Assembly (NCBI GenBank): GCA_002189035.1 | Contig: NEEC01000002.1 | Coordinates: forward strand, 2,604,001 to 2,668,000 | Origin: Utricularia gibba | Lineage: Eukaryota; Streptophyta; Magnoliopsida; Lamiales; Lentibulariaceae | Direction of reading: 5' to 3' | Length of the DNA stretch: 64,000 bases | Part shown: positions 1 through 64,000 of the stretch, in pieces | Layout of the letters: every line of letters starts with the position of its first letter | Numbering within the stretch: position 1 is the first letter of the stretch | Notes under the pieces: generated by a model | The model's input: the letters and a program-made list of their open reading frames with translations, nothing else | What the model was told of the DNA's origin: nothing | Databases searched by the model: none | Position numbers and translations under genes: made by a program

Positions 1-1
1 C

Positions 2-3000
2 TGCGGGCTTGAGAAGGCGCTGCAGAATATTCAGCCCGTTGAAGTTGTGGACCCTTCCTCTGAAGTCAAGTTAAGAAATATCCTTTCAATTTGCTGTTCT
101 TTTGGAATTGCAATATCCAATGGATTGGTGAAGTTTGCACTCTCTTCGGGACTCGTTGTTTGATGTTTGTGAAGCGCGAAAAGTTCTCTAGTAACTCGGT
201 CATATGTTCTGTTCTGTTTTATTTTGGATTGTGATGGGAGGTTTCCATCATAAAAATGCGAACTTTGTGTTCGCCGTATGGTCGCCTTCCATATTTCTTA
301 AGTCTTATTGCTGAACAGTTTATCCTCTGAAACTATATGCAGTTGGGTTTGGGTGATCACGATCTAGTTTCTCATGCAGTATCCGTTATTTCAAGTTTTC
401 GGCTTTTGGCTTGATTTGGAATAGATACTTACATGAAAAGTGCCAGAAAGTCTCTGAAAAGTATGATTATGGTATTTGTTGCATCTTATATGTTATGGTG
501 TCGAGTAATTTCCATTTTTCATATCATCTGCGATGTTCGTCTTCTTAACCCATGCCAAACTTTGGCTTGGAAGTCCTGAAGTGTATACTCCGCAAAAGGA
601 ACGGGTTGCTGGAGGAATGTATAATGCTCTTTATCCTTTTGAGGTAGAATTTTTTGCCATCAGCATCATTATTGTCATAATTGGACATCATAAGTTGGGA
701 ATTTTGGAGATAACTACATTTTTTGTTTCTTCTTATTTTGGTATGAGCAGTGTAGACAAGCAAAAACCACATATGCTGGAAAGTTCATGTTGGAAGTTAA
801 TTTCCAGTATAACGATGGAGTCTCTATAAGAGAAAAAATGAATTTCGGCCAGTTTCCTATCATGTTGAATGTAAGGAACCATGTTGAATCTTTATAAACA
901 TTCATTATTAAGCTCTTTCCGTAAACTTACTAGTTGAATCAAGTAAATCTTCACTTCCTAAATATCAACGATGAACACGATCGCTTTTACATTTGGCTCT
1001 ATGATCCGTCGTCATGCTACTACTGGAATGCTAATTTTGCATATCATTTGCTTGATGGATGTAATATGGAGCTATGATTCTCGTACCATTCTAGACCATT
1101 GTTTTTCTTGCATAGTTACATATCCTAGTCCTTCTATGCAGTCCAAACTTTGCCATCTTAGGGATGTACATAATCCTATGGAATTAGTTGCAAAGAAAGA
1201 AGAGGCTTCTGAAGCAGGAGGGTGAGTTTGCATGGTCCTCTCTTTTCTTTCTATTCATCCTTGATTAGTTATTTTTTGGAAATTGTTTTCATCTACACGG
1301 CTATATTTTATCCTTTTTTCAGATACTTCATATTGAATGGGCTGGAGAGGGTTATTCGACTTCTTATTTTGCAGAAGAGGAACTATGTATGTCTACTATT
1401 TTTCGCTCTAGGCCTTGTAAACATGTAGCATCATGTGGAAGGAATGCATTTTATGAGACCTGTTGTTTTGTTATTTTTTTTAACCTGTATCTTTTCCTTT
1501 ATCTAGCCAATGAGCATTGTGAGAAGTTCATTCGCTGAGCGCAGTGAAGGATATACTGACAAAGCAGTTGTCATAAGGTTTTCCTCCTCTCCACATTACA
1601 AATCCATTTTCAGTAACTTCTAAGAATGTTAACACCGAGAATATGGTCTAGGAGACATGGTGCTAAGTTATATTGGAAACAACGCATGATATAAATCCTG
1701 TTTTATCACCAGTTTATCACAACATTGTTCCCTGGGATTGAGTGAAAATTGTCACAAAAAGTTTCCAAAATTCAAAGAGGGAACAGTGTCGTAGTTTTTT
1801 TTTTTTTTATCATTAACCTAGATTTCTGGAATATTGTTTCATTATTTTCATCTTTAAGGTCATTTATGGTGGTAAAATGTCTATACTATCTACCTGAAGG
1901 AACGTTGTAGGTGATTTAGTACATGTCTAATATAATTTTTTGTTTGGATCGTCATACTATTCCTTATAGTGCTGAGGACTTGTTTTGCTGATTGATTTGA
2001 GTTTGTTCATTTTGACCAATACTGTTTTCTGTCAGATGTGTTAGGGAAGATCTATCTTCAGTTTCCCTTAAGCTCTACTACCTTAATAATGGCAGTGCAA
2101 GGCTTGGTTTTTGGTGAGAAGATATATTCCGTACCTCTTGCTCTATCCTTGAAACTAAAAAAAAAAAAAAAAAAAAATCTTCTTCCCCAGGATGAAAGGC
2201 CGTGAATACTTGCTTCCTGTGGGGATACTACTAAAGGTGCATCACATCAACTCGGCTTAGTCATAATCAAAATAAACTTATTCACTGGTGCTGATATGCG
2301 GTAGAAATTTAAATGTTTCTTAATCTACCTCTAGAAACTTAGTGCTGCATTGGTAATTCTCTAATTTTGAAGACCCTTTTATTGACATAAAATACATGGC
2401 ATAGGCTAGGTCCCACTTTGAAAATTACAAGTGATCACCAGGGAGGTGTACTCATTTGACAGTTTGTCCATTCTCTTATTTGCTAGCCACTTCACGCTCC
2501 TGGTAATTGGTGTGTGTCATAAAATACAGCATGTTGTTTGTCTGAGTTCATAGCGATCAAAATATGTTCAATTAAAGTACCAGTGATCTGCCTCTGCTCA
2601 GTTCTCCTGGAGCTCATATTTTTAATAGCCATTCACATGTAGCTAAAACCATTTAGGCGCTTTCACCAATCTGGAAAATCTTTTAAATGCTCTATTCATC
2701 TGAGTTTGAATCTCACCCCTTTCTACCTCTGTAGGCTTTCACGGATGCTTCTGATCGTGACATTTATAGGAGTTTGACATGCTGCTATAATGAAAAGGGT
2801 GATCAAGTGAGAGGTGCTGTTGGCACAGAACTTGTTGGTGAACGGGCACAAATTATTTTAGATGAAGTTCATAACATGTCTCTACATACACGTGCCAAGT
2901 GTTTAAAATACATTGGTAAGTTTATTCTGACTAATTTATGTATATACATTATGCATGTTAAGTGGGTCTTTTGATTTTCAGGTGAGCATTTCCGTCCTCT

Positions 3001-6000
3001 CATGACTGGTATGGATAAAGACAGCGCCACAGTTGTAAGTTGACCCATTTACGTGAAGTATGATATATGTTTTATTTTTACCATTGCGGTATGTCCATTT
3101 GCAAATTTCATAGAATGTTGTGACCTTCTTTTAAGGAAATGAAAGACTTGAGCTACTATTGCAATTATTTGTGCTTGGATGGAACCATGCATAACCATGT
3201 TCTTCCTGTTTTTCGTGACCTTTGTGCAATCTGCAGGTTGCTGATACTGTTCTACGAAACTTTGTGTTCGTCCACCTGGATAACCATAAGGACAAGTTCA
3301 ATCTATTGATGTGAGACCTCAGTTCTTTGTTCACTAATTAAAATAATTCTGCTGCAGATTACCCAATGTTATGCTCTTTGCAATTCAGCTGTTGGTGACT
3401 GACTAAAATTTTATTTAGCTTCATGTTGCAGAAGCTCTTTTCTCTTGTCGATCAAACTTCGACGGCTGATAATTCAGATTCCTTACAAAACCAAGAAGTT
3501 CTATTGCCTGGACATCTGATAACTATTTATCTGAAGGTAGGTATTAGTACATCATTCACATCTGCAGATCCTCAAGAATGACAATGTTCATGTGTATTCA
3601 CATCAGCATATTGTGACAAGTTGTTTGCTGTTGCACAACTTATTTAACGAGGCTTATTCGTTTCGTTAAGAAAAACATGTGTGTAGAGTGCTCATTACAC
3701 AAGGTATTTTGTGCTAAAAGCTTCAAATAACTATGGTTGCAGGAAAAATTGCAAACCTGGTTGCAGCGGGTGAAATATGCTCTTCGAGATGAACTCGAGA
3801 AGAAGAGCAAGAAGTTTGATCTGAGTAACTGTAATGCCTTCTAATTCCTCTCAAGTTGCAGAATGTATTCATTCTACTATGCTAATTTTTCCCGTGGAAA
3901 ATTCTTTCACTTAAACTATGCATGTGGTGAATTTAATTACAGTGAAATGCAGGTTCTGTGACATAGATTTTTCATAAATTTTGTATTCTCATCTGGTTTA
4001 TCTAGTTTAATTCTTGTTCCCGTATACTTTTTCTGATTTTGAAATATAGTTTTAATGCAATGGTCATGTTGCCATTCGAACTAATCTGCTGAAGCCTACT
4101 GATTTGTGGTGTTGAGTTTTATGCGTACTACTTAATTTTTGAAAAATTATAACCATAACATTAACTTGGTAGAATCATATTGACTTTATATGATACTTTG
4201 ATGCTGTCAGAATCATTGAAGTTTGAGGATTATTTATTGCTGTGTTGATTATTTCTTTTTGCCTACCTATGCTTGAAGTGGCTGATGTCAAGAAGGTTCT
4301 TGAGAGAACTTTTCCAAAGAAAGTTGGTTTGGCTATTGAAAATATGCTGAAGACAGGTACAGTTGTTACACAGTCAGGGCTAGATTTGCCACAGGTATAA
4401 TAACTCAGCTCATAGGCTTTCTCTGTTTCTTTTTGACAGCAATTTAAGCATGTGCAGTCATAGGGACTTTATATGCTGCTTACTCTGTTTTCTGCTAATG
4501 TTTCTTAGAAAGCTGGAATGACAGTTCATGCAGAAAGACTCAATTTTCTGCGTTTTATATCACACTTTCGTGCAGTCCATCGGGGTGCATCATTTGCTGG
4601 TCTTCGGACAACAAGCGTTCGAAAGTTGTTGCCTGAGTATGTTCTTTTGTCCTTTTTGAAGTGATCTGATGGCGTTTCTGCATGTATATTTCGTGCCCAT
4701 CATTTATAAAAATGCCCCTGTGATAACTGGGAAATGATTCTATGAGCAGATCCTGGGGATTCTTGTGTCCTGTTCACACACCTGACGGTGAGCCATGTGG
4801 GCTGCTCAACCATATGACTGCTTCTTGTCGTAAGAACTATTCTCATTTTAATCAGTATTATATACACCAGATCTTCATGGAGGGCATATAGATCTCAAAA
4901 GTAGGAAACAGAGGGACCAATATCTGAACTCAAATGCTAATGATCATGCCAATCTAGTCCTTCATCTATACAAGCATATATTTTTTCTGTGTGAAACGGA
5001 TTTTTTCCTATGCAGTCTATTCATGGGATCCTAGTGGCACACCTAAGAATATAGTTCAATTTCATTCTTGTAACTTTAGCATTGATTCGTAACTTGATGA
5101 GAACAATAATTATTTCGCAGGCATAACATCTTACTATGATTCTGAAGGGAAAATAAAAGACTTTCTTGAGATTGGAAAGTCAATATCCGAAGCTCTAGTG
5201 AGCATAGGAATGAATCCTGCTGGAATGTCTACTCAGGCAGGTCCACCGAACGAACTCTGTGTTCTTCTGGATGGTCGCATTCTAGGTTTCATTGCATCTT
5301 GTGATGTTGAGAAATGTGTGTCTCACCTACGACGGTTAAAGGTTCTGGCTAATTCAGTGGTGAGTTTTCTTCTGTAATCTTCCTATCAATAATTTTTTGT
5401 TTGTCTTACGCCTGCTTGTTTAATATGGCAGATTCCAGATGATCTTGAAGTTGGCTATGTTCCTCTTAGTATTGGAGGAGCGTACCCTGGTCTGTATCTG
5501 TTCTCATCCACATCCAGATTTGTTAGACCAGTAAGAAATATGACGATTTCTCTCGAAGAGGGCAACAACATTGAGCTCATTGGGCCCTTTGAGCAGGTGA
5601 TATGATGTTATAACTCCGTTTCTTATTAATTTTCTTTGTTAAGCATGAAGATTGTGAGCTCTCTTTTTTTTTTCTCCTTTACGTGCCATAATGTAATGAG
5701 CTGCAGGTCTACATGGAAATAAGTTGCCCTGATGGCGGAGATGGTGGAAGGAGCAATGCGCGTCCCGCAACTCATGAGGAAATTCATCCAACTGGGATTT
5801 TGAGTGTTGTTGCCAATCTTACACCTTGGTCTGACCATAATCAAAGTCCTCGCAATATGTATCAGTGTCAGGTGCATATTTATTTTTCATTGCATTATTA
5901 TCAGAGCATGTATGTTTTTATTGTCCACGATGGAAGATTTGGAGTTTGACGTGATCAGATGTTATGCTGTAGATGGGAAAACAAACAATGGGCTTTTCGT

Positions 6001-8762
6001 GCCAAGCTTTGAATTTTCGGGCTGATCAAAAACTCTATCATCTTCAGGTTCGCCCTATTGTTCTTCCTATTTAAAAAAGATGAAACATCTGTCAATAATT
6101 AAATCAACAGAGAGCATAACATCCTAGCGACACTTAGTTGAATGATTGGTCCCTGGTACAGAGTCAGTGGAGAACCATGCATTCAGGAAATAAATGTGTT
6201 TAGAATAAATCTTCCGCTGGCCCTTCAGAAAGTGTTGATTTCCATGTGCTCTAGTATGAAAGAAATGTCAATAGTATTTTGTGGTGATTAACGTTGATTG
6301 TCACATCACTTCATCCCTGCTGGTTTTCACTTTGAATTCAGTGCTCTTTAATCTTATGATACACACAATTTTATATGCGGGCATAGTATTTTTTCTTAAC
6401 TCTTGTCCCCTGAGTTTTTCCGCAGACACCACAGACACCAATTGTCCGTACAGATACATACAAAAAAAGTCATATTGACGAATATCCACTTGGAACAAAT
6501 GCCATCGTTGCTGTTCTGGCCTATACTGGGTAATGATTAAGACCGTAGCTTTCTGTTTAATTATCTGCCTGTTAATGTCATATACTCTTTTGGTGTTGTA
6601 GGTATGATATGGAGGATGCCATGATACTGAATAAATCATCAGTTGAACGTGGCATGTTTCGAGGGTATATATACCAGGTCTGTTCAGTATTTGTGTTTTC
6701 GTCTGACGAATTAGATATCAAAATAGCTATTCTTCCTCGAGTCATAAATTCTTCTAAGAAAATAGTTTGTCTTCTCTTGATGAGTGAATGTGAAATTTCA
6801 ATAAATGAAGTGTTAGTGGAAAATAATGAAGAGCACTTTGGTCGGAATGATCATAGGGAACTCGATTTTCAAATGCAATTTGTATGTTAACAAGACAGAT
6901 TTAATGTGGTGGTGGCTCTTCTATTCTTGTTTTGAACTTCAGATTTGACAAAGGATTTATCTTTTTTTTCAAATTAATTTCAAGCAATGCTTTCAGGCAC
7001 AATATGTGAATTGAAATCTTAAAAGAACAAGCCCAGACAATTAGTTTGTTATTATGGAGGTCTCATATACACATTGATACGTCTGGTGCTGCAGTCTGAA
7101 ACAATTGAATTGGCCGACAATAAATCCAAGTCAGGCGGTGGTCAGAAATCATTTCGCAAAAGCTATACGGACAAGTCAAGTCATAATTTCATTGATGCAG
7201 ATGGGCTTCCGTACGTTGGACAGGTATATGAGATTGTATATATTCATAGGAATTCTATCCATTGTGTGAAATAACACAGCTGTAGGCTTTTTGATTTTTC
7301 TTCTTCAGCGCATAAGCCCTGGCGATCCTACTACAGCGTGTATGATGGTACTACAAGCAATGTCTCGGTGAAAAAGTTGAGGGGTTCTGATGCAGTCTAT
7401 GTGGACTGTGTTTCCGTTGATGTTAAAAACCATAAGCACCTGAAAAAGGTTAGTGCCGTTATACTTGGGATTCAGTGATATGTGCATTTTTTTGTAATAA
7501 TTTATGTTTGTACACATGTTTTATGTTTCTGTGATTTTGCATGTTTAAATCCTAGTTTATGTAGCTTATGAGTCCAGCTTGGCTGGCCCTCTTTTCTTCG
7601 TGCAGGCAAACATCCGTTTTCGACGCCCAAGAAATCCAGTGATTGGTGACAAATTTAGCAGCAGACATGGTCAAAAGGGTGTTTGCTCTCAACTATGGCC
7701 AGAAGCTGATATGCCATTCTCAGCAGTTACTGGAATGTCTCCAGATCTCATCATTAACCCGCATGCGTTTCCTTCTAGGATGACAATTGCTATGCTTCTA
7801 GAATCAATTGCCGCCAAGGTATGCTTATCAGAATGTGTGTTTTCCCAGGTTGATGGTGTTACTGTCATTTTTGCAATCTGAAAATCATGCATCCGACTAT
7901 TTTCCAACTCTTTCCTTATCCAATGATGCTACGTATGATTCCAGGGAGGTGCACTGCATGGAAAGTTCGTTGATGCAACACCTTTCTCAAGCTCCGTAAA
8001 GAAAACTGCCGAGTCCGAATCCAACTCCAGTACACTTGTTGATGATCTTGGTTCTATGTTGATCTCCCATGGGTTCAATTACCATGGTGTGGAAGTCTTG
8101 TACAGTGGAGTTTATGGCACAGAGCTCAAGTGCGAAATATTCATGGGCCCTGTGTACTACCAACGTCTTCGTCACATGGTCTCAGACAAATTTCAGGTGC
8201 AGTCCCCTTCAATTATGCTTCAGCTCCCAAGGAGACTAGTGTTGCTGTGACTCGAAAACCAGTGCTTTTTTTTTCATTAGAGACCATGCAGTTCAGTGAC
8301 ACACCCTCCGACGGACACTTATGCCGTGGCTCAATGTTTACAGGTCCGATCCACCGGAACCGTCGACATGGTGACCCGACAGCCTATCAAAGGACGAAAG
8401 CGAGGGGTGGCATTCGGTTTGGAGAAATGGAACGGGACTCCCTTCTTGCCCATGGAGCCGCGTATCTGCTGCACGACAGACTGCACATGAGCTCGGATCA
8501 CCATGTGGCCGACATTTGCACCCTCTGTGGAAGCATCTTGACGACGACCATCATCCAGTCTCCCAAGAAGAAAGTGCAGGACACCATCTACCCAAATCGC
8601 CCTCGCGGCAAGGGACAGAAGAATGTCACCTGCGTCTCCTGCAAGACCAGCAAAGGGATGGAGAAGGTGGCGATGCCGTACGTGTTCAGGTACTTGGCTG
8701 CGGAACTGGCCGCCATGAACATAAAGATGACTCTCCAACCAAGCAACGATCTTAGAGATTGA
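2..8762 (+). CDS. NRPA2: DNA-directed RNA polymerase I subunit 2 (5'-partial)
   Basis: Second-largest subunit of nucleolar RNA polymerase I, which transcribes 45S rRNA. It forms half of the catalytic cleft. Exons I can join in frame: 2-77, 561-643, 751-870, 1142-1221, 1323-1386, 1507-1577, 2036-2113, 2191-2236, 2735-2915, 2982-3034, 3237-3310, 3419-3536, 3743-3830, 4279-4394, 4509-4636, 4750-4829, 5121-5359, 5432-5596, 5707-5871, 5973-6047, 6426-6529, 6602-6677, 7095-7223, 7309-7448, 7606-7818, 7945-8196, 8344-8762. That is about 1144 residues; only the first 30-40 should lie upstream of the window. Landmarks: [31 protein letters not shown], the Mg-site region [24 protein letters not shown], and a C-terminal zinc motif (CTLCG then CVSCK). 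The Pol I type is supported by [12 protein letters not shown] and the C-terminal end. The frame breaks at 7327-7328 (CC) and 8404-8407 (GGGG); each needs one extra base and both look like homopolymer errors. Confidence 0.95.
78..560 (+). other. U12-type AT-AC intron in NRPA2
   Basis: The intron starts ATATCCTTT at 78, the exact minor-spliceosome donor consensus. TTCTTAAC at 542-549 matches the U12 branch site, 11-13 bases before the terminal AC at 559-560. Joining 77 to 561 gives KLRIWLGSPEV, which continues the Pol I subunit without a break. No GT-AG alternative gives this peptide. The other introns of the gene that I resolved are GT-AG. Confidence 0.88.
2157..2177 (+). repeat. poly-A run in an NRPA2 intron
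   Basis: Twenty-one consecutive A within the intron between exons 2036-2113 and 2191-2236, just upstream of the pyrimidine tract and acceptor. Its length is notable because much shorter runs elsewhere in the window appear to have lost a base. Confidence 0.9.
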
Positions 8763-9264
8763 GAAGGCCGTTGCTTGGTGATTGTGCTCTTTTTGTTGAG
8801 TGACAAAATCCGAGGCATGATACTACACTACAAAATATTCTTACAATCTTCATTTTTTATGGAACAATTTTTTTTTTGTTTTGTTTTGGCATCTGGAGTT
8901 GGGAATCTAAATGTATTGGTAAGTATTTTATTAAGAATTTGTATATGGGATAAATAAATAAATATGTGTTTGATTGATCAAAATTTTATTAATATTTATA
9001 ATTTTTAGTTTAATAGATCATATTATTTTTTAAATTATGGATGGGGGAAGATGGTCAAGACATGTGGAGCTGACGATAAACCATTCGTGTGATCCATTCA
9101 CAAAATGGATAATGGGCCGGGAGCGTAGCCCAATTCAAGAACTTCATGGGCCGGGCCAGTCGAATAAAAATGCCACAAGTTGTGCATATGCGTTTCTCTT
9201 TTTTGAAAGTGGTAATTTCATACCCTTATTAAGGGTATTTTTGTCTAATAATATGGCTCCCGAC
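8763..9264. other. spacer between NRPA2 and the LRR gene
   Basis: NRPA2 3' flank followed by an AT-rich stretch (about 8830-9040) and the upstream region of the LRR gene. I see no coding sequence. Confidence 0.6.
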
Positions 9265-9274
9265 TCTATATAGG
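9265..9274 (+). promoter_or_regulatory. TATA box of the LRR gene
   Basis: TCTATATAGG lies 48-57 bases before the ATG at 9322. That is consistent with transcription starting near 9300 and a short leader. It is assigned from sequence and spacing only. Confidence 0.6.
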
Positions 9275-9321
9275 TCTTACAAGTCCGACGCTCCCCTCTA
9301 CCCCGCGCGCACACCGAAAAA

Positions 9322-10426
9322 ATGGTGCTCCGCTCAGAATTCTTCTCCGTTCTGCTCGCTGTGGCAGTGACCTTCGCCACGGCGGCGACGGCCTGCTCGC
9401 CGTCTGACAGGGCGGCGCTTCTCTCTTTCCGGGCAGCTCTTAACGAGCCATACCTCGGGATATTCGACACGTGGAAGGGGGAAGAATGCTGCGTTAACTG
9501 GTATGGCGTCACCTGCGACCCGGAGACTAAACGGGTCGCCGACGTCGTTCTCCGGGAGAATCTGAAGACCCAATTTTCGAAAGAGCCGGTCGCTCCGGTT
9601 ACATGAGCGGCTCCATCTCGCCGTCTATCTGCGTCCTCGACCGCCTTGCCACCTTCGTCGTAGCCGACTGGAAAGCCATCTCCGGCGAGATCCCGCCTTG
9701 CATCACCAGCCTCCCTCGTCTCAGAATCCTCGACCTCATCGGAAACACGATCTCCGGCCGCATCCCAGCCGACATCGGCCGTCTAAACCGCCTCACAGTC
9801 CTCAACCTCGCGGACAACCAAATCTCCGGCGAGATTCCCCCTTCGATCGTCAACTTAAACAGCCTAATGCACATGGAACTCAGAAACAATCGCCTTTCCG
9901 GCGAAATTCCCTCCGACATCGGAAAGCTTTCAATGGTCAGTCGCGTACTCCTGAGCGGGAATCAACTCACCGGCACAATCCACCCTCCTTTGCAAACATC
10001 TACCGCCTCGCCGACCTCGATTTGTCCCTGAATCAACTCACCGGCTCAATCCCATCTCAACTGGGATCAATGCCAGTTTTATCGACACTCAACCTCGACA
10101 GTAACCTTCTTTCCGGCGAGATCCCCACCACCCTGCTCGCAAATTCAGGGCTGAACATCTTGAACTTGAGCAGAAACTCACTTGAAGGCCACTTACCCGA
10201 CGTATTCACCCAGAAGACATACTTCACGGTAATCGATCTATCGAATAACAAGCTCCAGGGGGCGATTCCGAGATCACTGGCAGCAGCCCGGTATATCGGA
10301 CACTTGGACCTGAGCCATAACCATCTTTGCGGGCCGCTACCCAACTCGCCGCCGTTTGATCGGCTGGGGTCGTCATCCTTCGCCAGCAACGACTGCTTGT
10401 GTGGGGATCCACTGAAGACGTGTTAA
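9322..10426 (+). CDS. DRT100: DRT100-like leucine-rich repeat protein
   Basis: Predicted secreted extracellular LRR protein of about 368 residues with no kinase or transmembrane region, encoded in one exon. In order: signal peptide (about 1-24, hydrophobic, ending near TAATA), LRRNT_2 cap with paired cysteines (ACSPSDRAALLSF, then CCVNWYGVTC), about ten LRRs of the plant LxxNxLxGxIP type, and a C-terminal cysteine cap (NDCLCGDPLKTC). Length and layout fit the Arabidopsis DRT100 family. DRT100 was named for DNA-damage tolerance, but its biochemical role is unclear and related proteins may act at the cell wall. The frame breaks twice, at GGG 9554-9556 and CC 9980-9981. One added base at each gives 369 codons including the stop with continuous repeats, so the gene is probably intact. 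A TATA box sits just upstream. Confidence 0.88.
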
Positions 10427-11063
10427 AGGGCTCTTTCCTTCTCGTGGTCTCACATGGGGTGAAAGCAGAGTTGGATTGAATACCTCCATGAGCATTTGTT
10501 CTGTCTGTGTCTATCAAAACACTTGCCAACTTGCACTACAGTACAATGTTAGCTTCCACATGTAAAAAAAAGGACCCAAATCTGTAATAGAATTCTGGAA
10601 TCCACAAGTGTACGAAGATTAATGGTGAAGAAACAAGTGCAATTAAAATATGTTGATATGAAAATAGACAAAGCAGTTAAAAATGGACAGGGTAAAGGAC
10701 ATGTGAAAGTGACAGATTGCGAAAGCATGTTCCAGGATTGGTGTATCCATGTGACATGTCTATGCACGACACCTTTCGATTAAAGATAATTCATTTCCTG
10801 GTACCTTGGTACAAGACAAAGAAAGGCTCTTGCCCTCTGCAGTTAACTTCATTTATTGCTTGCCGTGGCAAGCAATGGTATCATTATTGTGTGGCTTTTA
10901 TGGACAAGGTCCCCTGGTTGAAAGCATCTATGACATGCAAGATTTGAATTCAAAAGTATACTAATGGAGTAAAGGGATGAGCCAACACAACAAATGTCAA
11001 CGTTCAAACTCCATAATGCAACGATGAAATGTCAATATCATTGAGAAATAATATACTTGAAAG
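10427..11063. other. spacer between convergent LRR and COM1 genes
   Basis: The 3' flanks of two convergent genes. No supported coding sequence or repeat. Confidence 0.6.
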
Positions 11064-13119
11064 CTACATTTCGGATTCAAATCCAATATTCCAGAAGCCT
11101 TCGGGGGTTGAAGGAGGTGCATACCTATAGCGATGGCGAGACACTCCATCATGATGCTCACAACGAGTGTGCTGATCAGTCTTTGTGGTTTGGCATTCTC
11201 TGGGAAGAACAGCGTCATAGAACTTCTTGCACTGCTTGCACTCAATTCCCTTCAGATTTTCCCGCTCAGATTTCTTTCGAACTGATTCCACGTACTTGAA
11301 TCCTGTATTTGAAGGAGGCATGGGCAACTTTGGTCCCCCAGCTTCAATATCCATGTCTTGTGTCTCATCATCTGAGTTCTCAATGCCCAGGTTAACTGTA
11401 GGTGCGTCGGGGAAAACAGAGGCATCCTCTCCTTTATCAGCCCCTATAATATGTTTGATATTCTCCAAGGGGGTGTCTAGGAAATCATCATGGAGATCAG
11501 GCCCAACACGGCTTTTGTGGGACCTTGTATTTCTCCAGTGAGAACACGGGCGTTTTGCACCCCTCGGGGATCACATTCTGTACTTCCAGAGTGTTTCGGA
11601 GCAATGCCAACGCCTAAATCACTATCTCTTTTCTTGTCTTCTGTATCTTTTAGCTCATAAGCTGTTTCACTTAAATCACTTTCCACCAAAGGTTTCTTTG
11701 AATCATTATTCCCAGTACCTTCAGTGACAAAACTCAAGGTTATCTATACTATAAACATGAACGAGCTGATACTTCTATAATCAGGAGTAAAAGCAGAGTG
11801 CTGACCAGCATGATTAATCTTCGTTGGAGGTTTTTCCTCTTCCATATTGCAAATCGGCTTCATGTTTTCTTGTGCCTGGGAGTATTTCTTGAGAAGATAG
11901 TTGTATTGAGATTTTAATTTCTTATAAGCGCAAATAACATCCATCTTTTTTTTCCTTTCAGCATATAACTTGGAATCTTCCATTTCAGACGGTTGCAACT
12001 TCTCATTGAACTCCATTTTTTCAGATGAATAATTTCCCATCCGAGAAAGACATTTCCAAATCTTATCAACGTTCTCTGCTAAGCGACATTGCTTTACACC
12101 GAGACTTTCAAGTTCCTCCAGTGCTTGCCCCATATTAAATGTTTTAGCAGAGTCGATAAATCGTACCATGTTATCTATCAGTTTTCCAATCCCTTCTATT
12201 TCACAGTTCTTCTTGGTTACCTCTCTCTGTAGCTCGTCACTGCGACTTACTAGAGTTTCCACTTTTGAGGCAAGAAGCTTGTTCTCCTGTTCATACTTCA
12301 TAATTTCAGCAGCTTGAAAGTCCATTTTCTTCAGTAAATTCCCTTGCAACTCCTTTCCCCTATCTACCTCCGATGTTTTGCTCCTGAGCTCTAGTTGAAG
12401 CTCATTCACTGTATATTCTAGCTTCTCAGTCTTTGCACTATACTCCTTCAACTGAATGCCTTCCTTTTTCAACAACGAGTCATGAGATTTGAGAATCTCC
12501 TTCTTAGACCACTCCAAATCATCAATTTCCTCGGATTTCCTACGGATCTCCATTTTCAAATCCTTCACCTCAGACATCATCTCACGTTGTAGTCCACAAG
12601 CAAAACCCTTTTTTCTTCAAGATCATCTATGCCTTTCTTGTAGCCTTCTGAGAGCATTGATTTTAACTTAAGCTCCTCCTTCACAGTCTTAACCTCTTTC
12701 TTCAACTCCACTACTTCCAGAATCTTTTCTTCCAAAAGTTCAGTCAATTGACTCTTGGAATCTCTTTCAATGGAAGTAAAGTTTTTCTTCTCCAACTTCA
12801 GAGCATTGTTTTCTTCCAAAATCCTTTGCTTCTCAAACTGAAGATTATTGATCTGGAGCATCAAATCTTTCTCCTTTTTCCGAAACGAAATTTCTGCTGC
12901 TTCCTTCGCTTCAGAATAAATCTTTTGAACACTAGCATTAAAATTCGCATTAAAGTATTGAAAAAGCTGACTGCAGAATATGTACTCTATCTGAGTAATT
13001 CTATCCTTGGCTTCTTGTATCGTCGCGACAAGAATGGTGCTAAGGCCAGATACATATTTGGGATCGTAATTCTCAAAATGGCGCTCCCAGTTCGGAGACT
13101 TTCGCGGATTACTGTCCAT
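11064..13119 (-). CDS. COM1: COM1/GR1 (CtIP/Sae2 homologue, protein gamma response 1)
   Basis: Nuclear DNA end-resection factor. It works with MRE11-RAD50-NBS1 to process double-strand breaks, including SPO11 breaks in meiosis. Two exons: 11806-13119 and 11064-11718, separated by an 87-base GT-AG intron in phase 1. About 656 residues. The start is MDSNPRKSPNW. The N-terminus has the family's block SGLSTILVATIQEAKDRITQ, followed by a long Glu/Lys-rich coiled coil. The C-terminus carries CKQCKKFYDAVLP, then RCEHHDGVSRHR and the terminal block TPEGFWNIGFESEM, which identify the Sae2/CtIP domain. The frame breaks twice: T6 on the plus strand at 12609-12614 and CCC at 11502-11504. Adding one base at each yields codon-complete exons and the peptides EEKKGFACGLQREMM and GPDLHDDFLDTPLEN. 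I judge the gene intact. The exact intron acceptor (after 11719) is inferred from phase. Confidence 0.92.
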
Positions 13120-15948
13120 CTCCAAAAAATAAACGTACAGAAGCAATCAACGAAATCGAAGAACTGAACCCGCTGAAAAAGAACACCGCGTAATAACAAA
13201 ACCCGTGAGCAATAGGGCAGAGAAGAACGACGGACTTACGACAAAGGGCATCAGAAGTAGACGGCGGAAACCTAGATTTTTCAGCAACGAAGTCGCCCGT
13301 AAGCAAAAACCTAGCTTTCTTTTACTTCACGGAATTCGAATTTTGCGCGACGCGCGAATATTGGGCGCTAAAGCAATTACACCGACTTGAATGACCAAAA
13401 TACCCATCCCGATTCGGCGCTTTTTAAAAATATTTTTTTAAAAAATAGAAATACGTGGAGATACTGAAAAAGCACAAAAACAACCAATACAATGTATTTC
13501 AATTTGCAAATTAGTAGTGCTTTGCGCTACTAATAAATAAAAACTTTGAAATAAATAGTCAACTTATTTTGATAAATAAAAAATTTGATACTTCTTGAAC
13601 AATCAGATTTTTAAATTGATTTGTTGTTAAAATGAAATAAGTAGAAGTAAAATTGAAAGTCTAAAATAAGTAAAAGTTTAAACAATTTGTAATAATAAAT
13701 TTATCATATGTTAAAAAATAAGTAGTCCAATTTACACCCTAAGTGATTTCATTTTAAAAAATCAATTCGTAAAATAAATTTTAATGTGTAATTGAAAGAT
13801 ATAATTTATTTTAAAATAATATTTGATTTTATTGGTGCAGTACGGACACCTATTATTCTAAAAATAATATTCGACTCCATATATGTATGTTTGTTCCCGT
13901 GGCCCAAGCCTCCTGATCTCCTTTTTTGGGGCCTTTTTTATTGAAGGTACAGCGTATCGGGTTCAATGATCAGGTCAGCAAAAGACATTACGACCACAGA
14001 AGCTGATGTTGGATAAAGCCCATTGCTTTCTTTTGCTGAAGCTTGACCGAAAATCAGCTGCACAGAACACGATGCCGTACAAGACAATACACACAACGCA
14101 AGTTGATCAACACACCATGTTTGGTGCTCAGAAACACAGTATTGCACAGATAGATACAGAAATGAGCTTTGAGAGGCGCATTTCAAGAAAACGCGCTTAG
14201 TCCCAACCGGAGAGACGTTTGTTCCCGTCGTATGACTCTAATCGCGCCTTCCACTCGGCGTAAACACAGCGATTGCCATGAAACACAGAGGCAGTCGTGT
14301 ACCGACCAAGAGTACGCAGAATAAATAGCGCAGAGCGGAAGAGTACCATCATGGAGACGCTCCGCTCTCCTCCACCAAAACCACCAATGGCTGCTGCCGG
14401 CCACCCTCAATAGCGACGAAACCCTAAATCGCAGACGACAAATTTATTCAGCCCTCATCCCCGTGAGAAAAGGTGCCAGCGTGTCAAGCCACCACCCACC
14501 GATTTAAATCATATTTTATTATACAAAAAAACACCTTCATTTTTATCACACAAAATGAAAAATGATCCATTTTAGTTTATTTCATGAAGTAATTTTTTAA
14601 ATATTTTAATATTTAATAATTATCTCGTAAAATTAATAATTTAAATTCTCTAATTAAATTCATAAATTATTTAATTTATTAAATATTTGTATTTAATAAT
14701 TAAATAGTAGATTAAATTAAAAATTTTATTATTTATTGTTCATTTAATTTAAAAATATATTTATATAATGATATTAAATTATTATATAATTATATGATTT
14801 AATATATTAAATTTATAATACAATTTATTTTATTAAATTTTATATTATACTACAAAATAATTTCATAATATTAAATTAATTGTATTCACATAATATTAAA
14901 AATTATTATATTATAGATAATGTGAATCAAATATTATTAATAGATAAAAAAAGGAATTGAAAAATGATGGGGCACTTGTGTTTTAGAAGTGTACTTTATG
15001 TGGAAATTAATGCTCACATTTATGTACTTGGGGGAACACGCTACTGCGACACGTGTAGGGCAAAGATTGCCTGCAGCATTAATTTTGTTCTTCTTCGTCG
15101 GCAAATAAATAAATACGCCTGCGCCCCCTTCTATTGTCAACATCCGTTTGTTACCCCCTTTTTTGCTCACTAAACTAAGTAACTAACTCATTAATTTCTA
15201 TTCTCTTTTTTATTATTATTTTAATGCCTCCAATATTTGCCCATAATAAATAATAATAATATGTACCCAATTTGGAAGCAAAGATTTTGGCTTTTGGTTT
15301 TTAGTAAAAGGGACACGGGGGGCGTGTACGGGTGAAGGACGGGTACCCGCGTCGTACCGGATACGGGGTAGAAATTCTGGGGTACGGGGCGGGGAGGGGG
15401 TGGATTTTATTTTGAAAATTAAAGGTGTTTTTTTTATTTAAAAAAATAAAAAGGAAAGTGGTAAAGGTGCCAGCCACCAGGTCCAGAGAAAGAGACGACG
15501 TTAAAACTGGAGTGGTGGGGGACTGGGGAAGCGTGCAGCGTGCATCTCATCCTCAGCGTCGCCATAACCGGCTCAACCCAAAGCTGCACGCGCAGACTTC
15601 GAAAGCCGCAAAACCCAAAGCAACAAGGAAACCGAAAAGCTCAGCTCTTTCGTGAATCCCTCGCCTTGGCCCATTACCTAGTTGCGGGTTTCTTTGTTTG
15701 CGGTACGGGAATGCATTTGTGTTTTTTCAGCAGTTTAAGGTCTTTTTGTGTGGCGCACATCTTCTTTTTTCTCTCTTTGAAGTGAAGTTTTGCTTGCTTT
15801 AGCGCTTTAAGTGGTTGGCTTTCTGCTGGGTTTCTTTTTTTCTTTTTGGGTTTGCGTTTGGTTGATATTTTTTTACTTGTTCAGAAGTGGTCGGCATTGT
15901 CGTTTTGGGGGAATTGGTTTTCTCAATTAGTGGGACAGAAAGGAAAGG
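13120..15948. other. intergenic region between COM1 and BIG BROTHER
   Basis: Divergent promoter space. 13390-13880 and 14510-14960 are strongly AT-rich. 13900-14470 and 14960-15180 are more mixed, and 15310-15420 is G-rich. The last few hundred bases should hold the BIG BROTHER promoter and leader. I see no supported gene. Confidence 0.5.
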
Positions 15949-17363
15949 ATGAATGAGAATCATCAACAAGAGATGGTGCACTACATGGACGGAGGGTATT
16001 CGTATCCCGTCACCGATTGTTTTGGACATTTTTTCGATGGTGTTTCTACTGCTGCGCCGTTGCCTTATTCTGACATGGCCCATATGAACCAGCAGGTCAT
16101 CTTCTTAATATTCCTTAATTGTGGTCAAGTTCATCCCTGAAACAATCCTTATACAACAAGATGGTGTTGATGTTATTTCAGGAATCTGCATATTGGTCAA
16201 TGCATATGAATTCATTTAGATATGGACCATCCACTACGGAGGATATGTATTGTGGTGTCTATGTGGGCGCTGGTCCTGCTCCTGTGATAGACTTCGGCAT
16301 GAGAGCTTGGGACTATTCTTTAGCTGCAACCGCCGAAGAACCTGTGACTGTGGATTTGCCAACTGAAGAAGAAAATGCTGCTTTTTCCGTCCATGCTATT
16401 CCCGAAGAGCGTAAGTTTTGTCCTTTTTTTGTTTGTTCACTGAAGAAAATGATGTTCTCACGAATCTGGTTCAGCACCTCTTGTTAACATATAGCTCTAT
16501 GGTTTGCTGAATATGCAGGCTCACTGAATGATCAAGATGCTGAGAGTGCTCAGGTTTGCATTCATTCAGCTCAACCGTTATCATCTGTTCTACCATGTTG
16601 CTATTATTGCTGATAAGCAGCACAGTTCAGCTGCAAAAAACCTGCGCTGCTCATACAACTGATGTTGCATTTTTTCTCTTTTGGATCTTAATGTAGATAT
16701 TACTACAAGACGACATTGATCCTGACAACATGACCTATGAGGTATGGATTTCCAGGGTCTCACACTGTCCATTCCAGAGACAAGTTCAGCACAAGAAAAG
16801 ATCCTTCTGTAGGAATTACCAAGTTGCTACTGAAAAGCTGTCTTTCTCATATCCAGGAATTGCTTGATCTTGGGGAGGCATTGGGAAGTGAAAGCCGAGG
16901 GCTTTCCAAGGAGCTTATCGACCTACTTCCTACTTCAAAACACAAGTCGGGTGGACTTTTCTCGAGGCGAAAATCCGGAGACAGGTGACATTCTGCAGAT
17001 GAGGTTCCAATTTCCCTTCCCTTTTGGTGCTAGCCTGCTGAAACCATGTGCATTCTAATCTTATCATCCTCCCTGGCCCCTTTAAGTGTTCTTCTTGTTT
17101 CTGCACCATATCTGAGCTGTGGATTCACCCCAGATGCGTGATCTGCCAAATGCGGTACAAACGAGGCGATCGGCTGATCAACTTGCCATGCAAGCACGCC
17201 TACCACACTGACTGCGGGTCGAAATGGCTCAGCATAAACAAGGTATGTCTCCCTCCGATCATGTAGCTCTCCGGCGATGGTTCTCTGACCAGCCTTCCGT
17301 CTTCCACCCCAGACATGCCCGGTCTGCAACACGGAGGTGTTTGGCGACGAATCAAGACAATGA
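15949..17363 (+). CDS. BB: BIG BROTHER-type RING E3 ubiquitin ligase
   Basis: RING E3 that restricts organ growth by limiting the duration of cell proliferation; in Arabidopsis it acts with DA1. Seven exons join in phase: 15949-16095, 16182-16410, 16519-16553, 16697-16741, 16857-16984, 17134-17242, 17313-17363. They encode 247 residues, the usual length for this family. Recognisable blocks are the N-terminal MNENHQQEM, the acidic QDDIDPDNMTYEELLDLGEA, SRGLSKELIDLLPTSKHKSG, and the C-terminal RING. The RING ligands are CVIC, CKHAYH, C, and CPVC, followed by NTEVFGDES. A glycine follows the zinc-binding cysteine (TDCGSKW) where relatives usually have isoleucine. No frame breaks. Expected in the nucleus and cytoplasm with an E2 partner. 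Confidence 0.94.
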
Positions 17364-19522
17364 TGATGAGGAGGTCAGCAGCTGATACTGGTGAATGGGG
17401 CCTGTCAATTCTTTTGTTACGACACTACACGGTAGAGAAGAAGGTGTGCCTGCCTGCGCGTGCATGCGTCCGTACTCGTCTGCCACAGTCCGGAAATCTT
17501 CTCATATATAAAAACCCACTGAAATCCATTCTTTTTTTCTTTCACCAGAGCAGCCCATTTGCTCTTCTCTGTGTATGCCTTCCCTTTTGACCTCTTCTAT
17601 GGAAGCTTTACGTTATAAAAACTCAGGAGTGTCTATGTACCTTTACGTTATAATTTTTATTCTTTTAATTGTTTAAAATTAATTACACTAATTTAAATTT
17701 ATAATATTAATAACAGAATTTCATGTTTTACAGATTTTTTGTAATTGGCCCCACTGGTCCAAGTGCGATTCCACAACTAATTAAAGCTAGGGTTCCAAAA
17801 GCGAAATTTCAGAAATATTCTTTCGGCAAAATCCAAAATAATAAAAAAAACGTCCAAAATTTGTATAAGATTTGAAAATATCTCATATAAATTTCAGAAG
17901 ATATCTTTTATTTAATTAAAATATGATATTATGTGTTTTAAATATCTAATTATTATAATTTTACGTTATTCTTTTTTAAAAAATGTTATAAAATATTAAA
18001 ATAATCATTTATTTAAACACATATACTTCTTCATCTATAATCAATATGATATATTAAAATTATATCTCTAATCTTATATTTTACTAGATACAAGTCTTCA
18101 TCATCATGATATACTTTTTCTAAAAAAACGACATTTGATATAAAATTATTAAAGTTCATCTATTTAAACATGCATCTTCTCTGTGGGAAAAATCCAAAAT
18201 AATAAAAGAACCGTCCTAATTTTATACTGGATTTGAAAAAATGCATCATAAAAAAATTAAACTGATATCTTTATTTAAATAGATAAAGTATGATATTGTT
18301 TATTTTGAATATTCGATCATCATGATTATATATTTTATTCTTTTAAATAAAAAAACTTCATGTAGAATTAAAAATGTCTATCTATTTAATACGTTATCTT
18401 TCTTCATCCAATTAATATGGTATACTATCATTATGTCTCCCGTCTAACACTTTACAAGACTATTACTATATCTTGCTTTTGATTAATATACTTAATTAAA
18501 TTATCCCATTACCATCTATCCAAAGAAATACATTCGAGTTGTCCTCAAGGTGTATCCATGTCGGTGGAACTTCGTATTGGATTCGATTCACTTTAAATTC
18601 ATAATTTTTTTGTGTATGTATTCAATATTTTTATAATAAAATTGAAATTTATAAATATTAAATTAGGAATAAATCGAAAGGAATATTAAAAGAGTGGCCC
18701 AATCCACTTTCTCACGGTGACAAGATGATGGGTATTCTGGATACGCCTGCCAGTGAATTAAACACCCACCAAAGTTTCCTGTTTGAGCAGCCACCAGGAG
18801 CCCCTTTTGAGCAGCCAACATTGTAAATTCATCACCTTTGAATCAGCAACACGCCTGGGTGATCGAGGGGCCTCCTCGCGTTGCTATCAGAAGCATCCGT
18901 GATGAGGAAGGGCACCCACCCGCAATGGGACCGGACCCTCTGCTGCTGCTGCTCCTGCTGCTTCTGCTTTATATCCACTTCCCTCTTTTTCTTTAACGCC
19001 AACCAAATTAGTGACCCACGGTCCACGCTATGCTACTCACTCACATGGCTCAAGAACCCGCAGGGTCTTTTCCGGAACATAATCTCCGTCTTCTGGTTCT
19101 TTCGAAGAAATTTGATCTTCAAGTGAAATTCGGTGTTGATGATCTTGGGGTGGAGTGAGTTTCGATTTTCTGGGTGTCTAGGATACACATTTTTCTTCAA
19201 TGTTTCAATGCCAAATGCAGATGATGAGCAAGAGTGGATTTGTTGCTAGTTTCTTGGAAGCTGAGCTCCTTCATGTGGGCTATCAATTTGAGGGGAGCAG
19301 ATCAGATCAACTCGAATGTGAAATCGGAATGAAACTGGTAAAAAAATCTCAGTATCTGTACAAATGGGCAGGCGGATCCAGCGATGATCACAGTTTGTGA
19401 TGATTAGACATCCAGACATGGTCATGTCCGTAACATCATCCTAGTCCCAGTATTGATAGATGTGGACATGGTGAAAGTAACTGTCTGTGAATCTTACAAA
19501 GGAGCACATGGGGAGCAAATGA
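17364..19522. other. intergenic region between BIG BROTHER and the glutaredoxin-like gene
   Basis: 17640-18700 is very AT-rich and contains a diverged direct duplication, listed separately. 18840-19520 is less AT-rich and probably includes the leader of the downstream gene; it has CTG-rich runs near 18938-18968. No coding sequence that I can support. Confidence 0.5.
17826..18500 (+). repeat. diverged direct tandem duplication, unit about 360 bp
   Basis: AAAATCCAAAATAATAAAA occurs at about 17829 and again at about 18188. After each copy the same series of AT-rich motifs follows at similar spacing: a TATGATATT block, then TTCATC with an AATATG neighbourhood, then a TTTAC-AAG end near 18090 and 18450. 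The copies are clearly diverged, so this is an old duplication or a repeat-family remnant. It has no coding potential. Confidence 0.55.
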
Positions 19523-19807
19523 ATGGGCAAACCAGAAAGGGAAGAAGAGAAGGCAAGTGGCGGGCCCAAGGACACCAAACCCACCATCGCTATGGTGGTT
19601 GTGGGTGTTCTTCATGAGTCTCCATCATCTACGGGCATCCGCGTCAAATGGAACCTTCAATTTCCTTCGCTTTTTCTTGTTGATAAATGCACTGCGTCTT
19701 TTCCGTTTTCTTGTTCTTTCTTTCACTTCATTGGGGTCTCCCCTTTTTTCGTGGACTGGTTTGGAGTCGATTTGTTGCAAAGATTGTGTTCTTTTGGGTG
19801 GGTATCC

Positions 19808-20665
19808 ATGGCCGACTGCAAGAAGCAAGGAAGGGATTTCCCAGAGAAAACCCACATCGGGAATCTAGAGATGGGTACCCCTTTGAATTTGGATGTCGCT
19901 CTGCCGATCGATGCTGCTTTCACCAACCCGATTTTCGAGCTCTGTAATGCTCCGTTTTTTCGGCGAGGAGGCCCATTGAAGAATCTCTACAGCTCCCCAT
20001 TTGGGTCCATGGTCGCTGCAGGGAATACTTTGAAGGGGAAAGTATGGAAAATATGCTCACTTTTTGAAGCTGCGAAAGTAACCACGAATGCTCCTGATTC
20101 GCAACAGCCCTCTTCGTCGATATCAAAATCATTGTTAGCGGCGCCACCGGAGACATCTATTTTGATGCACAAAAGCATCCCTCTTCCGCTCCCCGATCTG
20201 ATCAGGCTGCCGGGAACTGAGGACAGGGTTGTTATTTACTTCACCAGTCTCAGAGGGGTAAGGAAAACATTTCAGGATTGTCATAGCACTCGCATGATCT
20301 TTCATGGCCTGCGAGTGAACCTTGATGAAAGGGACCTATCAATGGACGTTGGGTACAGAAAAGAATTGCAGAGGGTGTTAGGGGAAAGGAACTTAACATT
20401 GCCTCATGTTTTCGTAAAGGGCATCCACATTGGTGGGGCTGAAGTAATCAGGCAAATGCTTGAGAATGGTGAGCTTGTGAAGCTGATCAAAGGCTTGCCC
20501 TTAAGCGCAGCAAAGCCCTGCGAAGCTTGCAATGATGTGAGATTCATTCCTTGCACGAATTGTGATGGTAGTCGTAAAGTGTATGATGAAGATGAGCAAC
20601 TGCCAAAGAGATGCTGTGAATGCAATGAGAACGGCCTGGTTAGGTGCCCTCTTTGCTGCTCCTAG
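19808..20665 (+). CDS. glutaredoxin-like protein with C-terminal CxxC motifs
   Basis: Intronless gene for a plant-specific glutaredoxin-domain protein of 285 residues, of the At5g39865/At3g28850 type. Residues about 135-245 form the glutaredoxin fold: VVIYFTSLRGVRKTFQDC, VNLDERDLSMDVGYRKEL, LPHVFVKGIHIGGAEVIRQM. The classical CPxC active site is absent; the position reads SLRGVRKTFQDC, so ordinary disulfide reductase activity is unlikely. The C-terminus has four cysteine pairs (CEAC, CTNC, CCEC, CPLC), a typical zinc or metal-binding tail. The biochemical role is unknown. I chose the ATG at 19808 (MADCKKQGRD). The frame is open upstream to an ATG at 19523, but that 95-codon extension is rich in Phe and does not look like family sequence. 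Confidence 0.87.
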   Translation: MADCKKQGRDFPEKTHIGNLEMGTPLNLDVALPIDAAFTNPIFELCNAPFFRRGGPLKNLYSSPFGSMVAAGNTLKGKVWKICSLFEAAKVTTNAPDSQQPSSSISKSLLAAPPETSILMHKSIPLPLPDLIRLPGTEDRVVIYFTSLRGVRKTFQDCHSTRMIFHGLRVNLDERDLSMDVGYRKELQRVLGERNLTLPHVFVKGIHIGGAEVIRQMLENGELVKLIKGLPLSAAKPCEACNDVRFIPCTNCDGSRKVYDEDEQLPKRCCECNENGLVRCPLCCS

Positions 20666-20992
20666 GAGGCGGAATCGACTGCCATTACAAAATAGCAGCA
20701 TTCTCAGAAGATGCGTAGCATGTAATATGTATCTTATCCTATTCTGCAACTGTTATTCTATCCTCTGCAACAGTGAAGTAAGTAGATATGTGTATAAGTG
20801 TCAAGCATTCTTGTGAATTTAGGTGGTTGCCTGTGTTTGATGTAGTGGACAGGCTGTGGAAATTTGAACTTCTGGTGCTAATGAATTGGAATTTGACTCT
20901 GTGCTGTTGCATTGTGATCATTCGCTGCTTGTTCGATGAAGAATGGATGTGTTGTTGTTTCAAACAAAGTGGGATATGTAAAGATTTTCCAT
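20666..20992. other. short spacer between convergent genes
   Basis: The 3' flanks of the glutaredoxin-like gene and the SDR gene. Nothing else seen. Confidence 0.6.
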
Positions 20993-21953
20993 TTATTTCT
21001 GATAGATGAAACTCAGGGTGTTTGTAGCCGCCGTGTATCCGCCGTCGATGACCAGATTGTGGGCGGTGATGAACCTCGCTTCCTCACTAGCCAGAAACAC
21101 CACCGCATTGGCAACGTCCTCAGGGGTCGGGACCCTGCCATGGAGGAGGCTCCCCTTCTCTCCGGCCACTTTCATGATATCTTCCGCTTGCAGATTCGGA
21201 TTCCCGAGGACCATTCTGCTAGCATTGATCATCATTTCCGACGCCACTCCGTGGGGAGATATGCAATTCACACGAATCCCGTACAATCCGAGCTCGCACG
21301 CGGCGGTTCTCCCCACCCCGAGAATGGCCGCTTTTGACATCGTGTAAGGGTGTGCGGCGAGGCCGCCCACTATCGCTGCAGTGCTGGATGAGCATATGAT
21401 ACTTCCGGCGACTTTGCCGGCGATCATGGCTCGGGAAGCGTGTTTTATTCCGTATAACACCCCGTTCAAGTTGACGGCAAGGAGCGCCGTGAGATCCTCT
21501 GTTTCCAGGTTTCTGATGCTACCAACGGATCCTCCGACGCCGGCGTTGTTGAACATGATGTCTAGACGGCCTTTCCACGCGACCGCGAGCCCAACCGCGC
21601 GTTCCACGTCCCCTTCAACCGATACATCACAGTGGATGTAGCGGCCACCTATTTTCGCAGCCAAGTCTGAACCGCCTTCATCAAGTACGTCCGCGATCAC
21701 CACATGTGCCCCGTTCCCGGCGAACGCTTTCGCTGTGGCTGCACCGATCCCCCGTGCGCCACCTGTGATCACGGCCACCTTGTCTGGCAACCTTCACCCC
21801 CACAAAAACGAAAAGAAGGAAAACCCCATAAGAACCATTACGAATGAACTACCCATCCATTTCTACGTTTACAAAGAGAAATTAGCGATGAAACCACCTT
21901 TTTCCAAGGAATAAACCACTGGATCCGTCGCCGGCGCCGCCGTCGGAATCCAT
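20993..21953 (-). CDS. short-chain dehydrogenase/reductase (SDR110C-like)
   Basis: NAD(P)(H)-dependent oxidoreductase of the plant group that includes xanthoxin dehydrogenase, secoisolariciresinol dehydrogenase and momilactone A synthase. The substrate cannot be set from sequence. Two exons: 21898-21953 and 20993-21791, joined in phase 2, giving 284 residues. The first exon encodes MDSDGGAGDGSSGLFLGKR and runs into LPDKVAVITGGARGIG. I built it from the phase and a donor at 21896-21897, because the large exon has no ATG before LPDK. Motifs: TGGARGIG for the cofactor, D in VIADV favouring NAD(H), NNAGVGG, the catalytic Ser in SSSTAAIVGG, YTMSK for Tyr and Lys, and a C-terminal VIDGGYT. It is convergent with the glutaredoxin-like gene, about 330 bases away. 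No frame breaks. Confidence 0.9.
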
Positions 21954-24900
21954 TGGAATCCGCTTCATCCACTAGATGAATACTCATGCGCACTGATTTA
22001 TATGCAAATACAATCAAGCCTCCCCTGTTTCCCCTTTCGCCCATCAATTTTTCTTCACACACTCGTCATTGCCAAACTAATCCTCAACTGAACATCCATT
22101 TCCGGCAGCACGTTCCCACTTGGAACCAATGAACACAGAGACAGGTTATAAAATTAATATAAGATTAGAATTGTTTTTTTTTTTTCATAAATGATGATTA
22201 CAAAATTTATTCATATTTAAAAATAAAAAACAAGAAATATATGTTTATAATCAAATGATATATTTACTTATATTTATAAATTAGAAAATCATTTATAGGA
22301 TAAATATATAAATTATAGTTTAGATTATTATATTAATTTAAATAGATTTACATTAAAATTCTAATTCTAATTTACTTAAAAAGATCAATAATTGAAATTA
22401 TTTATAAAAAATATGAATATAGTTATAAATTTATATTTCATTTTGAATAGTTAGAAGCTATACTTTCAAGCTTCTTTAGAAATGGACCCATTTGATTTTA
22501 TTAAAATAAGAATTCACTTTCAAAGCCTGTGCATGTTGGGCCGGCTTATGGGGCTTGGACGACCCGAGCCCATCTTCATTTATAAACTAAAAGCCAGCCC
22601 AGTCTAATATTGAATTTCTGCGGACCGAAAGCTACAGCCTACAAAAAAGATTTCAGTTCACTTGAGCTACGAGGGGTAAGGCATCCGTTGAAATGAAGAA
22701 TTAAATAGAAAATATTAGATTTAACCAATGACTAGTAATGGATAATTTTTTATTATGTATTTGATTATTATTTTAATTTCAAGTCAATATATGAAATTGT
22801 TTATTCTAATAAAATATGGTGTAATAGGATGAGGTTTGGGGCACAATAAATAAATAAATGGATGAGACACGACAGCATCGGGCCAACCATCACGCCCTTC
22901 ATGTGATGGAAGTAAATACCCAACCCAACTTGCTCCGGCTGCTGCTGATGCTCGTGATGACGTATTTTTTTGGCCACGTTGGCAATCTAAGCCTATGCAA
23001 CATAATTGTTTGCAAAATAGACTCATTTGGTAATTCTTTATGAAATAGCCCTGTGTTTCTTTAAAATAATTATATTTATTAATTATTCATTTTAATTTAA
23101 TATTTTAATAAATATAATCTATAAATATAATTATTTTTAATTGATTAAAACCATATTTTAAAATATAACTTTTTATTAAAAAAATAATTTAACAAACAAA
23201 ATTATACTACATTTTAATATAATTAATTGCATTAATACGGGTGCCCTCTATGCATACAGGTATAGATTATACATAAACGGCGCTTGTATCATATATAAAA
23301 CAGTATATGAGTATAATTTATACATAAACTACGTGTGTATTATATCATAGTAGTTATAATCAAAATATATTTTTTTCATTTATAAAATTACTTGATGATC
23401 ACAGTTATGAATATGTTTATAGACGTTGAATATAAATGAGTAATGTTCTTAGCTTAATTGATCATATATTTTTGTTTAAATTTATTGATCATGGGTTAGA
23501 TTCTTGTTAATTATAATTTTTTAAAAAAATATATTTGAAAATAGTATTCAGAAATTAAAAAATGATTGTAAGAGTGAAAATATTTTTAATTTTTATATAT
23601 TTGTATTTTTTTGAATATAATTAATTATTGTTATTGTTTGAAATATTTATTGTTATTACTTTAGATTGTTTAATAAAAATTGGACTATTTAACAAACAAT
23701 TACGCAAGAGAAGACTAGCTTGCTAATAACTATGAAAGAGGGTTATTTCACTAATAAAATTTTAAAACTATACTATTTTGCTAAAAAGCCCGCATTTTTC
23801 ATTAAAGTTCACAATGTGCCGAAGCAACCTAACATTTCCCAAGTTTTGGATTTTGATTTTATGTCCAAAATGGTGAAATTATTGCAATGTCTTTTAACCT
23901 AGGAAACTATTTTTCATTTTTGTTATATTTATAAAAGAAAATGAAGCATATGTATGATGCTTATGTTTTAAACTCGGTCAATTAATCGACAAGTTGAACT
24001 GGTCAATCAATTTTCCATAACATACCGACTAACCAAATGTATGATTATGACATAAACATTTTTTTAATATAAAAAATAATAAAAATGTATGACTTGTAGT
24101 TAATTTGATTTTTTTTAATAATAATAAAGTGAAAAACATCTATCTTTGTATTTTTATTATAGAAATGTATAATATGTTCTTAAAAGTTAATTTTTTATTT
24201 CTATTATTAATATTTGATGTTGATAATTAATACTTTAATAATATTTAATATCATGTTTAAAAAATTGTAATGTTTTTTTTTAATTAATTTCGGATTTGAC
24301 CGTCAAATCCGAGTTTTGAACCGAGCCAGGTCCGGATCGGGTTTTAAATTCCGAGTTGAAAATGAAAACAAACGTGGATACATTATTAAAAGTGAATGAT
24401 GGGTTGAGTTCGTTGGGCGTATGGTTTCGTGTCGTGTGCGAAAGATGAAATTTTCCGAGGGCTTTTTTTTATTTCAGATTGTGTGGCGTTCGCTCCTTGT
24501 ACGTGTAATGACGACGAAATCTTGATAGGGACGGGTGTGGGCCCCAATCCCTGTACAAAATGACTCTTGGCGTGTGCCCGAAGCCGCTCAGCCTCGCCGA
24601 CGTCTTCTTGCCGCGGGCGCGTGTCGGGGTGTGGGGCCCATCGCCATCTGGTGGGATGGAGTGGAGCCCACCCCAGTACGTGGAACTCTGTGTTCCACAA
24701 CTGCTCCCTTTCTCAAACCATTAAAATATACCAGGACTTTGAAAAAAAAACATAAAATTCAAAAATCTAAGAGGATTTTTTTATAATTTTTGATTAATAT
24801 CTCCCACCGACTCTATTGAATGGGTCAAAACTCGCACGCTGACCCAGACCCGGTTGAGGATGGGGCAGGTGGGTAGTTGACACGTGGCATGGCTTCGGAT

Positions 24901-25860
24901 TTGGATATAGACATGTTTGATTTCTTAGATTTGACAAATTCAAAGAAGCTAAATCCATTGAATGTGTATCTCATTGTACACCCCAACCTCATCCTTCATT
25001 GGATTGCGACTTTGTTAGGAAAGCACTCCCGTCTCTTTCTTTCCTTTTCTTTTGTTTCTCAAAGACCAGTAAAATACAAAAAAGAGGGAGGAAAGTTCCT
25101 GTGTGTGTTGCTGTTCCAACTTCCAATTTTATGGGATGCCCCTGTCTCTGGGGAGGGACCCTCCTTTCCCAGTCACCTGCTGCTGCTTCTCTTCAACCAT
25201 CTTCTACTCCTCAGTTCAGTGCATGTTCCGGTCAAAACCTGCATTGAAGTCGAGGGAAGGATCATGAGGACAGAATGTTGTAGATAGAACATGATTGCTT
25301 CCTGCTCTTTCATATGCCTGCATACAACTCCAAACCAACTGTATTTATGGCAAACTGTTTGACAAACTGAACAAGAAGGCCGATGACATTGAAAGTAACT
25401 TGTCTTGCAGGATGGGACCAGGGACCTTAAAGATGGTTAGCAGCACAGGAACAAACTCATCCTCAGTTAAAATCATGGAATGGATAGTATCTGTGATGAA
25501 GGGATTGAGATCAGGATTGTGTTTTTTGAGAGGTGATCTGAGGAGACTTTTGTCCTTTTTCTGGAATGGGTAGCAAATGTGGGTGACGAAAGACGGCAAG
25601 TAGATCTATGGAAATCTTGTCAATGTAGGGACACTTGTTATCTAAATGTTTCTCCTGCAACTGGGAAATCTCAACATGAAGTAAAAAAAAGATAATATGC
25701 TCAATATAATATATGTGCAATCATGCAAATTGACTGTTTCCAGGCGAATATGCGGGTTTGACTGTGTGGATTCTACTACCCAAAAGCTCTGCTTAAATGC
25801 TAGTCACCTCCCAAGACATGTGCAGAAAGTCTTGCATTCTTCTTCCGCCCCAGAAACACC
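21954..25860. other. 3.9 kb intergenic region upstream of the CKX gene
   Basis: 22140-22450, 23040-23700 and 23930-24290 are very AT-rich. 24300-24720 is more GC-rich with a G/C-biased block near 24535-24680. 24880-25290 is mixed and pyrimidine-rich. I find no conserved protein in any frame and no transposon termini. The SDR promoter should lie at the left end and the CKX promoter at the right. Confidence 0.5.
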
Positions 25861-27761
<1,901 letters not shown>

Positions 27762-28997
27762 TGGAACGGCTTGGATAAAGAATAGGCCATTGCAACATCA
27801 GATAACAAAAAGGGTTTAAACACCCCATTGATCTTTCATCAACTAAAGTAGTTCCTGCATCACTTTATGTAAACAACAATATTCAGCTACTGGGAAAAGA
27901 AAAAATACCGAACATATATAACATTGCACATCAATCCACACCTTTCAATATTCATCAACACAGAATACAAAATGCTGTTTCAGTATGTCATCCCCCAAAA
28001 TAATCTTTTCACAAATACAAATGGCTGCTTCGATATGCAACATGTAGTATGAATACATTCAACATTATCAATTAAACAAAGCTGAAAATGTGTCAAATCA
28101 ACTACCTTTTCCTTGACCATGCTGACTCTGGCACAGGTTTCCTGCTGCTTGTCTTTGACGGAAAAACATTTTTCATTGACACTGATCGCCATTGGAGCCA
28201 TCATCCTCCCTCTAATCCCTCAACCCTAATCTTCGTTTAGCTCAGCATTGCATTCTTTCAAACTTCCTTCTGGTTTTCTTCTGCGAAGCCTCGTCCCCAT
28301 CGCTACCCTCACCTGATTTCTTCACATAATCTGCCAGTTTTCTCTTCTTATTACTCGGGTTCGCTCCCTCTTCTGACCCCCTGCTTAAGAAACCCGGGTG
28401 ACCGGGCTCGTATCCTCGTACAGCTGGGTTTGGATACAAATTTTGATTTTGCTTCTTTATTATAATATAAAAAATATAATAGTTGTAATTATATATATAT
28501 ATATATATTATTTTATCAGTGTTTGGATAATATTATATATACATATATAATATATATATATATATATCATTTTTAAAATTAATTTTAAATTATATATATA
28601 TAATTATTTATTTTACAATACCTCGTACAAGTTTTAATACATTTTAAAATATTAAAAAAATAAGTATTTAAATTTAATATTATTAAATATCATAATTTTC
28701 TTAATTTTTTATAAAAAATATCAAATAAACCCTAAAAAAGTATAATTTCGGATTGAAAATAATCTTATCCCGAATTTTAAAATATTATATATTATTATCA
28801 TATTCAATGGACAAGCTTCAACAATCTTAGTACAAATATACATACAATATCGAAACGAATGGCAAAAGAGTATTTTAAACCATAACATCTTACAGGACAG
28901 CATGGGTTAATACTCAAGCGATGAGAAACTGAAGAGTAGCCACAACATCAAGATGAATCCTCTTCCTCTTCATCTTCCTCCCCTGTCTGCTGCTGAT
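27762..28997. other. spacer between the convergent CKX and GPDH genes
   Basis: The 3' flank of CKX, a short more GC-rich stretch at about 28200-28430, then AT-rich DNA with AT microsatellites (28480-28605). A 74-codon ATG frame on the minus strand at 27980-28204 has no family I recognise. I do not call it a gene. Confidence 0.45.
28482..28603 (+). repeat. AT dinucleotide microsatellites
   Basis: Three near-perfect (AT)n tracts at about 28482-28508, 28545-28566 and 28589-28602, separated by AT-rich sequence. Confidence 0.8.
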
Positions 28998-30767
28998 CTA
29001 CTTCATCAGCAGAAAGGGCTGGTAGATGGAGTGGCTCTGTGCGATCTCGATGCGCTCTCGAGGGTCGTTCATGGTCTCGTCTCTCAGAGCTTGCAGAATC
29101 CCTTCGCAAGGGAGCTCCCTAATATACATACACACCATGGAAGATTATGAGGCTGAGTTTCTAAAGGGTACAACCCTGATGCCACATTTACCTGGTTATG
29201 AGTATTTTGAAGAGTGTCTTCAAGATGGGGCAGAGCTCTACTGGGGCAATGTGCTTTTTCTCATTGCGGTGTTGGATGCTTAACCGGGACTGACTCAGCA
29301 GCTCGTAGAAGGCTTTCACTGCAGACACTCCCTGTGGATGGATCGCATTGTATGTGAAGGGTGATGGTCTGGTCTTAACATCTGAGAAGTGAGTTCACAG
29401 AGATGTTTCAAGGCCTGTACCTGAATCATTCCCTTGCCTTTGATGCTGTCACCCATGTCGACCTTTATTTCACCTTTGGCTAGCATTTGTCCATACCATG
29501 CATTGCGGCCCTTCAACAAGGTTACGTATGTGTCTGCCAGAAGAGGGCCTGCAAGCTTCTCGGGCTCCTCTGCCAAAAGGTGGGTTATGAAGATCATCTC
29601 CGATGTGCAGTGAGCAAAGTACACGGACTTGCTCGTCGCACTCTCATTTGTGAGTGCCGCCACCATGCCTGCGTAATAAAAAAAGAGAGCTTAGCTTCAC
29701 AGTGAACCAGACAATGTGGTTAGCTTCATCTACCAATTTGACTGTTGCCTTGCTAATGCAGAGTCTCATACCTGCTCCAACCGCGTAGACGTTCTTCAAA
29801 CCGCCCATAACTTCGTGAGTGACAAGATCTCCGTTATCCCAAACAATAAATTGCGGCTGCCTGAGGAACCTTGCAAGTGGTTTCCTCCATTTTTCAGCTC
29901 CACATATCCGAGCATTGGCATACTCCTTGTTGTAAATTTCTGAGGCGATGTTCGGCCCTCCGAGATACAGTATGTTTTCCATGGGGACTCCAGCTGAAAA
30001 TTTACCCATGATACATAATTATAGCATAACGCAGCTCATTGCATCATATACATGTGAGAAACTGCTAAAGGTTTCAACATATCGCAGTGGAGCAGAAGAG
30101 AGTGCCATCAACCACAAATGAATGAAGATAAGTATGTCATCTTACTTGCTCGATTTATCATCTGAGTTGGAGTAACTATTCGTGGTTCAGGTTCCAGCTC
30201 TGCCTCGATTCCTTTAGCCAAAGAAATGATAACAGGATGTGTGATGCGTTCCTTCCAATAACGGCTAATTTCAACAAAGACTTCCTTAGTCTCAGTTGAA
30301 GGCAATCCATTGATGACAATGTCAGCATCCCAGACAGCCTCCTGTAAATTAGTCACAACCTTTAAAGGACAAAGGGGGGTATCAATCATGTTCAAGCAAA
30401 ACCCATCTTTCAATATCTCATCAGCATACAGAACTCGATCTCCTAATCTCCCTTCCACATACTTCAAATAGGCACATCGTCTGATCAGCCTCCTCAGTAC
30501 ATCTTCCCTTGAATTGATGATTTCGAATAAACGCTCAGCAGTAGCTCTATCAACAGACCTCCCAGCTCTTCTCCATATCCTTATCTGAATCTTATCACGT
30601 AGCATTCCATATGCATCTTGTAGCAGAGCACTAAACACACTGCCCCATGCCCCTGCACCTACACCCACTATCCTCAGTGGATCTCCATCAGCTTTCCCAA
30701 ACAACTCACGAAGTTCATCAACTTTATCATCCAACAAGCCATTGGTTCTTTGTATTTGCCCATTCAT
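28998..30767 (-). CDS. GPDHC1: glycerol-3-phosphate dehydrogenase (NAD+), cytosolic GPDHC1 type
   Basis: Reduces dihydroxyacetone phosphate to glycerol-3-phosphate with NADH. In plants the cytosolic form works with mitochondrial FAD-GPDH in an NADH shuttle and supplies glycerolipid backbones. Exons on the minus strand: 30146-30767, 29772-29993, 29421-29668, 29192-29331, 28998-29118, giving 450 residues. Motifs: the Rossmann loop [53 protein letters not shown], the catalytic-region Lys in [17 protein letters not shown], and GRNAWYGQ. The start is [10 protein letters not shown]. The leader appears spliced (exon 31033 to about 31265, acceptor at 30810), and no in-frame ATG occurs upstream before a stop, which supports 30767. 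No frame breaks. Confidence 0.94.
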
Positions 30768-31032
30768 ATGCCCATTACCATCAACAGCAACCTCAGCAGC
30801 ACCCCCATTTCTAAAAAAAAACATCAATGACCTACAATTAACAAATTACAAAACGAACAAGAAAGAAAAAGAAAGAGTTTCAATACCGCAACAAGCAGCT
30901 GGCCGCATCACGGAAGAATGGGGGAACCCAAGAGTATCCATTTTAAAGTTAACACAAAACCCATAACAGCTTGCCGAACAATGAAGCATAACAAAATCCG
31001 CCAATGTACAAAAACGACTTTGAGGAGCTCAC

Positions 31033-31300
31033 CTGTACCCGCCGCCAAACTGCAATGACGACTTAGAAGATGAAAGGAAAAGAACACAATCCTGGTTTCC
31101 CTGTACTTGAAGAATTCGGGGTGGATCTGAACAGGGAATCAAACCCGACTGTTGGATCGCTCATTCAACATCTCAGCAGAAGCAGAAAGCTTCACAAAAT
31201 CCAGAAATACAAAAATGGCTTTTCTATAAAGATAGGCTTCGAGGCGACAATTACAAAGACGGCTTCCCAACAGGGCTCGCGTGTGTGTGTGCATATAAAG
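31033..31300 (-). promoter_or_regulatory. GPDH promoter and leader exon with upstream ORF
   Basis: On the minus strand CTTTATATGC (31291-31300) is a likely TATA box, placing the start near 31265. The leader exon ends at 31033 with a strong donor (CAG then GTGAGC) and joins to 30810 after a T-rich acceptor. A 33-codon upstream ORF runs from 31164 to its TAA at 31063-31065, wholly inside the leader exon. All of this is inferred from sequence. Confidence 0.5.
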
Positions 31301-32277
31301 CATTGGAAAATTTTGAGCGACTTTTCGAGAAACAGTACACGTTTTTGGTTTGAAATTTAAGAAGTTCTACTCAAATTGGAAGCTTCTTTTTTCGGCATTA
31401 TCATTACACGTTGGACCTTCTTAGTTTACATTAAATTCAAGTTTTTATATTTAATTCGAATACATTAAAAATATCCATTTTTATTACATATTTTCATAAT
31501 TTTATTTGAATGTACATAACACCCAATGCTTTAAAATTCGAGATTGAATCTAGGGTTATATACAATTTAATCTAAACTCGTGATTTTTTGAATTTGATTT
31601 AATAATTTTTACCCATCTCTTCCTTAGAATTTATTTTTTCTCTTATGCAAAGTAAATATCATATTCTTATTTTTCTATGGATTTATAAACATTTGTAATA
31701 AACACACAAAATATAATCTATATCTATTCAAAACTGTCCAAACTGATTAACCAAACATGGCCTAATAGTTTTTCTTATTTATAGTTAAAATAATTAAAAA
31801 CATGTGGAATATATAAAAAAATAGATGTTTAATGCAAATCTACATATGCACAAACTCACAAAGAAGGAATTAAAAATTCATATAAAAATTCAATTATTTT
31901 CAACCAAATAATATATTCTTTTTATACATTGATTTGAAAAGTAACATGCAATCACCTTCAAATGCATAGAATTTAATTATGTTTCAAATTTTAGAAGGTG
32001 CTATACTATTTTTGACATAAGATATATTAGAAAATTTCAAATCTTTATGTATACTTACAGTAAAAATTACTTTAATTTATTAATAATTTTAAAATTTAGA
32101 ATATGATTTTAATTAAAAAAATTTAAAACACTAGAGTTAGAATTTTGGAAGTGACACCAAACACTATCTAATTTAAGAAATGGAAACACGTGTTGAAAAC
32201 AAATATTCCATTTATGAGTTAATGTTGTATAGGGAATATTACTTTATTATGATAAATAATGAAATTTTTGTGTAATT
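31301..32277. other. AT-rich spacer
   Basis: Upstream sequence of GPDH and downstream sequence of the choline-transporter-like gene. Low complexity and AT-rich from about 31430. No supported feature. Confidence 0.55.
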
Positions 32278-34039
32278 TCATCGTCCGGAGCTGGCTTTTA
32301 GAATCTCCAGCCGGTCGACTATTGTCCGGTCGAACAACCGGTTCTCTGGATTCTCCGCATAACAAACGTAGTAGCAGCCAACGCAAGCTTGCGGCAGCGC
32401 CATGGCGATTCTCGTCTGCAACCAAGAAACAACAGCCACAATCGATCACAATCGTTTGCATCAGTTTCGTCAATCAATACTCAGAAATATACAGACCATG
32501 AGGTATCCGATGAAGGCGGCAAGCGAGGCGAGCGCGGCGGTGTAGCCACGGTACACGGAGGCGGACCAGGCGGTAACCACGATCGCACAAATGGAGCCGC
32601 TGCAAACGCTACTGAGGAAGCAAATGGAACTCATGATATCGGTATTTACGATCTTTACGATTTCTCGTTTCTGGAACAGACTCCATGTGTCTCGTGATGC
32701 TTGTACGAATCCTTTTCCGTATGCAGCGATCTGGATCAAGATTCCGGTCACGGTTTATGTATGAATTCAAATTTTGGGGAGAGGAACAGGGGAGGCGATT
32801 GACTGATTCGTTTACCTGAACATACGCCCAGCCGTTTCCTCGGCTGAAGATGGATTCCATGACGTGGAGACAACAATGCGCACAAGAAAACATGAACTCG
32901 TCTTCCCCTCGATCAGATTCAGTCCCCGAGCCACGATCCGGAGGGCTTCGATGGAGGGAACAAGAAGTGATCCCAGGGTTGCACTCCCGAGGTTCCGAGT
33001 CAAGGCTCGTTGGAATGAGAAGCTAGTGCTCGACTGAATGCCTCTGAGGTAATAAAGAGCCAGAACTCTACTAACTGTAACATTAGCTACATTTCTCAAC
33101 ACCTCTGCGATCCATGCCAGGCTCAAGATCAATGCTATTATGATCAGTGGTGGGAAGTAGAAATTCAGTGATCCAATCACAGCTATAATCCACAAAGATG
33201 TCCACAAGAATCCTGCTACAAGCATGTAGTAAGTGGGATCGTTCAAGTCTCTAAATTTGGGAACTGGATCAAGAGATTTGATGACTATTTTGGAGCAAAA
33301 GCTAGCTCGTTGTGTAACCCAACAAGCGTAGAGTCCATCACCGATAGCGAAGGCAATAAATAAGGCTCCGACGGCATCTGTTGAGGGACGTTCTAAGCAG
33401 ATGAGAAGAATCCCTGCAGCTAAGGTCAGGATAAAAGAGCTCCAGATGATGAAATAAACCATGAATTCAGGCCAAAGCCTCACAGATTTCTGCCAGAGGA
33501 ATGCTAGTGTCACGCTGAGAAGAGATGCTACCTCAATCCGAGGGAAAAAATACCTCAACAGCCGCTGATCTCTACTACTTCTTCCTTGTTGCACCAGTTC
33601 TTGGATTCCCTTGAATATCAAGAAGGAGCCCAACCCAACAACCGATACCAGATGCACCATGAACAAAAACAGGGAGAACTTGTCGGTATAGCGTCTTGAA
33701 TTAAGGGAGGCAGCTAATGGTTGCTACACAAGAAACAACAAATTCTTTTCAACGACAGGTGAAGCACATCAATTCATGAATGAGAACTAAAAGATGTACT
33801 TTTACCTGTGGTGCAGGATCAGTTATATGCGGCGATTGGTGATGGGAGGAAAACTGAGCCTGGGGATGAATGGGAGAAGCACTCTTCATCCGAGTATCCA
33901 TGACAAGTCTCAATGGATTAGTAGCATTCAATCTCTGCATTCTGGAGATGTGAACTCCTGTCCCTACGTAATCTCTCCCCTCCTTCCCCATCTCTAAATC
34001 CTCCTTCACCTTTTCTTCTTCTTCTTCTTCTTCCTCCAT
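32278..34039 (-). CDS. choline transporter-like (CTL/Pns1) membrane protein
   Basis: Multi-pass membrane protein of the SLC44/CTL family. The plant CHER1-type members affect choline or lipid trafficking and vesicle sorting. The substrate of this copy is not established. Exons on the minus strand: 33806-34039, 32816-33723, 32497-32730, 32278-32415; about 504 residues. The N-terminus is acidic (MEEEEEEEEKVKEDLEM) and cytosolic. Hydrophobic segments follow, including FMVHLVSVVGLGSFLIF and LWIIAVIGSLNFYF. Family motifs are the C-terminal block around RIVARGLNLIEGE, CLHVMESIFSRGNGWAYVQ, AYGKGF, and the ending ACVGCYYVCYAENPENRLFD. The frame breaks at CCCC 32905-32908. One added base joins GLNLIEGE to DEFMFSCAHCC and restores divisibility by three. 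I chose the ATG at 34039 because no ATG precedes it in frame before a likely leader acceptor. Confidence 0.9.
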
Positions 34040-34560
34040 TTTTATGTGTTGTTCGTTTTGTCCTTCTGACGACACCTACACGTAGGGAAATGATAAAAAC
34101 CATGAAATGAAAAAAAAAAATATATTGCGGGTATGAGCAAAAAGAAAGGAGAGGAAGTTGTTGAATCTACTAGTTCTTCTTGAGCAACCATAGGTGGCGA
34201 AAAAGGAAAGCGTCCGAGTTCCAGAATCGAAACTTGGCCAGATTTATTCACCCGTAAAGGTAAACCAAATCCACCAAACTCGCAGCTCCCTTGAATCTTC
34301 TCCCCTGATTTTTGGTTGAACTTTCTGGCTTTGGGTGGAACATGGAACGAAAGGCACTTGGCTTCACGCACTGACAACGGCGCGTGAAATGCACCACCAG
34401 AGGTAGATGATGAAGTTAGTGAAGTTGGCCCCAGGTTACGTTGGAAGGGACGTGGCCTATTTACTACTAGGCCACCCCGCAATGAGTGCACGTGTTTTTT
34501 ATTTTAACGAAGCCACCAGTTTGACCGGTGGTTGACCAGGTTACATTGTCGGGTCGGGCT
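34040..34560. other. upstream region of the CTL gene
   Basis: Leader and promoter of the minus-strand CTL gene. A long open minus-strand frame (34042-34491) begins without ATG and matches no family I know; I treat it as leader sequence. Confidence 0.45.
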
Positions 34561-34618
34561 CCTGCTTGGCGCTCGCGCTGGAAGACCGCCTCTGGGAAGA
34601 AGGTCGGGTGTGGTTTTG

Positions 34619-34860
34619 GATGTCGTCGGAGGCATACGGGAGGGTGAGAGCCAAAAGATTGACTTTCAAGGGCATAGAGCTCGCTGTGAGGGACAAATCC
34701 ATCAGCCAGAAGAAAAAGAAGAAGAACGAGAGCAAGCTCGTTGATGAAGCCGACGCCGAGGAGGCATCAGGCGCGGCCGAGATTTAAACTATTGATGCGG
34801 CCAAGATGATTAAGTGCGAAGAAACGTGAAAACCAAGTCTGTAGAAGAAGCCTGCAGGAT
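34619..34860 (+). pseudogene. degenerate copy of a small Lys-rich plant protein
   Basis: An ATG at 34619 opens MSSEAYGRVRAKRLTFKGIE followed by a Lys-rich tract, then an acidic Ala-rich stretch ending EASGAAEI at a TAA (34785-34787). The same frame then continues with TIDAAKMIKCEE, and KTKSVEEACRIA follows a further stop. This resembles a small plant gene family whose members read through this point with a Tyr codon. I cannot name the family with confidence. The absence of an intron and the stops suggest a processed or decayed copy. Confidence 0.45.
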
Positions 34861-35443
34861 CGCGTAACGAAGAAAGGTGATCGTGTGGGAAGAGGGTATT
34901 CTCAATAATGGTTTAATCTTTAGAATGCTGGGATTCCATGCTTAGAGTTGAAGTTTGAAGATATCGTTACCTTGTAGGTGGTCAATTCAAAAGGTGATTT
35001 CCAAAGAAGGATTACGATGTTGATGCAGAAAGATGATATTTAAGGTGCGCAGAACTTCATTTTCATGCATTCTGAACTTGGCCACACGTGGTAACACAGG
35101 CCAGCTCCATATATTTTTGAACATGAAGTTGCCTTAACCTCTCCAACAATACCTGGTTTCAATTTTCAGGATGAAAGCCAACACATGGCAGTATGTCTAA
35201 TGATTGCTGCTTTCCATCTGTTCACTTTTGAAGTTATGAGAATACATAGGAGAATCAGAACTCCAGATCTTACCCTTTTCTGTGGCTTTACCTTACACGT
35301 CAAAAGACATGCACCGAAAGCAGCCTAATTTGGTGCTTGAATTGCACAACAACAGATCTTGTTTTTCATCAGCATATAAATCATTTCAGTGCCAGAGATG
35401 CCATGTAGTGTCGTAAAGAAACTGCATTTCCGAGAAAAGAGCC
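34861..35443. other. upstream region of the organic cation transporter
   Basis: No supported coding sequence or repeat. It should contain the promoter of the downstream transporter gene. Confidence 0.5.
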
Positions 35444-37135
35444 ATGGAAATGGATGAAGAAGCACGAATGGTTCTGAAAAAGCCAAATGCTTTTAGCAAA
35501 AATCTGACTGTGGATGAGGTAGTGGAAGAGTTTGTGGATCAATTGGATTTTCCCAGCTTCTACAGGTTTTCTTGGTGTCTCTAGCACGTATATTTGATGC
35601 TCAGGCTACACTTATTACCATATTCACAGATGCACAACCGCAGTCATTGAAATGTGTTGCCCCTGGAAAATGTGACAATACAAGGTATAGCTCTGTTTGT
35701 GGACTGCAGCCCGAGATTTGGGAATGGAGCGGTGATAACACAAGTTCCATTGTTGCTGAATGGGGGCTTATTTGTGATCATAGATTCCTTGCAGCCCTCC
35801 CTACATCAGTTTTCTTCCTCGGCTCTCTTGTTGGTAAGTGTTTATTTTACCATCAACTTTCTTGTACACTTTGTTCAGCACTCTCATTTTACTTCCCTGT
35901 CATGATGCAAATTTCACTCATGTGTCGTTCCAGGATCCGCAGTGTTCGGATACTTGGCCGATGGGATCCTAGGAAGGAAAAAATCACTGGTGTTTTCATG
36001 TCTTTTGACCTCTGCCACCATCTTTCTTACTTCACTTTCACCAAACATATTTGTTTACACAACTCGTCGATTTGCCACTGGGTTTTCTCGGGCCGGCATC
36101 GGCATATGCTGCCTTGTTCTCTCAACCGAAGCCATTGGTCGGAATTGGCGTGGGCAAGTTGGCCAATACGGTTTTTTCTTCTTTGCAATAGGCTTCCTGT
36201 CGATCCCATTAGCAGCTTCTCATGCAGCAACTCGCTGGAGAAACTTGTACATGATTTTCTCCGTCTTCCCTGTCATCTACTCCATCTTTTTATTAGCACC
36301 CTTTGTTTTGGAATCTCCAAGGTGGCTTCTTGTTCAGGGGAGAAGTGAAGAGGCTCTTGATGTCTTGAAACGATATGCAGAAATAAACGGTAAGAAATTG
36401 CCGCAGAACTTAAGTTTCAAGTCACCATTTGGAGATGAGAGTAATAAAGCATCTGCTGTACATGATCTCTAGACTACAAGATGGGCTATCAGAAGATTGG
36501 CTGCTGTTATGATCACTGGATTTGGAGTTGGATTAGTTTACTTCGGCATACAGTTCAATATGTATCTCACTGTGGCCATAAACGCCACGATGGAGATCCC
36601 TGCTGTCTTCATTGGTGGAATTCTGCTAAGATTCACAGACCGCCGTGGACTCTTCTCTTCTTCAGCTTTCTTTGCTGGGGTTTCATGTGTTCTCTGCGCC
36701 ATTTTCTCAGGCAAAGGAAACGGGAACCCAATGGTGTCCCTTTTCCAGTTGACACTCGGGGCTGTGGGTTTCATGGCAATTTCCAATGCTTACAATGTCT
36801 TATATGTCCACTGCGTCGAGCTTTTCCCTACAAATGTGAGAAACTTTACTGTTTCTCTACTGAGACAGGCGCTGATGCTGGGTGCCTCCATTTCTCCATT
36901 GCTGGTTGTGTTGGGAAGATCGCATCCATCTCTTTCGTTTCTCGCCTTCGGAGTTGCGTCGCTTGTCAGTGGATGCGTCATCTTCTGGTTACCCGAAACC
37001 AGAAACACCCCATTCTACGAAACTCTGAAGCAGCAGCAGCAGGAAGATGGAGAATATGATCAGTTGCAGGTGCAGCTGACTGAAACCCAGACCAGAGGAC
37101 TCTGCACGATCCCAATCCATGCTCTCAACTCCTAG
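35444..37135 (+). pseudogene. organic cation/carnitine transporter (OCT) with in-frame TAG
   Basis: Major-facilitator transporter of the plant OCT family, which moves organic cations or carnitine-like solutes across the plasma or vacuolar membrane. Two exons, 35444-35833 and 35934-37135, about 530 codons. Family sequence is strong: LARIFDAQATLITIFTDAQP, WEWSGDNTSSIVAEWGLICD, the MFS loop [43 protein letters not shown], and a final [14 protein letters not shown]. Two breaks exist. TTTT at 35567-35570 lacks a base and is probably a sequence error. TAG at 36470-36472 replaces the Trp expected in the LWTTRWAVRRM block. About seven residues normally found between GIQ and YLTVAINA are also missing. 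The second copy at 41-47 kb shares the TAG and the loss. It may be non-functional, or truncated after about 310 residues. Confidence 0.85.
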
Positions 37136-37880
37136 CTGATGCCCCCATTGGAATTCTCATCCCACCTTCACAAGTCAAAAGGAAAAAGTCTCGTCCAAGG
37201 TAGAGTTGGGTACTGGTTGAATTGTCAAAAAAAATGCCCAGCAGCATATGGATGGGGTCAGAAGTCCAAATTCTTGACTCGACCCGGATCACAAGTCTTC
37301 CCGGGTATAAAATCAGTAGAAATTTCAAATATCTAAAATCAAGATTTAGGTTATATTCTAACCTTTTTTTTTTTTACTTTTACTTCGGACAATGAAAAAT
37401 AAATCAGGACAAAATAATATTTTCGTTACAATTTTTAACTTCTAAATTAATTCTACCTCTTATAAAAATATATTGAATATGAGAATTAGTTTTGAGTTAT
37501 TTCTGACTTGTTATTTCTACTGTATTTGGAATACTAGACTTTCATGTAATGTGAACATGTACTTGTGGTATTTGAAATTTTTAGTCATCAAATCATTAAG
37601 GTATTTATTAATATTATAAACAAGTAAAAATATAGACATGGTAAATTAATGTTTGGGTTTTAAAGATATTAGTATATTAAGTTTTGATTAATTGAAAATT
37701 AAAAAATTAAAAATTAAAATAAAATTTGGAAAGAAGTAAAATACACAAGTTTTTATTATTAGGATAAAATGGGTCATATGGATCAAGGCCAAACCAATAT
37801 TTTTACAGTATATAAGTTAATATATTTTATCAACTTCATATGAATGATACAATCGATTTTGATTTATGAGTGGTATTCAT
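37136..37880. other. AT-rich spacer downstream of the OCT gene
   Basis: Transporter 3' flank, then AT-rich sequence up to the truncated Copia element. No LTR or gene that I can identify. Confidence 0.5.
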
Positions 37881-37899
37881 CAATTTGGTTCGTAACTGT

Positions 37900-40800
37900 T
37901 TTTCATGGACACAAGTTTCGGGTCATGCCAACTCATCCGATACTCGAGTCGAGGGTATCTATGCCTACTCTTATTTGACCTTGCAAGTATTTCGAGAATG
38001 ATGACTTCACAAAATACACTTGGATATATTTCCTCAAACAAAAATGAAAGGTTATAGATTACTTCAAAATATTCAAAGCACTTGATGAGTCCCATAGTGG
38101 TTCAGAAATACTTACCTTGCACATGAACAATGGTGACGAATACAAATCTACTGATCTTAGGAACCTATACAATGAGAATGAGATTTATCATCAGTTTACC
38201 ATTCCATACACCCCACAGCAAAACGGGATATGCGAGAGAAAAAGGCGAACAATAATGAATATGACAAGATGGCTCTTACTTGATCACAATCTGCAATTAT
38301 AGTTTTGGGGAGAAGTAGTGAATACTTCAGTATTTCTAGTGAATCGTCTTATTACTTGAAGGGAAAACTCTTACGAAATGTGGTACAGCAAAGTACCAAA
38401 CCTGTAAGACTTAAAAATATTTGATTCTCTCTGTTACGTTTTTATTTCAAAGAAACAAAGACATAAATTATCAAATCATTCACAGATAGGGGTCTTCATG
38501 AGATATTATGACACCACCCATATTTTCAGGATCTATATTCCTTGAAAAAATTGAATCGAGCTACAATGAAGTACAAACGTTGTAGTAGATGAAACCCAAA
38601 CTATTGATATGGAAGAAATATAAAAAAGATATGCAAAAAGGAATATCTTTCACACAAGCTATAGATGACCTTTTCCCATAAGACAAATCTCAAAATCTTT
38701 CTGAACCTGCTATTCAAAACTTTATTTGAACTAAAGAAAATACTACAACTACCAATGTGGCAGATATGACTGCACACGATATTTTTCATAAAATGAATAA
38801 CATCTATATTGAAGGATTGATGACTGACCATGAAACTAGCACAAATCTTGAAGAAACTCATTCTCTAGACATCGATGGAAACAATGCACATGAGCAACAA
38901 TCTATTTGAAATCATGTCAGTGGATCAAACATTCAATCATCATCTATGGATATCACAAATTCTGTCAATGAGGAAGCCTCTACGAACTCTACTCAACATG
39001 ACTCAGATTCACTGGAATATGAAAAAAGTGAAACGATATATTGTACTAGAAATCTAGATTCGATATCATCTTAATTCAAATTATCTCTAGAAGATCAACT
39101 CTCAGAAGCTAGTGATGAACCAAAATTAGCATATACCTCTTATATTCCACATTTCTTGTGCAACGATCCAGATCATAACATAGATGAACAGCCTATTAGA
39201 GATATTTGACAATAGCAAGTATTTATGATTGTTATCTATTAATTCACAAACCTATAATGCTTCATGAAGCACTTCAAAACCCTGCTTGGAAGGAATCTAT
39301 GGAATAGGAGCTGAAATCTATCGCGCAACATCAAGTATGGACCATAGTTGACAAGCCACCAAATGTAATACCTCTTGGTCTAAAATGAGAATTCCAAACA
39401 AAATTCAAACCTGATGGATCATTAAACAAGTTAAATTCAAAGTTGATCGCCAAGGGTTATCTAGAGAAAGAAGAAGTTGATTATTGTGAAACCTTTGGCC
39501 CTATCGCAAGATTATATACTATTAAGTTGATCATTTCAATGACAGCAAGCCAAGAAGACTCTACACCATTTGGACATTAAGAGTGCATTCTTGAATAGTG
39601 ACCTATTTGAAGATACATTCAACCACCTCCAACATTTATACTTAAGGATGAACTAGAAGGTGCTTAAATTAAAAAAAGCTCTCCATGATTTGAAACAAGT
39701 TCCAAAAAAATGGTACTCTACAATTGATAATTTCTTCATCCAAAATGACTATACAAGGAGCACAAATAATACTACACTGTACATCATGGAAACTACTATT
39801 GGAAGATCATAATAAGTTTGTACGTTGATGATATTCTACTCACTAACAGCAATGAAGCAATGATAGCAGAAGAAAACAAAAGCTGAAAGACAAGTTTGAT
39901 TTAACAGATTTAGGACCAATGCAATACAGTCTTGGATTAAAAATATCACAAACTTTAGAGTATATTTTTGTAAGTGAAAGGAAATACATTGAAGACTTAT
40001 TAATTAGGTTTGACTTGGTTAATGCATGTGAAGCAATGACTCTATTTACTCTATACTTGAAGCTCAAGGTCAATCAAGTCTCAAAAAGTTAGATTCTAAA
40101 AAATACACATCATAGAGTCAAAGAGGAGTCAAATATTTATGAGTATCAAAAAATGATATGTGCTCTCCTATACATTACTTCCACAAGGCCGGTTATCAAC
40201 TTTGCAATAACCTTTTTTTTAAATTTATGCATAAACCTATAAGTCGCATTTCAAAATTGCCAAACAAATTCTTAGGTATTTAAAATCTATAAAATCATTA
40301 GGTCTTATTTTTTAAGAGAAACACTAACCTTTCCCTCTAAGGCTTTATAGATTCAGATTTTGCAAATGATGAATCTAATCTAAAAACAATCACTGAATAT
40401 TTCTTTACCTTGGGATTCACAGGTTTTGCATTGAATAGCAAAAAACAAGACCTGATTGCTCAATCCTCAACCGAGGCAGAGTATATTGCTGGTGCCTCAA
40501 CGGCTAATCATGCTCAATGGCTTGTAAAGTTGTGCGAGGATCTACGAATCAAGATACATCGATCACTTATATTAAAGATCGATAATAAATTAGCAATTAG
40601 CATCTCACATAATCAAATTATGTTCAGAAAAACCAAGCATATTTGAACCAAATGTAATGTTATGAGAGATTATGTGAAGGATGGAAACATAAAACTAGAA
40701 TTCCTGCCATCCGAACAACAAGCAACAGACATTCTAACAAAGGCATTATTCTCAAAGTATTTTCCCAAATCAAGGAATTGTTGGGTTTGAGAAAAAAATC

Positions 40801-41067
40801 CGATTGAAATTATAGAAATCAAGGAGGAATGAAGTAGCAAGATGATATGTCTTACATCAATTTAAAGCAAGAAGACAGAATGCATCACGACATAGAGTAG
40901 CGCAGTGAATCTAATGAATTGATGATATGTTGTGAATAACTTGCTAGTGTAAGCTATGAGGGCCAAACTAAGACCAAGAAGAGAAAAGAGACTTCAAGGG
41001 AGTTGGGTCTGATTGTGTTTGATCCAATTCTATAGAGTACCAAGCAGTCGAACAGAAAGAGTGCTGA
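37900..41067 (+). mobile_element. truncated Ty1/Copia retrotransposon
   Basis: Degenerate pol on the plus strand in Copia order. Integrase lies at about 37980-38440 (DDFTKYTWIYFLKQ, then HMNNGDEY and PYTPQQNGICERKRRT). Reverse transcriptase lies at about 39240-40000 with the YVDDILLTNS motif near 39820. RNase H lies at about 40330-40790 (QSSTEAEYIAGASTANHAQW). Gag, protease and the 5' part are absent, and many stops and frameshifts interrupt it. A purine tract ending AAGGAGGAA (to 40829) is followed by TGAAG at 40830, a likely start of the 3' LTR. I cannot find a matching 5' LTR. The right edge abuts the second transporter fragment near 41068. Confidence 0.8.
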
Positions 41068-41727
41068 AAAGAGAACTTTTGTCTTGGAATCCTTACGGTA
41101 GCTTCTTGTCCAAGGGAGAAGTGTCAAAGCCCTTGATGTGTTGAACGGTATGTGAAAATCAACGGTTGGAAATTTTCAGATAACTAACGCATCAAGTCAC
41201 CGTTTGAGGATGCAATCGGGATACATTCCCCTATATATGAGCTCTAGAATGCTAGATGGGCTGTCAGAAGATTGGAGATTGTGATGATCACTAGATTCGG
41301 GGTCAGTTTGGTTTGCTACAGGATGTAGTTCAATTCCATGATTGATGTTCCTATCATTCTCATTGGTGGTGCTCTCATCAGCTTCATAGACCATCGTGAG
41401 CTCTTTTCTTCCATGATTGTTGCCGCTCGAAAGTCCTACGTCCTCTGCACTCTTCCACCAACAGGAGCTTCCCATATTCCTATGTTCAGCTGAACATGGA
41501 GGCATTGAGATTCATGACCATTTCGAATGACTACAAAGTTTTTTATATGAACTGCACGGAGCTTTTTTCCATGAATGTAAGGAACTTCACCGTCTCCCTA
41601 TTGATACAAGCCATGATGTTGAGTGCCTTTGTTTCTTCAATGTAGGATGTATTGAGAAGATCACACCTGTCTCTTTCATTACTTGCCTTCAGTGTCATGT
41701 CCATTGTGAGTGGAGCTCTCATCTTTC

Positions 41728-42197
41728 TGAATGCAGTATTGAATATACGATGTACAATGTAGGACTTGGATATTGAAGTGAATCAATCTTTGCTTGAAGA
41801 AACTATCTTTCTTTTAGGTAAAAAAACCTCTATAAATGTTCTTGCAGACAACAAGTATTTATAGGAATTTCACAAAAAATAGTCGTTGTTATTTTGAGCA
41901 AGTCATAGCTGTGCTACACTTATTGCTAATTTGTAGCCATCACTTTTGAGAGTAGGATATTTGAGTGTGGCTTTGTTTCTGTACTTAGTGGGTTGGATCG
42001 TTGTGTCTTGTCCATGAGGTGTAAGACCCATTTGGCTGAATTGAGATCCACTATGATGAGGCCTATGTACGAGTTTACTCTCTTCATCCGTCTCTTTTCA
42101 GTTTCGTGGCAACACATACTATTCTTCAAGTTCTCACAATTCTTCTCTGCTTCATCTTTCAATAATTTTAGCTTGGATTCATGGTTCTCTGCCTTCA
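41728..42197 (-). repeat. 3' LTR of the minus-strand Copia element
   Basis: About 470 bases. Read on the minus strand it begins TGAAGGCAGAGAACCATG and ends with ...CATTCA. It matches 46623-47089 along its whole length with frequent substitutions and small indels, so the insertion is not recent. Confidence 0.8.
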
Positions 42198-45100
42198 TTC
42201 CTCCTCGAAGATGAAGTCGAGGTGAGTTTTCGGGATTTGAGGGATTTTTTTGTAACCCTAATAGTTCTTTTATTTGGGCAAACTGTTTTGGGAATAGAGA
42301 TTTCATAAGGATGTCTATAGGTTGTTTCTTAGACGATAAGTATTCTAGGGTGATGCTTCCCTCCTGGATGTAGTCTCTTAGGACGTGATATTTGATCTTA
42401 ATGTACTTAGTCTTCTCAAACATAACACAATTTTGAGCAATACTTATGATTGATTTGTTGTCAATCCTCAAGATACGCGGTCTTGGCAACTTGATTTTTA
42501 GATCCTTACATAATTTGAGTAGCCATTGTGTGTAATTTGCAGCTGATGCTCCTGTAATGTACTCTCCTTCGACCGATGATTGAGCAACAAGTTCTTATTT
42601 CCTACTATTTTAGGAAAAGGCTGCGGACCCTAGGGTGAATAGAGAGTCATTGTGGGTTTTAGATCAGTCTTGTCTCCTTCAAAATCAGAGTCTAACAAAA
42701 TCTGGGAGGACAGGGTTAGTATGCTTCTTGAAATAAAGTTCTAAAGTTTTAGTAGAATTTAAGTATTTGAAGATTTGTTCAACAATTTTAAGATGCAAGT
42801 GTGATAGATTGTGCATTAAACGTGATAGAAATGTTACTACAAAAGTGATGTCAGGTCTGGTAGCTATGAGGTAGAGAAGTGCTCCCACGATTTTTTGATA
42901 TTCTGATATATTGACTGCCTTGGCGGATGTCAATCCCGTATGTGATTTCTCTATGCGTTCCCTCTTTGTGGCCAGGTTTACCTTTAACTTAAAATAAGGA
43001 GTGAAAAGCATAGCAACATCCCTAGCTTCAGTCATCTCAAGTACGCTTAATAAATCCTTTGTGTATTTCTTTTGTCTAAAAAAAAATGTAATTCTTATCT
43101 TGGATAATTTCAAACCCCAAGAAGTATTATGCAGGCCCCAAATCAAAGAGGTTGAATTTATCTCGCAACTCGCTTTTTTCTACATCTATCATTTCTTCAT
43201 CGATGCTTGTAAAAAAAATATCATCAACGTACAAGGTAATTATAATTCTTCCCTTTTTTTAGACAAGAGTGTAGATGGTGGTGTCACTTTGAATTTACCT
43301 GTATCCCATCTACATTAGAAACCCATCTATTATAGCATGCCATTTTTTCGACACTTTTTTTAGGTCATATAATGCATTTTTTCAATTTTAGGACCTTTTA
43401 TTCTCCATTTTCAAGAATGAAGCTAGACGGCGGATGTACATAGATTTCCTCAATTAGATGTCCATTTAGAAACGTACCTTTCACATCCAAGTGATGAAGC
43501 ATCCATCCTTGGCTAGCAGCATAAGTGATTACAAGCTTTATAGTGTCTAGCCTAGCTACTGGAGCAAGTGCCTCCCAATAATTTATTTCTTTCTTTTGAA
43601 AATATCCTTTGGCAACTAACTGAGATTTCAGCTTGTTTATAGATCCATCCAGGTTGAGTTTGGTCCGTAAAATCCATTTAAAACCAATTGGCTTGACTCC
43701 TTGAGGTTTGTCCATTAGTACTCATAGTTGATGATTTTTTATGAAAGATAATTCACTTTCCATGGATGCTTTCTATGCAGGGTCACGTAGTAATTCATAG
43801 GGAGTTAAGAACTCACATTTAATTAAGGCCATATCATATATTCTACCAATAGAGTCATACCCTTTGACTAGTTTTTTATCTTGTAGGTGATCAAGATTAT
43901 GGCATTGGAAGTGTGGAATGTAGATGTCTTCATTTGAGTCACTTTCAACATTGTCTTCCAGATTCTCAATATTTGGTAATATTTCAGATTCATGATGGTA
44001 AGATTATGAGAATGGACATCTTGACTTGTGTTTGCGGAATTAAATAACTCCATGTTTTTTTTGTCATAAGTGAGGTCATCTCTAGAGGTCCCTGAATTTT
44101 GTTGCTCAACTTGAGAGTTTTCTTCATCTTGAGTAGCCTATTCTACTACATTATCATGATGAAATAGTTGAAAAATTTCCATGTTATAATCAGCATTGTG
44201 CTCTAAAGAGTTTAAGTGCATTTTCCAATCAAGTGTTTGAGATTCATTTACCACTATGTCTATGCTCCTTTAGTATTCGGATCTTGTGGCTGTTCGGAAT
44301 ATAAAATATGTAGACATAAGTAAAGTCAGCACACATAAAGATCCCAAACTAAGAACAATTTTCAAGTTTGTTTCTCTTTTCTTTAGGAATGAAAACATAA
44401 CATAGAGATCTGAATATCTTCAAATTGAGCAGGTTAGGAGCCTTTCCATGCCATATTTCTTAGGGTGTTTTACTATATGGAATTTCTTTTGTAGGTAGTC
44501 CATTAGAAGGAAAACAGCAATATGGACAGCTTCACTCTAAATGTAGAGGCAGATTGTGGTCTAGCATAAGACATCGAGCCATATTCATGATGGTGCGGTT
44601 ATTTCTTTCACAAGTGCCGTTCTGTTGAGGTATATAAGGAACTATAAATCAATGTGTAATACCATTTTATGAGTAGAGTTTTTTGTGCTCCATAGACTTA
44701 CATTCACCCTCATTATCCGAAAGTAGTATAATGATCTTTCAGTTTCTGCTAGAGTCTTGAAGATCTTAAAATAATTTGCAGCCTCTGATTTGTGCTTGAG
44801 GAAGTAGACCCAAGTGTATTTGGAGAAATCATCGATGAATATGATATAATATTTGTTTCCTCCGAGCATTGTCACGTTCATGGGTCCGTTGAGATCACTT
44901 GTTACTAATTGCAATTTGGCTTCTGAAGTTTCAATTCTTCGTTTAAATACATTCCGACTCATCTTCCCTAGCAGACATGTGCTGTAGGGCTGATCACAGT
45001 GTTTTAACTCAAGTACGCCACACATATAGCTCCTTTGGATTGAGCAGACTTTAATGCTACATTATGGTGATGGCTGAGGTGCTTGTACCATATCATAGAA

Positions 45101-46622
45101 GTATCAGTGGCTGATAGGGTGAGAAGCTCTAGTGAGTGACTTGAGTTGATAGGAAACAAACGGTTGATCATGAGGACTTTCAACAACATAGTATGATTCT
45201 GATCAATTAGAGAACATGTATGATCTTCAAGGCATATTTTGATATCTTCTTCAATGCTTAGTAAATTATGTGAGGCTTGTGGGACATAAAATACAGCTAT
45301 TAGTTTGATCAATTGTTGATTTGTCTCAATGCACACTGGTCCAATACCATCAATAGGTATTGTGGTTCCATTGGTGACTGTCAGTGTCTTCCTTGTAGTT
45401 GTTGTAAGAGAGGTGAAAATTGACCTATCATTAGTCAGGTGTGATTGTTGTAAGTGCAGTCAAGTAGCCAAGTAAGTTTGTGTCTGTGATCCTTAATTTT
45501 TGAGACTATGGTCATACTGCACAGTGAGTAGATAGAAACCTTAGCAATCTTATTGATATCATCAACAAATACATCATTGGGTTTAGCGAAGACATTCTCA
45601 ATAGATACAGTGTGCGAGTTTTTAGGTGCTTGATTTCTTTTGTTGGGACATACCTTCTCTACATGTCCTTTTGCAGTACACAGGGTGCATTGGGCCTCCG
45701 GGTTCCAGTAACAGTAGATAAGGAGATGATTCTTTGTGCACAATATGAATAGGGTGGGTAGGAGCTTTTCTTTTCCTTCTTGGCTGGATGAAAGGTTGGT
45801 GCCGTGTAAGATTGGCATCCTACATTTTTATTCATAGAACTTGAGCTGAACATGGCTTTAAAGGATGCTCTTGAGCACTTTCTTCACTTCGTGTTTTATG
45901 GCAATTTTCTGCATTTTTGAGGTAATATAGTAGTTGCTGCAAAGATAGAGTCTCCAGAAACCTAGTGGCATCTAGGGATTCAATAACAACATCAAACTCC
46001 GTAGATGCACCGTGAATAACTTGGGCTTTCAAATTTTGTTCTTCCCTTTCATCCACTACTTCACCCATCCTTTTCAGTTTTTCAAGGTTTTTGAGAAGTA
46101 TTTCAGTGTTGGACGACACCTCTCCTTCACTTATTTTGAAGTTGTATACTTTATTCTAAAGTATCTGGATCTCTCTTTTCCAAACTTCCTTTTTTCTTCA
46201 TAAGTGTCTTGTAGTGTCTTCCATGCTTCACATGGTGATTTTCAAGTGATGCATCTATAGGCATCACCAATAACAACATAGGAAAGTGCTGCTGAGGTTT
46301 GAATCTCTTTCACATGGTATTCTCGTTCAACTAATCATTTTTCTTAAAGGATGCCCTCAAAGCAGAGACATGTGGCTATGAGATTCCATAGCCCATGTAA
46401 TTGTAGGTAAATTTTCATCTTTGGTGCCCAAATGTCATATTCTTTGCCATCAAATATGAGCGAGGTTATATTTGTAACAAATACATTTGAGGCCATTGTG
46501 TCACCCTACACAGTCAAAGAGGCAGACACAAAGAAAAAACAAGTGTTAGAGAGTGAGCGTTGAACCAAGATTTAGAGAGATTGATCTGCGTCGTTTTGTT
46601 TTCCTTCACGTCAGGTTCACCA

Positions 46623-47089
46623 TTAAAGCGGTATTGAATATATGATGCATGATGTAAGACTTAAATATTGAAGTGAATCAATCTTCACTTGAAGAAGCTA
46701 TCTTCCTTTCAGGTAAAAAACCTCTACAAATGTTCTTGCATGCAACAAGTATTTATAAAAATTTCACAAAAACTAGTTGTTATTTTGGGCAAGTCATAGC
46801 CATTGATGCACTTATTGCTGATTTGTTGCCATCACTTATGAGAGTAAGATACTTGAGTGGGGCTTTGTTACTGTGCTTAGTAGGCTGAATCATTGTGTCT
46901 TGTTTATGAGGTGTATGGCCGATTTTGTTGAATTGGTATCCATTATGATGAGGCCCATGTTAGAGCTTACTCTATTCATTCGTCTCTTTTCAGTTTTGCA
47001 GCAACACAAACTATCCTTCAAGTTCTCACAATTCTCCTTTGCTTCATCTTCCAATAATTCTGCCTTGGATTCATGGTTCTATGACTTCA
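46623..47089 (-). repeat. 5' LTR of the minus-strand Copia element
   Basis: About 467 bases. Read on the minus strand it begins TGAAGTCATAGAACCATG and ends TTAA where CA is expected. TGGTGAACC follows directly, in the position of the primer-binding site. It is the partner of the repeat at 41728-42197. Confidence 0.8.
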
Positions 47090-47157
47090 ATCTTTTGGTT
47101 GCTAGAAACCAGTAACTCCCCACTCTATGAAGAGGAGTCTGATGAGTCGGCATGCTA

Positions 47158-48295
47158 AAATGAGTGTTTCAACTTTATCATTCTTAAATCTGAAAATATA
47201 TTTAACATATTTAAACAATAATTTTATTTTCTATGTGTATAAAAAATAGTAACTCTTAACATATAAATGAGTTTTATCTTTTTAAAAATATTCTAAATTC
47301 GGGAAAAAAATTTAGTTGAGGTTGGATCCAAAAGTTAATTTTGCAGAAATTTTATAAATGCAAAAAAATAATATAATTTATTTAAAATTTTAAAAATCAT
47401 AATTTTCAATGATATAAAAATGGGAAAAAATAATTTTGGTTTCAGTTTGTGTTTTTTTAGGGTGGAATTTGTCGGTTACTCATAAAAATTATAATTCTTA
47501 AATTTTAAAATTACATCATAAATTCTTCAAATTGTTTTATTGTAAATAATTTAATATGAAATTTATGAAATGGCGCGTGGTGTGATGTGTGAAGGCGACT
47601 GGTTAACTTCTGGCCTTTTGCTTGGGCTGTGTTGTACGGGAAGCCATTATCATGTCTAGGAACACTTTTTACTTTTACTTTATAAGACCAAACACTCCCG
47701 GTGCTCCAAGTCCCCCTTTCAACACGCCAGCACGATGATGCATTGGAAAACTTGATGGACTTGGTCACAGAGTTTGGATTTTCTCTGCTTGGCGCTTGAG
47801 TGGGATCCAGATCCAGATCGTCTATCTGTCTCCTGTGATCTACTTAATTTTTGGCGTTTTGGGTCACGAGGGCGTAGCAGATCTCGGGTTTTGGTTGCTG
47901 TGGTTCGCCTCACCAGGTTGGGGTTTTCTGGGCGACAGGTTCTTCTTCCTAATCCTACCGTGTGATCCATGATGACTCGGAGGAAAAAAGGGCAGCAACA
48001 GAACCCAGCTGGGGCTCTTGTGATGGACACTCCAGCTTTACCAGCAAAAACGTCGTATCGAAAAGGGAAAAGACAGGTCACTCCGGGAATCAGAGCAAAC
48101 CGGTGGGCCAGCCGGAGGGTTTATGTTTTCAGGTAGCGAAAACGAATACGGTGCACCATGGCCACACTCACGTCCCCCTGTCTTTTCATGTGTGATGTGC
48201 AGCACAGAACCTCTTGTCCCGAGGGACTGGCTGGTCGCCTATATTACAGGAGGAGCGGGTGGGAAGGAAGGTGGGGTGTGTTGATTCACGGGGTG
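47158..48295. other. upstream region of the FT-like gene
   Basis: AT-rich to about 47560, then mixed. A 54-codon frame opens at an ATG near 47990 (MTRRKKGQQQNPAG) but matches no family I know. The FT promoter and leader should be here. Confidence 0.45.
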
Positions 48296-49167
48296 ATGCC
48301 AAGGGAAAGGGATCCGCTCGTGGTGGGAAGAGTGGTCGGGGATGTGTTGGATCCCTTCACCAGATCCGTGGATCTCAGGGTCAGCTACAGCGGGCGAGAG
48401 GTGAAAAACGGGTCGGAGTTCAAGCCTTCCGAGGTTGCGGCCCCGCCGAGGGTCGACGTCGGGGGTGACGACCTCCGCACCTTCTACACTATGGTATGCA
48501 TGATCATCAATTATTTATTTAGTTTTCACTGTTCACCGGCGTGCCTCGGCCCTGATGCCTCTTTCTTCCATTTCCATGGGCGTGGTTGCTGAAGCTGCTG
48601 GTGGATCCCGATGCTCCCAGCCCAGCGATCCCAATCTCAGAGAGTATTTGCATTGGTGAGCCGATTTTGTAACCGCAACACATTCAAACGCTTCCTGTAC
48701 TCACAGTCCCTCCCTCCCTCCATTCTGTGTGATTCTTAGGATGGTCACTGACATTCCTGGAACCACTGGGGCAACCCTAGGTGAGCCAAGCACTCACAAT
48801 CCTTGCTCTAATTCATTCTCTCTCCATGGCTGTGGTCGGAAAAACTAACCTTTTTGCTACATGGAGAAGCACAATAAATTCTTAGAATGTGAGACGGCAC
48901 AATTGGCTGCCTAGAATTAAATAACTGTTTTCAGGACAAGAGATTACATGCTACGAGAGCCCACGGCCAACCATGGGAATCCATCGCTTCGTGTTCGTTC
49001 TTTTCCGGCAACTGGGACGGCAGACGGTTTACATGCCGGGGTGGCGGCAGCATTTCAGCACCAGGGACTTCGCCGAGATATACAATCTGGGATCTCCGGT
49101 GGCGGCGGTCTTTTTCAACTGCCAACGGGAGAGTGGTAGCGGCGGGCGAAGGGCTTCCTCCACGTGA
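48296..49167 (+). CDS. FT: FLOWERING LOCUS T-like florigen (PEBP)
   Basis: Mobile phloem protein that binds FD and 14-3-3 in the shoot apex to trigger flowering. Four exons with the canonical FT sizes: 48296-48493, 48595-48655 (61, expected 62), 48740-48780 (41) and 48935-49167, 177 residues. The protein opens [20 protein letters not shown]. The anion pocket DPDAPSP and [16 protein letters not shown] are present, with the IYNLG triad and C-terminal [12 protein letters not shown]. The FT-type Tyr of REYLHW is kept rather than the TFL1 His, so an activator is expected. The external loop reads [12 protein letters not shown] where FT proteins usually have VYAPGWRQNFNT. The frame breaks at CCC 48621-48623; one more C restores [13 protein letters not shown] and the 62-base exon. 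All three introns are short (about 85-155 bases). Confidence 0.93.
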
Positions 49168-52100
49168 ACGCAACAGTCATGTTATGTGACCAATTCTACG
49201 AAGATTAAAATATGTCGGGAGTCAGAACACAACACCATGATTCATGAAGCTCCTCCCTCAACTCGACCTGGTAGAGGTTTTAGGGCACAAGGCCTGTGGA
49301 CTGTGCCCATGATCTACACTACAGGCCCATTAGATGTTTTCCATATTTAAGCACCCATTTGGTACCAGGATTTGAATATGTATGATATATTTCTATCATA
49401 TGTTAGGTACTATAGTTATATATATATATAAAATTGTATTATTAAGAACATAGATTTCATTGTTTTTTCAAAAGAAAAGAATAGTTTATTCTTGGCAGGT
49501 CGCAGAGCACCAGTTTCTCGCCCGCCGTTGTCACAACGCCCTCCCGCAATGAGATCTCTGATTAATTTTTTAAAAAAATTAAAATTTTTTAAAAGAATAT
49601 CATGTCATCTCAAATTTAAATTTCTTGGATAAATGAAAAAAAAGATGAAATATAAAATATTTATTTACATATTTTATTATGTAAGAAAAATTATTAATCC
49701 AAAATTCTCTATTGTTTGCATTAATATTAAGCATATCTTTCATTTTAAAGGAAAAAACAATAAATTAATTTAAAAATAAATTAATTTAATTATAAATCAA
49801 TTTGATAATTTTTCATTACTTGTTTGTTCTTATGGAAATCCTAAATGTAAAATGGATATAGGTACGTCTTTATTTACCAACATGCAACACAGTAATGACT
49901 ATTATTATTTTTCTTAACCTTAAATTCTCGTTGAGCAATACAAATGTGATATAATATAATAATATTAGTAAAGCTTTTTTGATCTCTAAAATGCATCCTA
50001 ATATATAAATCTATTTATTATTGATCATAATAAACAAGTAGAACAATTGCATCACCATTCTATATCCACGTAAATGACTCATTATTTGAACAAATTTGAT
50101 TTACACATACTTCATCATTCATCAATTCTTCTTGTTGTTTCAATATTATATCAAAGGTAAACATTTCTTATTCATTTATATTACCCTCTTCATTAGCATA
50201 TATATTATCATATATATGTGTTTTATATTGATTTAAATTTTCAACTTCATAGAAACCACGTTGTGGTTGAAAATTGGCCCTCAATGGGATCCGATTTTTG
50301 GATGTTAAATTGGTATCTCCTTTTCTGATTTAAAGATTTTTGTGTTCAATTGGCAATTGCGGTAAAAATCTGTAGCAATGAAAAAATCACGAAGTTGAGA
50401 AAACTCATTGAGGGAAGTGGTTTCACTAAAGAGAGGAAGAGAATAACTATAAGTAATGTATGAAATATAAAATATTTTCTCTTCAAACGTTATCTTATTT
50501 ATAGTGGAAGCTCGATCAACTAATTATTGCAAATGTCAGCTACTTTTTATACATAGAAAATATGTAGGCTGCACAAGTGATCCTACTAATAAATAATTAC
50601 AGTCGGTTCTGGACTCTTGGAAGTCGACTGCTTTAAAAAATGGCTGAGGCCTAACATTGCCTTGTTTCGGTTTTTGTAGACATGCATCCGCTTTATCGGG
50701 TGTCACAATTCAATTCATGCTCTTAACTAATATGGTCTCATAGCAACTGATTCGATATTCTCCTCCCCCAATCGACTTGTGTTGCCATTTTGTATCTTCT
50801 TATATTTTCGATTTAATATTCATGATGACCTCTGATTTATGTTCTCCATTGCTCATTTTATCTCTTATGGAGTCTGAAATCGGTTGGGCCACGTGGGAGA
50901 GGAACACCAAAATTTTCTACCCTCCCACGAGATGAAATGAGTAGTTTAGAACACAAATTGCAGGTGCTAAATCGAAAGAATTGAACAGAATAATGGACGG
51001 TACATAAATTCACCTTTGGGAGAGAATACCAAATCGGCTATCGTGGATACGACAAAGGCACGTGTAAATTGGGTTCTAATACTTGGTAAGCAGTCAGATA
51101 CCTGCAGCAGCCAAGCCTAAGCCGTTTCAACAGAATTTGCACTAGATCCTCACATGTAGTAAGTCAAATGTCCTGATTAATATCAGCCTTTCATCACCAC
51201 TTTGAGTCGCATGTAAGACACGAAATGTCAAGTGTATGGTTTATTGCATGCCTATTGCAATACTTCAAGACAACGTCTTGTCACTTTGGGTTAAAATACA
51301 TGAAAAAACAACAAAAATATGCTCAAATAATAATAATTGGATTTTCTTAATAAAATAAAATAATTATTCATATAACTCCTAATTTAATTGACTTAATCCT
51401 AACTTAATAAAAAATAATATATACTAAAGAAGTAGAAAATGACACTTAAGATATTCTCTAGATTTAAATAGTGATTGTTCTACAAGTATAAAAATTATAA
51501 TAATCCACGAATTAGGGGTTATGATACATTACTAAGGTATATGTATCCTACATGAGGTTTTTACTTCAATTTATCCCTCTATCCTTCAATAAAATTAAGG
51601 CAAATAACTCAAATAAGTGTACATCAGAAAGGACTTAGACCAATGACTACTTAATACACTAACAACATTTAAGCAAATAAAGACAGCAAGCAACATATAC
51701 TATAATGACTAGAAATCTTTTCTTTTTTTTTTTGGAAGGAGAGATCTCTGCTTTGGGAAAGATTGTTTGAATTACGAAACCTCGTGTGTAGTGATTAACC
51801 ATGGTTTCATCAAACAATCTTACCTTTGGTACCTCTAGCATTTTTTTTCACTTTTTTTTTCGACCTAGTCACTATAGTAACAGTAAAAATTTATTTAGGG
51901 TACAAGGAAAGTAAATTTATTCACCAAATGATATGTACAAAGAAGGGAAATTTTTTCGTAGTCATGGTATGGGTTTCCTAAAGTATGCAATTAGAGCTTC
52001 ATATTTAGAAAGAAAAATAATTGAAGTATTTTTCTAGTAATAAGAAATTAATGAACGTAAGCATGATCAATTCTAAGATCCTAGCCTTATTCATAGAAGC

Positions 52101-52812
52101 AAATGTACTTGAAGAGTATAATCGGGATTAACACATAAAAGGAAAAACAAAATATGAAGCACGAAATAAAGAAAGAAAAATTCAACACAAATTAACACAT
52201 AAATCCTAATGCTCATGAAATACTAAAGATTAAAAAAAAAACATAAACTCCTACTCCGAACTTAATTCTGAGAATGTTCTCATCATCAAGTGCAACGGAG
52301 GGTACCTTAATCATGGGGCAATTCAAAGCATGGAGCAGTGGCAAGGCAAGTGTAGTTTGTTAGAGAGGGCAGAAACCTATTCTTGGAGGCTAGAAGGGGA
52401 GTATGCTTGGTTGGGCTGAATGATGGATTGCTAAGTGAGATGTCTTGTGGTGCATCGTAGGGATTCACAATTGTTAAGTGAATGGGGGGTAATGGTACTC
52501 TTGGTACCCACTTGCACAAAAAACAATCTTCACCTCAACTTCTTTCAAGTAGTTGAAAGAAAACAAGTTATGCGTGTCGTTTTCACAACAAATTTTCATA
52601 TTTTTAAAACTCGTAAAACACAAAAGCGTAGTACGGGTGTCGAACACAGGGAGTTGTTTTTGAGTGAAAAGGTGAGGTACCTCGAATACAACTGTCACAA
52701 TTTGTAAACGGTTTTGAAGGTAAAAGGTGTGAGAAACGTTGATGATGAAGCTTGAGTAAGGGAATAAGAGAGGTTTTGAACAAACAATTGAAATAAATAT
52801 AAGCGATGAATC
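49168..52812. other. 3.6 kb intergenic region
   Basis: Mostly AT-rich, with mixed stretches near 50240-51280 and 52270-52700 that look like old repeat debris. I find no conserved domain, no LTR pair and no inverted termini. A short (AT)n tract lies near 49415-49430. Confidence 0.45.
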
Positions 52813-53193
52813 TTAAATAAAGTAAATGTTCCTGGATTTGGAATCTTGTCCAGCTATATTCGTTGTGTCTTCACTCTTCTCTGGTCTTCTCGAGTACTCG
52901 GTTATAGGAGTAAGGAATTGTCTATCCTCACTTATACTCTCTTGTATGAAGGCACGTGAATAGCCCGATATTGCTCCTCCTTGGACGAACGTGAGAATAA
53001 GAGGTCCTGTCAGCGTACCCTCACGAACGAATTGCACACGTGTGCCCGAGTGTTGCAATGACCCAATGAGTCTAGATACGAGGTCACTACATGTCCATTG
53101 ATCCTGAGGTACGGCCACAGACAAAACGTAGTCTTCCTTTTGCCAAAAGCACATGAGTTGGTGCTTTCCACCTTGCTCCTCTACAAAACCCAC
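52813..53193 (-). other. open frame of 126 codons, unrecognised
   Basis: Starts MGFVEEQGGKHQLMCFWQ and continues with ordinary amino-acid composition (DQWTCSDLVSRLIGSLQ, then FVREGTLTGPLILTFVQGG). I recognise no family. No neighbouring exon, signal peptide or membrane segment is evident. It lies between repeat-like stretches and could be a transposon remnant or chance. Confidence 0.25.
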
Positions 53194-53869
53194 AAGTAGT
53201 GATCAGCTAACCATGAATCTTGAATAAGATGACTGTTATAGAAAGACTGCAACATAGTCGTGCAAAGACATACGAAACTCATTCGGATTCAAAGAAGAGA
53301 TGAAGATAAGCTAACGAAACATAGATTTGGGGGTGTTCCAACCCGAAACATAAGTTTCTAGCCGTGAATGGCCATAAAAACTAAAGGAAACGAAAATAAG
53401 GTTTTAGAGAGAAGCTAGAGGAAAATCCTCTAGAGAGAAAAACAAAAGTCTAAACTAAACTGAAAGTGAAACTAAAACTTTTCTGAACATAACTGAGGTG
53501 AACTATTTTGTTTGAGATTTCGTGTTCCTATGGTTCTGCTGAACTTGGGATGACTTGCAAACGTCTGCTCTGACATTGGTACGCTACTGATGTCGCTTGT
53601 CAGAGACTCCCGTATCCCGCACTTCAAGGCTCATGATTAGACGTCTGTAGTCTTCCGGAAATCAAGGAATGTCAGCTCAGGAAAATCCAATTTGTGGCTA
53701 TATGATGCCCTCTTTCTCTCACTCCATGCCACATGTGCGCCTCTAGAAAAATTCAATTAAAACTAGCAAAATTATTAGATAAAATACAAGATTTAGGATA
53801 ATTACCCTAAACTAGATAAAAACCTAAATATCATATTATAGACTCCTAATTAAACACTTCTAATCACAA
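53194..53869. other. repeat-like intergenic sequence
   Basis: Mixed-composition sequence at 53500-53750 followed by AT-rich sequence with many AAACTA-type stretches. This is typical of non-coding parts of plant LTR elements, but no LTR pair is visible. Confidence 0.35.
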
Positions 53870-54175
53870 TTAATCATAAAAAAACCTAATAAATAGTAAT
53901 AAAATGACACTTAACAACAAGTCATCTAAATTCAGATAACGAAAATGCTTATCTACTTGAGAAGTTTGTTTTTCCAAATTGATGTTAAGATGTTGGGTAA
54001 GCTTGGTGATGAGAGAAGCAAAAGGGAACACACTCTCATTTTTTGTCGTGATGGAGTGCATTTATGTAGCAATCTGCCATCTTAAATTTATGGAAAGCTT
54101 CTTCATCCTGACCCATATGAAAAAAATGATAACTTTGACAATGCTGCTGGTGCCTTGTCGAGTGGCGCTATAACA
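53870..54175 (-). pseudogene. remnant of a plant retrotransposon accessory protein
   Basis: The minus-strand frame reads IFFIWVRMKKLSINLRWQIA, a stop, then MHSITTKNESVFPFASLITK and LTQHLNINLEKQ. The pattern of an aliphatic run, Leu-Asn, a spaced Ile, then FPxLIT followed by a short Leu-rich helix is that of the putative plant transposon protein domain found in LTR elements. The in-frame stop and the short length mark it as a remnant. Confidence 0.4.
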
Positions 54176-54485
54176 ACTTCTCAAATACCTATTTAGAATT
54201 AAAAGATTAAGAGACCTCAAGTAATGGGCCTTAAGTTTGTATATAGAATAATGGGGTTCACAGACATATATGGAAGCATAGACATTCAATATATTAAAAT
54301 GCTTAAAATAGTCACAATAAGCTTGAATGAATAGTGGCAAAATCAGATTCATGAACAAAGCTTCAAGACATATTAAAATCATTTATAGACATTCTAAAAT
54401 ATTTACCACCAAGGCGAAAAGAGATTAGTTCCTCAACAAGGAGATTACCCGCAACATCTTCAAACACAAAAGTTGTATAAATTAA

Positions 54486-54615
54486 GGGAAAAATCGTTTT
54501 TTTAATCATAATGTTTGACATATTTTCATTTTATAGTCTAATATTTTAAGTTATGAAAAATTCAGTCAATAAGTTTACTGATATATTCATTTTATGGCAT
54601 TCCGGCAAAATCTTG
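54486..54615 (+). repeat. left terminal inverted repeat of the MULE
   Basis: Pairs with 58195-58322 in inverted orientation. The outer 10 bases differ at one position and the inner part at more. Confidence 0.75.
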
Positions 54616-55689
54616 ACGGAATTAACTCGTCGGAACTCTTTTTGATTAAATAATTCTGCATTTTTTTTAAATAAATCATAAAAAAAATTTCAATCATATT
54701 TTTAATGATTGTAAATTTTAAATATTCGGGATATATATTTTTAAATAAAAATAATTTGATGTTTCAAAATTAAATATATATTTTTAAAAAATATTGTATT
54801 TTTTAAAAAAATTATTAAAGAATACGAAAAATTTATGAAAAAAATATTACAATTGAATTTTCTTCATTTTTAATGTTTCGAATATTCGTGCATATAATTC
54901 AAAAATTAAAATTTTAAATTTGAAAAAAAATGTGTTTAGTAAAGTATAAATAAAATAAGAAAAAGATTAGAATTTCATAGACAAATTGTGACACAAAAAT
55001 CGGTAGCAACATGATAACATTAATGTCCCTACACATTCTTCTAGTTGTAACTCAAATTAGAAATACTTGAAAATTACTAAAGCAAATAGTTGTTCAAAAG
55101 AAAAATAAACACATCATTTTCCTTTTTCCGAATTACTGCTTCCACTGGTCACATTCCTCTTTAGACTTGATTTCAAGTTAGATAGGGTAACATAGTTATT
55201 GCTACCTTTGACGATAACAGGAGCATTCACAATGGTAGTATTTTGGGAAACCTACAATTAGAAATATGAATGTCAAACTAATGTTAATTCAACATTTTTA
55301 GAATATTACATAGATAAAAAAAATTCAATACCTGAAAAACTTAGTCTCCTTGACAGAGTACCGTATCCTCTTGTGTTGCCAACCTTCTTCTCCTTGATTT
55401 TTTTAGACATCTATAAACAAATCAAATGTATTTTGTTATTCTGCAATTTATACTAATTACAAAAATGACAATATATATCTTTTTTTACTACTAGATTTGA
55501 AGGTGGATTCTGCTCTTATACCCACATTTTTTGAGTTACCAGGTTTGGAGATGATAGGTGGAGCAACAGATGTAGTAGTGTTTGCACTACTTGTACTCCA
55601 ATGTGCCTGTGGTATTCCACTCTAAGCAAGCATATATAAATATTATAATGCAGATAATATTTTGAGTGAAAACAAATGTTTTTACTTAC

Positions 55690-57793
55690 CTCATGAATTT
55701 GTGAGTTTTCATCTTCTGAAACTCGGCTTTTGCATGACCTTTTGTTGTGACCAACCTATTTGCATTGACTGCATTGGTTAAACTCTTGCTTTAGGCCTTT
55801 AATTCTATATGAATTTTTGATGGGTGATGGAGGTTCCTCAGGTTCTCTTACACGCAACTTTTTTGCTCCCAAATGTCATCACTAGATATCCCTCAAATTG
55901 GATTTTCATACTGTTTGATTTATGTTGCTTTGGTATAACAAACATCCATATACCTCTTTGGATTTTTTTCTCCTTTGCGCCATACAGTAGAAACTGCATG
56001 ACTACAAGGAAATTTAGTTAGTTGCCAACTGTTGCAACTACATGTGCGCTCCAGAAGATCTACTGTTCTAGTGACATAAGGGCTAACAACTTCATAATTG
56101 TAATCATCACTACGAAGTGTAATGTTCCCTGAAGCCTCACTCATTACTGACTCTAGCTGCTTTCTAATTCTTGGACATAATGTCTTTTAATTCCAAAGCT
56201 TTTGTTCTTAACTTATCAATCCGAGTCATCAACAATATTCTGATATCTTCTAACAGTTGGATTATAGGTTTCTCCCTAGCTTCTAACAACATCTTGTTGA
56301 ATGATTCACATTCATTATTTAATAGCATGTCACACTTGGCAAATGGTGTAAAGAATGCCCTACTCCATTCTTGTGGTGGACTTTTCTTTAACCATTCATA
56401 AGCATCAACTGATACGGTCTTCAAGGATTCCATATGTGCATTGAAAACCTCCTTCTTTGAGGCCCTAGCTGCTGCCCACAAGTGCTTCTTTATCGCTACA
56501 CCATTATGATCTGCTCTCTTCATATTTCTATGTAAATGATGAACACAAAAACGATTTTCAGAATCTGGGAACAACTCTTCAAAACACTCTAGCAGCCCTT
56601 TCTGTTTATCAGACATGAATGTCCACATGTTGACATGTTCAACCTCCAAATCAACTCTCAACAATTCCAGAAAACATTTCCATGTAGTATAGTTCTCCTT
56701 CTCAACAATTGCAAATGCATATGGAAATATGGAATTATTTGCATCAACACCTACTGCAGTGAGGAGTTGACCTCCAAAATTACCTTTTAGATGACAGCCA
56801 TCTACACACATAATTCTACGACAACCATTTTTTAAATTTTTCTTAATGGCATCAAAGCAAATATAGACACCCAAGAACCTCCTGTGTGCAGGATCAGTGT
56901 TTTGTGTTGTCTTCAGGACAATTGTTGATCCAGGGTTGTTTTGTTAAGCTCAGTTAAGTAGGCTCTCAATTTTTCCCACTACTCTAATTCACTTCCACAA
57001 CCAATGGCCAATGCCAACACCCTAGCTCATTGTGCTTGTGCAGGATATATATCTACTTGCAAATCAGTAGACACATGAATCCTGAAATCCCTTATCTTAA
57101 TATTTAGATTAGCAACCACATATTTAGCATATCTCTGTCCAATCCAAAGTGCTTTCATGCCTTCCAACACCTTTTGTTTTTTCACAAACCGAATGCTCAT
57201 GGTTGAATGATTTAACTATCCAACCTTTGTCATTTTTATAATGCGTAACATTTATTCTCCATGAACAACCCCGAGTTTGGCAATAAGCAGCCAATCTTTG
57301 TTTATTGTTTGTTGGAAACTTCACCTGTCTTCCTCTCTTGAAATTGTAGGTTTCTATGGCATCCTTAGCCTCCTTACTTGAGCTGAACATCAATCCTATT
57401 TTCAATTGAGGATCATCTCCCTCCGTCTTCGGATTAAAAAGCCTCAACTTTACCTTACTATGACCCAATTCCCCTTCTTAAGTCCTCTTCAATTTGTGTA
57501 ACATCACACTCTTCGTCAACTAAAACAGCAACATCCATAGACAAACTACAGGCATCTATCTCAGTAGGGTCAGATAATTGTTGAACTATCTCATGATCTA
57601 TGTCGTTGTGAGCTTCATTCGAAGGAAATATGACTTCACATTGGAAACCATAACATTCATCTTCCCAAAAATCCGGGTCTGAATTAACAGAATCCACATC
57701 AACCTCACTAGTATCATGAGGTTCAACAACATTATCATAGCAAACTTCATTTTCTTCTAAGCCCATTTCTTGAACATTAAAATCATCAACCAT
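55690..57793 (-). pseudogene. decayed MuDR/MULE transposase
   Basis: Read on the minus strand from MVDDFNVQEMGLEENE at 57793. An acidic N-terminus is followed by the MuDR DNA-binding region (GLMFSSSKEAKDAIETYN, then CQTRGCSWRINVTHYKND; 57468-57124). Next is the MULE DDE domain at 56874-56164 (IMCVDGCHLKGNFGGQLLTA, AFAIVEKENYTTWKCFL, FMSDKQKGLLECFEELFP). Then come the SWIM zinc finger at 56144-55920 (CSCNSWQLTKFPCSHAV) and a CCHC knuckle near 55720-55775 (CSQCK, stop, VGHNKRSC). The order is that of an autonomous MULE. Stops and frameshifts between and within the blocks make it inactive. At least one frame break (GGGG near 57470) could be a sequence error like those in the host genes. Others, such as the TAG in the zinc knuckle, are substitutions. 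Confidence 0.85.
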
Positions 57794-58194
57794 TCAACCA
57801 CGATCCTTTTCATGAACAACAGAAGCATCAACTATTGGTTCTTCTCAAGAACCAATCGAATCAAAGGTAATGTATATGGAAGAAAGCTGACTAGAAAAAT
57901 CTACACCCAGAAGTCTTCTTCCTCACTGTGATATATTCCTCATACCCACCAGTGTGAAACCAAACATACTAGCTCTCATTCGTGGGTTCAACCTTCTTCT
58001 TCTTGGCGTTCTTCATTTGTAAGTGGTGAACAGAAATCGTCAACTCTAAATTTTAGAGGATTTTGGAGACAAGATTTCTCTTCTCGATGAACCCTAGAAT
58101 TTGGGAAAAATAATTTTGTCAAAAGAATTTTGAGAACATTAAAGTTTTTATGCGTCACATTGTGAACATGCTGCTCACGTGTTAGCTCCGGTGA

Positions 58195-58322
58195 GCTATT
58201 TGTCGGAATGCCGTAAAATGAGCAAAGCAGAAAAGTTTTTGTCTTATTTTTGAATAAGTTAAACTATTGGACTGGAAAATGCAATTACCCTAAACATTAT
58301 GACTTAAAAAATGATTTTTCAC
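58195..58322 (-). repeat. right terminal inverted repeat of the MULE
   Basis: Inverted partner of 54486-54615. Confidence 0.75.
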
Positions 58323-59857
58323 TAAAATTAAAACACAAGTTTCAAATAAACAGGAAGATTAATTTCAGAAAATCTACAACATTCAAGGGAAGCATCAAAC
58401 AATCGGTTGATATCAACAAGCAAATTCAATGCACCAAACTAAAAGTATGCATTTGAAATCAAATAAAATTCTGTGAAATCCGTACTCATAATATATATAT
58501 AATCCCAAATGATAATTTATTTAGATTAAAAAGAAAGCATAGTGTTTCTATATTAAAAATATTGATGCACCTTGTAATTTCGGTACTTTAATCATAAAAC
58601 TTAATAGTCAATTGAATATAATGAATATCAATTGTTATTCCAACTTGATTGTTAATAGTGTCTAATAGATTTTTCAAAAAAAGTTGTGTGTTTCACTCAC
58701 ATATTTTCTTAAAATATCTCAATTGTAAGTCATATACTCATTTTTATTTTTAAGAGTGCAACCACTAGTATAAAACTTCATCATTATACAAGCCATGAGA
58801 TAATGATATACAAGATCATTGGGGTTGCATGCAAATGTAAAGTTACATGATAATCATTTCATGTTTGATTAGATATATATGCAATTTTAAAAATACGTTA
58901 AATGTTTATTCTTTTTAAAAATTATATTTATTAGAGATAATAATGTAATTGACTATTTTAGTCAATGAGATTCGAGAATAATAGAATTGTATTAGACACG
59001 TTACCAACAAGATCTCATTTATTTATATATATTACAAATATTCTATTTTTCTTTATAAATTGATTTTACATGACATAAAAAACTTGTCAGATAGCGGATA
59101 ATGCGAATATAATTTTAGATATACAGTATTTTTTCAAAGGGCTGAAAAGAAGAGGGCAACTAACAAAATAAAGTTTCGATACGAGGTATTTATCCCATTT
59201 CCGTTAGGCGTCCACAGTAACTAATTCTACAGTTGATGACAGGGGAGAATGGATGATGAGTCCCAACACTGGGACCGTACAAGTATGGAATCATTAGTCT
59301 TTAATTGCTTAAACCTTTAGCTCGTGTAACGGGGAGGGGGCCACGCCACCCGATGCCATCGATCACTCAGAAGCACCTACTAGTTTTCTTTCATTAAAGC
59401 GCGCAGGCTGGGAGTTGGCTTTACCAACAAGCTGCTAGCTGCAGGTAACAAATGCCTTCCTTTCCTCTCCTCATAAGAAGCCGAGCGACCGATCTGGATT
59501 CTGATGTGGGGAAGTGGAGGAAGAGGACAAGGGCTACGGGAATCTCAATCTGATCTCATGGGGAGGGGGGACTGGAGGAAAAAAGAGGGGGGAGCTGGTT
59601 ACTGGTACGAGTTAATGGAACTCCCTCCCATCAACATCATCTTCTCCCCTCCTCTGTGTTGCCCCCACAAACTCACATTTCAAGTGCACATGAAACTGGC
59701 CCTCCACCCCCCCCCCCCAGGCCCGGACTGCGTTCCGGCATCGACTGTTTTATACGCGTCTGTAAGAATGAGCATGGCACTACCGGATTCAGACAGATTG
59801 ATCGGGGCAAGCAGTATGGCGAGGAGTGGGAAATGAAATGGAATGGAAGCACCCGCA

Positions 59858-59881
59858 ATCCATCCATCCATCCATCCATCC
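59858..59881 (+). repeat. (ATCC)6 microsatellite
   Basis: Six perfect tandem tetranucleotide units. Confidence 0.9.
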
Positions 59882-60030
59882 CTGCGGGCAGTGGGAGTCA
59901 TTACTGTCATCACTTGAATTGAATGAGTTGTGTTTAATTTGGAGGTAGTTGTGGATGTCTTAATTCAGCACAAGCGTGGTTATCAAGAAAGCGCGTCCAA
60001 CCCCAGCTCAGTTGGTAACGCACACTTGGG

Positions 60031-60055
60031 GAGCCGGAGCCGGAGCCGGAGCCGG
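60031..60055 (+). repeat. (GAGCCG)4 hexanucleotide repeat
   Basis: Four perfect GAGCCG units, GC-rich in an otherwise AT-rich spacer. Confidence 0.9.
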
Positions 60056-60964
60056 TGCAGTGCAGTCACCCACCGGCGACCACATGTTCTGGGCCCTAAG
60101 CTCAGTCTCTCAGTCCCCCCTCACCCTTCCCGGACCCCCACACACGCCTCGCCCCCGCCCCGACCCGAATATATATATATATCTATGCATTTTTTGAACA
60201 TTTAGGAAACAAAAATACGTCACGTGGAATATTTTAATTATAAAAACATAATATCCCAGGGCGCACAAATTAAACACGAGAGTCAGATGGAGGGGGGGGC
60301 TGGTGGGCCCCACCTGGATCCAACCATAAAAACCGCCATGTGCCGCAATTTGAATACTTGGCAGCTGCTGGATCACCTCGTTTTGTCCCCATGGAGCCCC
60401 TTTTTTTCTTTATTTCTATTGTAAATGGAGATGAAGGGACGACAGGACAATGAATGCATTTAAAAAATTGTTGTCTTAAGGTCCATACAAAAATCACAAA
60501 AAATGAGGCTCCTGGATCTCTCTATCTAGTGAACAAATCAAGGAAATTGTAGCCCAAAAAACATGGCAACACACGCACACACAAAAAGAAAAAAGAAAAA
60601 ACTAAGTCAATACCCGAACCGTTCGGTTGTGTTGGATCAGGGAACCGGAGGGTGCGTTCTTGACTCTGGGACTTTAAAATGGAATGGGATTGAAAGGAGT
60701 TGTTGAATGGCTCTCAGGATCAGTATCAGCAGCAGCAGCAGCTTAGTAGTGTATGCAGGAGCAGAAGCAGCAGCAGCAATAAGTCAGATTTCAGCCCCAT
60801 TGATGACACCACCAAGGAGCATTCATGCTTCCCAACTAACGCACCCCTATTTGCTAGTAAGTACTCAGATGCTGATTGATGGTGGAAGATGGCTAATTTC
60901 ATTCATTGCCCCCCTCTTTCCTTCTCATCAGCATTAATGGAGCCTCATTCCAGAGCCCCACGGA

Positions 60965-63834
60965 TCAGGAAGGAGTGATGTTCAAAGATGTCTTGATTTG
61001 GTTCACTGTGCTACTGATCAGGTTGTTCACAGTTGCTACTGATTCGTGGCTCATTCTGGCAGATGGGAGGCTGCTCACAAGGATTTGAAAAACAATGGTG
61101 ACCAGGGAGCCTGAAGGGGGCTAGTGTTGGTGCTTGTAGATGCACCGTCTGCGGCCGTGCCGGCATCGTTACCCGGCCGGCAGTCGGAATAGATAGTGAA
61201 CCCGGACGGGAGTAAGGGAATATAGGAAGGGTCCTCGCCGCTCATGGCGATGTGGATCGCCTGCAAGTCGACCGGGCAGTAGACTACTAGCGAACCTGAT
61301 GAATCAGTGCAGCTTTCTTGCAGGATCAGCATGTTGTTTTGGCTAGTGTTGTATCCCTGTTTCAGAGTTATCATTGAGTATAGAGAAATGCAAGCTTTTT
61401 GAATGAACTAAACAGCTTACTCTAAGGACTGAGATGCAGTTCCCTGGATGAGATCCATTGAGAATGTGAGCAATTTCTTCAACAGGGTTCTGGTTAGAGA
61501 GAACATCCCACTGCAAAACAAGCACATATTACGAACTCTAACACTAAATCCGCAAGCATGCAACAAAGTCTTGAGATAGCTCTAGCGACTCACCTGAGGC
61601 CGGCATCTCTCGTCCCGCAAGAAATTGAAGACATTCAATGGCGAAACCGGAAGCCAGATTGTCGCCGAGGCGCTGATTATCACTCCATTGCGCTGTCCAG
61701 GCTCCGTGCTCCGGTGCACTGTTGTCCGGACTTCAAAATCATGTGTGGCCGAGAGGGTGTTCAATTGCTGGCCATTGGGAGGGTTGATGCTTGAGCAGAA
61801 GTAGTTCACCATCCTCTGTGCTAACTTCATCATGCTTCTCTTTCCTTCTGGTTACGCAAAAAGGACATGCCTCACTCAGTCGAATCAAGTACTTTTTTTT
61901 TTCGAAATGCGATGGGTTGCATTATGCTATTCTTACCTCCTCCAAGCTCCCGAGCTGAACTCCCACTGATCATCAAGGAAAATCTTTCACACACTCTTTG
62001 AAGAGATGCTAGCCATCTTTGTGCTCCAAAAGCAAATCCACTCTGAATAATGTCTCTACAGAGCTGATGAATCGGAGCTTTATCTTCAATTTCCCAGTGC
62101 TCCACCCATGTAACCTGATAATAACAAAACGCTAGCAAAATATAACTGCTGCACAATAAAGAAGGAAAACAGCAAGTGCTGCGCAATGTCGGGAACCTTG
62201 GAGTAGCCATTTTGTGCATCTTGGATCAGACATCCAGAAGGGAGTCTGTGAGCTTTGCAAGGTGAAGAGAAATGGGATTCTTGCTGGGAAACATCGTAAG
62301 AAACATCCACAATAGCCCACGAACCCGGTTCGATTTGCTGACAGAAACGGAGAAAGTAGAGTTGCCTAGTGGGAACCAATGCAGAAAGCAGTTGCAGTTC
62401 TTCATACATCTGTGAACAAAATAGGAATCAACTTTTATTCAAATGGAGAATCAAAGAGGTAGAATTAATTTTGTCGCTTTGTTACCAACAGCAGTGTCCC
62501 ACTCTGTCCAGATGATATCACTTCAACAGTCCTGGCTCTGGACACGATTGTAGGAAAAAGATCGACAAATTTGTTCTGTCAACAGAAATACAACATAAGA
62601 AGACATGGAAGAAGTAACAGCAGCATCATTTTAAGATTTGTAAGAGGGGAAACTAACCGCGTCCATGAACATATCTACAAGTGCTAAACTGTTGATGATA
62701 ACAACCCCAGAATCTCTAGAAGCTTCAATGCGCGCATTAGGATTCTTTGGCCTCGAAAACAATCCATAATAAGCTTCAAGACTGAGTATTTCCCGGCTGT
62801 CTGAACTGGGCTTTACCCAAATCGGTTCATTACTATGCAACAACCTAATAAGCTCATCCAGAGCACCGGCGGCGTATTCAGCCATTATGGATTTGTCCAT
62901 ATCGGTGAAGCTCATCGGAGGGAAGGGTAAGTCTGTAATCCCGCTTGATGAACTTCCTGGGAGAAGATCTAGGTCGAGAGATGGACCAGGGATGCCGTGG
63001 CCCACGAAGCTACCCATTGATAAATCTAGAGAAGAAACGTGAATTGGCTGCATTGGTGGGAGCTGAGCTATTGGTCTTCCCATGTACTTCGCGGCGATGC
63101 TTGAAACTCTATCGAGCTACAGAACGCGAAACCAGAAAGTTGTAAAAGAAGCTCGAAGTAAGGAAATCGAGAAGGGTGATCAGAGAACCTCTTGTTTCAA
63201 CTGGGCATTTTCAATACGGAGTTTTTGTTCGTCGAAGAAGGAATCCTCTGAAACTGGAGGCCCGCCGCAAGTTGGGCAAATTACGTTTTTGAGGGCTTCA
63301 CGAATCGCAATGTTCTCACATCTGATCTTGTCGTTTTCGGCTCGAAGTGCACAGTTATCTGCCCTTTCATGCTGCGCCTGCAAACAAAAAAAGAAACATG
63401 TCTTCGTCAGAAAAAAGGAAAATGCTTTTTTTCTTTCTCCATGAATCGGAGCTGTGCGTACTTTCATCTGGGTTCTCCGATTCTGAAACCAGAATTTGAT
63501 TTGGCGTGGATGCAAACCAAGTTCTCTGCTCAACAAATTTCTTGTCTTCTCATCCGGGTGGGGGCAATCTTTAAACATTCTAAACAAGAAATAGAAGCCA
63601 AAAAAACAAAGCACATCTTAGTTTCATCCACTTCGATGGGACCAGAAAACAGAAAACGAAAGGAGCATAGTACCATGACGATGCATGGAGAGAAACCAAA
63701 AAAAACAAAGGTTACCGTTCAAGCCTCTGAATTTGCTCCGCCGTGTGACGATGGTACCTCTTCTTCCTCCGATGAGAATCAGAACCTTCCTGGTGGTCCC
63801 CGCCGCTTGAGGCACCGCCGCCGCTGAACTCCAT
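60965..63834 (-). CDS. HDG11: HD-ZIP class IV homeodomain-START transcription factor (HDG11 type)
   Basis: Epidermal (L1) transcription factor; HDG11/HDG12 relatives control trichome branching and drought response. Ten exons on the minus strand: 63716-63834, 63462-63579, 63189-63377, 62658-63116, 62486-62575, 62197-62409, 61937-62114, 61594-61844, 61421-61510, 60965-61356; about 699 residues. The start is [20 protein letters not shown]. Homeodomain: [17 protein letters not shown] through [14 protein letters not shown]. The plant loop-zipper follows with the CPTCGG motif, then [21 protein letters not shown] spans about 200-420 ([20 protein letters not shown], then [10 protein letters not shown]). 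The C-terminal HD-SAD block includes [13 protein letters not shown] and ends [20 protein letters not shown]. The frame breaks at GGGGG 61116-61120, just before this end; one added base gives [11 protein letters not shown] and the normal terminus. The HDG11 assignment over HDG12 or ROC relatives is tentative. Confidence 0.93.
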
Positions 63835-64000
63835 AGCCAGTACGACGGAGAGGAGGGGGTTCTCACTCTCTCACCAGAAGACTAGGAGCATATAATTAAT
63901 AACAACGTTTCGAAAAAAAAAAAGAACCCCAGCAAGATTACAAACCATTGATTCCCATAGCACACCCTTCTTCCCCAACTAAACTCCAACACCCAGAAAC

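Follow-up and report, generated by a model that had tools for sequence, protein, structure and literature searches.

Intron 1 of the nuclear NRPA2 gene of the plant Utricularia gibba, at positions 78-560 (plus strand) of a 64,000-nucleotide stretch of contig NEEC01000002.1 (referred to below as the window), is very probably a genuine U12-dependent AT-AC intron, judging from its sequence. The intron is 483 nt long and in phase 1, and it was delimited by its splicing signals together with a join of the flanking exons that restores the reading frame. Excision by the minor spliceosome, in the ordinary way, appears to be the best reading; that the intron is spliced, how fast, and with what effect on regulation, if any, are inferences from the DNA.

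Identity and structure of the host gene

An earlier note on this DNA had named the interrupted gene as an RNA polymerase I subunit gene, NRPA2, and a search of PDB with the spliced N-terminal protein bears this out. The top matches were Pol I subunits, with E-values of 5.1e-56, 4.1e-53, and 6.2e-48 (chains that we take to be from S. pombe, S. cerevisiae, and human, respectively), while the same protein gave much weaker E-values elsewhere (Pol III, 4.9e-10; Pol II, 8.7e-9). Since the Pol I matches were the best, we assign the gene to plant nuclear NRPA2, which encodes the second-largest subunit of RNA polymerase I. No second copy of NRPA2 was found in a search of the genome assembly.

The gene model built here comprises 27 exons on the plus strand and ends at window position 8762. 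The ATG lies 116 nt 5' of the window start, at contig position 2603885; an in-frame stop codon precedes it, without another ATG, and a protein search places exon 1 at 2603885-2604082 of the contig. The 3' part of coding exon 1 occupies positions 1-77 of the window and ends with ...EVKLR followed by the first base of an Ile codon. Exon 2 (561-643) starts with the remainder of this split Ile codon. Introns 2-26 and exons 3-26, among them the exons matching PF00562, extend over 644-8343, and the last exon, 27, occupies 8344-8762. The 25 introns of the model other than intron 1 are all of the GT-AG type, and none of them has a U12-type (GTATCC-like) donor.

Two departures from the reading frame were seen. 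In exon 24 (7309-7448) the frame shifts by one base near 7320-7330, and in exon 27 it changes once, by an apparent 1-nt loss near 8400-8410, in a run of G residues. Errors of the assembly are the simplest reading of both slips and their probable cause; gene decay is possible but less likely.

Splicing signals of intron 1

The 5' splice site, ATATCCTTT at 78-86, matches the U12-type consensus RTATCCTTY at 9/9 positions, i.e., perfectly. Near the other end of the intron, the sequence CTTCTTAAC at 541-549 matches the branch site consensus TTCCTTRAY at 7/9 positions; both mismatches fall at outer positions, and the CTTAAC core (CTTRAY) is unbroken. A U12-type branch site was defined as a sequence near TTCCTTRAY located ~10-20 nt before the 3' end. 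With the branch nucleotide assigned to A548 (or A547), the terminal AC at 559-560, which constitutes the 3' splice site, lies 12 nt past A548 and 13 nt past A547. The exact donor reported earlier was thus recovered, the reported spacing of 11-13 bases between branch site and terminal AC proved accurate, and the assignment to the U12-type AT-AC class is supported by the donor, the branch core, and the join described below.

Motifs alone do not make the case for a U12-type intron, because shuffled windows contained on average 1.9 perfect AT donors, 1.1 of them with a branch site and an AC in range. These shuffles rule out motif rarity as an argument, and the strength of the assignment rests on position and frame instead. 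The window itself holds two further combinations of donor, branch site, and AC besides 78/560, and both were rejected as introns. The candidate at 43602 falls within a copia-like retroelement encoded on the opposite strand, and the candidate at minus-strand position 62447 (~ +1554) is antisense within NRPA2 exon 6. By eye, the minus strand at ~43400-45700 appears to be a degenerate coding region of a copia-like retroelement, with a chance occurrence of ATATCCTTT.

Reading frame and protein continuity across the join

Joining position 77 to position 561 gives an in-frame, phase 1 product that reads EVKLR-I-WLGSPEV. To see which other ends could do the same, an exhaustive join search was carried out with GT-AG, GC-AG, AT-AC, and AT-AG ends, keeping both the frame and the exon beginning with SPEV. 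Five frame-keeping pairs were recovered, all of them AT-AC, and a protein of homologous length resulted from 78/560 only; no GT-AG or GC-AG solution that kept the frame and the SPEV exon was found in this search. The dinucleotide AG is absent from 506 to 571. The earlier claim that the KLRIWLGSPEV join works only with AT-AC ends therefore holds, 78/560 being the single pair left at homologous length.

When the exon ends were relaxed, GT-AG joins did appear, but every one of them either deleted conserved residues or put intron-derived ones in their place. The protein on either side of the join is conserved: the PF04563 match (E = 2.6e-29) spans residues 25-270, across the join at residues 64/65, and the archaeal Rpo2 sequence (u40284) aligns through it ("evkl-riwlgspe"). 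Excision of 78-560 thus restores a conserved frame where U2-type ends cannot.

Alternative explanations

Three other accounts of this region were weighed. The major spliceosome could excise an intron with GT-AG ends, yielding a protein without KLRIWLGS. Of the GT-AG joins with a donor in the real exon, 70/573 does the least damage: it keeps the frame and contains no stop codon, but it costs seven residues and removes a segment with aligned counterparts in archaeal and paralogous subunits. Its donor (CAA|GTTAAG) is weak, its acceptor is without a pyrimidine tract, and the presence of the perfect U12 donor would be accidental; we regard this account as extremely unlikely. U2-dependent AT-AC introns, such as those of certain sodium channel genes in animals, are known (PMC2831892). 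However, such introns have a G at +5 (PMC2831892), whereas positions +5 and +6 of intron 1 are CC, and the full U12 donor consensus is accompanied by a U12 branch site at the right distance. A U2-dependent AT-AC intron is hardly credible here.

The third account makes the locus a pseudogene or a misassembly, so that splicing of the intron would not yield a working Pol I subunit. The frame slips in exons 24 and 27, each an apparent loss of one base, speak for it. Against it, the rest of the 27 exons is conserved and intact, and Pol I is essential while the search for another NRPA2 in the assembly came back empty. The slips affect single bases, and the one in exon 27, in its G run, is typical of sequencing error. 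This account is therefore judged very unlikely, and a U12-dependent AT-AC intron in a functional NRPA2 gene is the reading retained below.

Minor-spliceosome components in the genome

Genes for three minor-spliceosome snRNAs, U12, U6atac, and U11, are present in the assembly, each with one match above the Rfam cut-off (86, 87, and 74 bits, respectively). Upstream of each gene lie the element CCCACATCG (at -73 in U12, -64 in U6atac, and -75 in U11) and a TATA-like box, an arrangement that we take to be the plant snRNA promoter plan. The Rfam model of U4atac and the zf-U11-48K domain had no match in the assembly; these are weak tests, the assembly may be incomplete, and neither result is taken as informative.

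The snRNAs of this genome can be paired with the signals of intron 1. The 5' end of U11 pairs with the ATATCCTTT donor, U6atac pairs with the same donor over seven consecutive bases, and the GUAAGGA segment of U12 (GTAAGGA in the gene) pairs with the CTTCTTAAC branch region, with one G-U pair. In the proposed pathway, the donor would be recognized by U11 and then by U6atac, CTTCTTAAC would be paired by U12 snRNA with A548 bulged as the branch nucleotide, and the minor spliceosome would ligate position 77 to 561, which completes the split Ile codon of KLRIWLGSPEV.

Comparison with known minor introns and age of the intron

The closest known counterparts of intron 1 are the U12-type AT-AC introns of plants, a class catalogued in U12DB, ERISdb, and IAOD. 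It shares with this class the ATATCCTTT donor, the AC terminus, phase 1, the CTTAAC branch core near the 3' end, the 5'-most position, and its standing as the one minor intron in a gene whose many other introns are major; there are no structural differences. In four plants, 13-26% of U12-type introns are AT-AC (PMC7367187). Minor introns are most often in phase 1, and a 5' bias among them is frequent in streptophytes (PMC10639083). NRPA2 intron 1 is typical of plant minor introns in every measurable respect, and is a further member of a well-known intron class rather than a new kind. Among the papers searched, none connected NRPA2, POLR1B, or At1g29940 with U12 introns.

Human AT-AN introns need CENATAC. 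In Arabidopsis, AT-AC introns are described as DROL1-dependent in work cited in PMC11039992, and by its AT-AC termini NRPA2 intron 1 falls into this class. DROL1 dependence of NRPA2 itself was not found in the literature searched.

To address the age of the intron, its position was compared with the second-subunit genes of the other polymerases in the same genome, using low-identity alignments in which distances are approximate. A phase 0 intron of the Pol II gene lies ~28 nt before the homologous position, the Pol III gene (locus L022, 1201-1620) has an acceptor ~11 nt upstream of it, and the Pol IV/V-type gene is without an intron there. An intron position common to the paralogues was rejected (0/3 share it), so there is no sign that the intron predates the split of Pol I, II, and III; this result does not bear on its age within plants. 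No encoded relatives were present in IMG/VR viral contigs or in GTDB prokaryote contigs. Minor introns show marked stasis in land plants (PMC10639083), and intron 1 is for this reason more likely to be ancestral in plants.

Predicted consequences of intron retention

If intron 1 is retained, translation continues for 28 further codons to a stop at ~162-164, giving a product of 92 residues. The retained-intron transcript is a likely target of NMD, and failure of splicing should, given this stop, remove the NRPA2 product. The earlier suggestion that Pol I subunit output may depend on minor-spliceosome capacity holds only insofar as the intron has to be spliced out. That the intron is limited to this lineage, and slow enough for Pol I and rRNA synthesis to track minor-spliceosome activity, seems most improbable, and regulation of rRNA synthesis through intron 1 is speculation. 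The finding places a well-defined minor intron in a gene that rRNA transcription cannot do without; should minor-spliceosome mutants fail at NRPA2 splicing, a reduced amount of Pol I might be one of the causes of their growth defects.

A neighbouring gene

Just downstream of NRPA2, at ~9321-10426, lies a gene for a leucine-rich-repeat protein that starts with MVLRSEFFSVLLAVAVTFATAATACSPSDRAALLSF. By eye, it is polygalacturonase-inhibitor-like, and it seemingly contains single-base frame slips too.
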